From positions 62,001 through 126,000 of the forward strand of contig JADLFW010000012.1 of assembly GCA_020849615.1 (NCBI GenBank): a stretch of DNA of 64,000 nt, in the 5' to 3' direction. This DNA is from Phycisphaerales bacterium (GTDB taxonomy: Bacteria; Planctomycetota; Phycisphaerae; Phycisphaerales; UBA1924). Shown here in pieces: positions 1 through 64,000 of this stretch. Below the pieces are notes generated by a model. The model worked only from the letters and a program-made list of their open reading frames with translations, ran no database searches and was not told where the DNA came from. The number at the start of each line of letters is the position of its first letter. The first letter of the stretch is position 1. A program made the translations under genes and the position numbers.

Positions 1-1
1 G

Positions 2-943
2 GCCATGTCCGAGGAGATGCGCCGCGATCCGCGCCTCTTCCTGATGGGCGAGGAGGTCGCCCAGTACAACGGCGCGTACAAGATCTCGCAGGGCATGCTC
101 GATGAGTTCGGGCCCAAGCGGATCATCGATGCGCCCATCAGTGAAAACGGTTTCGCGGGCCTCGCGGTCGGCGCCGCCATGTACGGGCTCAAGCCCATCA
201 TCGAGTTCATGTCCTGGTCGTTCAGCCTCGTCGCCGCAGACCAGATCCTCAACAACATCCCCAAGATGCTCTACATGTCCGGCGGCCAGTGGGGCTGCTC
301 GGCGGTCTTCCGCGGCAACGACGGCGCGGGCGGGCAGCTGGGCTCCACCCACTCCTGGTGCGTCGAGGGCCTCTTCAGCAACGTGCCGGGCGTGAAGATC
401 GCCATCCCCTCGTGCCCCTACGACGCCAAGGGCCTCCTCAAGACCGCCATCCGGGAGCCCGACCCGGTCTTCTTCCTCGAGAGCGAGCGCATGCTGGGCG
501 ACAACGCCCACGTCCCCGCCGAGGAATACTACATCCCCTTCGGCCGGGCCCACCTCGCCCGCGAGGGCGGCGACTGCACGCTGGTCTCCTTCGGCCGCCC
601 CGTCAACTTCTGCCTGGAGGCCGCGGATGAGCTCGCCAGGGAAGGCATCGAGGTCGATGTCCTCGACATGCGCACCATCCGCCCGCTCGACATCGACTCC
701 ATCCTCCGCAGCATCCAGAAGACGGGCCGGATCGTCGTCGTCGACCAGTCCTGGCCCTTCGCCAGCGTCGCCAGCGAGGTCGTCACCCAGGTCTGCGAGC
801 GCGGCTTCGACTATCTCGACCACCAGCCGCTGCGCGTGAACTCCGACGATGTGCCCGCCCCATACGCCAAGAACCTCGAGGCCGAGTTCCTGCCCCACAA
901 GGGGAAGATCATCAACGCAGTGAGAAAGTCTCTCGGACGCTGA
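2..943 (+). CDS. pdhB: Pyruvate dehydrogenase E1 component, beta subunit (5' end outside window)
   Basis: Beta subunit of the thiamine-diphosphate E1 enzyme, which decarboxylates pyruvate and passes the acetyl group to lipoyl-E2. The frame is open through the window edge. The first in-frame ATG (position 5) lies inside the conserved EEMRRDP-LFLMGEEVAQ block, so the true start and some 10-20 residues are missing. Landmarks are GAGGQLGSTHS (about residues 107-117 of the visible part) and a C-terminal transketolase segment with DVLDMRTIRPLD. The stop overlaps the next start (TGATG), and E2 follows, so this is a pdh operon; E1 alpha is presumably just upstream. A related 2-oxoacid dehydrogenase specificity (acetoin, branched chain) is less likely but not excluded. 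Confidence 0.93.
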   Translation, partial: AMSEEMRRDPRLFLMGEEVAQYNGAYKISQGMLDEFGPKRIIDAPISENGFAGLAVGAAMYGLKPIIEFMSWSFSLVAADQILNNIPKMLYMSGGQWGCSAVFRGNDGAGGQLGSTHSWCVEGLFSNVPGVKIAIPSCPYDAKGLLKTAIREPDPVFFLESERMLGDNAHVPAEEYYIPFGRAHLAREGGDCTLVSFGRPVNFCLEAADELAREGIEVDVLDMRTIRPLDIDSILRSIQKTGRIVVVDQSWPFASVASEVVTQVCERGFDYLDHQPLRVNSDDVPAPYAKNLEAEFLPHKGKIINAVRKSLGR

Positions 944-1302
944 TGTCGTACGACCTGTATATTCTGCCCGCCACGAAGCGCTGGACGGCTGACCAGATTC
1001 AAGGCCGCCTCGATGCCATGGAAAACGGCGAGTCCTGGGTTTTCGGTGAGCCCACATCGGCCCTGGAGTCACTGACCGACGAACTCAACAGCCTCTTTGA
1101 TGCCAATGTCGATGAATCACCGCTGGCAAGCGCTCCGATCGACTCGGTGGACGGCTTCATCGCCATGAACTTCGTGTGGTCAACCTCCGCCGCCGTCATC
1201 GCCGAAGTAGTCCGCATGGCCAACTCGCAGGGCTTTTGCTGCTTCGACCCTCAAGACAGTTCGATTTATTATCCCGACGGCTCAGTTCAAAAGAAGAACT
1301 GA
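943..1302 (+). CDS. Small protein of unknown function inside the pdh operon
   Basis: A 119-residue soluble protein that I do not recognise. It starts MSYDLYILPATKRW, has no signal peptide or membrane segment, and is mildly acidic with a lysine-rich end (QKKN). Its ATG overlaps the pdhB stop by one base, and pdhC starts about 20 bp after its stop, so it should be co-transcribed and translationally coupled with the pyruvate dehydrogenase genes. Its base composition is a little less GC-rich than its neighbours. The position suggests an accessory or late-inserted gene; nothing in the sequence shows a function. Confidence 0.72.
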   Translation: MSYDLYILPATKRWTADQIQGRLDAMENGESWVFGEPTSALESLTDELNSLFDANVDESPLASAPIDSVDGFIAMNFVWSTSAAVIAEVVRMANSQGFCCFDPQDSSIYYPDGSVQKKN

Positions 1303-1322
1303 CTCTTACAGGCACCCACTCC

Positions 1323-2678
1323 ATGCCCATCGACATCACCATGCCCCGCCTCTCCGACACCATGCAGCAGGGCACGATCGTCAAGTGGAACATCAAGGAA
1401 GGTCAGAAGGTCAAGAGCGGCGATGTCATCGCCGACATCGAGACCGACAAAGCCACGATGGAGCTCCAGACCTTCGACGATGGCACCGTCGCGAAGCTCG
1501 CCGTCGCCGAGGGCCAGCAGGTGCCCGTCGGTACCGTAATCGCGGTCCTCGCCGGTGCAGGTGAGGATGCCGGTGCGGTCAAGAGCTCCGGATCCGCGGC
1601 CGCTCCCGCCGCGAAGACGGCCACCGTTGGCTCGGCCTCAACGCCGGGCCCGACCTCATCTGCCGCGACGGCCACCACCCCGCCCGCCGCGCCGACCCCG
1701 GGCCGGCCCGCCCAGTCGCATAACGGCAACGGCGCCCACGCCGCCCCCACCGATAGCGCTCGGATCTTGGTCTCGCCGCTGGCCCGCAAGATCGCCGAGG
1801 AGTCCGGGGTCGACCTCCGGAGCGTCCAGGGCACGGGCCCGGCGGGCCGGATCGTCCGCAAAGATGTCGAAGCAGCCCTTGCAGGCGGCGGCGCTCAGGC
1901 CCGGCCGGGCCTGCAGCCCGCGCAGGCCCGCACAGGCCCGGCCATGCCGCCCTTGACATCCACCCTCGAGGGCAAGGTCATCCCGCTCTCCAACATGCGC
2001 CGCATCATCGCGACGCGGCTCGTCGAGAGCAAGCAGACGGTCCCCCACTACCAGGTCACCGTCGAGGTCGACATGGATGCGCTCATGGCGCTGCGGGCCC
2101 AGCTCAATGAGCAGCTCGCCGACCAGGGCGTCAAGCTCAGCGTCAACGACTTCCTCGTCCGGGCCTGTGCGCTGGCGATGCACAAGCACCCCTACGTCAA
2201 CTCCCGCTGGGTGCCCACGCCGGGCCAGGAGTCCATAGAGCTCCTCCCCGATGTCAACATCGGCATCGCCATCGCTCTCCCCGAGGAGCGCGGCGGCGGG
2301 CTCGTCGTCGCCACCATCCGGGCCGCCGACCAGATCGGCCTGCGCCAGGTCTCCGGCCAGTCCAAGCAGCTCGCCGACAAGGCCCGGGCCAAGGGCCTCA
2401 CCCCGCAGGAGATGTCGGACTCCACCTTCACGATCTCCAACCTCGGCATGTTCGGCGTCTCGCACTTCACGGCGATCATCAACCCGCCCAACGTCGCGAT
2501 TCTGGCGGTCGGCGGCGCGATCGAGCGGCCCGTCGTCAGGGACGGCCAGGTTGTCATCGGCCACATCATGTCCATGACCATGTCGAGCGATCACCGAGTG
2601 GTCGATGGCGCCATGGCCGCGGCCTACCTGAACACCGTCAAGGGCCTGCTCGAGAAGCCGGCGACGCTGCTGGTGTGA
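1323..2678 (+). CDS. pdhC: Dihydrolipoamide acetyltransferase (E2) of pyruvate dehydrogenase
   Basis: E2 core of the pyruvate dehydrogenase complex; transfers acetyl from lipoamide to CoA. The start is the ATG of MPIDITMPRLSDTM, where the lipoyl domain begins; the frame is open further upstream but gives only unconserved residues. Order: lipoyl domain (1-77) with the lipoylated lysine in ETDKATMEL (K43); an Ala/Pro/Thr-rich flexible linker (about 80-150); the peripheral-subunit-binding domain (about 152-190, with SPLARKIAEE and GTGPAGRI); and the catalytic domain ending with DHRVVDG (H424, the acetyltransferase histidine motif). At 451 residues with a single lipoyl domain it matches the ordinary bacterial form. 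It is third in the operon with pdhB. Confidence 0.95.
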   Translation: MPIDITMPRLSDTMQQGTIVKWNIKEGQKVKSGDVIADIETDKATMELQTFDDGTVAKLAVAEGQQVPVGTVIAVLAGAGEDAGAVKSSGSAAAPAAKTATVGSASTPGPTSSAATATTPPAAPTPGRPAQSHNGNGAHAAPTDSARILVSPLARKIAEESGVDLRSVQGTGPAGRIVRKDVEAALAGGGAQARPGLQPAQARTGPAMPPLTSTLEGKVIPLSNMRRIIATRLVESKQTVPHYQVTVEVDMDALMALRAQLNEQLADQGVKLSVNDFLVRACALAMHKHPYVNSRWVPTPGQESIELLPDVNIGIAIALPEERGGGLVVATIRAADQIGLRQVSGQSKQLADKARAKGLTPQEMSDSTFTISNLGMFGVSHFTAIINPPNVAILAVGGAIERPVVRDGQVVIGHIMSMTMSSDHRVVDGAMAAAYLNTVKGLLEKPATLLV

Positions 2679-2700
2679 TCCAGGCCCGGGCGAATCTCCT

Positions 2701-2949
2701 GTGACGCTGCCCCGGCGCCTCTTCATCGCCTTCCTGCTGATCTGCGCGGTCGGCGTGGTCTGCTGGGTGGTGCTCCCCCGCTACGGCGTCTGGGCCCCGC
2801 CAGAGATTGTGATCCTGGGGTACCTTCTCATCGTCGTGAGCTGCGTGTTCGTCGCCGCGCCGAAGGACGATGAAGAGGATGAGGATGACGGCGGCGATGG
2901 GCCCACGGAGGACCCGGACATCGCGGGCCGGATCGGGCCCGGCGCCTGA
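2701..2949 (+). CDS. Small two-helix membrane protein of unknown function
   Basis: 82 residues starting with GTG, 22 bp after pdhC. Two hydrophobic helices (about residues 6-25 and 35-53) are followed by a very acidic tail (KDDEEDEDDGGD). No family is recognised and no clear Shine-Dalgarno is visible, so the start is uncertain. It could be the last gene of the pdh operon. It ends 18 bp before the 3' end of the convergent pseudopilin gene. Confidence 0.55.
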   Translation: MTLPRRLFIAFLLICAVGVVCWVVLPRYGVWAPPEIVILGYLLIVVSCVFVAAPKDDEEDEDDGGDGPTEDPDIAGRIGPGA

Positions 2950-2967
2950 CGACCACCGTCCCCGGCG

Positions 2968-3834
2968 TCACTTCCGCATCACGAACCACAAGTACCGCTG
3001 CACCTCGCGGTCCCAGAACTCCTGGGTATACCCGCCCGCGCCGGGGGGGTCGTAGGAGCGCAGCCGGTCGTTCCAGTAGCCCTTGTCGATGGGGGCAGCA
3101 CCGGCGTGGCCATCGAAATACGCCAGCGGGATCCGGGCCACCCGCGCGTGCATCACGTAGTTCTCCACGACCTCTCCCTGAACGATTTGCCAGCTCATGC
3201 CGATGCTGTCGCGGGCGTGGCGATGGTCGTGCAGCGGCACATAGAACGTCACCGCATCGGTGATCGCGGCCAGCTCACTGGGGAAGTCAAAGAGCGTCGG
3301 GCGGCGCCACCCCGTTCCGGCCACCGCCTCCCACCCGGGCAGCGAGTCCGCCGTGATGATCTTCTCCCCGTACTCCTCATCCAGGTACACGTAGTTGAAC
3401 GCCCAAGTGTTCGCCGCCGAGTGGACCACCGCGTAGTGCGTAATGTGCGTGCTGTCGTCCTCCCGCGGCACCTCCACGCACCGCCAGATGCCGGTTGGCG
3501 GCCACAGTTCCTCCGCCGGGCCGAAGGTCTCGCCGCCGTAGTCCGCCAGAAAACGGGCCATCGTCCACCCCGCGAAGTGGTACCGCCCATCCTCCTCCAG
3601 CCTCGTCCAGTTGAGCCCGCGCGGGGGCAGTGACTCGCGGTAGTCCCCGGCATAGGTGAACACCACCTGGACCTGGCTCCGCAGGTGAGATTCGCACTTC
3701 GCCAGCCGGGCCGCGGCCCGCGCATGACCGAGCACCGGCATCAGGATCGCGATCAGCACCGCGATGATGGCGATCGCCACCAGAAGCTCGATGAGCGTGA
3801 AGCCTTCCGATCGCTCCGAAACGCGCCGCGGCAT
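2968..3834 (-). CDS. Type II secretion/type IV pilin-like protein (pseudopilin)
   Basis: A 288-residue protein with a class III prepilin leader. Residues MPRRVSERSEG are followed by FTLIELLVAIAIIAV: prepilin peptidase would cleave at G11|F12, and the conserved glutamate sits at mature position 5. The remainder is a large extracytoplasmic domain containing CESHLRSQVQVVFTYAGDY, a typical stretch after the helix, and near the end LAYFDGHAGAAP, reminiscent of the H-X9-DG signature of planctomycete pilin-like proteins. ATG 3834 is chosen because the leader begins there. It starts 31 bp downstream of the ureohydrolase gene on the same strand but is probably unrelated functionally. Confidence 0.85.
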   Translation of the reverse strand: MPRRVSERSEGFTLIELLVAIAIIAVLIAILMPVLGHARAAARLAKCESHLRSQVQVVFTYAGDYRESLPPRGLNWTRLEEDGRYHFAGWTMARFLADYGGETFGPAEELWPPTGIWRCVEVPREDDSTHITHYAVVHSAANTWAFNYVYLDEEYGEKIITADSLPGWEAVAGTGWRRPTLFDFPSELAAITDAVTFYVPLHDHRHARDSIGMSWQIVQGEVVENYVMHARVARIPLAYFDGHAGAAPIDKGYWNDRLRSYDPPGAGGYTQEFWDREVQRYLWFVMRK

Positions 3835-3865
3835 GACTCTCGAAAGTGTACCGCGCGAGCCCGGC

Positions 3866-4864
3866 CTACCGCAGTGACCGCCGGGCCGCATCCAGCGCCA
3901 GGACCTCGAACAGAATGTGCGCCGCGAGGAACGCCGTGATCCCAGCGGGATCGCGGTCGGGCAGCACCTCCACGACATCCGCGCCGGCGAGATTGATCCC
4001 GCGCAAAGACCGCAGCAGGCCCAGCACTTCCGCCGAGGTAAACCCCCCCACCGACGGCGTGCCCGTCCCCGGGGCGTACGCCGGATCGACAACATCGATG
4101 TCGAACGTGAGGTAGGTCTCGCGTCCGCCGAGCTTGCGGACAAAGTCGATGAACGCGCCGGGCCCGTCGGCCCGCCACTGCTCGTAGGTGATGATCGTCA
4201 CGCCCGATCGCTTCGCAAACTCCAGGTCATCCCGCGTGTTCAGCGGGCCCTTCACGCCGATCGAGATCATGGCCTTGGGGTCGATGAACCCCGATTCGAT
4301 CGCCCGGATGAAAGGCGAGGCGTGGCCCCACCTCTCTCCCCACACGGCGTCGACGGTGTCGAGGTGGCTGTCGAAGTGGACAACAGACAGTCCGCCCGCG
4401 GGGCGGCCGCGCCGCTCCCACGTCGCGGCGATGTTGGCGTACGCGATCGAGTGGTCCCCGCCGATGGCGAAGAGCTTGGTGTGGTTGGTGGCCCGCCTCT
4501 CCGAGGCGGGCGCTGTGCCATCGAGCTTCACCGTCCAGTCGATGACCGCGTCGATGTTCTCCTTGCAGTCGTACGGGCGGACCGGCGCATCGCCCGCATC
4601 GGCGAGACTCAGGAGGTCGCACACATCGACGCTGTGCTCGATGTGGAACCGCTTGATGTACTGCGAGGCTTCGCGGATCGCCCGCGGGCCGAAACGAGCC
4701 CCCGGCCGGTAGGTCACGCCCGCATCGAAAGGCACGCCGTAGATGGCCCAGTCGACGGGCCGGTTCTCGGGCGCGACATCCTCCAGCCGCGGATACCGGC
4801 AGAACGTGGCGATGCCGGCGAAGCGGGGAGAGACGCGGGGGTCGGGAAGTACCGTACGGGGCAT
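3866..4864 (-). CDS. Ureohydrolase (arginase/agmatinase family)
   Basis: Binuclear manganese hydrolase of the arginase superfamily, 332 residues. The metal-binding motifs are intact: GGDHS (135-139), DSHLD (165-169) and FDIDVVDPAYAPGTGTP (from 254). It releases urea or a guanidine product from arginine, agmatine or a related compound; the substrate cannot be read from sequence. It begins 31 bp after astD, making it the likely fourth catabolic gene of the ast-like operon, where an arginase activity (arginine to ornithine) would make sense. A perfect palindrome at 4491-4511 encodes residues 118-125 (APASERRA) in the loop before GGDHS. Its overall similarity suggests agmatinase; arginase is the context-based alternative. 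Confidence 0.87.
   Translation of the reverse strand: MPRTVLPDPRVSPRFAGIATFCRYPRLEDVAPENRPVDWAIYGVPFDAGVTYRPGARFGPRAIREASQYIKRFHIEHSVDVCDLLSLADAGDAPVRPYDCKENIDAVIDWTVKLDGTAPASERRATNHTKLFAIGGDHSIAYANIAATWERRGRPAGGLSVVHFDSHLDTVDAVWGERWGHASPFIRAIESGFIDPKAMISIGVKGPLNTRDDLEFAKRSGVTIITYEQWRADGPGAFIDFVRKLGGRETYLTFDIDVVDPAYAPGTGTPSVGGFTSAEVLGLLRSLRGINLAGADVVEVLPDRDPAGITAFLAAHILFEVLALDAARRSLR
4491..4511. repeat. Intragenic palindromic repeat (GTGGC/TCC-loop family)
   Basis: Perfect inverted repeat with 9-bp arms GCCCGCCTC and GAGGCGGGC around the loop TCC, preceded by GGTG. It has the same architecture as the intergenic copies near 10.6, 45.3 and 59.8 kb, but lies inside the ureohydrolase coding sequence without breaking the frame. 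Confidence 0.8.
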
Positions 4865-4895
4865 AAGGGCAGTCTACCGTCCGCCCGAGGCGGGA

Positions 4896-6488
4896 TTACT
4901 TCAACCACGCATCCTCAAACCGCATCCCCGGGCTGATCGTGCTCGCCTCCCCGCTCTCGATCATCCCCGCCACCGGGTACGCGCAGTAATCCAGGCTGAA
5001 CGCCCCCGCCGGGCGGTGATTCCCCGACAGTCCCAGCCCGCCGAACGGAAGCTTGCTGGATGCCCCCGCCGTCCCCGTGTTGACGTTCACACACCCGGCC
5101 CGGGCCTCGTGCAGAAACCGCTCGATCGCGGCCCGGTCTTTGGTGAAGATCGACGCCGCCAGCCCGTACCGCGTCGCATTCGCCTGCTCGATCGCCTCAT
5201 CCAGGCTGCGCACGACCGCGATCCGCAGGAACGGGCCGAAGACCTCGATATCCGCCCCGCACCCAGCGTCCTCCTCAAGCGTGAACCGGTCGACTCGCAT
5301 CACCCCCGGCGTCACGTACCAGCCCCTCGACATCACCGAATCCGAACTGCCGGGCGGAAGGTCCAGCGGCCGCATCGGCATCAGCAGTTCACCCCCCGCC
5401 GCGTGCAGCCTCGATTGGCTGTCCAGGATCGCATCCCGCGCTGATTCCGAGATCAACGGGCCCATGAACACGGGCCCGTCCGACCGCGGATCGCCGATGA
5501 TCAGGTTGGATGCCGCCTTGCAGATCGCGGGGATCACTTTCCCCGCCGCCGCCTCGTGCACGATCACCCGCCGCGTGCAGGTGCAGCGCTGGCCCGTGCC
5601 GATGAACGCGCACCGCACGCACTCGATCACCGCCTGCTTCAGGTCGGCATCGGGCAGGATCACCGCCGCGTTGTTGCCCCCCATCTCCAGCGCCAGGATC
5701 CGTCCGGGCCGGTCGAGGTTGGCCTCCATGATCCGCCGCCCGACGGGCCAGCTCCCCGTGAACAGCACACCATCCACCCCATCGTGAGCCACCAGCTTCG
5801 CCGCGATTGCCGCCCCGCCCTGCACAACGTTCACCACCCCCGCCGGCGCCCCCTCGGCCTCGAGCGCCTCGAGGAACAGCTCGCCGAGCAGTTGCCCCAC
5901 CGCCGGCGCCTTGTCGCTGGGCTTCAGCACCACCGTGTTGCCCATCAGCAGCGCCGGCACGATGTGCCCGTTCGGAAGGTGGGCCGGGAAGTTGAACGGG
6001 CCCAGCACCGCCATCACCCCGTGCGGGCGGAACCACGCCCGGCCCGTCTTTGTACCGCCCAGGTTCAGTTCGTAGCCGCTCACGCGGGCCAGCGGCCCGT
6101 AGGGCGGCGTCGCGTCCAGCGTGATGTCCACCTTCGCCGCCAGCAGCGACGCCTCGGCCTTGGCATCCCACATCGGCTTTCCGACCTCATCGCGGATGAG
6201 CGCAGCGACCGCATCCAGGCGCGCAGCGCACACCTGCTGGTACCGCTTCAACACCGCGGCCCGCCGCTCGACGGGCCACCCCGACCACGCCGGCAGCGCT
6301 GCCCGCGCCGCCGCCACCGCATGATCGATGTGCGTTTCCCGCGGTGTTCCCCGCCACACGACTTCTTCGTTCCGGGCCGGTTGCCTGGACTCGACCGCCC
6401 CGGCCGATCGCCCCGCCTCCAGCGCCCGCCACGATCCGCCCACGAGGTCCGCGGGCCCGTGCTTCAGCGATGGATGCCAGCTGGTCAT
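4896..6488 (-). CDS. astD: N-succinylglutamate 5-semialdehyde dehydrogenase (AstD-like)
   Basis: NAD(P)-dependent aldehyde dehydrogenase, 530 residues, about 40 longer than typical AstD because of N-terminal additions. The predicted reaction is N-succinylglutamate semialdehyde to N-succinylglutamate in arginine/ornithine catabolism. ALDH residues are present: N166 in LGPFNFPAH, E268 in LALEMGGNN, and catalytic C302 in GQRCTCTRR, the last resembling AstD more than generic ALDHs. The ATG overlaps the astA stop (ATGA), so the genes are translationally coupled. The assignment rests on this motif plus the astA and aminotransferase neighbours. Confidence 0.9.
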   Translation of the reverse strand: MTSWHPSLKHGPADLVGGSWRALEAGRSAGAVESRQPARNEEVVWRGTPRETHIDHAVAAARAALPAWSGWPVERRAAVLKRYQQVCAARLDAVAALIRDEVGKPMWDAKAEASLLAAKVDITLDATPPYGPLARVSGYELNLGGTKTGRAWFRPHGVMAVLGPFNFPAHLPNGHIVPALLMGNTVVLKPSDKAPAVGQLLGELFLEALEAEGAPAGVVNVVQGGAAIAAKLVAHDGVDGVLFTGSWPVGRRIMEANLDRPGRILALEMGGNNAAVILPDADLKQAVIECVRCAFIGTGQRCTCTRRVIVHEAAAGKVIPAICKAASNLIIGDPRSDGPVFMGPLISESARDAILDSQSRLHAAGGELLMPMRPLDLPPGSSDSVMSRGWYVTPGVMRVDRFTLEEDAGCGADIEVFGPFLRIAVVRSLDEAIEQANATRYGLAASIFTKDRAAIERFLHEARAGCVNVNTGTAGASSKLPFGGLGLSGNHRPAGAFSLDYCAYPVAGMIESGEASTISPGMRFEDAWLK

Positions 6489-7684
6489 GCGCCCACCCGT
6501 TTCCCCCCCACGCGAGCCTTGCCGCCACCCGCCTTGCCCCGGCCTGATCGCCGCGGCTCGGCCCGGCCCTCGACCGCCGAGATCGGCGTAAGGCCGAGCG
6601 TGGCGCCGGCCGAGACCGCCAGCGCCTCCATCGCGGGCCGCGGCAGCCGGATCTCCTCCGGGCCCGCCACGGCGTACTCGGTCTCGATGGCACGGAACTC
6701 GCCATCGGCATCCAGCACGCTCACGTACCCGCGCTCCTTGCACACCGACGGCGCCGCGGCATCGCCCAGCGTGATGTACCGCGACTGCTTCACCATCGAA
6801 ATGTCATCGGTGTTGGCATCCAGGTGCGGGCCGCCATCGAACGGATCGATGAAGTCGCGGTACTTGAAGCCCAGCTTCTCCAGCATCCGCCTCGCCGGCG
6901 CGGTCTCCGGGCCGACCTGCCCGACGTAGGCCCGCGCCTCGGGCGGCAGCACCGAGAGATAGATCTCCTCGTGCGGCAGCAGCGCGGTCATGAACTCGCG
7001 CGAGGTCGAGCAGAAGCGGTCGGCCTCGATGTACGACAGGTTGATGAACCGGCGGCCCAGGTACTCCCACAGGAGGTTCTGCCCGTCGGAAGTCACCGGC
7101 GCCACCATCTCCGCCAGCACGCGATCCGAGAAGAACCGCCGGTGCAGGCCGATGAAGTGGAAGCGGATCAGGCTGATGAGCCGGCCCAGCTTCTGCTTGT
7201 GCCCGCGCATCGACGGCTGCAGGATCAGCCCGCCGACCTCGGTCGGGCCCGACTCATCCAGGTACAGCTTCGCCACCGTGTGCTTCATGCCGATCTGCAG
7301 TGACTGGCTGAAGAACTCCTTGCTGTGCAGCTTGAACGACACGTTGGGATTGCCGGGCCCGCCCATCCGCGCGATGATCTGCGAGGTACCCAGCACGCTG
7401 CCGGTCTCGGCATCGGCGAGCGTGAACATGAAGAAATCCGACTGCTGCCCGCCCGCGTGCGGGCCCGGCATGCCGTTGGACGCCGCCCGCGAGCCGTGCG
7501 AAGGGCCCCGGACCGCGAGCGGCTCCGCACCGGCGGCGGCGACGCGGGCGAAGCAGGACCGGCTGTGCAGGATCTTGGTCGAGATGACATCCTTGTCGGC
7601 GGGCAGGTTGATGAAGTGGACCATCTTGGCCAGCTTCAGCAGCGTGCCCATGTCCTCGATCTTGGCCCGGCGGATGATGAACAT
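6485..7684 (-). CDS. astA: Arginine/ornithine N-succinyltransferase (AstA-like)
   Basis: GNAT-fold enzyme that succinylates the alpha-amino group of arginine or ornithine from succinyl-CoA, the committing step of AST-type catabolism. Family landmarks include MFIIRRAKIEDM at the start, FINLPADKDVI, and the diagnostic ETAPARRMLEKLGFKYRDFIDPFDGGP. At 399 residues it exceeds the roughly 340 of the E. coli enzyme, mainly through an insertion near residues 50-80. The start at 7684 is preferred because homology begins there; an in-frame ATG at 7729 is an alternative, and neither has a strong ribosome-binding site. Whether the substrate is arginine or ornithine is not decidable from sequence; Pseudomonas homologues handle both. 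Confidence 0.9.
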   Translation of the reverse strand: MFIIRRAKIEDMGTLLKLAKMVHFINLPADKDVISTKILHSRSCFARVAAAGAEPLAVRGPSHGSRAASNGMPGPHAGGQQSDFFMFTLADAETGSVLGTSQIIARMGGPGNPNVSFKLHSKEFFSQSLQIGMKHTVAKLYLDESGPTEVGGLILQPSMRGHKQKLGRLISLIRFHFIGLHRRFFSDRVLAEMVAPVTSDGQNLLWEYLGRRFINLSYIEADRFCSTSREFMTALLPHEEIYLSVLPPEARAYVGQVGPETAPARRMLEKLGFKYRDFIDPFDGGPHLDANTDDISMVKQSRYITLGDAAAPSVCKERGYVSVLDADGEFRAIETEYAVAGPEEIRLPRPAMEALAVSAGATLGLTPISAVEGRAEPRRSGRGKAGGGKARVGGKRVGA

Positions 7685-7752
7685 GCGGTCACCCGATCTC
7701 GTGTTAGGTTTCCGATCGGCATCGTCCATGAACGTTGATCCATGGTACGCCC

Positions 7753-7770
7753 TCCGGCGGAATCGCCGGA
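7753..7770. repeat. Short palindrome between astA and the upstream gene
   Basis: Perfect inverted repeat TCCGGCG-GAAT-CGCCGGA. It may be an attenuator or processing hairpin in the ast transcript, or a degenerate member of the GAA-loop repeat family seen at 45.4 and 51.3 kb. Confidence 0.5.
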
Positions 7771-7779
7771 ATTTGGGGG

Positions 7780-8541
7780 TTATGGGACCAGTTCGCGGCC
7801 GCACTCGGGGCAGAGTTGGCCGTTGCCCTGAGCGAGCCCGGCGATCGAGTAGCCGCAGGAGGGGCAGCGGAACGCGCCGAGCGCGATGACGGCCCGCTCG
7901 AGCCGACGCTTCTCGCGCCAAGGGGCGATGGAGCCTACGTAGTACGACACGCCCACCGCGACGAGCAGAGCCAAGATGCAGAGGTCGTGAAGCAGCCAGC
8001 CCCAGTGAATAAGGGTGGTGGTGCCGTCGCCGCTTGCGAGCAGACGCGGGTAGATCGCGTTTTGTTCTCCGCTGGCGGAATGCGCCGCAGATACCCCGGA
8101 CACATACAACGGACGTACAACGGCAAACTCGGTCGGCGTCAACTGCGGTTGACCATCGCCCGGGATGAAGCGAACAACGTGCTCATAGCGGCGGAGAACC
8201 GGTGCTGCCAAGCCCCAACTCGTGCTGCTCGGCCATGACCACAACTCACCCCGAAAGACGGTTCCCGGTGTCGTCTGAGTTCGAGCCGCTTCCACTTCCA
8301 CCGAGTCCATGTCGGCGACAGAAAGGACGCCTTGGCGGTCCAGCACCCCAGCCGGAAGTGTTGCGAAATCCACCATGCGCCCCTGGCGCCAGATCTGCTC
8401 AATTGCGCTGAACGGGATCGCGAGCACGGGGCGGTGCGTGATGGATAACGTTCCCCAGAAGTAGGAATAAAAACAGACCGCTGAGACCACAGCGAGTCGG
8501 AACCCGACCGATTTGAACCAGGCTGGCCACCGGATCGCCAT
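7780..8541 (-). CDS. Membrane protein with C-terminal zinc ribbon, unknown function
   Basis: 253 residues: an N-terminal membrane helix (about 12-30), an extracytoplasmic stretch, a second helix (about 190-210), and a C-terminal zinc ribbon CPSCGYSIAGL...CPECGREL. This Cys4 ribbon next to a membrane helix recurs at 48490-49563. It lies between the aminotransferase and astA on the same strand. The start is ATG 8541; a GTG at 8592 that overlaps the aminotransferase stop (GTGA) is a credible alternative adding 17 residues. No enzymatic signature is seen, and the position inside the ast cluster may be incidental. Confidence 0.7.
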   Translation of the reverse strand: MAIRWPAWFKSVGFRLAVVSAVCFYSYFWGTLSITHRPVLAIPFSAIEQIWRQGRMVDFATLPAGVLDRQGVLSVADMDSVEVEAARTQTTPGTVFRGELWSWPSSTSWGLAAPVLRRYEHVVRFIPGDGQPQLTPTEFAVVRPLYVSGVSAAHSASGEQNAIYPRLLASGDGTTTLIHWGWLLHDLCILALLVAVGVSYYVGSIAPWREKRRLERAVIALGAFRCPSCGYSIAGLAQGNGQLCPECGRELVP

Positions 8542-8588
8542 GCGCCACCTATGCGACCTGCGCACGTCCGTGGTCCGCGGTTCCCCGC

Positions 8589-10058
8589 TCACCCCGCCGC
8601 CTTCGCCAGCCCCTTCTCGATCACCGCAAACACCCGCGGCCAGTCCTCGAACTTGAACACACCCAGCGGCGGCAGCATCCGAACGTGGTACGGGCCGTGC
8701 CCGCAGTAGAACAGGATCGCCCCCTCCTCGAAGCACGCCTTGCACGCGGCGGTGACCTTCTCCTTCCTGCCGCCGAACGGGGTGAACTTCATCATCCCAC
8801 CCAGGCCACCGGCGATCTCGTGCTCGTAACCCAGGGCGTCGATCACCTTCGGGAACCACTCGGGGTGACAGGCCGCCAGCGCCTTCACCTGCTCGCGGAA
8901 GGCGGTGTGATGCCGGGCAATCAGCCCATCATCGCCGTAGTAGTTCCCATCCCGCAGCCGCTCGATGATCCGCCGCCCGACGCGGAAGCTCGGGCCCTCG
9001 CCGGTGAACGTGCCGCTCAGCAGGCCCGGCTTGGGGTTGTACTCTTCGGTGTAGAGCGTGGCGCAGGCCTGGGTCATCTTGCCGATGCAGAAGACATCGA
9101 CGTACTCGCCGAGGTTGAACTGCTCGTAGGCGAACATCCGCGGCGTGCGGCCCCAGGTCTGGATCTCATCATCCCACACCGCCACGCGCCGGGCCTTGCA
9201 CACCTCCATCAGCGCCTTGAGGTAGTCGCGGTGGGCCACGTTGAAGCCGCCCTCGCCCTGCACCATCTCGAAGATGAAGCAGGCGTGCTGGCCCGGGTAG
9301 CGGTCGAGGTACTGGCTGAGGTGCCACACCGCCTGGTCGATGTACCGCTTCAGGCCCATCTTCTCCGCGACCGCCGGCTCGTAGAACGGCATGTAATCGA
9401 CGAGCGTCGAGAGCGGGATCCCCTGGCGGTACTCGGCGGTGTCGCCGATCTGGCACATCGTGACGCTCCGCCCCATGAAGCAGTCCTTGAACGCGATGAC
9501 CCGGGCCGCCGGGGCGTGTTTCTGGTAGCAGATCTTGATCGCGTTCTCGTTGGCCATCGCCCCGGAGGTCGAGACGTACGCGTACTTCAGCCGGCTGTTC
9601 TTCTTTGCCTCCGCGAGCAGCGTCTCCATGAACTCGAAGGCCTCGAAGTTCGACTGCAGGTTGCCGTGCTTCACGGTGTCATCCAGCGAGCCGATGAGCG
9701 ATTCGCGGATCAGCTCGCCATCCGAGTGCCCGAAGAAGTGCACACCGATCCCGCAGATCAGGTCCCACTTCACGCTGCCATCGGCGAGCTCAACCAGCGC
9801 CCCGTTGCCCAGCCCCGACCCGATGTAGGGGTAAAGCAGCGCCCGCCCGCGCACATCGGCCGCCCGCTTCATCAGGGCGTCGTACGACTCTTTCAGCCCC
9901 GGATTCGCCGGGCGGATGTCGGTGAGACGCGCTGAAGCCGCCTTGGTCTCGCGTACGAGCGCATCGATCGCCCCCATCACCGCCGGGCTGGCGCGGAGTT
10001 GCCCGCCGAGGGTCGTCGAGGGTGAAGCGGTCTGGGCCGGCACCGAAGTTGAGCTCAT
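8589..10058 (-). CDS. Class III aminotransferase (succinylornithine aminotransferase role, AstC-like)
   Basis: PLP-dependent fold-type I aminotransferase, 489 residues (about 80 longer than E. coli AstC). It shows the class III motif VWDDEIQTWGRTPR (DDE at 296-298) and the PLP lysine in GKMTQA (K327). Context suggests that it removes the delta-amino group of N2-succinylornithine using 2-oxoglutarate; lysine or other omega-amino acid specificity remains possible. ATG 10058 is supported by a near-perfect Shine-Dalgarno (AGGAGG 8 nt upstream) and a TATTCT -10 box at 10081-10086. It is first in the minus-strand succinyl-transfer cluster. Confidence 0.85.
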   Translation of the reverse strand: MSSTSVPAQTASPSTTLGGQLRASPAVMGAIDALVRETKAASARLTDIRPANPGLKESYDALMKRAADVRGRALLYPYIGSGLGNGALVELADGSVKWDLICGIGVHFFGHSDGELIRESLIGSLDDTVKHGNLQSNFEAFEFMETLLAEAKKNSRLKYAYVSTSGAMANENAIKICYQKHAPAARVIAFKDCFMGRSVTMCQIGDTAEYRQGIPLSTLVDYMPFYEPAVAEKMGLKRYIDQAVWHLSQYLDRYPGQHACFIFEMVQGEGGFNVAHRDYLKALMEVCKARRVAVWDDEIQTWGRTPRMFAYEQFNLGEYVDVFCIGKMTQACATLYTEEYNPKPGLLSGTFTGEGPSFRVGRRIIERLRDGNYYGDDGLIARHHTAFREQVKALAACHPEWFPKVIDALGYEHEIAGGLGGMMKFTPFGGRKEKVTAACKACFEEGAILFYCGHGPYHVRMLPPLGVFKFEDWPRVFAVIEKGLAKAAG

Positions 10059-10080
10059 CGCGAGACCTCCTGCTGGATCA

Positions 10081-10086
10081 AGAATA
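10081..10086 (-). promoter_or_regulatory. Predicted -10 box of the ast-like operon
   Basis: TATTCT on the minus strand, followed by a 22-nt stretch with a strong AGGAGG ribosome-binding site before the aminotransferase ATG. No good -35 hexamer is evident. Confidence 0.45.
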
Positions 10087-10177
10087 GGCCCGGGCCGCCC
10101 CCCCACGCCCCCCGCGGCCCGCCCCGGCAGCCCTACTGTTGGGCATTCGGGGCAACCGCACAGTCAGGAGAATGCGC

Positions 10178-10639
10178 ATGCAGCCCCGCTTCAATATCGG
10201 TCATCTCGCCCCCGGCGCTTACCAGGCCATGATGGGCCTGGAAGCCTACCTGGCCTCGTGCGGCCTCGAGCCGGGCCTCATCCACATGCTCAAGCTCCGC
10301 GCCTCGCAGCTCAACGGCTGCGCCTACTGCATCGACATGCACTGGAAAGACTCCCGCGCGGGCGGCGAGACCGAGCAGCGCCTCTACGGCCTGGATGCCT
10401 GGGAGGAAAGCCCGTACTACACCGACCGTGAGCGGGCCGCGCTCGCGTGGATCGAGGCCGTGACCAACCTGCACGATGGCCACATCCCCGATGCGGCCTA
10501 CGACCGAACCCGCGCCCACTTCAGCGAGAAGCAAATCGCCGACCTCACCGTGCTGGCCGCCACCATCAACTCGTGGAACCGCTTCTCGATCGCGGCCCGG
10601 ACGGTGCCGGGCGGGTACAAGCCCCGCGCAGCCCACTAG
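10178..10639 (+). CDS. AhpD-like carboxymuconolactone decarboxylase-family protein
   Basis: 153-residue all-helical alkylhydroperoxidase-D-like protein. The redox motif is complete: CAYCIDMHWKDSRAGG, that is CxxC followed by the conserved histidine. The family acts in thiol peroxidase or hydroperoxide-reduction chemistry. ATG 10178 is preferred because AGGAG at 10166-10170 is 7 nt upstream; the ATG at 10172 is too close. A TACTGT -10-like box is at 10134-10139, divergent from the ast promoter. A 113-bp palindromic repeat begins directly after its stop. Confidence 0.88.
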   Translation: MQPRFNIGHLAPGAYQAMMGLEAYLASCGLEPGLIHMLKLRASQLNGCAYCIDMHWKDSRAGGETEQRLYGLDAWEESPYYTDRERAALAWIEAVTNLHDGHIPDAAYDRTRAHFSEKQIADLTVLAATINSWNRFSIAARTVPGGYKPRAAH

Positions 10640-10752
10640 TTCTGTTTGACGGGTGCATTAAGGTGGCCCGGCCCTCCGAGCCGGGCACGGGAACACCGAT
10701 GCAAATGCACGGTTCGGAGAACCGTGCCACGCCGGAATCGATCCATCCAAAC
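10640..10752. repeat. 113-bp bipartite palindromic element, copy 1
   Basis: Two hairpins in a conserved frame. The first, 10666-10686, has arms GCCCGGCCC/GAGCCGGGC with one mismatch and loop TCC. The second, 10707-10727, has perfect arms GCACGGTTC/GAACCGTGC and loop GGA. The flanks (TTCTGTTTGACGG on the left, GGAATCGATCCATC on the right) are also conserved. A second copy of the same length lies inverted at 59760-59872. Both sit between convergent genes and could serve as bidirectional terminators. Confidence 0.88.
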
Positions 10753-10770
10753 ACGAGCTCGTTCACCCGA

Positions 10771-11976
10771 CTAGCTCGCCGCTCCCAGCCGCGAGATCAG
10801 CACGGCCAGCAGCTGGCACCGCTCGACGAGGCTCGCCAGCTCGATCCACTCCTGCGGTGTGTGCAGCCCCCCGCCGCGAACCCCAAGCGTGTCGATCACC
10901 GGCAGCCCGGCCGCCTGCAGGTTGTTGCCATCGCACACCCCTCCCGTGCGCCCGAACGGCAGCTTCTGGCCCAGGTCCTCCGCCGCAGCGCGGGCCGCTT
11001 CGGCGAGCTTCTGCGTGCCGGGCGTCAGCGGCTTGGCCGGGCGGTTGAAGCTGCGCCACACCGAAACCCGCGGCATCGCTTCGAGGCTCGTGCACAGCGC
11101 ATCGAGCTTGCCGGTCAGCGCGCGGCCCAGTTCCTCGGTTCGGAACCGCACGTTGCCCCAGGCCCGGGCCCGGTCGGGGACGATGTTGGTCGCGTGCCCG
11201 CCCTCCAGCGGCCCGACGCTCGCCACAACCCCGGCGGCGGGATCCGACATGGCCTCGATCTGAAGCAGGGTGCGGGCCAAGGCCATCACCGCGGAAATGC
11301 CGGACGTGAAATCCCGCCCGACGTGGGCGGCCCGGCCCGTGCACTCGATCATGAACTGGCCGCTGCCGGGGCGTTCGACCACCAGCCCGCCATCGGGCAG
11401 CGCGGGCTCCAGCGCGAGGCCGTAGTCGTGCCGGGCCGCCTCGGCCCGCAGGGTGCGGTCGGAGTGGTACGACCCCGTCTCCTCATCGCTGTTGAAGATG
11501 ACCGTCCAGGACACCGGCACCCCCGCCTCGGCCAGAACCTCAAGGGCGGCTATCGCGATGACCAGCCCGCCCTTCATGTCCACGCAGCCCGGGCCCGTCG
11601 CGGTCTTGCCATCCGCCGAAACAGTCAATGTGCGGAACGGACTCTTCGGGTCGTGCACCGTGTCCAGGTGCCCGCTGATCAGGATCCGCTTCTCGCCCCC
11701 CTTCGAGGCCGGGCCGCGGCACACCAGCGTCGGCGGAGCAACGCTCGGCGGGCGATCAGCATCCAGCCACTCCGGCTTCGGATCGCCGGTGATCAGTTCG
11801 CACTTGCCGCCCAGCCGGGCGAGGCGGTCCATGAACCGCTCGCGTGTTTCATCCAGCCCGGCCGCGTTGAACCCGCCCGTCGGGATGCCCACGTGCAGCC
11901 GAAGGTCTTCCAGCAGCGCGGGCCCGCGCGAGGCGATCGATCGGCACAGTTTCTGCTCTTCGCCGGTCAGCGGCAT
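10771..11976 (-). CDS. M20-family metallopeptidase/deacylase (carboxypeptidase G2-like)
   Basis: 401-residue dinuclear zinc hydrolase of family M20. Metal and catalytic residues are recognisable: SGHLDTVHD (H103, D105), GCVDMKGG (D133) and NSDEETGS (E165 general base, E166). The closest type is glutamate carboxypeptidase/CPG2, which removes glutamate from N-acyl-glutamates. ATG 11976 has a strong GAAGGAGG ribosome-binding site 5 nt upstream. Given the neighbouring ast genes, hydrolysis of N-succinylglutamate (the job of AstE, which belongs to a different family) is an attractive inference; a general peptidase or ArgE/DapE-like deacylase role is the alternative. Confidence 0.85.
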   Translation of the reverse strand: MPLTGEEQKLCRSIASRGPALLEDLRLHVGIPTGGFNAAGLDETRERFMDRLARLGGKCELITGDPKPEWLDADRPPSVAPPTLVCRGPASKGGEKRILISGHLDTVHDPKSPFRTLTVSADGKTATGPGCVDMKGGLVIAIAALEVLAEAGVPVSWTVIFNSDEETGSYHSDRTLRAEAARHDYGLALEPALPDGGLVVERPGSGQFMIECTGRAAHVGRDFTSGISAVMALARTLLQIEAMSDPAAGVVASVGPLEGGHATNIVPDRARAWGNVRFRTEELGRALTGKLDALCTSLEAMPRVSVWRSFNRPAKPLTPGTQKLAEAARAAAEDLGQKLPFGRTGGVCDGNNLQAAGLPVIDTLGVRGGGLHTPQEWIELASLVERCQLLAVLISRLGAAS

Positions 11977-12005
11977 CCGGGCCTCCTTCTTCGCTGCCCC
12001 GCAGC

Positions 12006-13466
12006 TTAAAGCACCGCGGCCCCCAGCGCAATCGCGATACCCGCCGCCGCCAACCCGGCCAGCGTCGCCAGCCGCAGCACCCACACCTCGCTGTCGATCG
12101 GCACGGGCCCGACCGGCCAGCCGATCAGCGCATTCAATCGGCGCTGCCGGGCCGCGATCGATCCATGCCTGAACGAAGGTCGTTCGCGCGGGATGCCGTT
12201 CAGGTCGGCCACCGACTGCAGCGCCCCCGTCATCGCCCCGACCGATGCCGCCGTGATGACGGGCCCGCCGTCCGCGGCGAGGTCGGGTTCGATCGCCGAA
12301 TCCGCGTACACCCGGGCCATGTGCTTGGCGGCAAACGCATCGGCCTGCCACTCAAACCGCCGGCTGAAGAGCCCCATGATCAGCACCCCGGCGACCAGGG
12401 ACCCCACCGTTGCCACCGTCTGCGAGTACCGCCGGGGAATGATCGGCGCGAGAAGTTCCCCGCCCAGGCCCAGCGCCGCGGCCGTCAGCGTCACGGTCGC
12501 GAGCATCGCCAGCGCCAGCCACAGCGTGTGCTTGTGCCGCACGTGCGCGACCTCATGGGCCGCGACGGCTTCGACTTGCGGGCCCGTAAGGCTCTCGAGC
12601 AGGGCATCGGAGAGCAGGATGTACCGCGCGGGCCCGACGATCCCCATCGCGGCGCCGTTGATCATCGTCCCGTGCGTGCGCCACACCAGCAGGTTGCGGA
12701 CCCGCACGCCGTACCGGCGGCAGATATCGATGAGCCGCTCGCGCAGCGGCCCGTCCGCCAGCGGCACCGTGTCCCACACAATGCGCATCGCCAGCGGCAT
12801 GAGCGCCAGGATCACGATGACGCCGGCCAGCTGCGCCCCCACCACCCACAGCGATGATTCGATGCCGGCCCGGTCGTCGGCCCATCCCATCCGCAGAGCG
12901 CCCCACGCTACCACCTCTCCCCACGCCGAGATGATGCTCACCGGCACCAGCACGAACAGCACCTGGTGCCGCACCATCGACCAGACATACTCCCGCCGCG
13001 ACCACGGGCGGTTGATCGGCCGGCCCTCATCCAGGTGCCGGGCCAGTACCGCATCCCGCAACCGCCGCTCGATCGGGTAGATGATGTACGAAGCCAGCAC
13101 CACGGCCGTGATGAGCGGCAGGATCGTCAGCGCTTCGTCAACCAGAACGAGGTCGCCCACCGCCCGCCGCACCGCGCCGGGCCAGTTCCACCCGAACACG
13201 CTCAGCGTGTACCACCCCAGCGTCATCACCCGGAGCATCGAGACCGCCATCTCGGCCCGCTCCACAAGCTGCGGCCGCCCCGTCTCGTCGATCTTCCGAC
13301 CGACCCGGATGACCGATATCCAGACCAGCGCGGTGAGCCCAACCAGCGGGATGCAGGTCAATCCCATCGCCGCCCAGCCCTCCAGCCTCAACTGCGGCCA
13401 TCCGCCCCCCGCCATGTCCCGGAGGTGGATCAACACAAACCCTGCGATGACGATCAGTTGCACCAT
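12006..13466 (-). CDS. M48-family membrane zinc metalloprotease
   Basis: 486 residues with several membrane helices, the zinc motif HEVAHVRHKH in the central-to-late part, and the third ligand region FEWQADAFAA, as in HtpX/Ste24-type peptidases. It is longer than HtpX (about 290) because of an extended multi-helix N-terminal region. The likely role is proteolysis of membrane or envelope proteins. It lies 29 bp upstream of the M20 gene on the same strand, so the two may be co-transcribed, without an obvious functional link. The start is the first ATG; no strong ribosome-binding site is visible. Confidence 0.85.
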   Translation of the reverse strand: MVQLIVIAGFVLIHLRDMAGGGWPQLRLEGWAAMGLTCIPLVGLTALVWISVIRVGRKIDETGRPQLVERAEMAVSMLRVMTLGWYTLSVFGWNWPGAVRRAVGDLVLVDEALTILPLITAVVLASYIIYPIERRLRDAVLARHLDEGRPINRPWSRREYVWSMVRHQVLFVLVPVSIISAWGEVVAWGALRMGWADDRAGIESSLWVVGAQLAGVIVILALMPLAMRIVWDTVPLADGPLRERLIDICRRYGVRVRNLLVWRTHGTMINGAAMGIVGPARYILLSDALLESLTGPQVEAVAAHEVAHVRHKHTLWLALAMLATVTLTAAALGLGGELLAPIIPRRYSQTVATVGSLVAGVLIMGLFSRRFEWQADAFAAKHMARVYADSAIEPDLAADGGPVITAASVGAMTGALQSVADLNGIPRERPSFRHGSIAARQRRLNALIGWPVGPVPIDSEVWVLRLATLAGLAAAGIAIALGAAVL

Positions 13467-13525
13467 CGGCGGCCGGAGAGCCTAGGCCCGGGTGCCGAAA
13501 TGGCTTTCTTGCCGTCCCCAGACGT

Positions 13526-13553
13526 TTGACTCAGCCAGAGTTCGTTCTACACT
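13526..13553 (+). promoter_or_regulatory. Predicted sigma-70 promoter of the ArsR-methyltransferase gene
   Basis: -35 TTGACT (13526-13531), 16-bp spacer, -10 TACACT (13548-13553). It is one of the best promoter matches in the window and lies immediately ahead of a palindromic candidate operator. Confidence 0.6.
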
Positions 13554-13554
13554 A

Positions 13555-13564
13555 TATCCGGATA
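13555..13564. promoter_or_regulatory. Candidate operator palindrome upstream of the ArsR-methyltransferase gene
   Basis: Perfect palindrome TATCCGGATA covering the expected transcription start, two bases after the -10 box and followed by a related half-site (ACGGATG). Its placement fits repression by the downstream ArsR-type regulator. Confidence 0.45.
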
Positions 13565-13569
13565 AACGG

Positions 13570-14526
13570 ATGAAACACCCCATGAGTCCCATGGCTGTGA
13601 CGGAAAGGCTCTCGGCGCTCGCCGAGCCCATCCGTCTGCGGATCCTCCGGGTTCTGGAGACCCAGGAGCTGTCCGTCGGGGAAGTTTCTAGTGTCGTGCA
13701 GCTCCCCCAGTCCACCGTAAGCCGACACCTCAAGATGCTCGCGGAGGGCGGCTGGCTGGCCCGGCGGAGCGAGGGCACCGCCACCTTCTATCGCCTGACC
13801 CTTGACGACCTGCCGGCCGAGGCCCGGTCGCTGTGGGTGGCCGTCCGCGATCAGCTGGGTTCATCCTCCGACCTGGCCGAAGATGCTCGCCGGGTTCAAT
13901 CCGTGCTGGCCGAGCGCCGGGCCGACAGCCAGGCCTTCTTCGGCCGCGTGGCGGGTGAATGGGATGACCTGCGGACACAGCTTTTCGGCGACCGCTTCAC
14001 CCAGGCCGGGTTGCTCTCGCTCGTGAACCCCACCTGGACCGTGGCCGACCTGGGCTGCGGAACGGGCAACGCTTCCGAGCTGCTGGCCCCGTACGTCCAG
14101 AAAGTCATGGCCGTCGATCAGTCCGACGCGATGCTCGCCGCGGCCCGCAAGAGGCTGTCGGGCCAGCCCAACGTCGAGTTCATCGCCGGCTCGCTGGACC
14201 GCCTGCCGCTCCCCGCGGCGAGCGTCGACGCGGCCGTGTGCGTCCTGGTGCTGCACCACCTTGATGACCCCGGCGCCGCCCTCGGCGAGATGCGCCGGAT
14301 CCTTCGCACCGACCGTGGCGGCGGCTGCGGGCTCGTCATCGACATGCTCGAGCACGACCGGGCCGAGTACCGCTACGCCATGGGCCACAAGCACATGGGA
14401 TTCTCCAAGTCCCGCGTCCTGGGCATGCTCAAGGATGCGGGATTCAACCTCACAACTCACCGGGATCTGCCGGGCGATCCCGGCGGCAAGGGCCCCGGGC
14501 TCTTCGTCGCCGTGGGGCGCCTGTAG
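13570..14526 (+). CDS. ArsR-type regulator fused to a SAM-dependent methyltransferase domain
   Basis: 318 residues. The N-terminal winged helix-turn-helix (about 10-80; LAEPIRLRILRVLE, LPQSTVSRHLKMLAEGG) is of the ArsR/SmtB type and lacks an obvious metal-site cysteine motif. The C-terminal class I methyltransferase domain has the SAM loop VADLGCGTGNASE (158-170) and the post-motif VLVLHHLDDPG. Such fusions, and the ArsR-family regulator SahR, are known next to S-adenosylmethionine-cycle genes. Here ahcY follows 57 bp downstream, which suggests that it senses SAM or SAH and controls that gene. The start could also be ATG 13582 or 13591; no ribosome-binding site decides. Confidence 0.85.
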   Translation: MKHPMSPMAVTERLSALAEPIRLRILRVLETQELSVGEVSSVVQLPQSTVSRHLKMLAEGGWLARRSEGTATFYRLTLDDLPAEARSLWVAVRDQLGSSSDLAEDARRVQSVLAERRADSQAFFGRVAGEWDDLRTQLFGDRFTQAGLLSLVNPTWTVADLGCGTGNASELLAPYVQKVMAVDQSDAMLAAARKRLSGQPNVEFIAGSLDRLPLPAASVDAAVCVLVLHHLDDPGAALGEMRRILRTDRGGGCGLVIDMLEHDRAEYRYAMGHKHMGFSKSRVLGMLKDAGFNLTTHRDLPGDPGGKGPGLFVAVGRL

Positions 14527-14583
14527 GCCCGGCCCGGCACCCGATCCTGAACCGCCAGACGACCTTCCTTTTTACGGAGACCG

Positions 14584-16140
<1,557 letters not shown>

Positions 16141-16168
16141 TCGCCGCCCGACTTTCCAAGTGAGACAG

Positions 16169-16200
16169 AAGGCCCGGCGCATCGCCGGGCCTTCTTCATT
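16169..16200 (+). terminator. Rho-independent terminator after ahcY
   Basis: Perfect 11-bp stem AAGGCCCGGCG/CGCCGGGCCTT with a 3-nt loop, followed by the pyrimidine-rich CTTCATT. The same AAGGCCCGGC stem type ends the rplT transcript. Confidence 0.8.
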
Positions 16201-16223
16201 GCGCTACCGATGGCGGTGGGATG

Positions 16224-17087
16224 CTACTTGGGCTCGGGCCGCTGCGGCCGCCCGCCGCGGAAGCGCTCGCCGCCGCCGGGCCGCTCATCGCCCTCGCGGC
16301 CGCTGGTGAGCCGTTTGGTGCGCTGGTCGATGATCTTGTCGCGGTCCGCCTTCAGCCCGTCCAGCTCCTTGCGCAGCTCTTCGATCCGCCCGCCCAGCGA
16401 CTCCAGCTCGCGCGCCTTGAACCGCAGCTGCGCATCCACGCTGGCGGCGACCAGTTCGCGGACCTTGGCCTCCGCGGCAGCGATCTCCTGCTCCGCGCCG
16501 CCCTTGGCCCGCAGTTCCCGCACCTCGCGGGCGGACTCCAGCGCCATCATGAAGCTGCGGGTGTCCTCGAGCTTGAGCTCGAAGAGGGCCTTGTCACGCC
16601 GCTTGAGGTCCATCAGTTCGGCGAGCCGCGGACGCATCATCCCCAGCAGCCGTTCGGCCCGCTGGGGCGAGCCGCGCTCGGCGAGCTGCAGACGCTCCCA
16701 CGTGAGCGGGAGATTGTCCTTGATGAAATCGCGGATGTGCTCGCGCTCCTGGCGGGACATCGGGCCATCGCGTCCCGGACCGCCCTCCCGGCCCGGCGGG
16801 CCATCATGCGCCGGCGGCCCGCCCAGCTCGCTGAGAACCTGATCGGCCGGCGCGCCTTCATCGAGCGACTTCAGCGCGGCCTCGGTCTTCTCGAGCTGCC
16901 GGCGCATCTCCTCGATGCGTTTCTGCAGCCGCTCCCGGACGACGGCGGGGTCCGCCGGGTGGTGCTCCGCCGCAGCGCCCGGCGCCGGCGGGGGCGGCGG
17001 GGGTTGGTCGGCGGGCTGCGCGGCGGCGAGCCCGATCGTCAAGCCGACGGACGCGGTGAACGCGATCAGGCCCGTACGCGGATTCAC
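16224..17087 (-). CDS. Exported helical (coiled-coil) protein of an ECF sigma operon
   Basis: 287 residues starting with a GTG that overlaps the preceding stop (GTGA). An N-terminal signal peptide (about 1-24, ending TIGLAAAQP) is followed by a proline-rich stretch and then long charged helices (VRERLQKRIEEMRRQLEK; a coiled coil near the C-terminus, LESLGGRIEELRKELDGL). It ends with a basic RGGRPQRPEPK tail. It resembles periplasmic helical sensors only in general build; no family is assigned. It is the third gene after an ECF sigma factor and a putative anti-sigma factor, suggesting an envelope-sensing or effector role. Confidence 0.75.
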   Translation of the reverse strand: MNPRTGLIAFTASVGLTIGLAAAQPADQPPPPPPAPGAAAEHHPADPAVVRERLQKRIEEMRRQLEKTEAALKSLDEGAPADQVLSELGGPPAHDGPPGREGGPGRDGPMSRQEREHIRDFIKDNLPLTWERLQLAERGSPQRAERLLGMMRPRLAELMDLKRRDKALFELKLEDTRSFMMALESAREVRELRAKGGAEQEIAAAEAKVRELVAASVDAQLRFKARELESLGGRIEELRKELDGLKADRDKIIDQRTKRLTSGREGDERPGGGERFRGGRPQRPEPK

Positions 17088-17599
17088 AGGGCGCCCTCCT
17101 CGATCAGGGACTCGAGCCCGTTCGCCGATTCGTCCGACTTGGCCGACAGCCGGGAAGCCTCGGCATCCAGCGCCGCGAGCTCGGCATCCAGCTCCTGCCC
17201 GATCACATCGGGCAGGCTCAGCCACTGGTTCACATCCTGCTCGAGCGTCAGGGCCGCCAGCTCCATCCGGCTCGTCGCGGGCTGGCTGTTGCGGTTGTTC
17301 AGCCACACCGCGCCGATCGTCGCCGCCACCGCCAGCGCCGCCGCCATCGGCAGCGGCATCCACCGGCGAAGCGCGGGCCCGGCCCGGACCAAAGGCGGCG
17401 CCGGAGCGTCGATGTACCGAAGCTGCGGCGCCTCCGCGCCGCGGACACACGACAACAGACGATCCTCGAGCCCCGCCGGCGCGCCGCCGCGCTCGGCCCG
17501 GCCCAGGTCATCCAGCCGTCCCGACAACTCGATGAGCCCCGCGTCCTCGATGTGTGAGTTCATCTCGTGCCCCCCCGAACGTGCTTCGTGCATCGTCAT
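17084..17599 (-). CDS. Putative anti-sigma factor (single-pass membrane protein)
   Basis: 171 residues: an acidic N-terminal cytoplasmic region of about 80 residues, one membrane helix (about 81-101, LPMAAALAVAATIGAVWL), and an acidic outer segment. No zinc-binding HxxxCxxC signature is present. The ATG overlaps the sigma-factor stop (ATGA), the classic ECF sigma/anti-sigma arrangement. Its function is inferred from position and topology. Confidence 0.72.
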   Translation of the reverse strand: MTMHEARSGGHEMNSHIEDAGLIELSGRLDDLGRAERGGAPAGLEDRLLSCVRGAEAPQLRYIDAPAPPLVRAGPALRRWMPLPMAAALAVAATIGAVWLNNRNSQPATSRMELAALTLEQDVNQWLSLPDVIGQELDAELAALDAEASRLSAKSDESANGLESLIEEGAL

Positions 17600-18216
17600 T
17601 CCGTCACCTCCTCACCCGGTGACGCCCCTTCTGACTCAAGAATCGCCCTCAGCTTCCGCAGCGCCCGGTGGTGACGGGCCAGCAGCGTGCCCAGCGGCTC
17701 ATTCAGCAGCTCGGACATGTCCTTGAACGACATCCCCGCCCGGTGGCGGAGGTCGATGATCTCCCGGTCGGCCTCCTGCAGCCGCTCGATCGCCCGGGCC
17801 AGCGCACCCAGGTCGGCCGGGGCGCCCAGCTCCACGCTCGCGCCGGGGCCCGGGGCCGGATCGCTGCGGCCCTCGAAGATCTCGGGATCGGCGGCGACCG
17901 CCTGGCGATGGGAACGCCGCACCTCATCCCGGATGCGGTTCATGGCGATCCGGAACAGCCAGGATTCGAACCGGCCCACCTCCGAATAGCCCCCCGAGCC
18001 GATCTTGGCGGCCAGGGTCGCGAACACGGACTGGGTGATCTCATCCGCCACGTCGTTGCTCCGGCATCGGCTCTTGGCCAGCGCAAACACGCGCCGCCCG
18101 AACCGACGGATGATCTCGCGCCACGCCCAGTCCTCACCGGCCCGGGCCGCCGAGAGCACCCCGGCCAGATCCTCGGGCCCGGATTGTTCCTGCTGGCGTT
18201 CGGCCACGAGCTCCAT
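17596..18216 (-). CDS. ECF-family RNA polymerase sigma factor (minus-strand module)
   Basis: 206 residues. Region 2 (about 27-100, with DVADEITQSVFATLAAKI and FESWLFRIAMNRIRDEVRRS) and region 4 (about 140-195, RLQEADREIIDLRHRAGMSFKDMSELL) are both recognisable. A proline/alanine-rich linker separates them. It heads a three-gene unit with a putative anti-sigma factor and an exported helical protein. A second ECF module starts about 430 bp away in the opposite direction. Confidence 0.88.
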   Translation of the reverse strand: MELVAERQQEQSGPEDLAGVLSAARAGEDWAWREIIRRFGRRVFALAKSRCRSNDVADEITQSVFATLAAKIGSGGYSEVGRFESWLFRIAMNRIRDEVRRSHRQAVAADPEIFEGRSDPAPGPGASVELGAPADLGALARAIERLQEADREIIDLRHRAGMSFKDMSELLNEPLGTLLARHHRALRKLRAILESEGASPGEEVTE

Positions 18217-18312
18217 CCGCTAGGGGTAACGATCCAGACGGGAGGGGATTGCCGGAACCCGACCGACGGGCAAACCGACCCCCCGAACGAACCACCGGGG
18301 GCGATCCTAGCG

Positions 18313-18318
18313 TACTCT
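18313..18318 (+). promoter_or_regulatory. -10 box positioned for a leaderless DUF4286 transcript
   Basis: TACTCT ends 7 nt before the GTG start at 18326, so transcription would begin at or next to the start codon. Confidence 0.4.
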
Positions 18319-18325
18319 GAACGCT

Positions 18326-18634
18326 GTGGATCGCATCGCCTACACCGTCACCGCGACGCTGCCCGACGATGGTCTGGCCCGGGAATACGCGGCCTGGCTC
18401 CTCGACGACCACGTCGCCCGCGTCCTGGCGGCCGGGGCCCGCTCCGCCGAGGTCATCCGCATCGAGGATCCACCCGCGCCGATCCGGGTCGAGACCCGGT
18501 ACACATTCCCCGGCCGGGCCGCGCTGGCCCGATATCTGGAAACGCACGCCCCGGGCCTGCGGGCCCAGGGGCTGGAACGGTTCGGCCCGGGCCGCGGCAT
18601 CACCTTCGAACGCACGGTCGGCGTCATCCTCTAA
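18326..18634 (+). CDS. DUF4286-family small protein
   Basis: 102 residues starting with GTG. Pattern YTVTATLPDDGLAREYAAWLLDDHVARVL with ETRYTFPGRAALARYLETHAPGLR is typical of DUF4286, a small dimeric alpha/beta (ferredoxin-like) family of unknown function. It ends 8 bp before the second ECF sigma gene on the same strand and may be co-transcribed with it. A -10 box 7 nt upstream and the lack of a ribosome-binding site suggest a leaderless message. Confidence 0.8.
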   Translation: MDRIAYTVTATLPDDGLAREYAAWLLDDHVARVLAAGARSAEVIRIEDPPAPIRVETRYTFPGRAALARYLETHAPGLRAQGLERFGPGRGITFERTVGVIL

Positions 18635-18642
18635 GGGAAGCG

Positions 18643-19257
18643 TTGGAATCGCGGACGGATGAACAACTCCTGGCGGCGTACCGGAAGGGTGAAACCTCGA
18701 CGTTCCGAACGCTTATCGAACGTCACCACGAGGAGCTCATCCGCTTCCTGATCCGGCTCCTGAGCGACCGCCAGGCCGCCGAGGATGTGTTCCAGGACAC
18801 GTTTCTCCAGATTCACCAGTCCGCGGCTACGTTCGACACCTCCCGCCGCTTCCGGCCGTGGCTTTTCACGATTGCCGCGAACAAAGGACGGGACTACCTC
18901 CGTAAGAAAGGACGTCGACCTCAGCTCGACCTGTCGGCCCCCGTCGGGGGCGATCGGGGGGGGGAGGGCGATAACGGCGGGGCCATGTACATCGATCTGA
19001 TGGAGATCGATGTGCCGGCGCCCGATGCCGGCGTGGACCGCCGGGAACGGGATGCGATGGTGCAGCAGGCTCTTGAGAGCCTGCCCCCGGCGCTGCGGGA
19101 GATCCTGATCTTGGCGTATTTCCAGCGGCTCAGCTACATCCAGATCGCCGACGAACTGGAGATCCCGCTGGGAACCGTCAAGTCCCGCCTTCACGCCGCC
19201 GTCGCCGCTTTCGCCAAGCAGTGGAAGATCTTGAACAACGGATCCAAGCAGGCATGA
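18643..19257 (+). CDS. ECF-family RNA polymerase sigma factor (plus-strand module)
   Basis: 204 residues. The frame contains no nearby ATG; TTG 18643, preceded by AAGGGAAG, gives the usual ECF N-terminus (TDEQLLAAYRKGE). Region 2: RQAAEDVFQDTFLQIHQ and FRPWLFTIAANKGRDYLRKKG; region 4: LESLPPALREILILAYFQRLSYIQIADELEIPLGTVKSRLHAA. The stop overlaps the start of the next gene (ATGA), whose product is a membrane protein with a pilin-like outer domain and the probable regulatory partner. Confidence 0.9.
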   Translation: MESRTDEQLLAAYRKGETSTFRTLIERHHEELIRFLIRLLSDRQAAEDVFQDTFLQIHQSAATFDTSRRFRPWLFTIAANKGRDYLRKKGRRPQLDLSAPVGGDRGGEGDNGGAMYIDLMEIDVPAPDAGVDRRERDAMVQQALESLPPALREILILAYFQRLSYIQIADELEIPLGTVKSRLHAAVAAFAKQWKILNNGSKQA

Positions 19258-20483
19258 CGGACCGCTCTGAACCACAACCCGACGCCCAGGCCGCCCGGGC
19301 CGATCACGACGGGCCCGCGCTCAACCCCGCTGATGCCGCCGCGCTCGAAGCCCTCTTCAACGCCGGGCTGGACCCCTCCCGCATCGCGCCCGCCCACACC
19401 GAGCGCGCCCGCCGGGCCGGCCAGATTCTGAATCTCCTGAACACCAGCACGGGCCCCCTCGACCGCACGCTCGTCGATGTCACGATGGCTCGGGTGCTCC
19501 GCGCCCCGCGGGTCGAGCCCGAGGCCGAGCTGACGCCGCGCGACCGCGAGGCGCTCGACGCCTGGGTGCTCGCCGGGTACAACTCCGCCCGCGTCCCCAC
19601 CTCGCTGCGCCAGCGCGCCATGCGTCACCACGAGCTCTCGGTGCTCGTGACCTCCGTCGACGCGGCGCCCGCGGGTGACCTCGTCGAACGCACGCTGGCC
19701 GCCGTAAATCAGGCCCGCGAAGCCTCGGGCCCGTACCAGTTCCGCGGCTCGTGGCGCTCGGATTTCCGCCTCGCCGACCTGGTGTCGGTGGCGGCGATGC
19801 TGCTGATCGCGGTGTCGGTGGTCTGGCCCGTGATGTCGAACGCCCGGTCGCAGGCGACCAAGATCGCGTGCGCTGACAACCTGCGCACCGTCGCCTCCGC
19901 GATGTCGCAGTACGCGGGCTCGAACCGCGACCAGCTCCCGATGGCGACGGCCTCGCTGGGCGGCGGCCGCTGGTGGGATGTCGGCTCATCCTCGGGCTCT
20001 TCGAACTCCTCCAACCTGTTCACGCTCGCCAAGTCAGGCTTCGCCTCGCTGGCCTCGCTGGCCTGCCCGGGCAACCCAACCGCCTGCCGCAGCGAGCCCG
20101 CCCCCGATGCCCACGACTGGCGCAACCTCGAAGAGGTCTCGTACAGCTACCAGATCATGTTCGGGCCGTCCCGCCGCACGCTGCACGGGCCCGACCGCGT
20201 TCCCGTGCTCGCCGACCGCTCGCCGGTGGTGCTGCGGGCGGTGCGGGGCGAGGTGATCTACCCGTGGGAAAACTCGCCGAACCACGCGGCCCAAGGGCAG
20301 GAGATCCTGTACTCCGACGGCTCGGCCCGGTGGTACCGCACCCCGGCGCTGCAGAACGGCGACAACATCTGGCTGCCGCGCCTGATCGAGGAGGCCCTCC
20401 GCCAGGTCGCGATCAGCCGCGGCCTCAAACTCCAGGGCACCGAGACCCCCCAGGGCGCCGATGATGTCTTCCTCGGCCCCTGA
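19254..20483 (+). CDS. Membrane partner of ECF sigma: duplicated cytoplasmic domain plus pseudopilin-like outer domain
   Basis: 409 residues, translationally coupled to the sigma gene (ATGA). The N-terminal 165 residues contain two related repeats (ALEALFNAGLDPSR...LDRTLVDVTMARV and ALDAWVLAGYNSAR...GDLVERTLAAV). One membrane helix (about 185-202) follows, then SNARSQATKIACADNLRTVASAMSQYAGSNRDQLP, which resembles the region just after the helix in pilin-like DUF1559-type proteins, then a large outer domain. There is no prepilin cleavage site. By position and topology it is the likely anti-sigma or sensor; this is inference. Confidence 0.72.
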   Translation: MTDRSEPQPDAQAARADHDGPALNPADAAALEALFNAGLDPSRIAPAHTERARRAGQILNLLNTSTGPLDRTLVDVTMARVLRAPRVEPEAELTPRDREALDAWVLAGYNSARVPTSLRQRAMRHHELSVLVTSVDAAPAGDLVERTLAAVNQAREASGPYQFRGSWRSDFRLADLVSVAAMLLIAVSVVWPVMSNARSQATKIACADNLRTVASAMSQYAGSNRDQLPMATASLGGGRWWDVGSSSGSSNSSNLFTLAKSGFASLASLACPGNPTACRSEPAPDAHDWRNLEEVSYSYQIMFGPSRRTLHGPDRVPVLADRSPVVLRAVRGEVIYPWENSPNHAAQGQEILYSDGSARWYRTPALQNGDNIWLPRLIEEALRQVAISRGLKLQGTETPQGADDVFLGP

Positions 20484-20547
20484 GTCGGCGGGCCGGACCC
20501 GGACCTCCCCGAAATCAGGCCCGTCCGCGGGATCCTGACCCGGCGGT

Positions 20548-20576
20548 TTGTCGGCCCCGGGGGAGGGGTCTATAGT
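20548..20576 (+). promoter_or_regulatory. Predicted promoter of rpmI-rplT
   Basis: -35 TTGTCG (20548-20553), 17-bp spacer, -10 TATAGT (20571-20576). Confidence 0.6.
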
Positions 20577-20593
20577 CTTCGCCCATTCGGTTT

Positions 20594-20617
20594 CTGCCCG
20601 GGCCCGCCCGGGCCCGG
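20594..20617 (+). promoter_or_regulatory. GC-rich structured leader of rpmI-rplT
   Basis: Two tandem GCCCGGGC palindromes separated by CC, in the 5' untranslated region about 60 nt before rpmI. They can form alternative very stable hairpins. L20-mediated autoregulation through leader structure is known in other bacteria; whether this is such a site is not shown. Confidence 0.35.
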
Positions 20618-20674
20618 TGGTTGAATATCCCCGCCCGGAAGCACCGGGCGCCCTACTGGTCGGAGCGGTCGTCC

Positions 20675-20965
20675 ATGCCGAAGAACAAAGGCAACAAGTC
20701 GTTGATGAAGCGGATCCGGATCTCCAAGACCGGCATGATCCGCCACCGTTCCGCCAACCACAAGCACCTGCGCTCCGGCAAGGGCGGCAAGCGCCTCCGC
20801 CAGTTGCGCAAGGACCCGTACATGTCCAACGCGGACGCCAAGCGGCTCGAGAAGCTGCTCTTCCGGCGCCTGCGGGGCCGCAACCAGTCCCGGGCGACGC
20901 TGCGCCGCAGCCCGTCCCCCGCGGAGCGTCGCGCGGCGAAGGCCGCGGTCAAGAGCGGGGCCTGA
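20675..20965 (+). CDS. rpmI: 50S ribosomal protein L35 with C-terminal extension
   Basis: 96 residues. The first 62 match L35 (MPKNKGNKSLMKRIRISKTG, RHRSANHKHL, KGGKRLRQLRK). A further basic 34-residue tail (RGRNQSRATLRRSPSPAERR) is absent from the usual 64-65-residue protein. ATG 20675 is fixed by homology. It is followed 83 bp later by rplT, as in most bacteria; infC, often the first gene of the operon, is not upstream here. Confidence 0.93.
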   Translation: MPKNKGNKSLMKRIRISKTGMIRHRSANHKHLRSGKGGKRLRQLRKDPYMSNADAKRLEKLLFRRLRGRNQSRATLRRSPSPAERRAAKAAVKSGA

Positions 20966-21048
20966 TCCCGCCGTTTCACTCACCGTCCGCCGGGACCAAA
21001 GACGGCTGCAACATCGCCGCCCCGCCAGGACCTTTCGGAGTCTGAACC

Positions 21049-21426
21049 ATGCCCCGTGTCCGTAAAGGCGCCGCCCGAGCCCAGGCCCGCAAGCGCATCC
21101 TCCGCAACGCCCGCGGCTACTTCGGCGTCAAGAACAGCCACAAGTACCACGCCCGCAACGCCATCGTCCGCGCGGGCGTCTACGCCTTCCGCGACCGCCG
21201 CTACCGCAAGCGCGACATGCGCGCCCTCTGGATCACCCGCATCACCGCCGCCTGCCGCATGCGCGGCACCCGCTACAGCCTCTTCATCAACGGCCTCAAG
21301 ATGGCCGGCTCCGTCCTCAACCGCAAGATGCTCAGCCAGATCGCCATCGAGGACCCCAAGCTCTTCGACAAGCTCTGCGCGGCCGCCGTCAAGGTCAGCC
21401 GGGCCACGCCCGCCAAGGCCGCCTGA
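21049..21426 (+). CDS. rplT: 50S ribosomal protein L20
   Basis: 125 residues, full length. Recognised from MPRVRKG, RKRILRNARGYFGVK, YAFRDRRYRKRDMRALWI and RYSLFINGLK. L20 binds 23S rRNA early in large-subunit assembly and in some bacteria represses its own operon. The ATG has an upstream TCGGAG ribosome-binding site. A rho-independent terminator follows 25 bp after the stop. Confidence 0.97.
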   Translation: MPRVRKGAARAQARKRILRNARGYFGVKNSHKYHARNAIVRAGVYAFRDRRYRKRDMRALWITRITAACRMRGTRYSLFINGLKMAGSVLNRKMLSQIAIEDPKLFDKLCAAAVKVSRATPAKAA

Positions 21427-21451
21427 GCCGCAATCCGAATCCAATCTCACC

Positions 21452-21485
21452 AAGGCCCGGCCGATCACGCCGGGCCTTTTCTTTT
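21452..21485 (+). terminator. Rho-independent terminator after rplT
   Basis: Perfect 10-bp stem AAGGCCCGGC/GCCGGGCCTT with a 7-nt loop, continuing into TTCTTTT. Confidence 0.85.
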
Positions 21486-21541
21486 CGCTACGCTATCCCC
21501 GTCCGGCCCGTACCTCCGAAATCACCCGAGGAGAAGACCGC

Positions 21542-22219
21542 GTGGGAACGCACTGGTGGCTCGCGAGTTACTGGCAGAGCGCCGGCCCGGTCTTCGTCGG
21601 GTCCTGGATCATCTGGGTCGTCCTCTCGATCATTCTCCACGAGCTGGGCCACGGCATCGCCGCCCTGCATTCCGGGGATGACACCCCCCGATACACCGGC
21701 CACATGACCTGGAACCCCCTGGTGCACATCCCTCCCATGGCCTGGCTCATGTTTCTGCTCTTCGGCTTCACCTGGGGCCTCATGCCCGTCAACCCCTCCA
21801 ACTTCCGCGGCCGCTACGACGATGCCAAGGTCGCCGCGGCCGGGCCGATGGTCAACCTCTTCCTGCTCATCGGCTGCTGCCTCGCCGGCGGCCTGTGGCT
21901 GCGCTTCGGCGGGGCGGCCCCCTCCCACATCTACCTCAACATCCGCACGTTCCTGCTCGTCGGGGCGATGATCAACGCGATGGGCGTGCTCTTCAATCTC
22001 ATCCCCATCCCGCCCCTCGACGGCTCGCGCATCCTCGGCGATTTCTACCCCAACTACGGCCGGCTGTTCCAGGGCGAACAGGGAGCGATCGCGGGCCTCC
22101 TGCTGTTCATGCTCCTCTTCACCGCCGGCGCCGACTACCTGTGGGACTGGGCCCTGCTCGCCGCGATCCACGGGACCGGTTGGTCGGCCCAGACGTTCGG
22201 CGCGGTCCCGACGCCCTGA
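21542..22219 (+). CDS. Site-2-protease-like zinc metalloprotease (M50 family)
   Basis: 225-residue multi-pass membrane protein with the zinc motif HELGHGIAALHSGD in the first part, and a later FNLIPIPPLDGSRIL segment that supplies the third ligand (NxxPxxxxDG motif). Start is GTG 21542, with GAGGAGAAG 6 nt upstream. Small M50 peptidases act within the membrane, often releasing regulators; no PDZ domain is present. It lies alone after the ribosomal operon and converges on the second ureohydrolase gene. Confidence 0.87.
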   Translation: MGTHWWLASYWQSAGPVFVGSWIIWVVLSIILHELGHGIAALHSGDDTPRYTGHMTWNPLVHIPPMAWLMFLLFGFTWGLMPVNPSNFRGRYDDAKVAAAGPMVNLFLLIGCCLAGGLWLRFGGAAPSHIYLNIRTFLLVGAMINAMGVLFNLIPIPPLDGSRILGDFYPNYGRLFQGEQGAIAGLLLFMLLFTAGADYLWDWALLAAIHGTGWSAQTFGAVPTP

Positions 22220-22228
22220 AATCCGTCC

Positions 22229-23254
22229 TTACTCCGGCCCCGCCGCCCCGCACAGCTTGTACAGCACCCGCGCCCCGACATTGGCATCCCACTCCGGCTC
22301 GTTGTCCGGGCCCGGCGCCACCTCGACCAGGTCGAACCCCACGACCTGCTTGCCTGACTCCCGCAGCATCTCCAGCAGCCACGCCGCCTGGTGGAAGCTC
22401 AGCCCGCCCGGCACGGGTGTGCCCGTGTGCGGGCACAGCTTCGGATCCAGCCCATCGATGTCGAACGAGATGTACACCTTCTCCGGCAGCTTCCTGATGA
22501 TCTTCCGGCACAGGTCGGCGTAATCCCCGCCGCGCTCGCGCTCCCACGCGATGTCCTCATCGAAGTAGACCTTGATGCGGTCCTTGTGCTCCTTCGCCAT
22601 CGCCAGCTCCCGCTCGCCGAAGTCGCGGATCCCCACCTGCACCAGCTTCGCCACCCCCTCGATCCGCGTGATCACGTTGTGCATGATCGACGCGTGCGAC
22701 CACATGAAGCCCTCGAACGCCTCCCGCAGGTCCATGTGCGCATCGATGTGCAGTATCCCCACGCCCGGGTGCGCCTCCGCGATGGCCCGGATCGCCCCGA
22801 ACGGCACCGAATGCTCCCCGCCCACCAGGCCCGGTATCTTGCCATCCTCCAGCACACCGCGCGTGTGGTCGTACACGAACTCGTTGAGCCGCTCGCAGGC
22901 CTTGGCGACGATCGTCAGCGCCTTCTCGTGCCTCAGGTTGTCCGGCTCGGCCCCGCCCGTCTCGATGACGGGCCGGGCCGCCTCCGCGGCATCCTTCGAC
23001 AGCTGCCGCACCGCCGGGTCCTCCTCCTCCATGTAGATCCCCTGCTCGTACACGCGCCCAAAGGCGCGGTCGTAGAGGTCAACCTGCATCGAGGCCCGGC
23101 GGACCGCGCCGGGCCCGTCCGCCGTACCCGGGCGGTACGAGGTCGTCGCGTCAAACGCCACAGGCAGCAGCACCACCCGGGCCTGCTCCCTCGTGAACGG
23201 CAGCCCGAAGATCCCCGAACCCGGGGCCGCGGCGGCATCAGCATCGAAACTCAT
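22229..23254 (-). CDS. speB: Agmatinase-family ureohydrolase (second copy)
   Basis: 341 residues, arginase superfamily. Metal motifs: GLVGGEHSVPFG (glutamate instead of aspartate in GGDHS, a variant common in agmatinases), DAHMDLR, and SFDIDGLDPKLCPHTGTPVPGG. The probable reaction is agmatine to putrescine plus urea. ATG 23254 has CAGGAG 9 nt upstream. It is only distantly similar to the enzyme at 3866-4864 and stands alone, which favours a polyamine role here and a different substrate for the ast-linked enzyme. Confidence 0.88.
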   Translation of the reverse strand: MSFDADAAAAPGSGIFGLPFTREQARVVLLPVAFDATTSYRPGTADGPGAVRRASMQVDLYDRAFGRVYEQGIYMEEEDPAVRQLSKDAAEAARPVIETGGAEPDNLRHEKALTIVAKACERLNEFVYDHTRGVLEDGKIPGLVGGEHSVPFGAIRAIAEAHPGVGILHIDAHMDLREAFEGFMWSHASIMHNVITRIEGVAKLVQVGIRDFGERELAMAKEHKDRIKVYFDEDIAWERERGGDYADLCRKIIRKLPEKVYISFDIDGLDPKLCPHTGTPVPGGLSFHQAAWLLEMLRESGKQVVGFDLVEVAPGPDNEPEWDANVGARVLYKLCGAAGPE

Positions 23255-23350
23255 CGGCGGCTCTCCTGAACAACACCCCGAAACCCCCGGCCCGCGCCGG
23301 GCCGCCGAGAGCGTAGCGCGCGGCCCGGGTATCCTGAACACGGAGGCGCC

Positions 23351-24069
23351 ATGCCCGACCCCCAGGATCCGAACTTAACAAACCAGCCCAAGCCCACCTT
23401 CGAGCTCGCCCCGGAGCCCCCCGCTCCCCCACCGCCGCCCCCCGCGCCAAAGCCCACGATCAGCGCGCCGGGCCTGACCGAAGGGTTCGATGAGGATGCC
23501 GACTTCGAGACCGACCCCGAGGTCGAGCGGGCCCTGGGCAAACGCCCCGATGCAGCGCGCGGCGCTGAAGCTCCGCCCGCCGTCGAGCCGTTCATCCGAG
23601 TCGGCCTCGGCGACCCCCAAGTCATCGCGCTGATCGGCGCCGGTGTCCTCCTCTCCGCGGTCATCGCCGCCGCGATCACCGCCCCATCGCTCTGGTGGGT
23701 CCACGGCATGCTCGCCGCCTACGCCGGGCTGCTGCACGCCGGCACCGGCGTCGGCGCCCTGGCCATCGGCGCACGCCTCGCCGAGAAGCCGCTGGGCCCG
23801 TGGGAGCTCGGCGCTGCTCGGATGCTCCTGGCCGTCGCGCTCTTTCAGCTGGTGTTCCACATCCCGCTCCCCGCGCAGATCTGGCTGGGCCCGGTCGTCG
23901 CCGCGGCCGTCTACGCCGGCGCCACCATGACGCTCTTCCGCCTGCCCGTGCAGCAGTGGTTCACCGTCGCCGCCTCTCACCTCGGTATCTGGATGGTCAT
24001 CGAGGGACTGGTGTGGCTCAACACCCTCCTCGTGCCGATCGTGGCCCGGTCGCCCGGAGTCGCCGGTCC

Positions 24070-24073
<4 letters not shown>
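23351..24073 (+). CDS. Multi-pass membrane protein of unknown function, coupled to galK
   Basis: 240 residues: a proline-rich cytoplasmic N-terminus (about 1-85, with PPAPPPPPPAPKP) and about five membrane helices from residue 92 on. No family recognised; the helical part looks like an uncharacterised YIP1-like membrane domain. ATG 23351 has GGAGG 4 nt upstream and a TATCCT -10-like box at 23330-23335. Its stop overlaps the galK start (GTGA), so the two are translationally coupled. Confidence 0.72.
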
Positions 24074-25268
<1,195 letters not shown>

Positions 25269-25272
<4 letters not shown>

Positions 25273-25290
25273 CCGGGCTTGCCCGGTCAG
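25269..25290. terminator. Bidirectional hairpin containing both convergent stop codons
   Basis: Perfect 10-bp stem CTGACCGGGC/GCCCGGTCAG with a 2-nt TT centre. The galK TGA (25270-25272) and the POT transporter stop (25287-25289, minus strand) both lie within it. There is no T-run. Confidence 0.6.
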
Positions 25291-26912
25291 TCGTCGCGGT
25301 GCCGCATGAGCATCTTGAGCCCGGGCGTGAGGATCAGGATCACCAACCCGGCGCCGATCGAAGTGACCACGAACAGGAAGAAGAAGTCGGCCTGTCCGCC
25401 GAAGCTCCAGGGAAGCTTCATCTCGCCGCGCTCGATCTTCTCGACCTGGGCCGCCACCAGCCCGCCGCCGAGGTTGGCGATGAAGCTGGAGATGAACCAG
25501 ATCCCCATCAGCAGGGAGACGAACCGGACGGGCGCGGCCTTGGTGACGTACGAGAGCCCCGTCGGGGACAGGCAGAGCTCACCGACGGTGTGCCAGAAGT
25601 ACGTCAGCAGGATGAACATCATCGAGGCCTTGGCGGTGCCCCCGGTGGTGATCTTGCCCGCCATCACCATGAACAGGTAGCCCAGCCCGAGAAAGATGAG
25701 GCCGAGGGCGATCTTGACGGGCTGGCTCGGGTTCATGTGCCGCCGGCCCAGCCGCGTCCACAAGGCCGCGAACATCGGCGCCATGATGAAGATGAGCCCG
25801 GCGTTCACCGACTGGAACCACGTCGCCGGCACCTCGAACGATCCCAGGAATCGGTTGGTGTTCTGCTCCGTGAAGATGTTGATGCTCGAGCCGGCCTGCT
25901 CGAAAGCGATCCAGAAGAACGCGTTGAAGAACATGAAGACGAAGATCGTGATCACCGGGCCGCGGTCCTCGGGCCGGTTGATCGCGAGGAACCAGCCGAC
26001 CCAGGCCAGGATCAGCGCCAGCAGCAGCCCCACGACGGTCCAGCCCATCGTCGGGTTCTTCTGCAGCGCTTCGATCCCGTCCGCCAGCGCCCCCATGGCG
26101 CCCTGGTGGCACAGGTACGCGAAGAGCGCCGATGCGCCCAGCCACACCAGCAGCAGGACAAACGAGTTGAACGTCGCGTTGGGACGGGGCGCATCGCCGA
26201 TCCCCTTGAGGAAGACCGGCTTGCCGAACATGTACAGCATCAGGCCCAGGATCATGCCGACGGCGGCCGACCCGAAGCCCCAGTGCCAGCCGACCTTCTC
26301 GCCCAGCGTTCCGCACACGAACGCGCAGATGAAGGCGCCGAGGTTGATGCCCATGTAGAAGATCGTGAACGCGCCATCGCGCCGCGGGTCGCCCTCCTTG
26401 TAGAGCTGCCCGACCATCACCGACACGGTCGGCTTGAAATGCCCCGTGCCCAGCACGATCACCGCCAGGCCCATCATGAAGACGCTCATGCCCAGGGCGC
26501 TGTGATCAAGATCCCCCGAGCCGGAGATACCGAGGATGATGTGCCCCATCGAGATCAGCACACCGCCCACCAGCATCGACCGGTGGGTGCCGATCAGCTT
26601 GTCCGCGAGTATCCCCCCCAGAATCGGGAACAGGTACGCGAGGCCCGTGTACCAGCCGTAGAGCGTGCTGGCGTCGGCCCGCGACCACCCTCGCCCCGGG
26701 TTGACCTCGACCTCTCCGGCCGCCACCGCCTCGGCGGCCGTCCGCCGGATGAGGTACAGCACCAGCAGCCCGCGCATGCCGTAGTAGCTGAATCGCTCCC
26801 ACATCTCGACCAGGAACAGCAGGAACAGGCCCACCGGGTGGCCCAGGATCGTGCGCTCCGAACGCTCTGCTTCACCAGCCAGCCTGGACGGACCCGAGGT
26901 CATTGAGCTCAT
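25287..26912 (-). CDS. Proton-dependent oligopeptide transporter (POT/PTR2 family)
   Basis: 541 residues, about 14 membrane helices, major facilitator fold. The POT signature is clear: VEMWERFSYYGMRGLLVLYL in helix 1 (the ExxERFxYYG proton-coupling motif), LYGWYTGLAYLFPILGG, and FKPTVSVMVGQLY. It imports di- or tripeptides with protons. ATG 26912 has a GAGGG ribosome-binding site. It stands alone on the minus strand and converges with galK. Confidence 0.92.
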   Translation of the reverse strand: MSSMTSGPSRLAGEAERSERTILGHPVGLFLLFLVEMWERFSYYGMRGLLVLYLIRRTAAEAVAAGEVEVNPGRGWSRADASTLYGWYTGLAYLFPILGGILADKLIGTHRSMLVGGVLISMGHIILGISGSGDLDHSALGMSVFMMGLAVIVLGTGHFKPTVSVMVGQLYKEGDPRRDGAFTIFYMGINLGAFICAFVCGTLGEKVGWHWGFGSAAVGMILGLMLYMFGKPVFLKGIGDAPRPNATFNSFVLLLVWLGASALFAYLCHQGAMGALADGIEALQKNPTMGWTVVGLLLALILAWVGWFLAINRPEDRGPVITIFVFMFFNAFFWIAFEQAGSSINIFTEQNTNRFLGSFEVPATWFQSVNAGLIFIMAPMFAALWTRLGRRHMNPSQPVKIALGLIFLGLGYLFMVMAGKITTGGTAKASMMFILLTYFWHTVGELCLSPTGLSYVTKAAPVRFVSLLMGIWFISSFIANLGGGLVAAQVEKIERGEMKLPWSFGGQADFFFLFVVTSIGAGLVILILTPGLKMLMRHRDD

Positions 26913-27049
26913 GGGGTTCCCTCTTCGGCCGATCGGCCGGTAGGCGGGCAGAATACACGCAAATCAACGGCTCGTGGGCTCCCTTCATACCGCCCTCAGC
27001 CCCGCCCGGTTAGGCCAATCGGTGATCCCCGTCCGAGCCCGCACCACTC

Positions 27050-28273
27050 TCATGCCGGAACCGCCCGGCCCGCCACCCACACCCGCTCCACCCACCGGTC
27101 ATCCCAACCCCACACCACCGTCCCGATCGGATCCGGGCCAGCCCTCCATTCCAAATCAGGCCGCACCAGGACCACATCCGCCCACCGCCCCGGCTCCAGC
27201 GATCCCGTCTGGTCAGCCACCCCCAGGCATCGGGCGTTCCCCCGGGTGATCCGCCACCAAGCCTCTGATGCAGACGGGCCCGAGTGCCCCAACTGCCGGG
27301 CCGTCTCCATCATCGCCCTCGCCACCCGCACCATCGAACGGTCCGGGCCGCCCGCCACATCGCTCCCCACCGCCACCGCAACGCCGGCCCGGCCGTGCGC
27401 CGCGAGGTCCATCATCCCGGCCCGCAGGAAGCGGTTGGCCGTTGGGCAATGGGCGATCACCGCCCCGGCCCGGGCCAGGACCTGCCGATCCTGTTCATCA
27501 AGGTGGACGCCGTGACCCAGGATCGACCTCGGCGTGAGCAGCCCGGCCCGCGCGTACACCTCCGTGTACCGCAAACCCGCGCACAACCGCCCGACCTCGC
27601 GGATCTCGGCCGTCGTCTCCGCCAGGTGCGTCTGGATGAGTTGCCCGGTCTTCGCCGCAAGCTCGCCCGCGCCCCGAAGCAGGTCATCCGAGCAAGAGAT
27701 GGCAAATCGCGGCGTCACCGCCGGCACGATCCGCCCGCGCCCCTTGAGGTTCGACGCCTCTTCGATCAACTGCTTCGCCGGGCGCACCAGCTCCGGGGGT
27801 GCGCCACGGTCCATCAGCACCTGCCCGACATGCCCCGCCAGCCCGGCCTCGGCCACCGCATCGATCGCCGCCTGCGCCGCCGCCGCGTGAACCGTCGCGT
27901 ACGCCCCGATCCCCGTCGTGCCGAACGACAGCAGCTGCCGGGCCACCCGACCCGCCATCTGGCCCGCGTAACCCGCATCCGCCCACCGCGCCTCGGCGGG
28001 GAAGATCACCCGGTCGAGCCACTCCAGCAGCTCCAGTCCCTCGACGCCGATCGAATCAAACTGCGGCAGGTGAAGGTGTGCATCGATGAACCCCGGGCTG
28101 ATCAGGCAGCCGGGCCCGCCGAAGTCGCACCCGGAATCCGGGATCGGGCCCTCCCGCACCGATTCGATCCGCTCCCCACGGATGGTGAGCACCCCCGGCG
28201 CCAACCGCACCCGCTCCTCCCCATCCGGAAGAACCAGGTGCCCCGTGATCGTGGTTGTCTGAGGCTGGGCCAT
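27050..28273 (-). CDS. guaD: Guanine deaminase (amidohydrolase family)
   Basis: 407-residue zinc amidohydrolase converting guanine to xanthine. Motifs in order: PGFIDAHLHLPQFDSIG, QTHLAE, GHGVHLDEQD, AHCPTANRFLRAG and GSDVAGG. PGFIDxHxHxPQ and the HCPTAN block favour guanine deaminase over other chlorohydrolase-like enzymes. ATG 28273 is preferred over the upstream in-frame TTG 28297. It is divergent from the UDP-sugar dehydrogenase gene with only 69 bp between starts. No other purine catabolism genes are seen. Confidence 0.87.
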   Translation of the reverse strand: MAQPQTTTITGHLVLPDGEERVRLAPGVLTIRGERIESVREGPIPDSGCDFGGPGCLISPGFIDAHLHLPQFDSIGVEGLELLEWLDRVIFPAEARWADAGYAGQMAGRVARQLLSFGTTGIGAYATVHAAAAQAAIDAVAEAGLAGHVGQVLMDRGAPPELVRPAKQLIEEASNLKGRGRIVPAVTPRFAISCSDDLLRGAGELAAKTGQLIQTHLAETTAEIREVGRLCAGLRYTEVYARAGLLTPRSILGHGVHLDEQDRQVLARAGAVIAHCPTANRFLRAGMMDLAAHGRAGVAVAVGSDVAGGPDRSMVRVARAMMETARQLGHSGPSASEAWWRITRGNARCLGVADQTGSLEPGRWADVVLVRPDLEWRAGPDPIGTVVWGWDDRWVERVWVAGRAVPA

Positions 28274-28310
28274 GCGGTGTTGAGCAGCGTAAGACAATCC
28301 GGGCCCGCGG

Positions 28311-28316
28311 TATAGT
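28311..28316 (+). promoter_or_regulatory. -10 box of the UDP-sugar dehydrogenase gene
   Basis: TATAGT, 26 nt before the start codon, with a GGAG ribosome-binding site following. The -35 region is weak. The same TATAGT hexamer occurs at the rpmI promoter and before the YdiJ-type gene. Confidence 0.5.
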
Positions 28317-28342
28317 CTGCATCACGGTCCCCCGGAGTCCGC

Positions 28343-29671
28343 ATGTCACCCTCCCTCGCCCAGGCCCTGCTTCAGAAGATCAACAACCGCTCCGCCGTCA
28401 TCGGAGTCGTCGGGCTGGGCTACGTCGGGCTGCCGATGGCCCGGGCCCTTCACGATGCCGGCTTCCGCATCATCGGCTTCGACATCGACGCCGAGAAAGT
28501 CAGCAAGCTCCGCGCCGGGGAGCCCTACCTCAAGCACCTCGGCCAGGCCCTCTACGACACCCTCAAATCCAGCCCCCGCTTCACGCCTACCGCCGCGCCC
28601 GCCGATCTCGCGCCCGCCGATGCGATCATCCTCTGCGTCCCCACGCCGCTGGGCCCGCACCACGAGCCCGACCTCTCGTACGTCCGAACCTCCACCGAGA
28701 TGGTCGCACAGATCCTCCGCCCCGGGTGCCTCGTATCGCTGGAATCAACGAGCTACCCCGGCACCACGCGCGAAATCTGCCTGCCCATCCTGGAAGCCAG
28801 GGGGCTGAAGTGCGGCGGCGACCTCTTCATCGTCTTCAGCCCCGAGCGCGAAGATCCGGGCCGCCGCGGCGTCACCACCCGCACCATCCCGCGCCTCGTC
28901 GGCGGCATCGACCCCGTCAGCGGCGAGATCGGCGCTGCCCTCTACCGGGCCGCCGTCGACCAGGTCACGCTTGTTGAATCCGCCGAGATCGCCGAGGCCG
29001 CCAAGCTCCTCGAGAACATCTACCGCGCGGTCAACATCGCTCTCGTCAACGAGCTCAAGCCCGTCCTCACCGCCATGGGCATCGATATCTGGAAAGTCAT
29101 CCGGGCCGCCGCCACCAAACCCTTCGGCTTCCAGGCCTTCTACCCCGGCCCGGGCCTGGGCGGCCACTGCATCCCCATCGACCCCTTCTACCTCACCTGG
29201 AAAGCCCGCGAGCACGGGCAGGTCACCCGGTTCATCGAGCTCGCCGGCGAGATCAACCATCGCATGCCGCACTACGTGGTAGACCGCATCGCGGAGGCCC
29301 TCAACCACGAGGCCAGGTCCATCCGCGGCTCGCGCATCCTCATCATCGGCATGGCCTACAAGCCCGATGTCGATGATGTCCGCGAAACTCCCGCCGCCGA
29401 GATCATCGAGCTGCTCGGCCAGCGCGGCGCCGAGGTCTCCTACCACGACCCCCTCATCCCCCGCTTCCCGGGCATGCGCCGCTACGACTTCGACCTGGCC
29501 TCGACTCCTCTTACGGCCGAAACGCTCCGCGCCGCCCACGCGGTCGTCATCATCACCAACCATTCGACAATCGACTATGACTTTCTCGGCCAGCACGCGC
29601 GGCTCATCATCGACACCCGCGATGCCATGCGGGCCGTGACCAATCCCAAGGCCCGCATCGTCAAGGCCTGA
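28343..29671 (+). CDS. UDP-N-acetyl-sugar 6-dehydrogenase (WbpA/WecC type)
   Basis: 442 residues, three-domain UDP-sugar dehydrogenase. The N-terminal Rossmann loop is IGVVGLGYVGLPMARAL (about 20-36); the catalytic cysteine is in GLGGHCIPIDPFY; the C-terminal UDP-binding domain includes GMAYKPDVDDVRETPAAEI. The motif set fits oxidation of UDP-GlcNAc or UDP-ManNAc to the uronic acid for surface polysaccharide more than UDP-glucose. The ATG has GGAG 6 nt upstream. No glycosyltransferase neighbours are present. Confidence 0.9.
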   Translation: MSPSLAQALLQKINNRSAVIGVVGLGYVGLPMARALHDAGFRIIGFDIDAEKVSKLRAGEPYLKHLGQALYDTLKSSPRFTPTAAPADLAPADAIILCVPTPLGPHHEPDLSYVRTSTEMVAQILRPGCLVSLESTSYPGTTREICLPILEARGLKCGGDLFIVFSPEREDPGRRGVTTRTIPRLVGGIDPVSGEIGAALYRAAVDQVTLVESAEIAEAAKLLENIYRAVNIALVNELKPVLTAMGIDIWKVIRAAATKPFGFQAFYPGPGLGGHCIPIDPFYLTWKAREHGQVTRFIELAGEINHRMPHYVVDRIAEALNHEARSIRGSRILIIGMAYKPDVDDVRETPAAEIIELLGQRGAEVSYHDPLIPRFPGMRRYDFDLASTPLTAETLRAAHAVVIITNHSTIDYDFLGQHARLIIDTRDAMRAVTNPKARIVKA

Positions 29672-29679
29672 TCCGTGCG

Positions 29680-31647
29680 CTACTTCCCCGGATCGCCCTC
29701 CTTCACCGGCCCGGGCCTGGGCTCATCATCCAGATCCTCGTGCCCGGGCCGCCTGCCGTTGTCGTTCTCGGCCTTCTCCGCGCCGGGCCAGGCCTGCCCG
29801 AGCCACGATTCGTACACGGCCCGCTGCTCCTCCGTCGGCTCCTTCACGTGCTTGAGCGTCCAGCCCGCGGGCGATTTCTCCCCCGCCTCAAACTCGATCT
29901 CCCGCAGTTCATCGGCCCGCAGGAACGTCAGCCGGACCTTCTCGCCGGGCCGGACCTTCTTCAACCGCGCATCCAGGTCCCCGGCGCGGAGTCTGCGTCC
30001 GTTCAACGCCACGATCTGGTCATCCGCGTTCATCCCCGCCCCGTACGCGGGCCCGTCCGACAGCACCGCCGTCACGACCGCGAACCCATCCGCATCCTTC
30101 AGTTTCAACCCCGTGTACGCCGGCTCGCGGCTCTCCTCGCCCGAACCCTCCGGTCGTTTCTTCTGCTCCCGCTCGAGGCGCAGGCCCGCCGTCAGCAGCG
30201 ATTCCTCCAGCGGCAGCGCGTCGGTCCCGGAGATGTACCTGTCGAAGAACTCACGGTAATCCCGCCCCGTCAGGTCCGCGAGGGTCATCAGCACATCACG
30301 CCGCGTGTAGCCGGGCCCATCCAGCGGGAACCGCCGATAAAGCTCCACCATCACCGTGTCGAGCGACACGCGGTTGCCCGTCGTCCGCCGGATCTCCATG
30401 TCCAGCACGAGATTCACGAGCTCACCTTTGGAATAGAACGACACCGTCGAGTTCACCGCATCCGGCGACGGGCGGCCGAACTTGATCCACGCATCGAAGC
30501 TCGAATCCGCCACGCTCTGCACCGCGCCCCCGGGCCGGGCCAGCTCGTCGCGGATCGTCGAGCACGCCGCCTCGAAGTACGTCTTGGGCTCCATCAGCCC
30601 AGCGCGCGTCAGGATGATGTGCTCGTAGTAAGTCGTGGTGCCCTCCGCGATCCACAGCAAGTCCGTGTAGTTCTCCCGTTGATAGTCGTACGGCTTGATC
30701 CCCGCCGGCCGGAGCTGCTTGACGTTCCACGTGTGGAAGAACTCGTGCGAGACCAGCCCCAGGAAGTTGCGGTACGTCCCCGGCGCATCGAACACGCCGG
30801 GCGAGGTCTGCATGATCGTCGAGTTGAGGTGCTCGGTCCCGCCGCCGGCCCGGGGCGTCAGGTGCAGCAGGAACACGTACCGCGTGTACGGCATGTCGCC
30901 GAAGAACAGCGCTGTCTGCTCCACGATTCTCGCGAAGTCCTCTTTCAATCGCTCCCGCTTGTAATCCCCGGCGCCCCAGATCGCGATCTCGTGCGGCACG
31001 CCATCCACTTCAAACTCGATCAGGTCGTGCCGCCCGATCTCCAGCGGCGAATCGACCAGCACGTCGTAGTCAGCGGCCCGGAAGCGGTTTTCGCCCGCGG
31101 GCTCCAGCCCCGTCGCCGTCCGCCAGCCCTCGGGCGCTTCGATCCGGACCTCGGCCGGCGCCCCGCGCAGCTCGTGGATGTACATGAACACCGCCGTCCC
31201 GCTCAGGAACGCGTGCGTGCTGTCCACGTGGCGGGTGCGGTCCGCGAGCGAGTTGGCGTAGATGCGGTAGTCGATGCGGATGTCGCCCCGGCCCGGTTCC
31301 GCGATCTTCCACGATGCCTTCTGCAGCTTCTCGACGGCGAGCGACCCGCCCCGTGCGCCCGTGGCCCGGACATCCCGCACGCCGCCCGCCAGGTCCAGCA
31401 CCACGTACCGCCCCGGGCGCCACACGGGCAGGTGGAACTCGAGCGCACCGCCCTCCCAGCCCCGAACGATCATCGAGATGTCGACCATCTGCGTCTGCGG
31501 CTGGTCGAGCCTGACCGTGTACTCGACCCGCGCGGGCCCGGCCGCCTCCGCGGCGGTTCTTCGGTCTGGCTGCGCCGAAGCGCAGCCGCACAGCAGCGGC
31601 ATCGACCACAGCAGCATCGCCAGCATCAGCCGCTTCGTGCAGTTCAA
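29680..31647 (-). CDS. M61-family (glycyl aminopeptidase-like) lipoprotein peptidase with PDZ domain
   Basis: 655 residues. Lipoprotein-type signal (LAMLLWSMPLLCGC, with the lipobox cysteine near residue 28), N-terminal M61 beta domain, zinc motif VSHEFFHTWNVKQLRP with the downstream glutamate in WIAEGTTTYYEH, and a C-terminal PDZ domain (VSDGP-type segment VLSDGPAYGAGMNADDQIVALNGR). Start is TTG 31647: it has a GAGGAG ribosome-binding site and gives the KR-containing signal n-region; ATG 31626 is the alternative. It is divergent from the BtpA-family gene. Confidence 0.88.
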   Translation of the reverse strand: MNCTKRLMLAMLLWSMPLLCGCASAQPDRRTAAEAAGPARVEYTVRLDQPQTQMVDISMIVRGWEGGALEFHLPVWRPGRYVVLDLAGGVRDVRATGARGGSLAVEKLQKASWKIAEPGRGDIRIDYRIYANSLADRTRHVDSTHAFLSGTAVFMYIHELRGAPAEVRIEAPEGWRTATGLEPAGENRFRAADYDVLVDSPLEIGRHDLIEFEVDGVPHEIAIWGAGDYKRERLKEDFARIVEQTALFFGDMPYTRYVFLLHLTPRAGGGTEHLNSTIMQTSPGVFDAPGTYRNFLGLVSHEFFHTWNVKQLRPAGIKPYDYQRENYTDLLWIAEGTTTYYEHIILTRAGLMEPKTYFEAACSTIRDELARPGGAVQSVADSSFDAWIKFGRPSPDAVNSTVSFYSKGELVNLVLDMEIRRTTGNRVSLDTVMVELYRRFPLDGPGYTRRDVLMTLADLTGRDYREFFDRYISGTDALPLEESLLTAGLRLEREQKKRPEGSGEESREPAYTGLKLKDADGFAVVTAVLSDGPAYGAGMNADDQIVALNGRRLRAGDLDARLKKVRPGEKVRLTFLRADELREIEFEAGEKSPAGWTLKHVKEPTEEQRAVYESWLGQAWPGAEKAENDNGRRPGHEDLDDEPRPGPVKEGDPGK

Positions 31648-31770
31648 GATCCTCGACTCCTCTTCCCGGCTCCCCCTCCGCCCCGGGGCGACGGATCGTC
31701 CCGGGACCGCGGAGCGGCAGGAGAGTACCCGGTCCGTATGATCCGCACTCACCCCACGGAGCCGGGCACG

Positions 31771-32589
31771 ATGCTCACCCTCTTCGACCGCAAGGCCCTC
31801 ATCGGGATGGTCCATGTCCCGGCCCTCCCGGGCTCACCGCGCCATTCACTGCCGATTGATCGGATCATCGCCGACGCCGCCGACGAGGCCCGCATCCTCG
31901 CCGAATCGGGCTTTGACGCCCTCATCATCGAGAACATGCACGACCGCCCGTACATCCACGGGGCGCACGGGCCGGAGACCGTCGCCGCCATGACCCGCGC
32001 CGGGCTCGCCGTGCGCGAGGTCGCCCGGCGCGGCGATACACCCCTCCCCATCGGCGTGCAGATCCTCTCGGGCGGCAACCGCGAAGCCCTCGCCGTCGCC
32101 CTCGCCATCGGCGCCTCGTTCATCCGCTGCGAAAACTTCGTCTTCTCCCATGTTGCCGATGAGGGTCTGCTCGCCCGGGCCGAGGCGGGCCCGCTGCTCC
32201 GCTACCGCCGCCAGATCGGCGCCGAGCACATCCACATCTTCTGCGACATCAAGAAAAAGCACGCCTCGCACGCGATCACCGCGGATGTGTCGGTCGCCGA
32301 AGCCGCCGAGGCGGCCGAGTTCTTCGGCGCCGATGGCCTCATCATCACCGGCGCCGCGACCGGCAAGCCCGCGCGCACCGAAGATGTCGCAGAGGCCCGC
32401 CGGGCCAGCCGCCTTCCGCTGCTGGTCGGCTCGGGCGTCACCCCGGAGCAGGTCGCGCCGCTCCTGCAGCACGCCGATGCGCTCATCATCGGGTCGTGGA
32501 TCAAGCGTGATGGAATCTGGTCCAACCCGATCGACCCGGCCCGCTGCCGGCATCTGGCCGAAGCCTTCAACCAGGCCCGGGCCGGCTGA
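31771..32589 (+). CDS. BtpA-family protein
   Basis: 272 residues, TIM-barrel BtpA/SgcQ family. Hallmarks: ALIGMVHVPALPGSP at the start, LIIENMHDRPY, GVQILSGGNREALAVALAIGASFIR, and the C-terminal VGSGVTPEQV and ADALIIGSWIKRDG. In cyanobacteria BtpA stabilises photosystem I; homologues in non-photosynthetic bacteria have no established role and may be barrel enzymes of nucleoside or sugar metabolism. ATG 31771 is chosen since homology starts there and GGAG precedes it; ATG 31738 would add 11 residues. Confidence 0.88.
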   Translation: MLTLFDRKALIGMVHVPALPGSPRHSLPIDRIIADAADEARILAESGFDALIIENMHDRPYIHGAHGPETVAAMTRAGLAVREVARRGDTPLPIGVQILSGGNREALAVALAIGASFIRCENFVFSHVADEGLLARAEAGPLLRYRRQIGAEHIHIFCDIKKKHASHAITADVSVAEAAEAAEFFGADGLIITGAATGKPARTEDVAEARRASRLPLLVGSGVTPEQVAPLLQHADALIIGSWIKRDGIWSNPIDPARCRHLAEAFNQARAG

Positions 32590-32595
32590 TCGCGG

Positions 32596-33036
32596 TCACG
32601 ACACGATGCAGCCGGGGGGCATGTCCGCGCTGGTCGTCAGGATCACGACCTTGCGATCCCCGCCCGCGGCGTCCTTCGGCGCATCGCTCGCCGCCAGCAG
32701 CATCCCGCGCGACTCTTCCCCGCGGATCATCCGCGGCGCCAGGTTGGCGACGATGATGATCGTCCGGCCCACCAGCTCCTCGGCCGTGTAGGCCCCGCGG
32801 ATCCCCGCGCAGATCTGCCGCGGCGTCCCCGAGCCGTCATCGAGCTGCAGCTTGATGAGCCGATCAGCCGACGGGTGGTTCTCGGCTTTCACGATCCGCG
32901 CGGTCCGCAGGTCCACCTTCGCGAACTCATCGAAGGTGATCATCGCCTTGGGCTCGGCCTTTCCGGGGGCGGGGGCGGGGGCCGGGGCGGGAGTGGGCGT
33001 CGGCTGGGGATTCTGCGGATTGACAGGCTCGGCCAT
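32596..33036 (-). CDS. Stand-alone tRNA-binding domain protein (MetRS C-terminal/Trbp111 type)
   Basis: 146 residues. After a Pro/Ala-rich N-terminus (NPQPTPTPAPAPAPAPGK) comes an EMAP/OB-fold domain: ITFDEFAKVDLRTARIV, HPSADRLIKLQLDDG, RQICAGIRGAYTAEELVGR and VANLAPRMIRGEESRGMLLAAS. This matches the C-terminal dimerisation/tRNA-binding domain of methionyl-tRNA synthetase as a separate protein. ATG 33036 has an AAAGGAAG ribosome-binding site. It could bind tRNA alone or assist a MetRS encoded elsewhere. Confidence 0.9.
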   Translation of the reverse strand: MAEPVNPQNPQPTPTPAPAPAPAPGKAEPKAMITFDEFAKVDLRTARIVKAENHPSADRLIKLQLDDGSGTPRQICAGIRGAYTAEELVGRTIIIVANLAPRMIRGEESRGMLLAASDAPKDAAGGDRKVVILTTSADMPPGCIVS

Positions 33037-33144
33037 CTGGCTTCCTTTCGGCCGGGCGTGGGCACGCATCCGGCAACGGGGCGGAGTGTACGCCACGAAA
33101 AAGCGGTTAGGCGCGGGCCCGGCTCGGCGCCCGCACCCCGACGA

Positions 33145-34056
33145 TCACGGCTTCCCCGGCGCCTTCACCCAGGCCCCATTGCGCCAGTACGGCGCTGCCG
33201 GATCCACCCCCAGCGCGGCCGCCAGTTCGGACGGCTCGGGATCCCGGATCGGTTCGCCGCCATCCGCCGCGATCTGCGCCGACCACGACCGCTGGATCCC
33301 CCGCAGCAGCCGCGATTCGAACCGAAGCTGCGCCACCAGCTGCGCGATCGACAGCTTCGGGCCCGGATGCCCCCCGCAGTTGGTGCACAGCCGGTACTCC
33401 GGCGGGTTGGTCCCGAACTTCTTGACGATCCGCGCGTTGGCGCACTCGGGGCACGGCCACCGCTGCGCTTCGCTCTCGATCACCCGCAGCCCGCCCGTGT
33501 CCCCCGATTCCGACAGCAGCCGCTCGTAGCGGCGGATCGTCTCCCGCACCCCCGGCTCCTTCAGGAGCTGCTGCGCCGCCACGCCATCCCCCGACCGCAC
33601 CAGCCCCAGGACCGTCGCGGCCCGGTAGGCATCCAGCCGCGTCGCCCCGCGGTCATCCTCCCCCCAGCCCGTCCGCTGAAATCTCGGATCGACAGCCCGG
33701 GCCAGCGCCCACAGCCACTTGCGATCCCGCTCCAGCGTCGCCAGGTCCGCCAGCGCCATGCACGCGCTGCCCGCGAGCCGCGCGGTCCCGCCCTGCCGAC
33801 GGTCCAGCTCGAACGCCAGCACGAACAGGTGCTGGGCGATCTGCCGGTCCGCCGGCGTCTGGTACACATCCGCCACTTCCTCACCCAGAGTGAAATACTC
33901 GGCGGGCCGGGCCGGGTCCAGCCCCCGCAGCCGCGACACGAGTTCCTCCGGTAACGTCACCAGCGTCTCACCGGGCGCCCCCGCCTCCGGCTGACGGGCC
34001 GCGGCCCGCGCAGTCCCCAGCACCACCAGCACAACCGCGATCAGAATCCGGGCCAT
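33145..34056 (-). CDS. Exported zinc-ribbon protein, last gene of the vWA-ExbBD operon
   Basis: 303 residues with a signal peptide (MARILIAVVLVVLGTARAAA). A helical, repeat-like middle part contains short TPR-like stretches (ADRQIAQHLFVLAFELDRR, ACMALADLATLERDRKW). A Cys4 ribbon CPECANA...CTNCGG (about residues 211-237) is followed by a C-terminal helical tail. Its ATG overlaps the stop of the upstream 992-residue gene by one base (TGATG). Function unknown; operon position ties it to the channel-driven envelope system. Confidence 0.75.
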   Translation of the reverse strand: MARILIAVVLVVLGTARAAARQPEAGAPGETLVTLPEELVSRLRGLDPARPAEYFTLGEEVADVYQTPADRQIAQHLFVLAFELDRRQGGTARLAGSACMALADLATLERDRKWLWALARAVDPRFQRTGWGEDDRGATRLDAYRAATVLGLVRSGDGVAAQQLLKEPGVRETIRRYERLLSESGDTGGLRVIESEAQRWPCPECANARIVKKFGTNPPEYRLCTNCGGHPGPKLSIAQLVAQLRFESRLLRGIQRSWSAQIAADGGEPIRDPEPSELAAALGVDPAAPYWRNGAWVKAPGKP

Positions 34057-37034
34057 CACGCCGCGCCCCCTTCCAGGCGGATCAGCCACAGCTCCGTCAT
34101 CGCCCTTTCCACCGCGTGCGTCTGCTCCATGATGGTCCGGGCCTTGCGCCTCGCCTCGCCCAGGCGCGTCAGCACATCTCCGACCGCTTCCGCCTGCGCG
34201 GGCTGCTCCGTCGCGACCACATACGCCACGTACTCGCACAGCGCCGCCTGGTCCGCCGCGAATCTCTGCACCATCCCGTCCGCCAGCGCAGCCCGGGCCG
34301 CATACCGCCGGACGATCTGGTCCGGAGAGAACGGCTCCCGCCCGCTGGGAATCGCCGCCGAAGCCGAGGCCTGCCACCGCAGCCGCAGCACGCGCACCGA
34401 TTCATCCGCCGACGCCACCGGGCTCTTCGACGCCCCGGGCGCCGCCGTCGTGCTCGCCGGCGCCGATCCTTCCCGCGCCCGCTCCTGGTACGACTCCGAC
34501 AGCAGCTCCGTAAGCCGATCGATCACGCCCAGCTCGCCCTGCGCGGCCAGCGTCTCCAGCAACCGCTCGACCAGTGCCCGCCGCACCGCCTCGCGCCAGT
34601 ACGGGTCCGAAAGCGATGGCAGATTGACCGATGCCACCGACCGGATCAGCTGCGCGTTGTCGGTGGTGATCGGGATCGTGGATGCCTCCTCCAGCAGCCC
34701 ATTGATCATCGCCGGATCGGACGCGAAACGCCTCACCAGGTCCCTCGCCGAGCGCCGCACCGATTCGGGAGCGCCGCGGACAGCTTCCGAAGCGATCAGC
34801 GCGCCCTCGACCAGACCCACCGATCCGCCGCCCTGGGCCCGCGCGGTGAGCAGCGCCAGCCGATCCGGGATATTGCGGTCCACCTGGATGTACTTCACCG
34901 CCCAGCCGGCATCGTCCCCGCCCTCTCCCAAGCGGCCCTCGCGCGGCGTCTCGATCTCGCCCGCCAGGTCCACCCCGTCCGTCGCACCCTCCACGACCCC
35001 GCGCGCGGCCCCCGCCTCGCCCAGCCAGATCATCTGCGCGGCCTGGTTCAGCCGCGAGAACACGACCGTGCCCGACAGGTGCCCGCTCAGCGTCGAAGCC
35101 CGCTCGGCCGCGGCGAACTGCTCGCGGCACACCTTCGCCCATTCCGCGACCGCATCCGCCCGGTCGCCGAGATCGGCCAGCGCCCAGGCCCGCGCAAACC
35201 GGTCCCGCAGCTCCTGCCTCTGCCCATCCCCGGCGGTCGGCGCCAGCACCATCGTCGCATCCACCCCGGGCGCCGAGGCCCGCGAGACCAGCGCCTCGGT
35301 CAACGCGTGCAGGTCCTGCGAGCTGACGCCCGGCGCCGACAGCCACCGCACCAGCCACGACCTCGATTCATCATCCTGCCGCCACCCCAGCCGCTCCGTC
35401 AACAGCCCGATGATCTCCGCGATGTCGTTGCCGGCCGCAGGCTCCGGGCCCATCGTCATTACCGTCTCCAGCGCCACCAGCAGGCTCCGCGACCCCCGCT
35501 GCGGATTCGCCGCCGAAGCCGCTTTCACCACCGCCGCCCATTCCCGCCACGCCTCCATCACCGGGCCGGGCCGGGCCGTCACGTCGTCCCCATCCACAGC
35601 CGCCGGTGCCTGCGCCTCGCCCCCGCCATCTCCGGCGACCGGACGCGCCGGCGGGATCATCAACCTCGGCATCAGACTGATCGCCACCCACACACCATCG
35701 GAAAAGCCGGCCTCCGCCTCCGCGCTGCGGCCCGGCGCCGAAGCCTGAAGTTCCGCCTGCACATCCAGCCGCGCGGCCGTCGGCAGGTCCTTCTCCGCCT
35801 CCAGCCGCGTCAGCATCCCCAGCGACCACGCCGAAGACCACACCTGCCCCGGACCCGGCACGGCGGAGCCGGGCCTCAGCGCCCGCGCGGGCCCGCGCAC
35901 CGCCTCGACCGCCCGCTGCAGTACCTCCGGCCGCGCAGCGGCCCGGTAGATGAACTCGATCACCGCATCCTGCGCAGCCCGGAGCTGGTCATCCGCGTAC
36001 CCGCCCCAGTCCTTCGAGAACGCCGCCGCCGCCGCATCGAACTTCTGTAACGCCGCCGCCGCATCGACATCCAGCCCCTCCACCGCCGCCGCCAGGTCCC
36101 GCGCGATCGCCGGCCCGTCCTTCACCACCGGACCCGGCGCGGGCCGGGTCGGCTTCGTCGCCGCTTTGCGCTCCGGATCGGGCGCCGGGAACAGCTCGGC
36201 CGGGCCCGACGACGATGCCCCCCCCGTCGGCGGCGCGGCCGCAACAGGCCCGGGCGCAACGCCGGGCCGCGGCGCCAGCAGCGAGGTCAGCACGATCACC
36301 GCCCCGATCGCCCCCGCCAGCGCCAGCACCGCCACCCCGCCGAAGATCAGCACTCGCCGCAAAAGCCGCTCCGACTCGATGTCCGGCGCGATCGTCTCCA
36401 TCACCGACTTCAGCGAGGCCCGCTCATCCAGCCGCGCGCTGAGCTGCGTGGTCACCCGGTCCTCGCCGCCGCGCCCCGCCGGCACGTACGGGCGCGGCGG
36501 TGCGCCCTCCGCTCGCTCCGCCCGCGCGGGCCGCCGCGCCATTCCCCGCAGCACTTCCGCCACCGCCGCCGATGGCACGCCGCGGCTGTGCGCCATCATG
36601 GTCAGGTGCCGCAGCGCCCGCGAGTTCCAGCCCCCGTGCATCGCCAGCGACAGGACCGCATCACGCTCGAGCTCCATCCGCGCCAGCAGCGCGCCGCGTT
36701 CGCTCCCCGCCGCCGCCGCCGGCACCTTCCCGGCGTGCCAGCCGGGCCTGACGCCCCACCGTTCCGCCAGCACCCGCCTCACCTTCGGATCAAGCAGCTG
36801 CGCCGCCGCCGCGTGCAGCGCCAGCCTCACCTCATCCGCCTGCGGCGTCATGCTCTCGGGGTGGGCATCCACCATCAGCAGCCGCCGCTGCAGCGCCGCC
36901 ATCACCGCATCGTCTGGCGCATCGGCGAACGCAACCCCCAGCATCGCGAACGGGCCGCGCCCCGCGGCCGCCGCGCCCAGGAAGCGCGCCAGCGGCGAAC
37001 TCCGCGGTCCTGACCCGCCGGGCCCGGCGCTCAT
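34056..37034 (-). CDS. Large membrane-anchored repeat protein with degenerate J-like N-terminal domain
   Basis: 992 residues. Residues about 24-100 read like a J-domain: FAMLGVAFADAPDDAVMAAL, then VDAHPESMT where DnaJ has HPD, then LALHAAAAQLLDPKVRRVL. A membrane helix follows (about 238-262, LLRRVLIFGGVAVLALAGAIGAVI), then a Pro/Gly linker and about 650 residues of helical repeat-like sequence on the outside. The ATG overlaps the preceding stop (ATGA). J-like identity is tentative; loss of the HPD aspartate would prevent classical DnaK stimulation. Confidence 0.75.
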   Translation of the reverse strand: MSAGPGGSGPRSSPLARFLGAAAAGRGPFAMLGVAFADAPDDAVMAALQRRLLMVDAHPESMTPQADEVRLALHAAAAQLLDPKVRRVLAERWGVRPGWHAGKVPAAAAGSERGALLARMELERDAVLSLAMHGGWNSRALRHLTMMAHSRGVPSAAVAEVLRGMARRPARAERAEGAPPRPYVPAGRGGEDRVTTQLSARLDERASLKSVMETIAPDIESERLLRRVLIFGGVAVLALAGAIGAVIVLTSLLAPRPGVAPGPVAAAPPTGGASSSGPAELFPAPDPERKAATKPTRPAPGPVVKDGPAIARDLAAAVEGLDVDAAAALQKFDAAAAAFSKDWGGYADDQLRAAQDAVIEFIYRAAARPEVLQRAVEAVRGPARALRPGSAVPGPGQVWSSAWSLGMLTRLEAEKDLPTAARLDVQAELQASAPGRSAEAEAGFSDGVWVAISLMPRLMIPPARPVAGDGGGEAQAPAAVDGDDVTARPGPVMEAWREWAAVVKAASAANPQRGSRSLLVALETVMTMGPEPAAGNDIAEIIGLLTERLGWRQDDESRSWLVRWLSAPGVSSQDLHALTEALVSRASAPGVDATMVLAPTAGDGQRQELRDRFARAWALADLGDRADAVAEWAKVCREQFAAAERASTLSGHLSGTVVFSRLNQAAQMIWLGEAGAARGVVEGATDGVDLAGEIETPREGRLGEGGDDAGWAVKYIQVDRNIPDRLALLTARAQGGGSVGLVEGALIASEAVRGAPESVRRSARDLVRRFASDPAMINGLLEEASTIPITTDNAQLIRSVASVNLPSLSDPYWREAVRRALVERLLETLAAQGELGVIDRLTELLSESYQERAREGSAPASTTAAPGASKSPVASADESVRVLRLRWQASASAAIPSGREPFSPDQIVRRYAARAALADGMVQRFAADQAALCEYVAYVVATEQPAQAEAVGDVLTRLGEARRKARTIMEQTHAVERAMTELWLIRLEGGAA

Positions 37035-39775
37035 GATCCACCCCCGCCCCCGCCCCCGCCCCCCGGCGGCGCGCCCGCGTTCAGCTTCGCATCCAGCTCC
37101 GACAGCTTCACTCCCCACGGCTCCGGGCCATAGCTCGGGTACAGCGCCCGATGCTGCGCCATCACCTCCCGCGCCGCCGCCGGATCAGCCTCCGCCAGCA
37201 GCCGCAGCGTCTGGTACCTCGCCTCGAACCACTCCTCAGAGCCCGCCGCCAGCCCGTTCAACAGCCCCCGCCACGCCTGCAGCGCGCCGGGCGTGTCCCC
37301 CGAACTCTCGCACAGTTCCGCCAGCCTCCGGTACGTCCGCTCCGTCGGCTTCCCCGCCTCCACCAGCCGCCGGTCCAGCCGCATCGCCAGCTCCCGCGAT
37401 GCGTTATCCTTGTCGGCGTTCCACACCGCCATCGCCGCCTCCGCCACCGTGTTGCACACCGCCAGCGTCGCCTCCGACTTCGCCCCCTCCGCCGTTTCAC
37501 TCATCTGCGCGATCAGCCGGTCCCCCACCTTCGTCACCGCGCGGGCCAGCCCGGCCTCCCGCGGCGAGGCCGTCCACGACCGCACCGCCCGCTGGTACAC
37601 CTCGCGCACCGCCGCCCGCGCAAACTCCCCGCCCCCGTCGTTCAGCTCATCCATCAGCTTGTCGGCGGTCACCAGGTCACTCCGGGCCCAGGAAATCTGC
37701 AGTCTCCGGAACGTCAGCTCAGGCCGCAGCAGCCCCGAATCCCGGTTCTGCTGGCCAAAGATCAGCTCGATCCGCGCCAGCGCCGATTCGGCCCGGTCAA
37801 GGTCCGGCGTCGCCATCGACAGGATCGCCTCCAGCACCTGCCGCAGCCGGTGCACCGCCCGGTCGGCCGCCTTCGCCGACTCGACACCGGTCTGGTCGAA
37901 CGCCAGCTTCTGATCCGACTGCGCCACCTCATCCGCCACCTGCACGAACCGCGATGCCGCCGCATCCTTCTGCGCCCGCGGCGACCGCCGGAACGCCTCG
38001 AAGAGCAGGTTCGACGCCTGCTGCCGCGATGTCTGGTACAGCGGCGAATCCGCGCTCACGCTCAGCAGCACCTGCACCGCCTGCTCACGGTCCAAGAGCC
38101 CGCCGTCAGGCCTGCGGATCAGCAGCCGGGCCGCGTTCTCCGTCCCCGGGTGCGCCCGCAGATAGATCACCGCCAGCCGGTCCCGCTCCTCCCGCCTCGA
38201 CACCTTCCCCGCCGCGATCGCGCGGTCCAGCGCCACGATCGCCGACCACAGCGCCTCCTCCTTCATCTCCGGCTTCGTCGCGGCCTCGCCCGCCTTCTGG
38301 AAATCCATCGAAGCCGCCTCGAACTCCCCCGCGCGGAACAGCGCCAGCGCCTTCTGCATCAGCGCCCGCGCCCGCTCCGGAGGGAACCTCCCGGCATCCG
38401 CCGCCGCCGGCGACAACCCCAGCGTCCGGGCCGCCTCCAGGTACGCCTGCCGCACCTGCTCGTTCGCCGTCGGCTCCGATTCCTTCTCGCCCGTGGCCCG
38501 GTGCGCCGCCACCGCCCGCTCGAAGGCCTGCAGCCCGCGCACGTACCGGACGATGAACCCCTCCTGCCCCGACGGCGCGGTCCCGTAGATCCGCGTCAGG
38601 TCCAGCACGTGGCCGACCTCACCCCGCGCCACCAGGTCGCCCCACGAGGTCTGGATCAGCGACTCCACGATCTCCGCATTCCGGCCCGTGATCGAACGGT
38701 CCGACTTGGCCTCCAGCGCCAGCACGCCCAGCAGCCGCGCCTCCTCCCACCGCAGCGGCGTCGCCTCCGCGCTCCCCGTCGGCCGGCGGTGGCTGCGCAC
38801 CAGCACATCCGCCTCGGGCCAGCGTTTCGCCGCCGCCAGCACGCTCAGCCGCCTCGTGAACAGCTGCGGCACCACCTCATCGGGAATCTCCTCCGACTGC
38901 TCGATCGCATCCAGCCACTTCATCGCCTCGATGTCGTTGCCCCGCAGCGAGGAGGCCAGCGCGCACCCCATCGCCGCCCGGGCCACGTGCGGATACCGCA
39001 GCATCCCCTTCGACACCCGCTCCACCGTCGCCATCCGCCCGCCCGCCGCGTTCAGCAGCCACCCGAAATCCTGCATCGCCTTCGCCGCCCGCTGCTTGTC
39101 CCCCGTCAGCATCGCCAGGTAGCACTCCGACCACCCGGAGAAATACATCGCCAGCGACCGCACCCGCCGGGCCCGGGCCAGCTGCTCGCGGCCCTCCTCG
39201 CCCCCGCGGTCCAGCGCCTCCTGCCGCTCCAGCGCCTCCACCCGCTGGTGCACTTTCGCGCCGATCTCCTGGAACGTCGGGCCCACCGCGCGCAGCACCC
39301 GCTCCGCCTCCTGCCGGTCCGCCGGACTCGCCATCTTCAGCGCATCACGCTCGACCAGCTCCGCCGCCTTCAGGTACGTCGCCTTCGCCAGGTCCACCCG
39401 CAGCTCAAATGTCTCCGCCTCCGGCACCTGCTTCAGCAGCTCCCGGCTCTCCTCCTCCAGCCTCTGCCGGGCCGCCGGATCCGCCGCCGCCACCAGCTGC
39501 GCCACGTACAGCGATCCCAGCTGCTCCGCGATAGCCGCCCGCTCCGTCCCCGATGACGCCCGCAGCCGGTTCCTCAGGTGCGCAATCAGCACATCCTGCA
39601 GACCGCGATCCGCCAGGTACGCCTCAACCGCCCGCTCCGCCTCGGCAGCCCCCGGCGCCGCAACGCCCGTCCCCGGCGCCCCTCCCGTCCCCTGCGCGCA
39701 CGCCCACACCACCGGGCCCAGCGCCAGCGTCGCCCCCGCAACCCACCGCCATCTCCACGCCCGGGCCGCGCTCAC
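37031..39775 (-). CDS. Large exported TPR-like repeat protein
   Basis: 914 residues starting with GTG 39775, which gives a signal peptide (WRWVAGATLALGPVVWACAQ). The rest is a long helical solenoid with TPR-like features (RARALMQKALALFRAGEFEAASMDFQKAGEAA near the middle; RTYRRLAELCESSGDTPGALQAWRG near the end) and a pure glycine tail. The GTG lies 7 bp after the ExbD2 stop. TPR proteins commonly act as scaffolds beside ExbB/ExbD-type motors. The ATG 10 codons upstream is possible but removes the signal-like start. Confidence 0.78.
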   Translation of the reverse strand: MSAARAWRWRWVAGATLALGPVVWACAQGTGGAPGTGVAAPGAAEAERAVEAYLADRGLQDVLIAHLRNRLRASSGTERAAIAEQLGSLYVAQLVAAADPAARQRLEEESRELLKQVPEAETFELRVDLAKATYLKAAELVERDALKMASPADRQEAERVLRAVGPTFQEIGAKVHQRVEALERQEALDRGGEEGREQLARARRVRSLAMYFSGWSECYLAMLTGDKQRAAKAMQDFGWLLNAAGGRMATVERVSKGMLRYPHVARAAMGCALASSLRGNDIEAMKWLDAIEQSEEIPDEVVPQLFTRRLSVLAAAKRWPEADVLVRSHRRPTGSAEATPLRWEEARLLGVLALEAKSDRSITGRNAEIVESLIQTSWGDLVARGEVGHVLDLTRIYGTAPSGQEGFIVRYVRGLQAFERAVAAHRATGEKESEPTANEQVRQAYLEAARTLGLSPAAADAGRFPPERARALMQKALALFRAGEFEAASMDFQKAGEAATKPEMKEEALWSAIVALDRAIAAGKVSRREERDRLAVIYLRAHPGTENAARLLIRRPDGGLLDREQAVQVLLSVSADSPLYQTSRQQASNLLFEAFRRSPRAQKDAAASRFVQVADEVAQSDQKLAFDQTGVESAKAADRAVHRLRQVLEAILSMATPDLDRAESALARIELIFGQQNRDSGLLRPELTFRRLQISWARSDLVTADKLMDELNDGGGEFARAAVREVYQRAVRSWTASPREAGLARAVTKVGDRLIAQMSETAEGAKSEATLAVCNTVAEAAMAVWNADKDNASRELAMRLDRRLVEAGKPTERTYRRLAELCESSGDTPGALQAWRGLLNGLAAGSEEWFEARYQTLRLLAEADPAAAREVMAQHRALYPSYGPEPWGVKLSELDAKLNAGAPPGGGGGGGGGS

Positions 39776-39782
39776 GTTCGCT

Positions 39783-40202
39783 TCATCCTCCCCCCGCCGG
39801 CACATAGCTCACCTTCACAAATCCCGCATCCCGGCAGGCCTGGATCGCCGCCGCCGCCGCCCCCACCGGCGCCCGCCCCATCACCTTCACGAATACCCCC
39901 GCTTCCTTGTTCAACTGCTTCAGCACCGCCGTCAGCGCCTCGCGGTCGCCGATCACCCGCTCCCCGACCATGAACACCACCCGGCTCTCGACCACATCCA
40001 CCTGCACCACCTGCGGCGCCAGGTCACGCGAGGCGCTCGTCCCCTTGGCGGTCTGCAGCGCCGACGCCAGCTCCGACTCGGCCGCCGCCAGGTTCCCCGC
40101 CATCATGAAGTACAGCAGGATGAACAGCACCACGTCGATGAACGCGATCAGCGACAGTCTGGGGATCGGATCATCATGGCGCTTCGAGCGGCTGAACTTC
40201 AC
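39783..40202 (-). CDS. ExbD/TolR-family protein 2
   Basis: 139 residues. One membrane helix after a basic N-terminus (RLSLIAFIDVVLFILLYFMMA) retains the essential aspartate in FIDVV; the periplasmic domain (about 45-139) includes VVQVDVVESRVVFMVGE. The ATG overlaps the stop of ExbD1 (ATGA). Two non-identical ExbD subunits with one ExbB resemble the make-up of the AglRQS motor of Myxococcus. Confidence 0.88.
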   Translation of the reverse strand: MKFSRSKRHDDPIPRLSLIAFIDVVLFILLYFMMAGNLAAAESELASALQTAKGTSASRDLAPQVVQVDVVESRVVFMVGERVIGDREALTAVLKQLNKEAGVFVKVMGRAPVGAAAAAIQACRDAGFVKVSYVPAGGG

Positions 40203-40639
40203 GGCCCGCCCCCCCCGGCGCTCTCCCCCGCCGTCGCCAGCCGCCAGTTGCGAACCCCTATTCCCGCCAGCCCTGACGCCAACCGGTTCAGTTCCGCCGC
40301 CGGGCTGACGCGGTCCGCACGCACCACCAGCTCCAGCCGTCCCTCCGGGCCGCCCGTCCGCTTCATCTCCGCCCCCACGCGCTTCAGCAGCTCGGTCAGG
40401 TCCAGCTGCTGCCCCACGGTCGCGTACCTGTCCGGGCCCAGCACATCAATCAGCATCAGGTCCCGCTTCTGGTTGACCCGCTCACCGCCCCGCTCGTGCG
40501 GCACATCCACCGGGCGCCGCACCGCCTGCGCAAACTGCGAGGTCATCATGAAGAAGATGATGAGCAGCATCGTCACGTCGATCATCGGCGTGATGTCGAA
40601 CCCGGCGATCCCACGCTCGGGCGGCGCTCGCAGCTTCAT
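40199..40639 (-). CDS. ExbD/TolR-family protein 1
   Basis: 146 residues. Canonical ExbD N-terminus GIAGFDITPMIDVTMLLIIFFMMTS with the proton-path aspartate in MIDVT, then the periplasmic domain (LMLIDVLGPDRYATVGQQ; LELVVRADRVSPAAELNRL). ATGA overlap with the upstream exbB-like gene. Predicted to form the inner part of an ExbB5-ExbD2-type proton channel. Confidence 0.92.
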   Translation of the reverse strand: MKLRAPPERGIAGFDITPMIDVTMLLIIFFMMTSQFAQAVRRPVDVPHERGGERVNQKRDLMLIDVLGPDRYATVGQQLDLTELLKRVGAEMKRTGGPEGRLELVVRADRVSPAAELNRLASGLAGIGVRNWRLATAGESAGGGGP

Positions 40640-41457
40640 GTCGCCCGCGCCCCCTTGCCCGCCTCGGCGGGCCTCGGCGCCGGCGCAGGACGGGCCGGCG
40701 CCCGACCCTCGCCGCCCCGTTCCGCCGGTCGCTCGCCCGTCGTCTCCAGCCGCGAGGCCAACAGCTCAACCACCTCCCCCGCCTCGCCCACCAGCCGGTC
40801 GATCCGCCGCCGGAAGATCGTGAACGCCGCCGTGCACGGGATCGCCACCAGCAACCCCTCCGCCGTCGTCACCAGCGCGATCGCCATGTACCCCGCCAGC
40901 TGCTGCGACCGCGCCGACGCCTCCGAATCTCCGATCGTCCCGAACGCGCCAATCATCCCCACCACCGTCCCCAGCAGCCCAAGCATCGGCCCCAGCGCCG
41001 CGATCAGCCCGATCCCGTCCGTGCTCCGGTACAGCCGGTCCGTCTCCCGCTGCCCCGCCTCCTCCAGCGCCGACCGCAGCTCCAGGAACCCGAACGGCGA
41101 CCGCGAGCACCGCTCCAGCGCCGAGCCGATCACCCGCGCCAGGAAGGAATCGTTCACCTCGCTCCGGCACGCCTCCGTCGCGCCCTTCACGTCGTTGGCC
41201 TGCAGCAGCCGGTCGAGCTCCAGCACCAGCGCCTCGGGCAGCATCCGCTCCCGCCGCACGCGGATCAGGTGCAGCACCACCAGCGCCACCGCCACCACCG
41301 ACAGCAGGATGATCACCATCCCGATCGGCCCGCCCGACCGGATGTACTGCCACAACGACTTCGCCGCCGCCGGCTCCGCCTCCTGCGCCAGCACCGCCGC
41401 CCAGGAATACGCCGCTTGTCCCGTAGTCAATGGAGTCTCCGATCCGCTCAGGTTCAC
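40636..41457 (-). CDS. ExbB/TolQ/MotA-family proton-channel protein
   Basis: 273 residues, three membrane helices: about 42-66 (GGPIGMVIILLSVVAVALVV), about 158-180 (LIAALGPMLGLLGTVVGMIGAF), and about 192-222 (QLAGYMAIALVTTAEGLLVAIP). The last two contain the conserved glycine-rich and TTAxGLxxAIP motifs. A charged cytoplasmic loop lies between helices 1 and 2, and a Pro/Ala-rich C-terminus follows. The ATG overlaps the upstream stop (ATGA). It forms the pentameric channel with the two ExbD proteins. Confidence 0.92.
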   Translation of the reverse strand: MNLSGSETPLTTGQAAYSWAAVLAQEAEPAAAKSLWQYIRSGGPIGMVIILLSVVAVALVVLHLIRVRRERMLPEALVLELDRLLQANDVKGATEACRSEVNDSFLARVIGSALERCSRSPFGFLELRSALEEAGQRETDRLYRSTDGIGLIAALGPMLGLLGTVVGMIGAFGTIGDSEASARSQQLAGYMAIALVTTAEGLLVAIPCTAAFTIFRRRIDRLVGEAGEVVELLASRLETTGERPAERGGEGRAPARPAPAPRPAEAGKGARAT

Positions 41458-42635
41458 TGCCCGCCCCCCGGTCCCTCACCGTCGGGCCCGCCGACCTCTT
41501 CCGACTGCTTCCGCTCCCCCGCCCCGCGGCGGGCCTCGCCCGCCGCCTTCGCCGGCGCGGCCCAGCCGCGCAGCGCCTCCCACTGCAACGCCGGGTGATC
41601 CGGGTACTTCGCGATCAGCTCCGACCGCAGCCGCCACGCCGCCTCATCATCCCCCTCCCGACGCACCTCCGCCGCCGCCTCCGCCAGCGCGATCCCCGTC
41701 AGGTACGGGCTCTGATCCGCCAGCCGCGCCGGCAGGTGCAGCAGCTCCACGATCCCCAGGCGCCTCGTCTCAACCGATGTCTCCCGCAGCATCGACCGGC
41801 CCAGCCCGGCCCGGCACCACGCCTCCTGCCACGTCCCCGGGCTCTGCAGAAACCGCTGCGCCAGCGCCTGCCTCGCGGCCCGCCGGGCCTCGGCCTCCCC
41901 GGCCCGCGCCTGCACCATCTCCCACACCAGCCTCACCCCGTCGTTCTCGGGCGCTTCGCCCGGCAGCGTCACCGCCAGCCCGCACTCGAATCGCGCCGCC
42001 TGCCGGTACAGCACCTCCAGCTCCGCCGCCGCCCCTCCCGCGCTCTCAAACCGCGGCGCCGCCAGCGCCCACACCTGCACCCCCGCCGCGCCGATCCACA
42101 CCGGCGGCAGCGCCGGCGTCAGGCCCGTCCGCGCATCCAGCAGCGCCCCCAGGTCCCCGCCGGGCCCGGATCCATTTCCCATTGATCCCGCCAGCCCGGC
42201 CCGCGCCGACACCCCCGCCAGCCACGCCTCGATCGCCCCCACCTGCGCGCCCCGCCGCAGCCGGCATCGCAGCAGCCCATCGCACACCATCAGCGCTGTC
42301 GGCCCGCTCCGGCCCGCCAGCCGCGGAAACAGCTCATCCAGCACCGGCTCGGCCATCACCACATCCCCGCGCTGCAGCCGCGAAGAGGCCCGCCAGGCCT
42401 TGTCCGCCAGCTCTGAGTACGCCCGGGCTTCATCCTCGAACTCACCCTTCACGGCCCGCACGCTCTGCCAACCCAGCACCAGCGTCCGCACGCCGCCCGC
42501 CTCGCCGGGCGCCGAGAGCGTCACCCCGTCGATCGACACCGCCGTCACCACCGCCCCCGCGGGCAGCTCCGCCTCACCCCGGCGCAGCTCCACCTGCCCC
42601 ATCACCGCCGCCAGCACGCACAACCACACGCTCAT
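41454..42635 (-). CDS. Exported repeat-type protein of the vWA-ExbBD operon
   Basis: 393 residues with a short signal peptide (MSVWLCVLAAVMGQ). A beta-rich beginning (LPAGAVVTAVSIDGVTLSAP, LVLGWQSVRAV) is followed by a helical repeat-like part (WRASSRLQRGDVVMAEPVLDELF; WRLRSELIAKYPDHPALQWEAL near the end, TPR-like) and an acidic Gly-rich tail. No family is assigned. ATGA overlaps on both sides couple it to the vWA gene and the exbB-like gene, so it is probably a periplasmic partner. Confidence 0.75.
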   Translation of the reverse strand: MSVWLCVLAAVMGQVELRRGEAELPAGAVVTAVSIDGVTLSAPGEAGGVRTLVLGWQSVRAVKGEFEDEARAYSELADKAWRASSRLQRGDVVMAEPVLDELFPRLAGRSGPTALMVCDGLLRCRLRRGAQVGAIEAWLAGVSARAGLAGSMGNGSGPGGDLGALLDARTGLTPALPPVWIGAAGVQVWALAAPRFESAGGAAAELEVLYRQAARFECGLAVTLPGEAPENDGVRLVWEMVQARAGEAEARRAARQALAQRFLQSPGTWQEAWCRAGLGRSMLRETSVETRRLGIVELLHLPARLADQSPYLTGIALAEAAAEVRREGDDEAAWRLRSELIAKYPDHPALQWEALRGWAAPAKAAGEARRGAGERKQSEEVGGPDGEGPGGGQ

Positions 42636-43654
42636 GGATGCGGCCCCGCGATGAAGGTGTACGTCCCCCCCGACTCCCGCGCGATCCGCTTCATCACCGC
42701 CTCCGAGTCCCGCTGCACAAAGCAGATGCAGTGGATCGGCGTCCGCGCCTCGCTGTTCAGCGCCGCGATCTCCAGCACCACCAGGTCCGACTGCGCCCCG
42801 AAATCCCCATCCGTCATGAAGTAGATCGCATCCGGCCTCGGCTTGGTCGACAGCACCACCCGGAACGCGGGCAGCGGATTGGTCTCCCCCTGCGCCGCGA
42901 TCCGCGCGATCGTCCGCCGCGCCCATCGCTTATTAGGGTCCGTCGCGTCCGACCACTCCCTCCGGCCCCCCAGAAGCTGCGCATCCCCCGAGAACAGCAC
43001 GATGAAGAACGAGGCGTTCTCCATCAGCCCCTCGACCGACTTGGTCAGCTCGCGCTTGAGCGACTCCAGCCGCCCCTCGACGCTCATCGAGCCCGACACA
43101 TCCACGATGTACGCGAACCGGCTCCCCTGCGCCTCGATCCCGAAGAAGCTCGCCCCGCCCCCGCCACCCGAGCCCCCCAGTCCCAGCCCGTTGCCCCCGC
43201 CGCCTCCCGAGATGTCCCCCCCGCCGATCGAGTCCGACCCCAGGTCCGACACGCCCTCGCCGGGCCCGAAGCTCCCGCCGATCGTCGTCTCCGCCGGATC
43301 CTCATCCATCGCCGTCCCGGCCACCACCTCCGGCACCAGCGGCATCCCCGTCGGCGCCGCCGCCTCCTCGAGCGCGGCCAGCTCCCCTTCCGTCACCACC
43401 GCCATCTCGACCGAGCCGGGCCCCTCACCCCGCCCCGCGCCTCCCCCGCCCGCGCTGCCACCGACCAGGATGAACACCGAGGCGAACCCGCCCAGCGTGT
43501 GGATGAGCAGCGACACCGCGAACGCGGCCACCGTGCCCCCGCCCAGCCACCGCCACAGGCGGTCGCTCGGCCACAGGCGATGCGGCGCCGCGCCGTCCGC
43601 CGGAGCGACCTCCACCTCCAGATGATGCCGGGCGAGCCGGCCTGGCTGGTCCAT
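42632..43654 (-). CDS. von Willebrand factor A protein with TonB-like membrane anchor
   Basis: 340 residues, first gene of the eight-gene operon. A cytoplasmic N-terminus (1-38) precedes one membrane helix (about 39-64, TVAAFAVSLLIHTLGGFASV). The SxxxH pair S48/H52 in this helix matches the spacing of the essential TonB anchor residues (SVCIH in E. coli TonB). A Gly-rich linker (about 65-172) leads to a vWA domain: MIDAS DVSGS (185-189), T259 in GETNPLPA, and TDGD (281-284). No TonB C-terminal domain is present. The interpretation as an ExbBD-energised transducer with a vWA effector is inference. Confidence 0.82.
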   Translation of the reverse strand: MDQPGRLARHHLEVEVAPADGAAPHRLWPSDRLWRWLGGGTVAAFAVSLLIHTLGGFASVFILVGGSAGGGGAGRGEGPGSVEMAVVTEGELAALEEAAAPTGMPLVPEVVAGTAMDEDPAETTIGGSFGPGEGVSDLGSDSIGGGDISGGGGGNGLGLGGSGGGGGASFFGIEAQGSRFAYIVDVSGSMSVEGRLESLKRELTKSVEGLMENASFFIVLFSGDAQLLGGRREWSDATDPNKRWARRTIARIAAQGETNPLPAFRVVLSTKPRPDAIYFMTDGDFGAQSDLVVLEIAALNSEARTPIHCICFVQRDSEAVMKRIARESGGTYTFIAGPHP

Positions 43655-43838
43655 GCCACGGTACTCTTGGCGGCCTCGGGCCCGCGGGCGGAGTCTACCG
43701 CGCTCGGCACACTCGCGATCCCCCGGGCCTCTCGCCCCACCCGGGTGCCTCCCGGCGCCACGCGGGGTGCCCGCAAGGTGTTTCGCTTCCGCCGGGCCCG
43801 AGGTTGCGTTCCACCTCCGGGGACCCCTTCGGGACGGC

Positions 43839-43844
43839 TATTCT
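43839..43844 (+). promoter_or_regulatory. -10 box upstream of pyrH
   Basis: TATTCT, 39 nt before the pyrH ATG, same hexamer as at the ast-like promoter; no convincing -35. Confidence 0.35.
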
Positions 43845-43883
43845 TGCCCGAACCTCACCCTCACGAACAAGGCGAGCCTGCAA

Positions 43884-44612
43884 ATGCCCCAGCGAGCCCC
43901 GGCCTACAAGCGCGTCCTGCTCAAGCTCAGCGGCGAAGCTTTCTGCTCCCCCGGCGGCTTCGGGATCGACGCCCCCGAACTCGACCTCATCGCCCACGAA
44001 GTCCAGGATGCCTCCCGGCTCGGCGTCCAGCTCGCCGTCGTCGTCGGCGGCGGCAACATCATCCGCGGCGCCCAGCTCGCCGCCCAGGGCCACATCCATC
44101 AGGCCACCGCCGACCACATGGGCATGCTCGGCACCGTCATCAACGCCCTCGCCCTCAAGGAGAAGCTCGTCTCCATCGGCTCCGATTGCCGCGTCATGTC
44201 CGCCATCGAGATCCGCGCCGTCGCCGAGAGCTTCATCCGCGGCCGGGCCGTCCGCCACCTCGAAAAAGGCCGCGTCGTCATCCTCGCCGCCGGCACCGGC
44301 AACCCCTACTTCACCACCGACACCTGCGCCGCCCTCCGGGCCACCGAGCTCGAGTGCGAGGTCCTCCTCAAGGCCACCAAGGTCGACGGCGTCTACTCCG
44401 CCGACCCCCGCAAGGACCCCGGCGCCACCCGCTACACCCGCCTCACCTTCGGCGAAGCCCTCGCCAAGGGCCTCAAGATCATGGACATGACCGCCCTGGC
44501 CATGTGCCAGGAACGCAAGATCCCCGTCCTGGTCTTTGACTTCAAGAAACGCGGCAACATCGCCCGCGTCATCGGCGGCGAAAGCGCCGGCACCCTGCTC
44601 ACCACCGAGTAG
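43884..44612 (+). CDS. pyrH: UMP kinase
   Basis: Hexameric bacterial UMP kinase (amino-acid-kinase fold), 242 residues, converting UMP to UDP. Motifs: RVLLKLSGEAF, AVVVGGGNIIRG, ADHMGMLGTVINALAL, AGTGNPYFTTDTCAALRA and ATKVDGVYSADPR. The ATG has GGCGAG upstream and homology starts directly. frr follows 132 bp downstream, the common bacterial pairing (pyrH-frr, here without tsf or rpsB next to it). Confidence 0.97.
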   Translation: MPQRAPAYKRVLLKLSGEAFCSPGGFGIDAPELDLIAHEVQDASRLGVQLAVVVGGGNIIRGAQLAAQGHIHQATADHMGMLGTVINALALKEKLVSIGSDCRVMSAIEIRAVAESFIRGRAVRHLEKGRVVILAAGTGNPYFTTDTCAALRATELECEVLLKATKVDGVYSADPRKDPGATRYTRLTFGEALAKGLKIMDMTALAMCQERKIPVLVFDFKKRGNIARVIGGESAGTLLTTE

Positions 44613-44636
44613 CCGGCAACGGCGCTTTCAGGGTGG

Positions 44637-44656
44637 CACGGGCCTCCCGCCTGTGC
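44637..44656. repeat. Degenerate palindromic repeat between pyrH and frr
   Basis: GGTGGCACGGGCCTCCCGCC and TGTGC form an imperfect version of the GTGGC-stem-TCC-stem repeat. A CCCGCCCGGGCGGG palindrome follows nearby (about 44668-44681). Confidence 0.4.
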
Positions 44657-44744
44657 GATCCGCGCCCCGCCCGGGCGGGATGAACCTCGTCCCTCAGCCC
44701 CGATATCATCCATCTCCAACAGTCGCACACGGGGAGTTCACGCC

Positions 44745-45317
44745 ATGACCACCGATCCAGACACCATCCTGCTCGAGACCGAAGACGCCATGACCAAGGC
44801 CGTCGAGTACCTCCGGGGCGAGCTCCGGGGCATCCGCACGGGCCGGGCCTCCACCGCCCTCGTCGAGTTCCTCAAGGTCGACTACTACGGCTCCATGACC
44901 GACCTCAAGGCCATCGCCGCCATCAGCGTCCCCGAGCCCACCCAGCTCCTCATCAAGCCCTTCGACGCCGGCGCTGTCTCCGCCATCAAGCACGCCATCG
45001 AGGCCAGCGGCCTGGGCCTCAACCCCATGGTCGAGGCCAAGCAGATCCGCCTCAACATGCCCGCCCTCTCCGCCGACCGCCGCCAGCAGCTCGCCACCAA
45101 GGTCCGCAAGCTCGGCGAAGAACAGAAGGTCGCCGTCCGCAACGTCCGCCGCGATGGCAACAAGCACGCCGAGACCCTCTCCAAGCAGCCCGGCGCCCAT
45201 TTCTCCGAGGATGAGGTCGAGCAGCTCAAGAAAGAGATCCAGGACCTCCTCAAGAAGTTCGAGGATGAGATCGACAAGAGCGTCGAGGCCAAGGTCAAGG
45301 AAATCACGCAGGTCTGA
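44745..45317 (+). CDS. frr: Ribosome recycling factor
   Basis: 190 residues, full length. RRF splits post-termination ribosomes together with EF-G. Motifs: LRGELRGIRTGRASTALVE, the hinge near VPEPTQLLIKPFD, RLNMPALSADRRQQLATKV, and RNVRRDGNK. The ATG has GGGGAG 7 nt upstream. A perfect hairpin repeat (45333-45353) just after the stop may end the transcript. Confidence 0.97.
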   Translation: MTTDPDTILLETEDAMTKAVEYLRGELRGIRTGRASTALVEFLKVDYYGSMTDLKAIAAISVPEPTQLLIKPFDAGAVSAIKHAIEASGLGLNPMVEAKQIRLNMPALSADRRQQLATKVRKLGEEQKVAVRNVRRDGNKHAETLSKQPGAHFSEDEVEQLKKEIQDLLKKFEDEIDKSVEAKVKEITQV

Positions 45318-45545
45318 TGCCCTTCGGGGGTGGCGCGGCTCTCCGAGCCGCGCTGCTCACCGCACGCCGGCGATGAGCGGTGTCCTCGCCGCGAAATCGC
45401 CGGGTTCCTCTTCACGCCGAAGGCGTGCCAGCAGACAGCCGGGGGCAAGTCCGCCGCAGGCGGACCCAGCCCCCGGTTGGCATTCATGAGCGACCTCGAC
45501 CCTGAAGGGGTCGAAATCGCCTCGCCGCACAGCCTAAACTCAACC
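45318..45545. repeat. Mosaic of palindromic repeats after frr
   Basis: The gap between frr and the next gene is almost wholly built from inverted repeats. 45333-45353: arms GCGCGGCTC/GAGCCGCGC, loop TCC. 45367-45403: CCGGCGAT...ATCGCCGG. 45413-45427: CACGCC-GAA-GGCGTG. 45439-45476: CCGGGGGC...GCCCCCGG, enclosing GTCCGCC-GCA-GGCGGAC. 45496-45514: TCGACCC-TGAAG-GGGTCGA. The CCGGCGAT, CACGCC-GAA and GTCCGC modules recur in the same order at 51056-51345. A TAAACT -10-like box at 45535-45540 closes the region. Confidence 0.8.
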
Positions 45546-45565
45546 GCAACACTCGGAGGCGATGA

Positions 45566-46081
45566 GTGCCCGTGCTCAACATGAAACGGCTCGGCGTGCT
45601 CGCGCTGCTGGTCTGCACGGGCGGCACATCATTCTGGATCGGGACTTACTGGGATGAACTGCGCGGCGACCGGGTCGAGTTCGCGTTCTCTCGTGGTGCC
45701 CGGGGGAAGCCGATTCAAAGCCAGCTCGAGCTCGCCGTCGCCCGCTCGCAGTCCGCAAGGTTGTCGCTCAACTCCGGCGAGTGCGCTCTCATCTGCGGCC
45801 CGTACTCGATGCGGAGCAGGCTCGACACCCTGTCGCGCCACCTCCCTGCATCAGGCCTGCGCCGCCTCGCTTCCGTCAACGAGACAACCGAGGTGTCGTT
45901 CGGAATCATCGCGGCAAACGGATACATCGCGAGTATTGAGGTCCTTCCCGGAGCCTACCTCGTGGACGGCCTCATTGAGGTGCTTCCCGGCGATGAACTG
46001 GATCTCAACCCATCACCCACCCTCCCTGGCGTAGTCGCGATCACGAAGCGAAATGCGCCGGCCGCCTCGAACGATCAATAA
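45566..46081 (+). CDS. Exported or membrane-anchored protein of unknown function
   Basis: 171 residues from a GTG with GGAGG 6 nt upstream. An N-terminal hydrophobic segment (about 8-27, LGVLALLVCTGGTSFWIGTY) acts as signal or anchor; the rest is soluble with alternating strands (EVSFGIIAANGYIASIEVLPG). No family recognised. It stands alone between the repeat mosaic and the convergent sppA. Base composition is slightly less GC-rich than its neighbours. Confidence 0.68.
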   Translation: MPVLNMKRLGVLALLVCTGGTSFWIGTYWDELRGDRVEFAFSRGARGKPIQSQLELAVARSQSARLSLNSGECALICGPYSMRSRLDTLSRHLPASGLRRLASVNETTEVSFGIIAANGYIASIEVLPGAYLVDGLIEVLPGDELDLNPSPTLPGVVAITKRNAPAASNDQ

Positions 46082-46099
46082 CAGATCGCAGACCATCAC

Positions 46100-46132
46100 A
46101 AAAAAACACCGGCGGGCCATCCCGCAGGTGTT
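46100..46132 (-). terminator. Rho-independent terminator of sppA
   Basis: On the minus strand the arms AACACC-T-GCGGG and CCCGC-C-GGTGTT, around the loop ATGG, are followed by a run of T (TTTTTTT). It lies between the two convergent stop codons and could also act on the plus-strand gene. Confidence 0.85.
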
Positions 46133-46156
46133 CATGCTGATCACACACTCCGCTGC

Positions 46157-47956
46157 TTACTCGAACACCACCACCCGCGGCATCACCAGCATCACCCGCT
46201 GATCCCGCAGCTGCATCAGCCCCTCCAGGCTCTGACGAACCTGCTTCCACTTCGCCGGGCCCAGCAGCTGCTCGCCCGCCGCCGCCAGCTCGCCCAGCGG
46301 CCCGCGCGATGCCGGCGCAGCCGCCATCCCGCCGAACATGTCCTCGATCATCTCCTCGAACGACTTGGGCCCCGGGTAGTCCATCACATCGTACTTCTCG
46401 AGCTCCAGGTGCTTGGCCAGCCCGGCGATCGCATCATCCAGCCCGCCCACCTCATCGGCCATCTTGTTGGTGATCGCGATGTTGCCAGTGAAGAGCCGCC
46501 CCTCGGCCGTCTTGGAGAGCTCGATCCCCTCCCGCCCGGCCGTCACCCGCTTGCTGAACAGGTCGTAGGTCTCCTGCATCTTCTTGCGCACCACCGCCGC
46601 CTCATCCGCCGACCACGCCTCAGTCGAGCGGAACATCGCCGCCCGCGGCCCGCGCGACCGGGCCACCACGTGCAGCTTCACCTTCTCGTACAGCCCCGCC
46701 ATCGCGATCTTGCCGCCCACCACGCCGATCGAGCCGACAATGCTCGAGGGGTTCACGTAGATCTTCTGCCCCCCCACCGCGCAGTAGTACCCGCCCGAGG
46801 CCGCCATCGACCCCACGCTCACCCACACCGGCTTCTTCTCGGCGACCCGCCGCAGGCCCTGCCAGATCACCTCGCTCGCCGTCGCCGACCCGCCCGGCGA
46901 GTCGATCCGCACGATCACGCCCTTGACCAGCTCCTGCGAGCGGATCTCCTCGAGCGCGTTGCGGATCGTCCGGCTCCCCGTCGAGCCCTCGCCGCCCATC
47001 AGCCCGCCCGCCGATGAATCGCCGTCGATGATCGTCCCGTCGATGTGCAGCACCGCGATCGACTCGCGCTTGGGCTTGTGGTCGGGCTTCTTGCCCAGCG
47101 TCGCGAAGATCGCGAAGGGGTTGGAGACATCCATCGCCGTCTCGCCCTTGGTCTTCACGATCGAGGAATCCCACGACACCTCGGCCCCGTACGCCGCCTT
47201 CAGGTGCTCCCCGAGGTCGGGCAGGTCCACCACCGAGTCCACCAGCTTCACCGCCTTGGCGGTGTCGGCCTCGGCCATCCACGCCCGCTCCATCGCCTCA
47301 TCCAGCTGCGCATCCGTCATCGACCGGCCCGTCTTCAGCTGCCCGCGCATGTTCGCGTACATCGAGTCCAGCAGCTGCGAGATGTTCGACTCCCACGCCG
47401 GGCTCGGCGCCGCCCGCGTCATCGCCTCGTTGGCGCCCTTGTAATCCCCCACCTGGATCAGCTCCGCCTTCACGCCGATCCACGACAGCGTGTCCGCCAG
47501 GAACATCTCCTCCATGTACAGCCCCGGCAGCGACACCGGGCCGCCCGACTGGATGATCACCTCATCCGCGTAGCTCCCCAGCATCAGCTCGCCGGGCCCG
47601 TACGCCTCGGCCATCACGTGCACCTTTTTGCCAGACGCCCGGATCTCCTTCATCGCAGCGCCGATCTCCTCGATCTGCGTCCGGTTCAGCTCCGCATCCT
47701 TCAGCCGGATCACCACCGCCTTCAGGTCTTCCTTCTTCGCCGCCCCCCGCAGCCCATCCACCACCGCCCGCAGCGTCGGGTGCTGGTCCCCGAACAGCCA
47801 CGCCAGCGGCGAAGGCTGCTCCGCCGGTGATCCCTCCAGCTCCACCAGCCCCACCCGGGCCTTGTCATCCGCCAGCGCGGGCCGGGCCAGGCCCGACGCC
47901 GCCACCACCCCCACCACCGCCGCCGCGCCCACCCACACCCGAACTCGGTCCCACAT
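46157..47956 (-). CDS. sppA: Signal peptide peptidase SppA-type protease (tandem S49)
   Basis: 599 residues, double-length S49 protease like E. coli SppA (67K). A signal or anchor lies at residues 5-28 (VGAAAVVGVVAASGLARPALA). The first S49 repeat carries the catalytic lysine in GDYKGANEA; the second has the nucleophile serine in SVGSMAASGGYY and RIDSPGGSA. It degrades cleaved signal peptides in the membrane. ATG 47956 has AAAGGAG 8 nt upstream. The C-terminal tail is longer than usual. A good terminator follows. Confidence 0.92.
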   Translation of the reverse strand: MWDRVRVWVGAAAVVGVVAASGLARPALADDKARVGLVELEGSPAEQPSPLAWLFGDQHPTLRAVVDGLRGAAKKEDLKAVVIRLKDAELNRTQIEEIGAAMKEIRASGKKVHVMAEAYGPGELMLGSYADEVIIQSGGPVSLPGLYMEEMFLADTLSWIGVKAELIQVGDYKGANEAMTRAAPSPAWESNISQLLDSMYANMRGQLKTGRSMTDAQLDEAMERAWMAEADTAKAVKLVDSVVDLPDLGEHLKAAYGAEVSWDSSIVKTKGETAMDVSNPFAIFATLGKKPDHKPKRESIAVLHIDGTIIDGDSSAGGLMGGEGSTGSRTIRNALEEIRSQELVKGVIVRIDSPGGSATASEVIWQGLRRVAEKKPVWVSVGSMAASGGYYCAVGGQKIYVNPSSIVGSIGVVGGKIAMAGLYEKVKLHVVARSRGPRAAMFRSTEAWSADEAAVVRKKMQETYDLFSKRVTAGREGIELSKTAEGRLFTGNIAITNKMADEVGGLDDAIAGLAKHLELEKYDVMDYPGPKSFEEMIEDMFGGMAAAPASRGPLGELAAAGEQLLGPAKWKQVRQSLEGLMQLRDQRVMLVMPRVVVFE

Positions 47957-48082
47957 CACAATGCTCCTTTGCTGGTCGCCGCCCATGGTAGGGCCACCCA
48001 CGCGCCCTCTATATGCTCGCCGGGCCCGCCGCGTTTCATCCACCAGTTCCTAATGCCCAATGCCCAGTGCCCAGTGCCTTCT

Positions 48083-48493
48083 TCAATCAAACCCCAGCCG
48101 CTCCAGGTCTTCCTCCTCGAGCCCGAAGTGGTGCCCGATCTCGTGCAGCAGCGTGACCCAGATCTCCTCGTACACGCAGTCATCCGCCTCCGGCTGCTCC
48201 CACCCACCCGCCAGGTCGATGATCCCCTCACGGAACAGGTGGATATCCGTCGGCAGGTCCGCCGACCGCTCCACCGACCGCTCCGTCAGCATCGTCCCCG
48301 TGTGCAGCCCGCAGAACTCCAGCGCCGCCGACTCATCCGCCGGGTCCACCCCCAGCTCCTTCAGCAGCTCCGGCGATGGGCGGTCCAGCACGATGATCGG
48401 GACCTCATCGATCAGGGCCCGCACCCCGCCGGGCAGGCTCTCGATCGCCTCCTCCAGCAGGTCATCGAAGCGTGCTCGCTCGCGATCGTTCAC
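48083..48493 (-). CDS. Zincin-like metallopeptidase (PF06262/DUF1025 type)
   Basis: 136 residues. Contains LLHEIGHHFGL, the HExxHxxG/H zinc motif, near the C-terminus and an acidic N-terminal half with a VPIIVLDRPSPELL segment typical of this small 'minimal' metallopeptidase family. Start is GTG overlapping the stop of the upstream membrane gene (GTGA). Substrate unknown. Confidence 0.85.
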   Translation of the reverse strand: MNDRERARFDDLLEEAIESLPGGVRALIDEVPIIVLDRPSPELLKELGVDPADESAALEFCGLHTGTMLTERSVERSADLPTDIHLFREGIIDLAGGWEQPEADDCVYEEIWVTLLHEIGHHFGLEEEDLERLGFD

Positions 48494-49563
48494 GCGTCCC
48501 CCGCCCGGCCCGGCGCCTCCATCTCATCGGAATCATCCCCCAGCACATCGCTCGCCGAGAGCGGCGGGCTCAACACCACGGGCATCAGCCGGTAGCAGTC
48601 GATCGCCACACCCACCAGCCCAAGCGTGAACAGCACACCGCTCACGCCGATGAGGAATGTCCCCACCGTCACCGCCGTCGTCTCCCCCCCCCACGAGTCC
48701 CGGCCCAGCAGGTGGATCAGGTCCCCGATCACCCCCATCGCCAGCGCCGCCAAAAGCCCCAGCAGCGTCTGCCGGTCCACGCGCCCGGTCCGCATCAGCA
48801 GCGAGCGCCCCACGTACAGCCGCGCATTGCCCCGCAGCCCCAGGATCACCACCGCCAGCAGCCCGGCCGTCACCAGCCGCAGAACGGTCCGCCGCGGGTC
48901 GGGCCCGCCCATCGCGAAGTACCCCCCCGCGTGCGCGGCGTCGATCACGCCGTGGATCAGCCACGTCACGTACACCAGCGGCACGTACATCGCCGCCCCG
49001 ACCGCCGCCCCCGCCACCTGCCACGCCGGGATCCCCCGGTGCGGCCGGATCATCGTCAGCGCCCCCGCCCCCGACACCGCCACCAGCACCGTCACCCACC
49101 GCCGGGCCCACTCCGTCGGGATCTCCACATTCAGGTTCGCCGAGATCTCCTCCAGCCGCAGCAGCCAGATCAAGAGCGCCGCCCCCAACCCCGCCGCCCC
49201 CCACACCATCAGCCCCACCGCCCGCAGACGCGGCCACTCGATCGGCTGCAGCTCCCGCGCCCGCGGATCGATCACCGCCAGCAGCGTCCCCTTCACCGGC
49301 GTCCCGCACTCCGGGCACGTCGCCCGCACCGACAGCCCCCGCAGGTTGTACCGGCAGCGCGCGCACAGCAGATCACCCCTCAGCTCGCGGGCGATCAACT
49401 CGCCGCCGGGCGACCCTGGCATTCTGCCCGGCGCGACAACAGCTTGGTCGGCTGATTCCGGCGTTCCCACGACCTCCAGCGCCCGCTGCTGGACGCTTCC
49501 GTTGCCCGGCGGGCCGCGCCGCGCACCAGCGCGGGCCGCGCCACTCTCTCCCCCGGTCCCCAT
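48490..49563 (-). CDS. Multi-pass membrane protein with N-terminal zinc ribbon
   Basis: 357 residues. After about 60 variable residues comes a Cys4 ribbon CARCRYNLRGLSVRATCPECG (about 67-87), then six to seven membrane helices (VGLMVWGAAGLGAALLIWLL; TVLVAVSGAGALTMI; AAVGAAMYVPLVYVTWLI and others). The ribbon pattern CxxC(R/G)YxxxGL resembles that at 7780-8541. Unknown function; translationally coupled to the small zincin-type peptidase gene. The first ATG is used, but a start closer to the ribbon is possible. Confidence 0.72.
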   Translation of the reverse strand: MGTGGESGAARAGARRGPPGNGSVQQRALEVVGTPESADQAVVAPGRMPGSPGGELIARELRGDLLCARCRYNLRGLSVRATCPECGTPVKGTLLAVIDPRARELQPIEWPRLRAVGLMVWGAAGLGAALLIWLLRLEEISANLNVEIPTEWARRWVTVLVAVSGAGALTMIRPHRGIPAWQVAGAAVGAAMYVPLVYVTWLIHGVIDAAHAGGYFAMGGPDPRRTVLRLVTAGLLAVVILGLRGNARLYVGRSLLMRTGRVDRQTLLGLLAALAMGVIGDLIHLLGRDSWGGETTAVTVGTFLIGVSGVLFTLGLVGVAIDCYRLMPVVLSPPLSASDVLGDDSDEMEAPGRAGDA

Positions 49564-49756
49564 CAGGGTATCGCCCCCGCAGCCCCCACGCCCGAAACCG
49601 GCCGCCGCCCCCCTCCACGGACCCGATCCCGTCCCGCACCCGTATACTCCGCCGCCGGGCCCAGCCCCCGATCCTCAACTCAGCCCACCAATCCCGATCC
49701 CGATCCCCCAAATCCACTCCCCACCAACGGCGTCGCCTCTTCCTCACGCTCCCCGC

Positions 49757-50701
49757 ATGATCACCGCAACCCAAGCTCCCGACACCATCCGGCGGCTCCA
49801 CGACAACATCGCCCGCGTCTTCCTGGGCCACGCCGCCGCCATCGACCGCGTCATCTGCTGCGTCCTGGCCCGCGGCCACGTCCTCATCGAAGATGTCCCC
49901 GGCGTCGGCAAGACCGTCCTGGCCCAGGCCCTCGCCCGCAGCCTCGACTGCTCCTTCGCCCGCATCCAGCTCACCCCCGACATGCTCCCCGCCGATGTCC
50001 TGGGCGTCAGCATCCTCGACCGGGCCACCAACGAGTTCCACTTCAAGCCGGGCCCGATCTTCGCCAACATCATCCTCGCCGATGAGATCAACCGCACCCC
50101 GCCCCGCACCCAGACCGCCATGCTCGAAGCCATGAACGAGGCCACCGTCTCCATCGACGGCCGCACCCTCACCCTCGACCCCCCCTTCGTGGTCGTCGCC
50201 ACCCAGAACCCCTACGACTTCGAGGGCACCTACCCCCTCCCCGAGAACCAGCTCGACCGCTTCCTCATGCGCATCAGCGTCGGCTACCCCAGCCCGCAGG
50301 ATGAAGCCCGCGTCCTCGCCGTCCGCCCCGCCGCCACCGCCCTCCACACCCTCGCCCCGGTCCTCAAGAAGGACGACATCATCGACCTCCAGCAGCGCAC
50401 CGATGAAGTCCGCGTCGAACGGGCCATCCTCGACTACATCGTCGCCTTCGCCAACGCCACCCGCCGCCACGAAGCAATCCAGGTCGGCCTCTCCCCCCGC
50501 GGCTCACTCGCCCTCGCCCAGGCCACCCGCGCCACCGCGCTCTTCGCCGGCCGCGACTACGCCATCCCCGAGGATGTCATCACCAACATCGAGCCCGTCT
50601 GCGCCCACCGCATCACCCTCCGCCCTACCTTCAGCACCGCCTCCGACTCCGCGGGCCGAATCCTCTCCCGCATCCTCGACTCCGTCCCCAGCCCGGCCTG
50701 A
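49757..50701 (+). CDS. MoxR-family AAA+ ATPase
   Basis: 314 residues, full-length MoxR. Walker A DVPGVGKTVLAQAL, Walker B IILADEINRTPPRTQ, sensor 1 VVATQNPYDFEGTYPLPENQLDRFLMR, and the C-terminal lid domain. MoxR ATPases act as chaperones, usually with adjacent vWA or DUF58 proteins; none is adjacent here (the vWA gene lies 6 kb away). ATG 49757 is where homology begins; a TATACT box is at 49643-49648. Confidence 0.92.
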   Translation: MITATQAPDTIRRLHDNIARVFLGHAAAIDRVICCVLARGHVLIEDVPGVGKTVLAQALARSLDCSFARIQLTPDMLPADVLGVSILDRATNEFHFKPGPIFANIILADEINRTPPRTQTAMLEAMNEATVSIDGRTLTLDPPFVVVATQNPYDFEGTYPLPENQLDRFLMRISVGYPSPQDEARVLAVRPAATALHTLAPVLKKDDIIDLQQRTDEVRVERAILDYIVAFANATRRHEAIQVGLSPRGSLALAQATRATALFAGRDYAIPEDVITNIEPVCAHRITLRPTFSTASDSAGRILSRILDSVPSPA

Positions 50702-50725
50702 TCCGTGCGTGATGTCTGTTCGTGC

Positions 50726-50757
50726 CACCGACCTGCGAGTCGGCGAGCAGGTCGGTG
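50726..50757. repeat. Hairpin repeat after the MoxR gene
   Basis: Perfect 11-bp arms CACCGACCTGC/GCAGGTCGGTG with a 10-nt centre. The GTGGCAC flank seen on the opposite strand links it to the GTGGC repeat family. It may serve as a terminator. Confidence 0.65.
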
Positions 50758-50795
50758 CGTTACCTCTCACCACGTACCTCTCACCCCTCTTTCCC

Positions 50796-50801
50796 TACAC
50801 T
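50796..50801 (+). promoter_or_regulatory. -10 box positioned for a leaderless CDGSH transcript
   Basis: TACACT followed by five cytosines and then the ATG, so the message would have essentially no leader. No Shine-Dalgarno is present. Confidence 0.4.
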
Positions 50802-50806
50802 CCCCC

Positions 50807-51055
50807 ATGCCCCGCCTCCTCCTCATCTCCCGCCCCGGCCCGTACAAGATCGAACCCAAAGACTTCCCCACCGGTGGCAAATCCATCTGGATCTGCGGCT
50901 GCGGCCTCAGCCGCAACATGCCCTACTGCGACCAGACCCACAAAACCACCTGCGCCACCGAAGAGCCGGGCCGGTGCTACCGCTACGACCCTGTCACCCA
51001 GGAACGCAGCGAGACTCAGGAACGCACAGACCCGCCGACACCACGCCCCACATGA
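50807..51055 (+). CDS. CDGSH-type iron-sulfur protein
   Basis: 82 residues. Contains CGCGLSRNMPYCDQTH, matching the CxCx-S-x3-PxCDxxH ligand pattern (three cysteines and one histidine) of 2Fe-2S CDGSH proteins, with Q-T in place of G-S. Upstream, PYKIEPKDFPTGGKSIWIC is typical of the small bacterial form. Role: electron or cluster transfer, unspecified. ATG 50807 is supported by homology and a -10 box just before it. Confidence 0.85.
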   Translation: MPRLLLISRPGPYKIEPKDFPTGGKSIWICGCGLSRNMPYCDQTHKTTCATEEPGRCYRYDPVTQERSETQERTDPPTPRPT

Positions 51056-51395
51056 TGCCCACGCCGGCGATAAACGAGTCTTCAAGCGAAGTCGCCGGGT
51101 CTCTGACCGAACCACGAGCGTGAGCGAGTGGGCCACCACCCCGCGCGCACATTCGCGACCGTGAGGGAGCGAGCAACGACGCGCCCGCGCCGGCGATCAG
51201 CCCCGCACCAAAATCGCTGGGCCCGTCAATACCCCCACGGACACCGGGCCGCAGGATTCCTGCCCACTGTTTCACGCCGAAGGCGTGACCGAAAATGGCC
51301 GTGGGCAAGTCCGCTGAAGGCGGACGCCGCCCCCGGGCCGCCCCCAGTCCGTACTTTTCGCTGGATCCGCAAAGCGCACTGCCTGCCGCGACCAC
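51056..51395. repeat. 340-bp gene-free composite of palindromic repeats
   Basis: No gene is seen here. Modules in order: CCGGCGA...TCGCCGG (51064-51098); a CGAGCGTGAGCGAGTGGG stretch (from about 51114); GACCGTGAGGGAGCGAGC (about 51159-51176); CCGGCGAT...ATCGCTGG (51190-51220); TCACGCC-GAA-GGCGTGA (51272-51288); and GTCCGC-TGAAG-GCGGAC (51309-51325), followed by a C-rich run. Three modules repeat the order seen at 45365-45480. Confidence 0.8.
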
Positions 51396-54300
51396 TCACC
51401 CGATCGCGCTCATCCACTCCGCCACCACCTCCATCGGGTGCCGGGCCTGCACCCCCGCCCCATCATGGATCTGGTGCCGGCACGAAGTCCCCGGCGCGAT
51501 CACCACCGCGCCCTCTTCTCCCGCCTTCCGTGCCGCCGGCAGCACCACCTGCTCCCCGATCTTCATCGACAGGTCGTAGCGATCCTTTGTGTACCCGAAC
51601 GACCCCGCCATCCCGCAGCACCCCGAATCCAGCACTGTCAATCCACTCCCGAACACCCGCCGCAGCAGCTTCGCGCTGCTCTCCGCGCCCCACAGCGCCT
51701 TCTGGTGGCAATGCCCGTGGAGGATCGCCTTCTCTGTGCCACTGGCGGCTTGCCCGCCAGTGCTCTTCACGAACTCAACCTTCCTCGGATGCCTCTCCCA
51801 CATCCGCTCCACGAAATCCTCCGGCAGAAACGCCTTCCCCGCCAGTTTCCTCCTCACCGCGATCGGCATCCTCAGCTTCAAACTCAGCCAGTCATCCTTG
51901 AACGCCGACAAGCACGATGGCTCGGCCACCAGCACCGCCACCACACCTTCATCCTCAATCACGGGCCGCAGCCGCCCCAGCGTTGCATCCGCCTCCTCGA
52001 TCGCCTCCGGCAGCAGCCCCATCGAGATCTTGGCCCGGCCGCAGCACCCCGCATCCGCCAGCTCCACCCGGTAGCCCAGCCGCTCCAGCACCGCGCGCGT
52101 CGCCACCCCGATCCCAGGCTCGTTGTACATCGTGAAACAGTCGCCGAACAGCACGACCCGCGGCGCTTTGGGTACCGCGGCTCTCCGAGCCGCGCCTTCG
52201 TCGCTGCCCCCGCGTGTGGCATCGCTCCCTGCCGCGCTCCCCCGGCCCCACCGCCTCTTCAACGACACATCAAACGGCGGCAGGCTCCGCCGCGGATCCA
52301 GCCCGAGCACCGTGTTGATCACCCCGCGCACCAACCCGATCCGCGCCACCGCGTTCGACACCCCCGGCATCATCGCCCCCAGCCGGTTCAACCAGCGGAT
52401 CTCCCCCATGATCCGCGCGGCGATCGGCGCGCCCTTGCCCCGGTACCGCTGCGCGGTGTACTCCGCCTTCAGCTTCGAAATATCGACATTGCTCGGGCAC
52501 TCGGTCTTGCACGCCTTGCAGCTCAGGCACAAATGCAGCGTCCCGATCGTCCCCGGGTCATCCCACACCGGGCCAGTGGCACCGGCAGTTCCAGTGGCAC
52601 CGGCTTCCAGCCGGTGGGCAGTCCCAGTGGCGCCGGATTCCAGCCGGTGTCCTCCAAACCTCTCCACCTGCCCCGTGATCGCCAGCCGCAGCGCGTTGCC
52701 CCGCCCGCGCGTGCTGTGCCGCTCATCCAGCGTCGCCATGTAGGAAGGGCACATCGTCCCGCCCTGCTTCTTGCGGCACACGCCGGCCCCGTTGCACATC
52801 TCGACCGCATGGTCAAATCCGTGCTGCTCCCCGTACTCGAAGTACGTCTCAACGCCCTCCACGACCCCCGAGTCCCGAGCCCCCGACCCCCGTTCCCCCC
52901 CATCCACCCTCAACTTCTCGGTCATGGACTCAAGGGGCCGCGGGTTCATCCCATCCAGGTCCACGATGTTCCCGGGATTCAGGAGATTCGAGGGATCGAA
53001 GATCGCCTTCACCTCCCGGAACGCCCCCATTAGCGCCGGGCCATAGAACCGCTCCAGCAGCGGCCCGCGCACCCGCCCATCCCCGTGCTCCCCCGACATC
53101 ACCCCGCCCAACGACCTCGCCAGGTCCGCCACCTCCACCGCCATCGCCCGCATCCGCCCGCGGTCTTCCTCATCATGCAGATCCAGCAGCGGCCGCACGT
53201 GCAGCACCCCCACCGACGCGTGCGCCCAGTACGCCGCCCGCGTCCCGTAGCGCGACACGATCCCCCGCAGCTCCCGCACGAACCTCGCCAGGTTTTCAAC
53301 CGGCACCGCGTTGTCCTCGATGAACGTAATCGGCTTGCGGTCCCCCGGAATGCCGTGCAGCAGCGGCTCCCCCGCCTTCCGCAGCTTCCACGCGCTCAGC
53401 ATCGCGCCCGCATCGGTGTGCAGTTGCACCGCCGAATCCGGCACCCCGGGCAGCGCCCGCCGTAGCTCCCCGAACTTCGCCGCAAGCTCCCCCGCCGACT
53501 CCATCGCCGAGTACTCGATGTACAGCACAGCCTTCAGCTCGCCGCCGGGCGGCGCCGGCATCAGCTCCACATACCTCCGGTACTCCGCGTTGGCCCGGGC
53601 CAGGTCGATCACCATGTCATCCAGCAGCTCGACCGCCGATGGGCCCGTCCCCAGAATCGGCAGCACCGCCTCGATCGCCTCATCCAGCGTCGCGAACGCC
53701 GCCACCGCCAGCCCCCGCGCCACCGGCCGCGGCATCAGCTTCAGCTCCGCCCCCAGCGTCACCGCCAGCGTCCCCTCGCTCCCGCACAAGAGCGGCGCCA
53801 GGTTCACCTCCCGCCACATCTCAGGCAGCGGGACCGCAAGCCGTGTTTCTGAAACTTCGACCAATCCCGCGCGCGCAACCGCGGATGTTGTTCCACGTGG
53901 AACACCGCGCATCGACTCGAACACCCCCGGCACGCCCTCCAGCTGGTCCAGGATCATGTCCAGCCCGTACCCCGCGTTCCGCCGGATCGTCCTGGGGAAC
54001 CGCGCCCGGATCTCCACCCGATTCCGCCACACCACTTCACACACACGCCGGGTCAGCTCCGCCGCCGGGCCCGCCTCCCGCGCTGCCCCCGGCCCCAGCC
54101 GCAGCCGCGCGCCATCCGCCAGCACCACATCCACCGAGATCAGGTTCTCGCTCGTCCGCCCGTACAGAATCGACCTCGCCCCCGCCGCGTTGTTGCCGAT
54201 GCACCCCCCGATGTTGGCGTGCCGAGAAGTCGCCGGGTCCGGCGCAAAGAACAACCCCATCCCCGCGATCTGGTCGTTCAGATCATCCACCGTCAGCCCC

Positions 54301-54683
54301 GGCTCGACCCGGGCCCGCCGCGCAGCGCCATCCACCTCCACCAACGCCCGGCAGTTGGGAGAAAAATCGATCACCACCGCGTGATTGGTGCACTGCCCCG
54401 CCAGGCTCGTGCCCCCGCCCCGCGGCAGGATCGCCACCCCGCGATCGGCGCAGAACCGCACAGCCCGCGCCGCATCCTCCACATCCGCCGGGATCACCAC
54501 CCCGATCGGTTCCACCTGGTACAACGAGGCATCCGTCGCGTACAGCATCCGGTCGTGGAACCCGAATCGCACCTCACCCGCGACCGTGTTCACCAGCTCC
54601 CGGGCCAGCGCGGCCCGGACTGCTTCGGATGCGACCGAATCGCGATTCGAGGAACACCCCGGAAGCACGGGCAAGGAGGGCAT
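51396..54683 (-). CDS. YdiJ-type FAD-linked dehydrogenase with Fe-S and CCG domains (D-2-hydroxyacid/2-hydroxyglutarate type)
   Basis: 1095 residues. Order: FAD-binding type 4 domain (about 55-270; ILPRGGGTSLAGQ, ANIGGCIGNNAAGARS); FAD-oxidase C-terminal domain (about 290-560; SGEHGDGRVRGPLL); two Fe-S cysteine sets (MCNGAGVCRKK...CP near 628, LCLSCKACKTECPSN near 718); and two CCG domains (DAGCCGRAK, LDSGCCGMAG). The architecture equals E. coli YdiJ, a D-2-hydroxyglutarate dehydrogenase feeding the respiratory chain; lactate or glycolate specificity is possible. Three palindromic repeat insertions lie in the coding sequence, including HRLESGATGTA-HRLEAGATGTA between the Fe-S sets. A -10 box directly before the ATG suggests a leaderless message. 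Confidence 0.88.
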   Translation of the reverse strand: MPSLPVLPGCSSNRDSVASEAVRAALARELVNTVAGEVRFGFHDRMLYATDASLYQVEPIGVVIPADVEDAARAVRFCADRGVAILPRGGGTSLAGQCTNHAVVIDFSPNCRALVEVDGAARRARVEPGLTVDDLNDQIAGMGLFFAPDPATSRHANIGGCIGNNAAGARSILYGRTSENLISVDVVLADGARLRLGPGAAREAGPAAELTRRVCEVVWRNRVEIRARFPRTIRRNAGYGLDMILDQLEGVPGVFESMRGVPRGTTSAVARAGLVEVSETRLAVPLPEMWREVNLAPLLCGSEGTLAVTLGAELKLMPRPVARGLAVAAFATLDEAIEAVLPILGTGPSAVELLDDMVIDLARANAEYRRYVELMPAPPGGELKAVLYIEYSAMESAGELAAKFGELRRALPGVPDSAVQLHTDAGAMLSAWKLRKAGEPLLHGIPGDRKPITFIEDNAVPVENLARFVRELRGIVSRYGTRAAYWAHASVGVLHVRPLLDLHDEEDRGRMRAMAVEVADLARSLGGVMSGEHGDGRVRGPLLERFYGPALMGAFREVKAIFDPSNLLNPGNIVDLDGMNPRPLESMTEKLRVDGGERGSGARDSGVVEGVETYFEYGEQHGFDHAVEMCNGAGVCRKKQGGTMCPSYMATLDERHSTRGRGNALRLAITGQVERFGGHRLESGATGTAHRLEAGATGTAGATGPVWDDPGTIGTLHLCLSCKACKTECPSNVDISKLKAEYTAQRYRGKGAPIAARIMGEIRWLNRLGAMMPGVSNAVARIGLVRGVINTVLGLDPRRSLPPFDVSLKRRWGRGSAAGSDATRGGSDEGAARRAAVPKAPRVVLFGDCFTMYNEPGIGVATRAVLERLGYRVELADAGCCGRAKISMGLLPEAIEEADATLGRLRPVIEDEGVVAVLVAEPSCLSAFKDDWLSLKLRMPIAVRRKLAGKAFLPEDFVERMWERHPRKVEFVKSTGGQAASGTEKAILHGHCHQKALWGAESSAKLLRRVFGSGLTVLDSGCCGMAGSFGYTKDRYDLSMKIGEQVVLPAARKAGEEGAVVIAPGTSCRHQIHDGAGVQARHPMEVVAEWMSAIG
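51740..51762. repeat. Intragenic palindrome in the YdiJ-type gene (1)
   Basis: Arms CACTGGCGG/CCGCCAGTG with a 5-nt centre, next to GTGCC (GGCAC on the other strand). In the protein it encodes part of STGGQAASGTE between conserved blocks. Confidence 0.7.
52176..52194. repeat. Intragenic palindrome in the YdiJ-type gene (2)
   Basis: Arms CGCGGCTC/GAGCCGCG with loop TCC, nearly identical to the intergenic hairpin at 45333-45353. It encodes ARRAA-type residues in the variable linker ahead of the first CCG domain. Confidence 0.8.
52573..52652. repeat. Intragenic triple repeat in the YdiJ-type gene (3)
   Basis: Three tandem units beginning CCAGTGGC(A/G)CCGG at 52573, 52591 and 52624. The last two carry hairpins CACCGGCT-TCC-AGCCGGTG (52598-52616) and CGCCGGAT-TCC-AGCCGGTG (52631-52649). 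Read through in frame they encode HRLESGATGTA, HRLEAGATGTA and GATG. Confidence 0.82.
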
Positions 54684-54691
54684 GGCGGGGG

Positions 54692-54697
54692 ACTATA
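54692..54697 (-). promoter_or_regulatory. -10 box positioned for a leaderless YdiJ-type transcript
   Basis: TATAGT on the minus strand, 8 nt before the ATG at 54683; only CCCCCGCC separates them, leaving no room for a ribosome-binding site. Confidence 0.45.
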
Positions 54698-54846
54698 CCG
54701 GAGAGCCGGGCCGGACCCGCGGAAGTGTCACGGGCCTGTCACGGCCTGTCACCACAAGCCCGTCCGGGCCCGAACCCGATGGCGGGTGAACACGTCGGAA
54801 GAGATACTGGTAGAACATCGACAACGCCCTCCCCGGAGAACTCCCC

Positions 54847-57072
54847 GTGAACCACTCGAACCACCCGCACCGCTCGTACCGCTCCGCCCGCCCGCTGCTC
54901 GCCGCATTCCTGGCCGGGCTGACCGCCTCCCTGACCCCGGCCGCGCCGCTGGCGCTGGCGATGGTCGCGGGGACAGCGCTGACGGCGCCGGCCCGCGCCG
55001 ATGCCCCCGAGGCGCTCCCCATCAAGGCCATCACCCTCTACCGCTCCGGTGTCGGCTCCTTCCAGCGCGCGGGCCAGGTCTCGGGCGATGCCCTCATCAA
55101 CCTCAAGTTCAACACCGACCAGATCAACGACATCCTCAAGTCCATGGTCGTCCTCGACCTCTCCGGCGGGCGCGTCGAATCCGTCGCCTACGGCTCCAAG
55201 GACCCGCTCAGCAAGCGCCTCGCCAGCTTCGGCGTCGACATCTCCGACAACCCCAGCCTCGCCGACCTCATGAAACGCCTCCGCGGCTCGGCCATCACCG
55301 TCACCGCCCCCGAAGGCCCCGTCTCCGGCACCATCCTCGGCGTCGAACCCCGCCAGCGGTCCGACGGCTCGGCCCAGCAGGTCGTCACCGTCCCCTACCT
55401 CACCCTCGTCACACCGTCGGGCCTTCGCGCCGTCGACATCAACACCATCACCTCCTTCGACCTCCAGGACAAGGAACTCGCCGCCGACCTCAACAAGGCC
55501 CTCGCCGCCCTCGCCGACCAGCGGGCCGAACGCATCAAGACCGTCGATATCTCCCTCCGCGGCGATGGCACCCGCGACATCGCCATCGCCTACATCCACG
55601 AGACCCCCGTCTGGAAGACCAGCTACCGCCTCGTCCTCCCCGAAGGTGAAGGCGGCAAATCCGCCGGCGACAAGGGCGCCATGCTCCAGGGCTGGGCCAT
55701 CGTCGAGAACACCACCGACCAGGACTGGAAGGAGGTCCGCCTCTCCCTCGTGTCGGGCCAGCCCGTCAGCTTCCAGATGGACCTCTACGAACCCCTCTAC
55801 AGCGCCCGCCCCGAAGTCCCCGTCCCCACCATCCCCGGCGTCGCCCCCAAGATCTACGAAGGCGGCATTGTGCTGGGCCAGGAACTCAAGGCCGCCGACG
55901 CAGCCGGCAGGGCCATCGCCGGAAGCTGGGAAGCCGCCGAACGGGCCAAAGCCGGCGCGTACGGGGGCGGCGGGCGAGGCCGGGCCCCGGGCGCGCCCGC
56001 CACGGCAGCCCCCGCCGAAGCGGCTGATAGGGACATGGCCCGCATCTCGATGCGGGAGAGCCTGGCCTCCATGGGCGCCGCCGCCTCCGGCGGCGAAGTC
56101 GGCGAGGTCTTCCAGTACCAGCTCTCCACGCCCGTCAGCATCCAGCGTCAGCAGTCCGCCATGCTCCCGATCCTCTCCGAAGGCGTCCAGGCCCGTCGCG
56201 TCAGCATCTACTCCCGCAGCGACAACCCCAAGCACCCCGCCCGCGGTGTTGAACTCACCAACTCCACCGACCTCCAGCTCCTGCCGGGCCCGATCACCGT
56301 CTTCGACAGCACCAGCTACGCAGGCGACTCCCAGATCGGCCACATCACCCCCGGCGACCACCGCCTGCTCGCCTACGCCGTCGATCTCGATGTTGATGCC
56401 ATCGTCGAGGACCAGAGCAACTCCACCGTCAACAAGCTCCGCATCGTCAACGGCATGATCGAGCAGACCGTCAAGCAGGTCTACTCCACCTCCTACAGCT
56501 TCACCAACAAGGATGGCAAGCGGGCCCGCACGCTCATCGTCGAGCACCCCCGCATGGGCGGTTGGGACCTCGTCGATGGCAAGGGCAAGCTCATCGAGAA
56601 GACCGAGGGCCTCTACCGCTACGAGCTGGGCCTCGAACCCTCCGGCGGTGGCAAGCCCAAAACCGCGCCGCTGACGATCGCCCAGGAACGCACCGACAGA
56701 CAATACATCGGCCTGATCGACTTCGACTCCACCACGCTCCTGACCTATTCCAAGGAAGGCAAGGTCTCCCAGAAGGTTGTCGATGCCTTCCGCGATGCCG
56801 CGGCCCGCAAGCGCGCGGTCGATGATGCCCAGACCAAGGTCCGCAACCTCGAGACCGAGCGGGCCGAGATCGATAAGGACCAGTCACGCATCCGCGAGAA
56901 CATGAAGACGCTCGATAAGGGAAGCCAGGTCTACTCGCGCTACCTCCAGAAGCTGGACACCCAGGAAACCCGCCTCGAAGCCCTCGCCAAGGAGATCGAG
57001 GAAGCCCGGGTCACCGCACAGAAGATGGAGACCGAGTTCCAGGCCTACATCGCGGCGCTGAATGTGGAGTAG
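54847..57072 (+). CDS. Exported DUF4139-domain protein
   Basis: 741 residues starting with GTG (GGAG 8 nt upstream). A long signal peptide (about 1-51, ending LTAPARADA) precedes a beta-rich N-terminal part (ITLYRSGVGSFQRAG). The DUF4139 domain follows (HETPVWKTSYRLVLP; WAIVENTTDQDWKEVRLSLVSGQPVSF; FDSTSYAGDSQIGHITPGDHRLLAYA), then a C-terminal coiled coil (AQTKVRNLETERAEIDKDQSR). The family (mucoidy-inhibitor A-like) is of unknown function, probably an envelope protein. DUF488 follows 3 bp after the stop, suggesting co-transcription. Confidence 0.87.
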   Translation: MNHSNHPHRSYRSARPLLAAFLAGLTASLTPAAPLALAMVAGTALTAPARADAPEALPIKAITLYRSGVGSFQRAGQVSGDALINLKFNTDQINDILKSMVVLDLSGGRVESVAYGSKDPLSKRLASFGVDISDNPSLADLMKRLRGSAITVTAPEGPVSGTILGVEPRQRSDGSAQQVVTVPYLTLVTPSGLRAVDINTITSFDLQDKELAADLNKALAALADQRAERIKTVDISLRGDGTRDIAIAYIHETPVWKTSYRLVLPEGEGGKSAGDKGAMLQGWAIVENTTDQDWKEVRLSLVSGQPVSFQMDLYEPLYSARPEVPVPTIPGVAPKIYEGGIVLGQELKAADAAGRAIAGSWEAAERAKAGAYGGGGRGRAPGAPATAAPAEAADRDMARISMRESLASMGAAASGGEVGEVFQYQLSTPVSIQRQQSAMLPILSEGVQARRVSIYSRSDNPKHPARGVELTNSTDLQLLPGPITVFDSTSYAGDSQIGHITPGDHRLLAYAVDLDVDAIVEDQSNSTVNKLRIVNGMIEQTVKQVYSTSYSFTNKDGKRARTLIVEHPRMGGWDLVDGKGKLIEKTEGLYRYELGLEPSGGGKPKTAPLTIAQERTDRQYIGLIDFDSTTLLTYSKEGKVSQKVVDAFRDAAARKRAVDDAQTKVRNLETERAEIDKDQSRIRENMKTLDKGSQVYSRYLQKLDTQETRLEALAKEIEEARVTAQKMETEFQAYIAALNVE

Positions 57073-57075
57073 CAG

Positions 57076-57483
57076 ATGGCCCGTGTCCAGTTCAAGCGCA
57101 TCTACGACCCCATCGACGCGGGCGATGGCTTCCGCGTGCTGGTCGACCGCCTGTGGCCGCGCGGGCTGACGCGCGCCGATGCGAAGCTCGACCGGTGGAT
57201 GAAGGAGATCTCGCCTTCGACCGAGCTCCGTCTCTGGTACAGGCACGATCCCGCCCGCTGGCCCGAGTTCCGCAAGCGCTACCGCGCTGAACTCAAGGGC
57301 AGCACCGCCCTCGCCGAGTTGCGGTCGCTGGCCCGCACCCACAAGGTCATCACCCTCCTCTCGGCCAGCAAGGAGCGCGATCTCAGCCACGCCGTTGTGC
57401 TCCGCGGCCTCCTGCTCCGCTCGCCGCGCCGGCCCCGACAATCCCCCGCTTCCGTCACTTCGCGCCGGCGTCGATCGGGCTGA
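57076..57483 (+). CDS. DUF488-family protein
   Basis: 135 residues. YDPIDAGDGFRVLVDRLWPRGLTRADAKLDRWMKEISPS and YRAELKGSTALAELRSLARTHKVITLLSASKERDLSHAVVLR are diagnostic of DUF488 (YeaO-like), a family of unknown activity. The basic C-terminal tail overlaps the 3' end of the convergent FG-GAP gene by 29 bp and is probably less constrained. It begins 3 bp after the DUF4139 gene. Confidence 0.88.
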   Translation: MARVQFKRIYDPIDAGDGFRVLVDRLWPRGLTRADAKLDRWMKEISPSTELRLWYRHDPARWPEFRKRYRAELKGSTALAELRSLARTHKVITLLSASKERDLSHAVVLRGLLLRSPRRPRQSPASVTSRRRRSG

Positions 57484-58909
57484 ACTCCGCCTCCATCACC
57501 CGATCGACCGCCACCCCGGTCAGCGCCCTCGTGCTCCCGCCGGGCCAGCGGATCTCGACAGTGATGGGCCCGGCGTACGCACCCAGCCCGAAATGCAGGA
57601 TCGGGCTGCTCGCGTTCCCCTCGCCCGTCCCCACCTCGACCTGCCTCGTCAGCACCCGCCCATCGGGCAGCGCGATCCGGGCCTGGGCCCCCACCGCGCC
57701 CCGGTTGATCTTCACACCATCGCCTTGCAGCCGCAGTTCGAGCCAGTGCGCCCCCGATGTCGTGCTGTTGAGATACAGCCGCCCGGCGGTGACCAGGTCG
57801 ATCCGGCCATCCCGATCGACATCCGCCCACGCCGCCTGGTACGTCGGCGGCAGGCCCTCCAGCCCCGAGCCCTCGGAGACATCCTTGAACACCCATCCTC
57901 CATCAGTCGATTCGTTGCGGTAGAGGACCGGATGGTTCTTCTTGCCGAAGCTCGCATCGGCGTAGACCGTGGTGAAGTACAGGTCCAGCGCCCCATCGTT
58001 GTCGAAATCAGCGCACCCCGGGCTGGCGTAGCTCTCCTGGTACCACACGCCGCACGTCCCCAGGTCATCGAACACCCACGACTTGCCCGCGCCAAGCCCC
58101 CGCAGGAAGCGGCTCTTGGGCTGGTCGCCCCGCTTGTCAACGTGCGCGAAGTTGCCCGCGAAGAGGTCGAAGCGCCCATCGCCGTCAAAGTCGCCCCAAC
58201 ACGCGCCGATCGAGTGCCCCCCCGAAAACCCCTCGCTGGTGGCGAGCGCGTTGAGCGCCCCGGCCCGGTTCTCGAAAACGCCCCGGCCATCGTTGACCCA
58301 CATCACGTTGGGCTGCAGCCGGTAGTTGGACACGTAGATATCGAGATCCCCATCCTCATCGAAATCACACGCGGTCACACCGCGGGCTCGGTATTCGCGA
58401 GAGATGATCTCGACCTCGTACGCCGGGCCCGGCTTGCTCATCAGCACCAAGCTCGGGTAGGTGACCTGCTTGCCCCAGTCCTCGTAGCCCCCGAAATACA
58501 CATCCAGCAGGCCATCGCCGTTGAACTCCCCCGCGGCGGCGCCGCGGCAGACGGTCTCGGGCAGCGCGGGCAGCGCGATCGGCTCGAAGCGCACCGAGCC
58601 CTCCTCGACCCGGCCACGGTACAGGCCCGGCGGCGCAAGCGAGATCAGGTCGCCGACACCGTCGTTGTCCAGGTCGGCGATCAACCCGTTCCCGGGCGCT
58701 TCGAAGCGGTCGAACGACTTCCCCCCTCGATTGATCCACACCGCGCCGCCCGCGTAAAGGTCGGGCCAGCCGTCGCTGTTGACATCCCCCCACGACGCCG
58801 GGCCGGCGCCGATCTCGCACCCGAAATCGGCCGTGCGGTCCACGAACGGCTGGGCCCGGGCGAGCGGAGCAAGCACGAACACCGCCAGCACGAAGCGAGA
58901 GGTCAGCAT
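57455..58909 (-). CDS. Exported FG-GAP/VCBS-repeat protein with UnbV (ASPIC) domain
   Basis: 484 residues: signal peptide (LTSRFVLAVFVLAPLARAQ), then seven calcium-binding-type FG-GAP/VCBS repeats marked by DVNSDGWPDLY, DLDNDGVGDLI, EFNGDGLLDVY, DFDEDGDLDIY, DFDGDGRFDLF, DFDNDGALDLY and DVDRDGRIDLV. A C-terminal UnbV/ASPIC domain (ITVEIRWPGGSTRAL) follows. Such CRTAC1-like propellers are abundant in planctomycetes and probably mediate surface or matrix interactions. ATG 58909 gives the best signal peptide; ATG 58924 is the alternative. Confidence 0.87.
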   Translation of the reverse strand: MLTSRFVLAVFVLAPLARAQPFVDRTADFGCEIGAGPASWGDVNSDGWPDLYAGGAVWINRGGKSFDRFEAPGNGLIADLDNDGVGDLISLAPPGLYRGRVEEGSVRFEPIALPALPETVCRGAAAGEFNGDGLLDVYFGGYEDWGKQVTYPSLVLMSKPGPAYEVEIISREYRARGVTACDFDEDGDLDIYVSNYRLQPNVMWVNDGRGVFENRAGALNALATSEGFSGGHSIGACWGDFDGDGRFDLFAGNFAHVDKRGDQPKSRFLRGLGAGKSWVFDDLGTCGVWYQESYASPGCADFDNDGALDLYFTTVYADASFGKKNHPVLYRNESTDGGWVFKDVSEGSGLEGLPPTYQAAWADVDRDGRIDLVTAGRLYLNSTTSGAHWLELRLQGDGVKINRGAVGAQARIALPDGRVLTRQVEVGTGEGNASSPILHFGLGAYAGPITVEIRWPGGSTRALTGVAVDRVMEAEFSPIDAGAK

Positions 58910-58963
58910 GACGACAGCGTACATCAGCCATCGCCCCCGGGACCAGGATGAACCTCAGGGCAT

Positions 58964-59149
58964 CTACACCGGCGGCAACGGTCCCTTTCTCCCCGTCGCC
59001 AGCTGCATGATTACGCTCACCAGCAGCAGCACCAGGAAGATGTAGAACAGGATCCGCGCGATGTACGCCGCGTTGCCCGCGAGGCCGGTGAACCCCAGCA
59101 CCCCGGCGATGATCGCCACGATGAGAAAAATCAGGACCCAGCGCAGCAT
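58964..59149 (-). CDS. DUF1328/UPF0391 small membrane protein
   Basis: 61 residues, two helices: [25 protein letters not shown] and [18 protein letters not shown]. This is the YtjA/UPF0391 pattern, a widespread small inner-membrane protein family often induced by stress. ATG 59149 has an AGAAGGAG ribosome-binding site. dps lies divergently about 110 bp away, and the pair could respond to the same stress. Confidence 0.88.
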
Positions 59150-59262
59150 GCGCCCGCTCCTTCTCCCCCGGGCGCCGCCAGCATACCACACATCGCCGGC
59201 CCGGCCGTGGTTCCTCCGCCTCCGCCTAGGATGCCGCCGACGACCTAACAGGAGGATGATCC

Positions 59263-59754
59263 ATGGCCAAGCCCCGCCTTTTCCCCACCCGCAACGACCT
59301 CCCCGCCGACACCCGCGCCTCCCTCATCACGCTGCTGAACCAGCATCTCGCCGACACCGCCGACCTGCATTCCCAGATCAAACAGGCCCACTGGAACGTC
59401 AAGGGCCCGAACTTCATCGCCCTGCACGAGCTCTTCGACCGCCTCGCGGCCGAGATCCTCGAGCACGGCGACACCATCGCCGAACGGGCCACGGCCCTCG
59501 GCGGCGCCGCCCTGGGCACCGTCCGCCTCGCCGCTTCGTCTTCCCGCCTGCCCGAGTACCCCGCCGATGCCGTCGATGGCCCGGCGCACGTCAAGGCGCT
59601 CGCCGACCGCTTCGCCGCGCTGGCCCGCTCAACCCGCGCCGCCATCGCCACCGCCGATGAGGCCGACGATGCCGGCACCGCCGACCTCTTCACGCAGGTC
59701 TCGCGCGACCTCGACAAGAGTCTCTGGTTCCTCGAGGCCCACCTGAACGGCTAG
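59263..59754 (+). CDS. dps: Dps-family ferritin-like protein
   Basis: 163 residues. Ferroxidase-site signature: [25 protein letters not shown] (H, W, D, E as in Dps), then [20 protein letters not shown]; the end [15 protein letters not shown] is also typical. It forms a 12-mer that oxidises and stores iron and protects DNA from peroxide. The ATG has AGGAGGAT 6 nt upstream. The second 113-bp palindromic element starts 5 bp after the stop. Confidence 0.94.
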
Positions 59755-59759
59755 GACCC

Positions 59760-59872
59760 GTTTGATGGATCGATTCCGGGGTGGCACGGTTCTCCGAACC
59801 GTGCATTTCGATCGGCTGTTCCATGCCCGGCTCGGAGAGCCGGGCCACCCAAAGGCATCCGTCGAACAGGAC
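59760..59872. repeat. 113-bp bipartite palindromic element, copy 2 (inverted)
   Basis: Hairpins at 59784-59804 (arms GCACGGTTC/GAACCGTGC, loop TCC) and 59825-59845 (arms GCCCGGCTC/GAGCCGGGC, loop GGA), both perfect. The flanks (GATGGATCGATTCC on the left; GTCGAACAGGA on the right) match the reverse complement of copy 1 at 10640-10752, with equal length. It again lies between convergent genes. Confidence 0.9.
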
Positions 59873-59894
59873 CTGGCTGGACAGCCCGGCCCGC

Positions 59895-61400
59895 CTACTT
59901 CTTCCGGTTGTCGGGCTTCTTGTCATCGTCGTTGCTGCGCTGCGAGCTCGCCGTCACCGTGAACCGCAGCGACTGGTACGCCTGCGCGGGCGGCTGCGGC
60001 GTCACCAGCCAACCCCAGAACCCCGGCGAGCCGTACGCCAGCACCGTCGTCGGCGGATGGAACTGCAACGCGAACGGCACCACCTCGTTCAGGTCGTTGT
60101 TGTCCCCGAAATACTCCCACGGCTTGTCGATCGGCGGCGGACGCGAGCTCTTCTTCCGCATCCGCGCCGGGTCCACCGGCACCCAGTTGATCGTGTTGTT
60201 CACCTCGTCGTACAGGCAGAACTCCACCCACGACCGCAGCGTCGCCCGCTCCTTGCGCTTGTTCAGGAAGTTCTCCCGCTCCCCCGCCGCCTCCCGCGCG
60301 TACCCGATCACCGTCCGGGCCGGCAGCCCGGCCTCCCGGTAGCACGCCGCCAGCACGCACGTCAGGTCGAACTCGCTCCCACGCTTCAGGCCCATCGCCC
60401 CCGGCGCCCCCACCAGCCCGATCCCCTCGATCATCCCCTCCCGCGTGTACGTCAGACCCTCCCCGCTGGGCTGCATCATCGCCACCACCTCGCCCGCGAT
60501 GTACTTCGCCAGCGTCACCGGCGGCACGCTCCGCGGGTTCCCCTTCGTCCACCGCTTCACCGCATCCTTCACGATCGTCATGTCGTACTGGCCGTTGATC
60601 CCATCCTGCGTGATGTAGTCCTGCGGCTTGAACGTCGCCGCCGCCTCCTTGGGCCACTCCCCAGTCGGCCATCCCACCTTCAACGCCGCCTTCTCATCAA
60701 ACTTCGTCTGCCCCACCCGCGCCGGGATCTCCAGCCGCAGCTCCACCTCCCGCGCCGTCATGTCCTTCGCATCCCACCGGGCCAGCCTCACCCCGGACTG
60801 GTAATCCCCCGTCAGCAGCGTCGGCGCCTTCGACACCAGCTGGTCGTTGATGTACAGCTCCCCCTTCACCATCCCCGACCGCGCCTCGCCCTCCGGGTCC
60901 TTCCCCCCCCGCTTCTGGAACACCGACCCCGCCCGGAACGACGCCGTCGTCTCCAGGATCGGGAACACAAACGCCAGCGTCTTGAAATCCAGCTCCCGGA
61001 TCACCGGCATGTTCTGCGCATCCCGGTCGCTCGATCGGTCCGTCCTCACATTCACGTTGATCGTCAGCGTCAGGTCCTTCATCTGCAGCTGCGTGATGTA
61101 CGGGCCCACCGCCGGCGCGGGCCGCTTCGGCGCGGGCGGCGCCGCCTGCCCCGGCTGCGTCGCCCCCGGCACCCCCGGCGCCCCCGGAGCCGCCGGCTGA
61201 TTGCTCTTCCCGGGCGGGCTCGTCCTGCCGGGCTGCCCAGGCGTCGTCGTCGGCGCAGGCTTCTTGTCCGGCTGCGTATTGGATTGCCCCAGCGCGGGCC
61301 CGGCCACCAGCGCCACCGCCAGCCCCGCCGCCGCCAGCCACCCGAACCCGACCCCGAATCCCGCCCCGTTCTCGCGCTGTCCACCCGTGCCGCTGCTCAT
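59895..61400 (-). CDS. Exported transglutaminase-like-fold protein, catalytic histidine missing
   Basis: 501 residues. Signal peptide (about 15-39, ending VAGPALGQS), then a long Pro/Gly/Thr-rich linker (to about 98), a beta-rich middle domain, and a transglutaminase-like core: LTCVLAACYREAGLPARTVIGYA with the cysteine, then LRSWVEFCLYDE where the family usually has HAWVE, and WVPVDPA with the aspartate. The histidine of the triad is thus replaced, suggesting a non-catalytic or altered fold. ATG 61400 has AAGGAGG 6 nt upstream. The C-terminus is strongly charged (DDDKKPDNRKK). Confidence 0.78.
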   Translation of the reverse strand: MSSGTGGQRENGAGFGVGFGWLAAAGLAVALVAGPALGQSNTQPDKKPAPTTTPGQPGRTSPPGKSNQPAAPGAPGVPGATQPGQAAPPAPKRPAPAVGPYITQLQMKDLTLTINVNVRTDRSSDRDAQNMPVIRELDFKTLAFVFPILETTASFRAGSVFQKRGGKDPEGEARSGMVKGELYINDQLVSKAPTLLTGDYQSGVRLARWDAKDMTAREVELRLEIPARVGQTKFDEKAALKVGWPTGEWPKEAAATFKPQDYITQDGINGQYDMTIVKDAVKRWTKGNPRSVPPVTLAKYIAGEVVAMMQPSGEGLTYTREGMIEGIGLVGAPGAMGLKRGSEFDLTCVLAACYREAGLPARTVIGYAREAAGERENFLNKRKERATLRSWVEFCLYDEVNNTINWVPVDPARMRKKSSRPPPIDKPWEYFGDNNDLNEVVPFALQFHPPTTVLAYGSPGFWGWLVTPQPPAQAYQSLRFTVTASSQRSNDDDKKPDNRKK

Positions 61401-61478
61401 CACATGCCTCCTTCAACCCCTGTTCTACCGAAGCCTATCGCCCCCGGCCGCACCCCGCCCCACCCCCACCCCACCCCC

Positions 61479-61484
61479 TAAACT
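61479..61484 (+). promoter_or_regulatory. -10 box positioned for a leaderless fumC transcript
   Basis: TAAACT ends 6 nt before the fumC ATG. There is no ribosome-binding site in the remaining GCCCGC. Confidence 0.4.
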
Positions 61485-61490
61485 GCCCGC

Positions 61491-63071
61491 ATGACCCCCA
61501 CGACCCCAACGCCCGCGACGACCCCCACGACTTCGACCCCCTCCATCTCCGCCGGTTCCGCTCGCGAATCCCGCACCGAAAAGGACACCATGGGCCCCAT
61601 GGAAGTCCCCGCCTCCGCCCTCTACGGCGCCTCCACCCAGCGCGCTGTCCTCAACTTCCCCATCTCGGCCCGCCCCGTCCCCGAGCTCATCATCAAGGCC
61701 TACGCCACCCTCAAGGCCGCCTGCGCCACCGTCAACCACCGCCTCGGCCGACTCGATGACAACCGCACCCGGGCCATCCTCGAAGCCTGCCGCGAGATCG
61801 CCGATGGCCTCCCGGCCTTCGGCGGCCTCTCCGCCCATTTCCCCATCGACATCTACCAGACCGGCTCGGGCACTTCCACCAACATGAACATCAACGAGGT
61901 CATCGCCAACCTCGTCTGCGTCCGCCACCACAAGCCCATCGGCCTCTCCAAAGACCCCGCCTGGATCGCCGCCGGCGGTGTCCACCCCAACGACCACGTC
62001 AACCTGGGCCAGTCCTCCAACGACACCTTCCCCACCGCGATGCACATCGCCGCCGCTCTCCTCATCAAGAACGAACTCCTCCCCGCCGTCCAGTCCATCG
62101 CCGAAGACCTCGAATCCAAGGCCCGGGCCTGGGACAAAATCGTCAAAATCGGCCGCACCCACCTGCAGGATGCCACCCCCATCCGCCTCGGCCAGGAGTT
62201 CTCCGGCTACGCCTCCCAGATGCGCCACGCCGAAGAACGGCTCCACAGGAGCCTTCACACGTTAAGTGAGCTCGCTATCGGAGGGACCGCCGTCGGCACC
62301 GGCATCAACACCCACGAAGACTTCGGCCGCCTCATCGCCGCCGAGCTCACCCAGCAGACGGGCCTGCACTTCCGCGAAGCCGTCAACCACTTCGAAGCCC
62401 AGGCCGCCAAGGATGCCATCGTCGAGACGTCGGGCCATCTCAAGACCATCGCCGTCAGCCTCACCAAGATCGCCAACGACATCCGCTGGCTCGGCTCCGG
62501 GCCGCGCTGCGGCATCGGCGAACTCATCCTCCCCGCCGTCCAGCCCGGCTCCTCCATCATGCCCGGCAAGACCAACCCCGTCATCTGCGAAGCCCTCATC
62601 ATGGTCTGCTGCACCGTCATCGGCAACGATGCCGCCATCACCATGGGCGGCCTCGGCGGCATCGGCTCCCTCCTCGACCTCAACGTCGCCATGCCCATGA
62701 TGGCCGCCCACACCCTCGACTCCATCCACCTCCTCGCCCGCGGCATCACCGTCTTCCAGGCCAACCTCCTCGCCGGGCCAACCGCCCCCCCGGATGGCGG
62801 CCTCAAGCCCGATGAGGCCCGCTGCAAGAGCCTCATCGAAGGCTCCCTCGCCATGTGCACCAGCCTCGTCCCCATCATCGGCTACGACAAGTCCGCTGCG
62901 CTCGCCAAGGAAGCCTTCAAGCAGGGCCTGACTGTCCGCGAACTGGCCCACAAATCTGTGGTCGGCACCAAGGCCCTTGACGGCTCGACGATTTCCAAGT
63001 TAGATATCGACAAGGCCCTCGACCCCTGGTCCATGACCCTGCCGGGGGGTGAGGGGAGCGCGGGGGGATGA
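61491..63071 (+). CDS. fumC: Fumarate hydratase, class II
   Basis: 526 residues, fumarase/aspartase superfamily; interconverts fumarate and malate in the citric acid cycle. A low-complexity Thr/Pro N-terminus of about 25 residues precedes the typical start SRTEKDTMGPMEVP. Landmarks: TGSGTSTNMNINEVIA, HPNDHVNLGQSSNDTFPTAMH, and the signature GSSIMPGKTNP. fumC is preferred over aspartase because of the ESRTEKDTMG opening and overall pattern. A shorter start within the Thr/Pro tract is possible. An abrupt drop in GC content begins immediately after its stop. Confidence 0.93.
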   Translation: MTPTTPTPATTPTTSTPSISAGSARESRTEKDTMGPMEVPASALYGASTQRAVLNFPISARPVPELIIKAYATLKAACATVNHRLGRLDDNRTRAILEACREIADGLPAFGGLSAHFPIDIYQTGSGTSTNMNINEVIANLVCVRHHKPIGLSKDPAWIAAGGVHPNDHVNLGQSSNDTFPTAMHIAAALLIKNELLPAVQSIAEDLESKARAWDKIVKIGRTHLQDATPIRLGQEFSGYASQMRHAEERLHRSLHTLSELAIGGTAVGTGINTHEDFGRLIAAELTQQTGLHFREAVNHFEAQAAKDAIVETSGHLKTIAVSLTKIANDIRWLGSGPRCGIGELILPAVQPGSSIMPGKTNPVICEALIMVCCTVIGNDAAITMGGLGGIGSLLDLNVAMPMMAAHTLDSIHLLARGITVFQANLLAGPTAPPDGGLKPDEARCKSLIEGSLAMCTSLVPIIGYDKSAALAKEAFKQGLTVRELAHKSVVGTKALDGSTISKLDIDKALDPWSMTLPGGEGSAGG

Positions 63072-64000
63072 CATCTTGGCAAAGAAAAAAAACAACACAA
63101 AAAAGAGAGCCGATTACCATCTGACTCGTATCTTCGATTTAGAATTAAAAGTAAGGGAACGGAAGAAACCAAAGGCACACATCGAGATCAACTTCCGTCT
63201 TTCTCCGAAGCTTTAAACACAGCCCAATCTTCATTAATCGCAATACGCCGCTACACACAGACGGTCTCCGAACTTGCTGCGCAGGCGAGAGTAGAAAATA
63301 TTAGAACTTTCACTTCCTTTGCCATAGACAGAATCAAGGAAAACACAGAGAGACTCAAGAACGGCACAGCAGCAGACGTTACAGGTACGTTAGCTGATCT
63401 TGTTATTGATTTTATCTCTCCATCGGCAAGCAAAACAGAACCAATCAGATCTCACAGCGTTCCAATACAATCAAGAGATCATCTAGAGATTGTAGGCAAA
63501 TACTTCGAGAGCAGTGCTGCGCCTCGTCATGTACTCGGAACAACCAGTGTTCAATTTATTGCAAACACTCTGGAGCTGTTTTGGGCCGACTTGCTACGTG
63601 CCACCTATAAGGCAAAACCAGATTATATCCCCAAAGATCGCACAATTAAATATGGCGACATCTTCGGCCTGACTGACATATTAGAAATTCGAAGGCAAAT
63701 CATAGAACAAGAGGCTGAAGCTTATAACCGGCTTTCTACTGAAGAGCAAATTGATCGCATCGTTAAGTTTATTAAAATTGTTGATTTACACAAAGCCATA
63801 CCATGCCTGGGCAATGTTGCCGAAATGCTGCTACGTAGACATGCAATTGTTCATGCGGGAGGCGTAGCTTCGCCAGAGTACATCAGACGAATTTCAGATG
63901 TCGAAAACCTCAACACTCGCAGCGTTAAGACTGGAGACATGCTTAGCTGCAGTGAAGAATATTTGAACGACGTCTGGAACCAGACTACATTTGTCTGTGT
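63072..64000 (+). CDS. HEPN-like protein, incomplete at the window end, start unresolved
   Basis: An open frame of 309 codons without a stop runs from the fumC stop to the window edge, in AT-rich DNA unlike everything before it. It has no ATG, GTG or TTG near its beginning (first TTG near 63592, first ATG near 63828), so the start must be in another frame or the gene is disrupted. Protein features: SSLIAIRRYTQTVSELAAQAR, SVQFIANTLELFWADLL, and near the end LLRRHAIVHAGGVASPEY. The last has the RxxxxH active-site spacing and following pattern of HEPN RNase-type domains. HEPN proteins occur in toxin, defence and RNA-processing systems. Identification rests on this motif only. Confidence 0.6.
63076..63216 (+). 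CDS. Short lysine-rich frame at the start of the AT-rich region (possible 5' part of the HEPN gene)
   Basis: 46 codons from TTG 63076 (GGGGGG 8 nt upstream), reading AKKKNNTKKRADYHL, then RIFDLELKVRERKKPKAH, ending at TAA 63214-63216. It lies one frame away from the long open frame that follows. It contains an 8-A run and two classical slippery heptamers, A-AAA-AAC (63087-63093) and A-AAA-AAG (63099-63105). It may be the true N-terminus joined by an indel or by -1 frameshifting, or a chance frame. Confidence 0.35.
   Translation: MAKKKNNTKKRADYHLTRIFDLELKVRERKKPKAHIEINFRLSPKL

Follow-up and report, generated by a model that had tools for sequence, protein, structure and literature searches.

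What are the short palindromes that interrupt the coding sequence of two genes of this planctomycete: mobile repeats that inserted in frame, or part of the genes' own sequence? An earlier note on this DNA had placed hairpins at four sites inside the genes for a YdiJ-type dehydrogenase and a ureohydrolase, and all four were present within the two open reading frames (ORFs). The window, i.e., the whole stretch of 64,000 nt that was analyzed, contains the following host genes and hairpins.

3866..4864, minus strand: gene for a ureohydrolase of the arginase/agmatinase family (host gene 2), 332 aa; ORF and Pfam Arginase
4487..4511, plus strand: R2b REP, GGTGG CCCGCCTC-TCC-GAGGCGGG C, antisense in the ureohydrolase gene, in the linker before HTKLFAIGGDHS
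10666..10727, strand unspecified: intergenic R1 element, an inverted pair of REP-like hairpins in a 126-bp element
45329..45353, plus strand: intergenic REP, GGTGG CGCGGCTC-TCC-GAGCCGCG C
51396..54683, minus strand: gene for a YdiJ-type FAD/4Fe-4S dehydrogenase (host gene 1), 1095 aa; ORF and Pfam FAD_binding_4, FAD-oxidase_C, Fer4, and CCG
51736..51765, plus strand: R7 palindrome in linker 3 of the YdiJ gene, GTGC CACTGGCGG-CTTGC-CCGCCAGTG CTC; loop of 5 bases
52171..52194, plus strand: R2c REP, GGTAC CGCGGCTC-TCC-GAGCCGCG, in linker 2 of the YdiJ gene
52575..52586, plus strand: R3 half unit, AGTGGCACCGGC, 12 nt, in linker 1 of the YdiJ gene
52593..52616, plus strand: full R3 REP unit, AGTGGCACCGGCTTCCAGCCGGTG, antisense to the YdiJ gene; encodes HRLEAGAT
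52626..52649, plus strand: imperfect R3 REP unit, AGTGGCGCCGGATTCCAGCCGGTG, in the YdiJ linker of the full R3 unit
52575-52649: R3 cluster as a whole, AGTGG CACCGGCT-TCC-AGCCGGTG, with two full units and the half unit
59784..59845, strand unspecified: second copy of the intergenic R1 element in the window

Repeat families and their copy numbers

The earlier note had regarded all these hairpins as being of one design. The hairpins fall into several families, and the loop of R7 has five bases. The "three units" which it had described at 52573-52652 are two full R3 units, the second with an imperfect stem, and a half unit of 12 nt. R2b and R2c share the centre TCTCCGA.

We then determined how often such hairpins occur. 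A search of 1.55 Mb of the genome for a TGG foot, an 8-bp stem with one mismatch allowed, and a 3-nt loop returned 130 hairpins, 67 of them with the loop TCC; the next most frequent loop was found five times. In the whole genome TGGCNCNNNTCTCCGANNNGNGC had 62 matches, 31 on each strand, and its control had none. Exact R3 cores were present in 17 copies (reversed-pattern control, 0), and the 15-nt centre of R3 had 19 whole-genome matches. R2c was represented by 11 perfect cores in the 1.55 Mb, mostly with the GGTAC tag. Across 61 genomes from the family and the order, the R7 design was matched 19 times, in 8 of the genomes, with a control of 3; its copy number in this genome was low (3). Two contigs start within R1 elements (G000:C6:31 and G000:C17:32), so that repeats probably break the assembly and the copy numbers may be underestimated. 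Elsewhere in the same 1.55 Mb, 16- to 20-mers of GACTACCTCGAGTTCCTGAACCTGTACGA, possibly a coding repeat (DYLEFLNLY in one frame), were very frequent in many places, and tandem CCCAGTG arrays were also seen.

In their build, these families resemble the GTAG-type REP superfamily. The tag of R2a, R2b, R3, and R4 is GTGG, which together with GTRG is an accepted variant of GTAG, while the GTAC tag of R2c falls outside the variants listed (PMC3733652). R2, R2c, and R3 have 8-bp stems and a TCC loop, within the 6- to 9-bp stem and small loop of the superfamily, and the 62 and 17 whole-genome matches agree with its multicopy, mainly intergenic dispersal.

In-frame insertions and the families that enter genes

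To learn whether the segments were inserted, the two proteins were aligned with orthologues, the nearest of which were about 60 to 75% identical, with none from another species of the genus among the genomes searched. This genome's segments were missing from 29 of 29 YdiJ orthologues, whose linkers were shorter, and the REP peptide was missing from 29 of 29 aligned ureohydrolase/agmatinase orthologues, which also had shorter linkers, the R2b segment adding about 9 aa relative to most of them. The statement of the earlier note that the hairpins keep the frame and fall in variable linkers was thus borne out, and the result that it had named as a refutation, orthologues carrying the same peptides, was not obtained. 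In a structure model of YdiJ built with relatives, confidence was below 50 at residues 677-703 (R3 linker), 815-837 (R2c), and 974-982 (R7), i.e., at the three REP-encoded segments, which are predicted to be disordered loops; other stretches below 50 included the N terminus, 257-281, 579-584, and 595-609.

Hairpins inside genes are not confined to these two proteins. In topA, an inverted R2 pair adds about 10 aa relative to nearly all of 29 relatives; in miaA, R3 and R2a inserts, the latter of about 13 aa, are absent from about 29 relatives; and in mnmG, an R3 unit in the nucleotide-binding fold adds 9 aa relative to the E. coli MnmG structure. Judged by these sequence comparisons, the hairpin segments are insertions in every gene that was compared with relatives.

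One site was hit repeatedly. Linker 1 of YdiJ carried REP-like hairpins in at least five lineages. Besides the R3 cluster in this genome, G030 has a single R3-like unit, oppositely oriented, and G014 has a palindrome of the R7 type; among 46 distinct linkers examined, an R2-like unit was present in L155 and an inverted R3-like pair in L170. The differing families and orientations suggest independent events and hence a place where insertions are readily accepted, not a peptide passed on by descent.

The families differed in their location. In the 1.95 Mb, 17 of 50 R2-R4 hairpins but none of 33 R1 hairpins lay deep in called genes, that is, more than 150 nt from the start and more than 60 nt from the end (Fisher's test, P = 5e-5, or 0.004 if R1 pairs are counted once); the genes were called by our own caller, and for some of these hairpins the start of the gene may have been over-called (MoxR-like gene, C3:20180, and the N-terminal extension of lpd). 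The earlier note had taken one family to be both intergenic and intragenic. This is true of R2 and R3 taken singly, but not of the two intergenic pairs of the window (10666-10727 and 59784-59845), since these are R1, which was never found deep in genes. Even R2-R4 were under-represented there, at 17 of 50 against the 71% expected by area.

A difference in stop codons accompanies this pattern. The 126-bp R1 element has stops in four of six frames, whereas R2, R2c, R3, R4, and R7 have no stop in any of the six; a change of GTGG to GTAG in R3 or R2b would create a TAG. With the tag GTGG, GTAC, or GTGC instead of the TAG-bearing GTAG, an insertion that adds a multiple of three nucleotides to a permissive loop can therefore be tolerated in either orientation. 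Length modulo 3 was discarded as the reason for the absence of R1 from genes, because 126 is a multiple of 3 and stop codons explain the absence better. The idea that R1 is a REPIN was also dropped, as a longer alignment revealed a 126-bp element with long, matching ends (CTAGGTCGTGTTTGA ... TCAAACAGAACCTAG) and the two REP-like hairpins inside. We infer that the intragenic and intergenic pattern was caused by selection and not by target choice. A stop-free tag and stem would then be a simple explanation, at the sequence level, of which REP families can enter genes and which are kept out.

The explanation that we prefer, with a probability of roughly 0.8, is that the segments are REP elements that inserted in genes, were kept because the genes stay intact, and were probably moved by RAYTs. 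As single-stranded DNA hairpins, the REPs would be cut and joined by RAYT-type transposases with HuH and Tyr motifs, a reaction established for other members (PMC8266576). An insertion would be tolerated if it falls in a permissive loop, consists of stop-free units, and changes the length of the gene by a multiple of three nucleotides. Small mobile hairpins appear to have landed repeatedly in functional genes of this planctomycete and to have left them intact. Together with the transposase genes that lie in frame inside essential enzymes of relatives (see below), this suggests that mobile DNA of this type lives inside genes.

That the segments are instead ancestral coding sequence, or chance products of GC-rich codons and repetitive linkers that happen to form hairpins, is extremely improbable. 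Hairpins as such are common at 69% GC: 62 perfect hairpins of any sequence were found in the window, barely above the 37 to 55 obtained in Markov simulation, so the significance is carried by family identity and not by the ability to form a hairpin. The linkers are, moreover, variable in all orthologues. Nevertheless, units with exactly the same cores are scattered through the genome, within genes and between them, with controls near zero, and the alignments lack the segments throughout. The intragenic hairpins could also have been retained because they themselves play a role, in RNA stability, pausing, termination, or protein binding, and not be tolerated mobile DNA at all. REPs of other bacteria have been described as RNA- or protein-binding elements (PMC3733652), and the stems here are perfect, yet the hairpins occur in unrelated genes, in both orientations and several frames, are absent in relatives, and are found in genes less often than expected by area. 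We therefore consider such retention unlikely, and REP insertion without loss of gene integrity remains our preferred reading.

RAYT genes within core genes of relatives

We next looked for the mobilizer of these REPs. This genome has six Y1_Tnp genes, none of them with R2-R4 found beside it and none in the clade of embedded RAYTs described below; a tblastn search of 1.95 Mb of the genome (43%) found no closer RAYT, the family model being weak for the embedded clade. Since the six genes are of other types, lack adjacent R2-R4, and tblastn found none closer, the mobilizer may have been lost or may lie in unsampled sequence.

Three transposase loci in this genome were noted separately. A RAYT-type Y1_Tnp gene lies 1.4 kb beyond the end of the window (G000:C12:127429-127647; L006, L013), with no REP-like hairpin of at least 7 bp found adjoining it. 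An IS200-like transposase gene (G000:C14:47057-47395; L003, L025) has the palindrome families CCAGGGGCTGAAGCCCCTGG and TCCGCCCTCCGGGCGGA on both sides, the former of which also occurs inside the mnmG ORF. At G000:C5:96895-97071 (L005, L022), a cytidylyltransferase, a SEPNRERERAG-type repeat, and a RAYT are encoded in a single ORF of 465 aa. This ORF was left out of the nested cases because the RAYT lies at its C terminus, where simple read-through may account for it.

In relatives, all but one or two of which seem to be represented by MAGs or draft genomes, the picture was different. Five of the ten searched for Y1_Tnp contained a total of seven RAYT genes in frame within core genes, each as one open frame of host, RAYT, and host (loci L293, L294, L296, L297, L298, L313, and L314, in miaA, valS, leuS, and rdgB). 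The ORFs are as follows.

rdgB with embedded RAYT: G014, 509 aa; G012, 399 aa; G033, 418 aa
leuS with embedded RAYT: G012, 1230 aa; G029, 1297 aa
miaA with embedded RAYT: G002, 573 aa
valS with embedded RAYT: G002, 1529 aa

Thus, rdgB was hit in three genera, leuS in two, and miaA and valS in one each. All five ORFs that were scanned with Pfam contained the host family and Y1_Tnp (PF01797, above the cutoff) in a single frame, and the motifs HVH and Y..xNP were visible in the embedded RAYTs, with P changed to A in G033. Alignments to the solved structures of RdgB and MiaA split around the RAYT insert. To avoid picking only long frames, nesting was also determined independently of frame, as a match on both sides to one G000 protein: over 39 RAYT loci, six were nested, all in sense and in frame. 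The comparison used G000 proteins encoded in 1.95 Mb and can therefore overlook nesting in genes outside that set, as it did for valS. One further candidate, a 620-aa frame on G002:C19, was left out because its upstream part looks like a spurious frame.

Most of the inserts have REPs at their ends. The RAYT in miaA, in both leuS genes, and in rdgB of G012 and G014 is bounded by a single REP in inverted copies; in G033 rdgB the right terminal REP is degenerate, and the valS case has another repeat type. The terminal REP is R3-like in G014 rdgB (42 exact R3 cores occur in that genome), of R2 design in G029 leuS, and in G012 leuS carries the GGTAC tag and TCTCCGA centre of R2c. In the tree, six of the seven nested RAYTs formed one clade (support, 99/91) together with a single long-branched, free-standing member, and the valS RAYT was of another type. 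The three rdgB RAYTs were 49 to 56% identical to each other; within one genome, the rdgB and leuS RAYTs were 33% identical. All three are inserted at one and the same turn of RdgB, a turn that has no insert in G000 (VLAEPTGKVLATTRG), and the leuS RAYTs share one site in two genera. The shared rdgB site may reflect either descent from one old insertion or site-directed homing. As a separate observation, the intergenic repeats GAGCGTGAGCGAG and GACCGTGAGGGAGCGAG at about 51060-51180 of the window are like the SRDRQGA-type repeat beside the valS-embedded RAYT.

Embedded RAYTs would be the autonomous partners of these REP families and would obey the same insertion rules as the REPs, with host and RAYT presumably translated as one polypeptide in which the transposase forms an inserted domain. 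We are evenly divided on the broader proposal that this RAYT clade is itself gene dwelling: that it resides with its terminal REPs in loops of conserved enzymes (RdgB, LeuRS, and MiaA) as a host-expressed inserted domain, has kept its catalytic motifs, occupies the same site across genera by descent or homing, and has REPs that spread as small in-frame inserts into other genes. In the usual description, RAYTs are free-standing, domesticated genes flanked by REPs. If the proposal is true, a RAYT in an essential gene would be costly to lose and would be expressed through its host, and this could account for the persistence of RAYTs without growth in copy number. The natural domain insertions in LeuRS, ValRS, MiaA, and RdgB would then be open to biochemistry.

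Alternatively, the RAYT inside rdgB, leuS, or miaA might be excised from the RNA or from the protein, in the manner of an IStron or an intein, so that the host enzyme would never be a fusion. Conserved enzymes hit at one site in several genera are what inteins and IStrons would also give; however, Pfam revealed no Hint/intein domain at an E value of 0.001 in any of five ORFs, a comparison of seven loci with Rfam at an E value of 0.1 gave neither a group I or II intron nor any other match, and an intron would not need an open host frame. We thus judge removal to be very unlikely. An origin of the embedded RAYTs as artefacts of assembly or binning, or as decayed insertions in dispensable duplicates, has in its favor that the genomes are mostly MAGs. 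Against it stand the number of cases (seven, from five genomes), each of them contained in one contig with its frame open and kept in register, the recurrence of one rdgB site in three genera and one leuS site in two, and the preserved HuH and Tyr motifs, so that it seems highly unlikely. We accordingly return to the reading of the embedded RAYTs as genuine insertions, with the transposase probably retained in the host protein.

Comparison with known systems

Rickettsia palindromic elements (RPE), which the earlier note had named as the precedent, are likewise palindromes found in frame in many genes, and we know of no dedicated transposase for them. RPE-4 and RPE-6 are CGTC tagged and RPE-1 is longer (PMC3733652), whereas the tags here are GTGG, GTAC, and GTGC, and none is CGTC. 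RPE are therefore a precedent for the phenomenon but not the closest relatives, the GTAG/GTGG REPs with intragenic copies in Opitutus and others being closer (PMC3733652).

Those GTAG-superfamily REPs (Di Nocera et al. 2013, PMC3733652), such as GTAG-20 of Opitutus terrae with its GTGG tag, are tetranucleotide-tagged perfect stem-loops like the ones described here, with several families per genome and some copies in frame in genes, including those for tRNA synthetases and tRNA modification. Published work already covers REPs inside genes, among them a GTGG-tagged family, and the occurrence of REPs in planctomycetes (PMC3733652). The elements of this genome differ in their sequences, in their mostly GTGG and GTAC tags, in being stop-free in six frames, and in that the partner RAYTs of relatives lie inside genes. 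R1 is similar to REPINs and MITEs (PMC3116915) in its inverted pair of REP-like hairpins, but it has its own long matching ends and is distinct from the intragenic families.

Inteins resemble the embedded RAYTs as mobile enzymes carried in frame in conserved genes at a fixed site in several genera, and IStrons share with them an IS200/IS605 parentage. In contrast to both, no splicing domain or intron was found here, and from its sequence the insert appears to stay in the protein.

The embedded genes also resemble REPtrons, i.e., TnpAREP or RAYT elements (PMC8266576, PMC6006769, PMC2817692), in which a Y1 transposase gene of the HuH/Tyr type is likewise bordered by REPs. For subclass 2.4, REPs in frame within tnpAREP genes have been reported, and TnpAY1 proteins that were longer than expected were set aside as fusions or as errors of annotation (PMC6006769), so that embedded RAYTs could have been hidden. 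In the open-access literature that we searched, we found no account of RAYTs in frame inside unrelated core genes. While intragenic REPs were already known, what appears to be new here is the RAYT genes in frame within core genes of relatives, where, in contrast to REPtrons, the whole REP-RAYT unit is contained in frame in an unrelated core gene.
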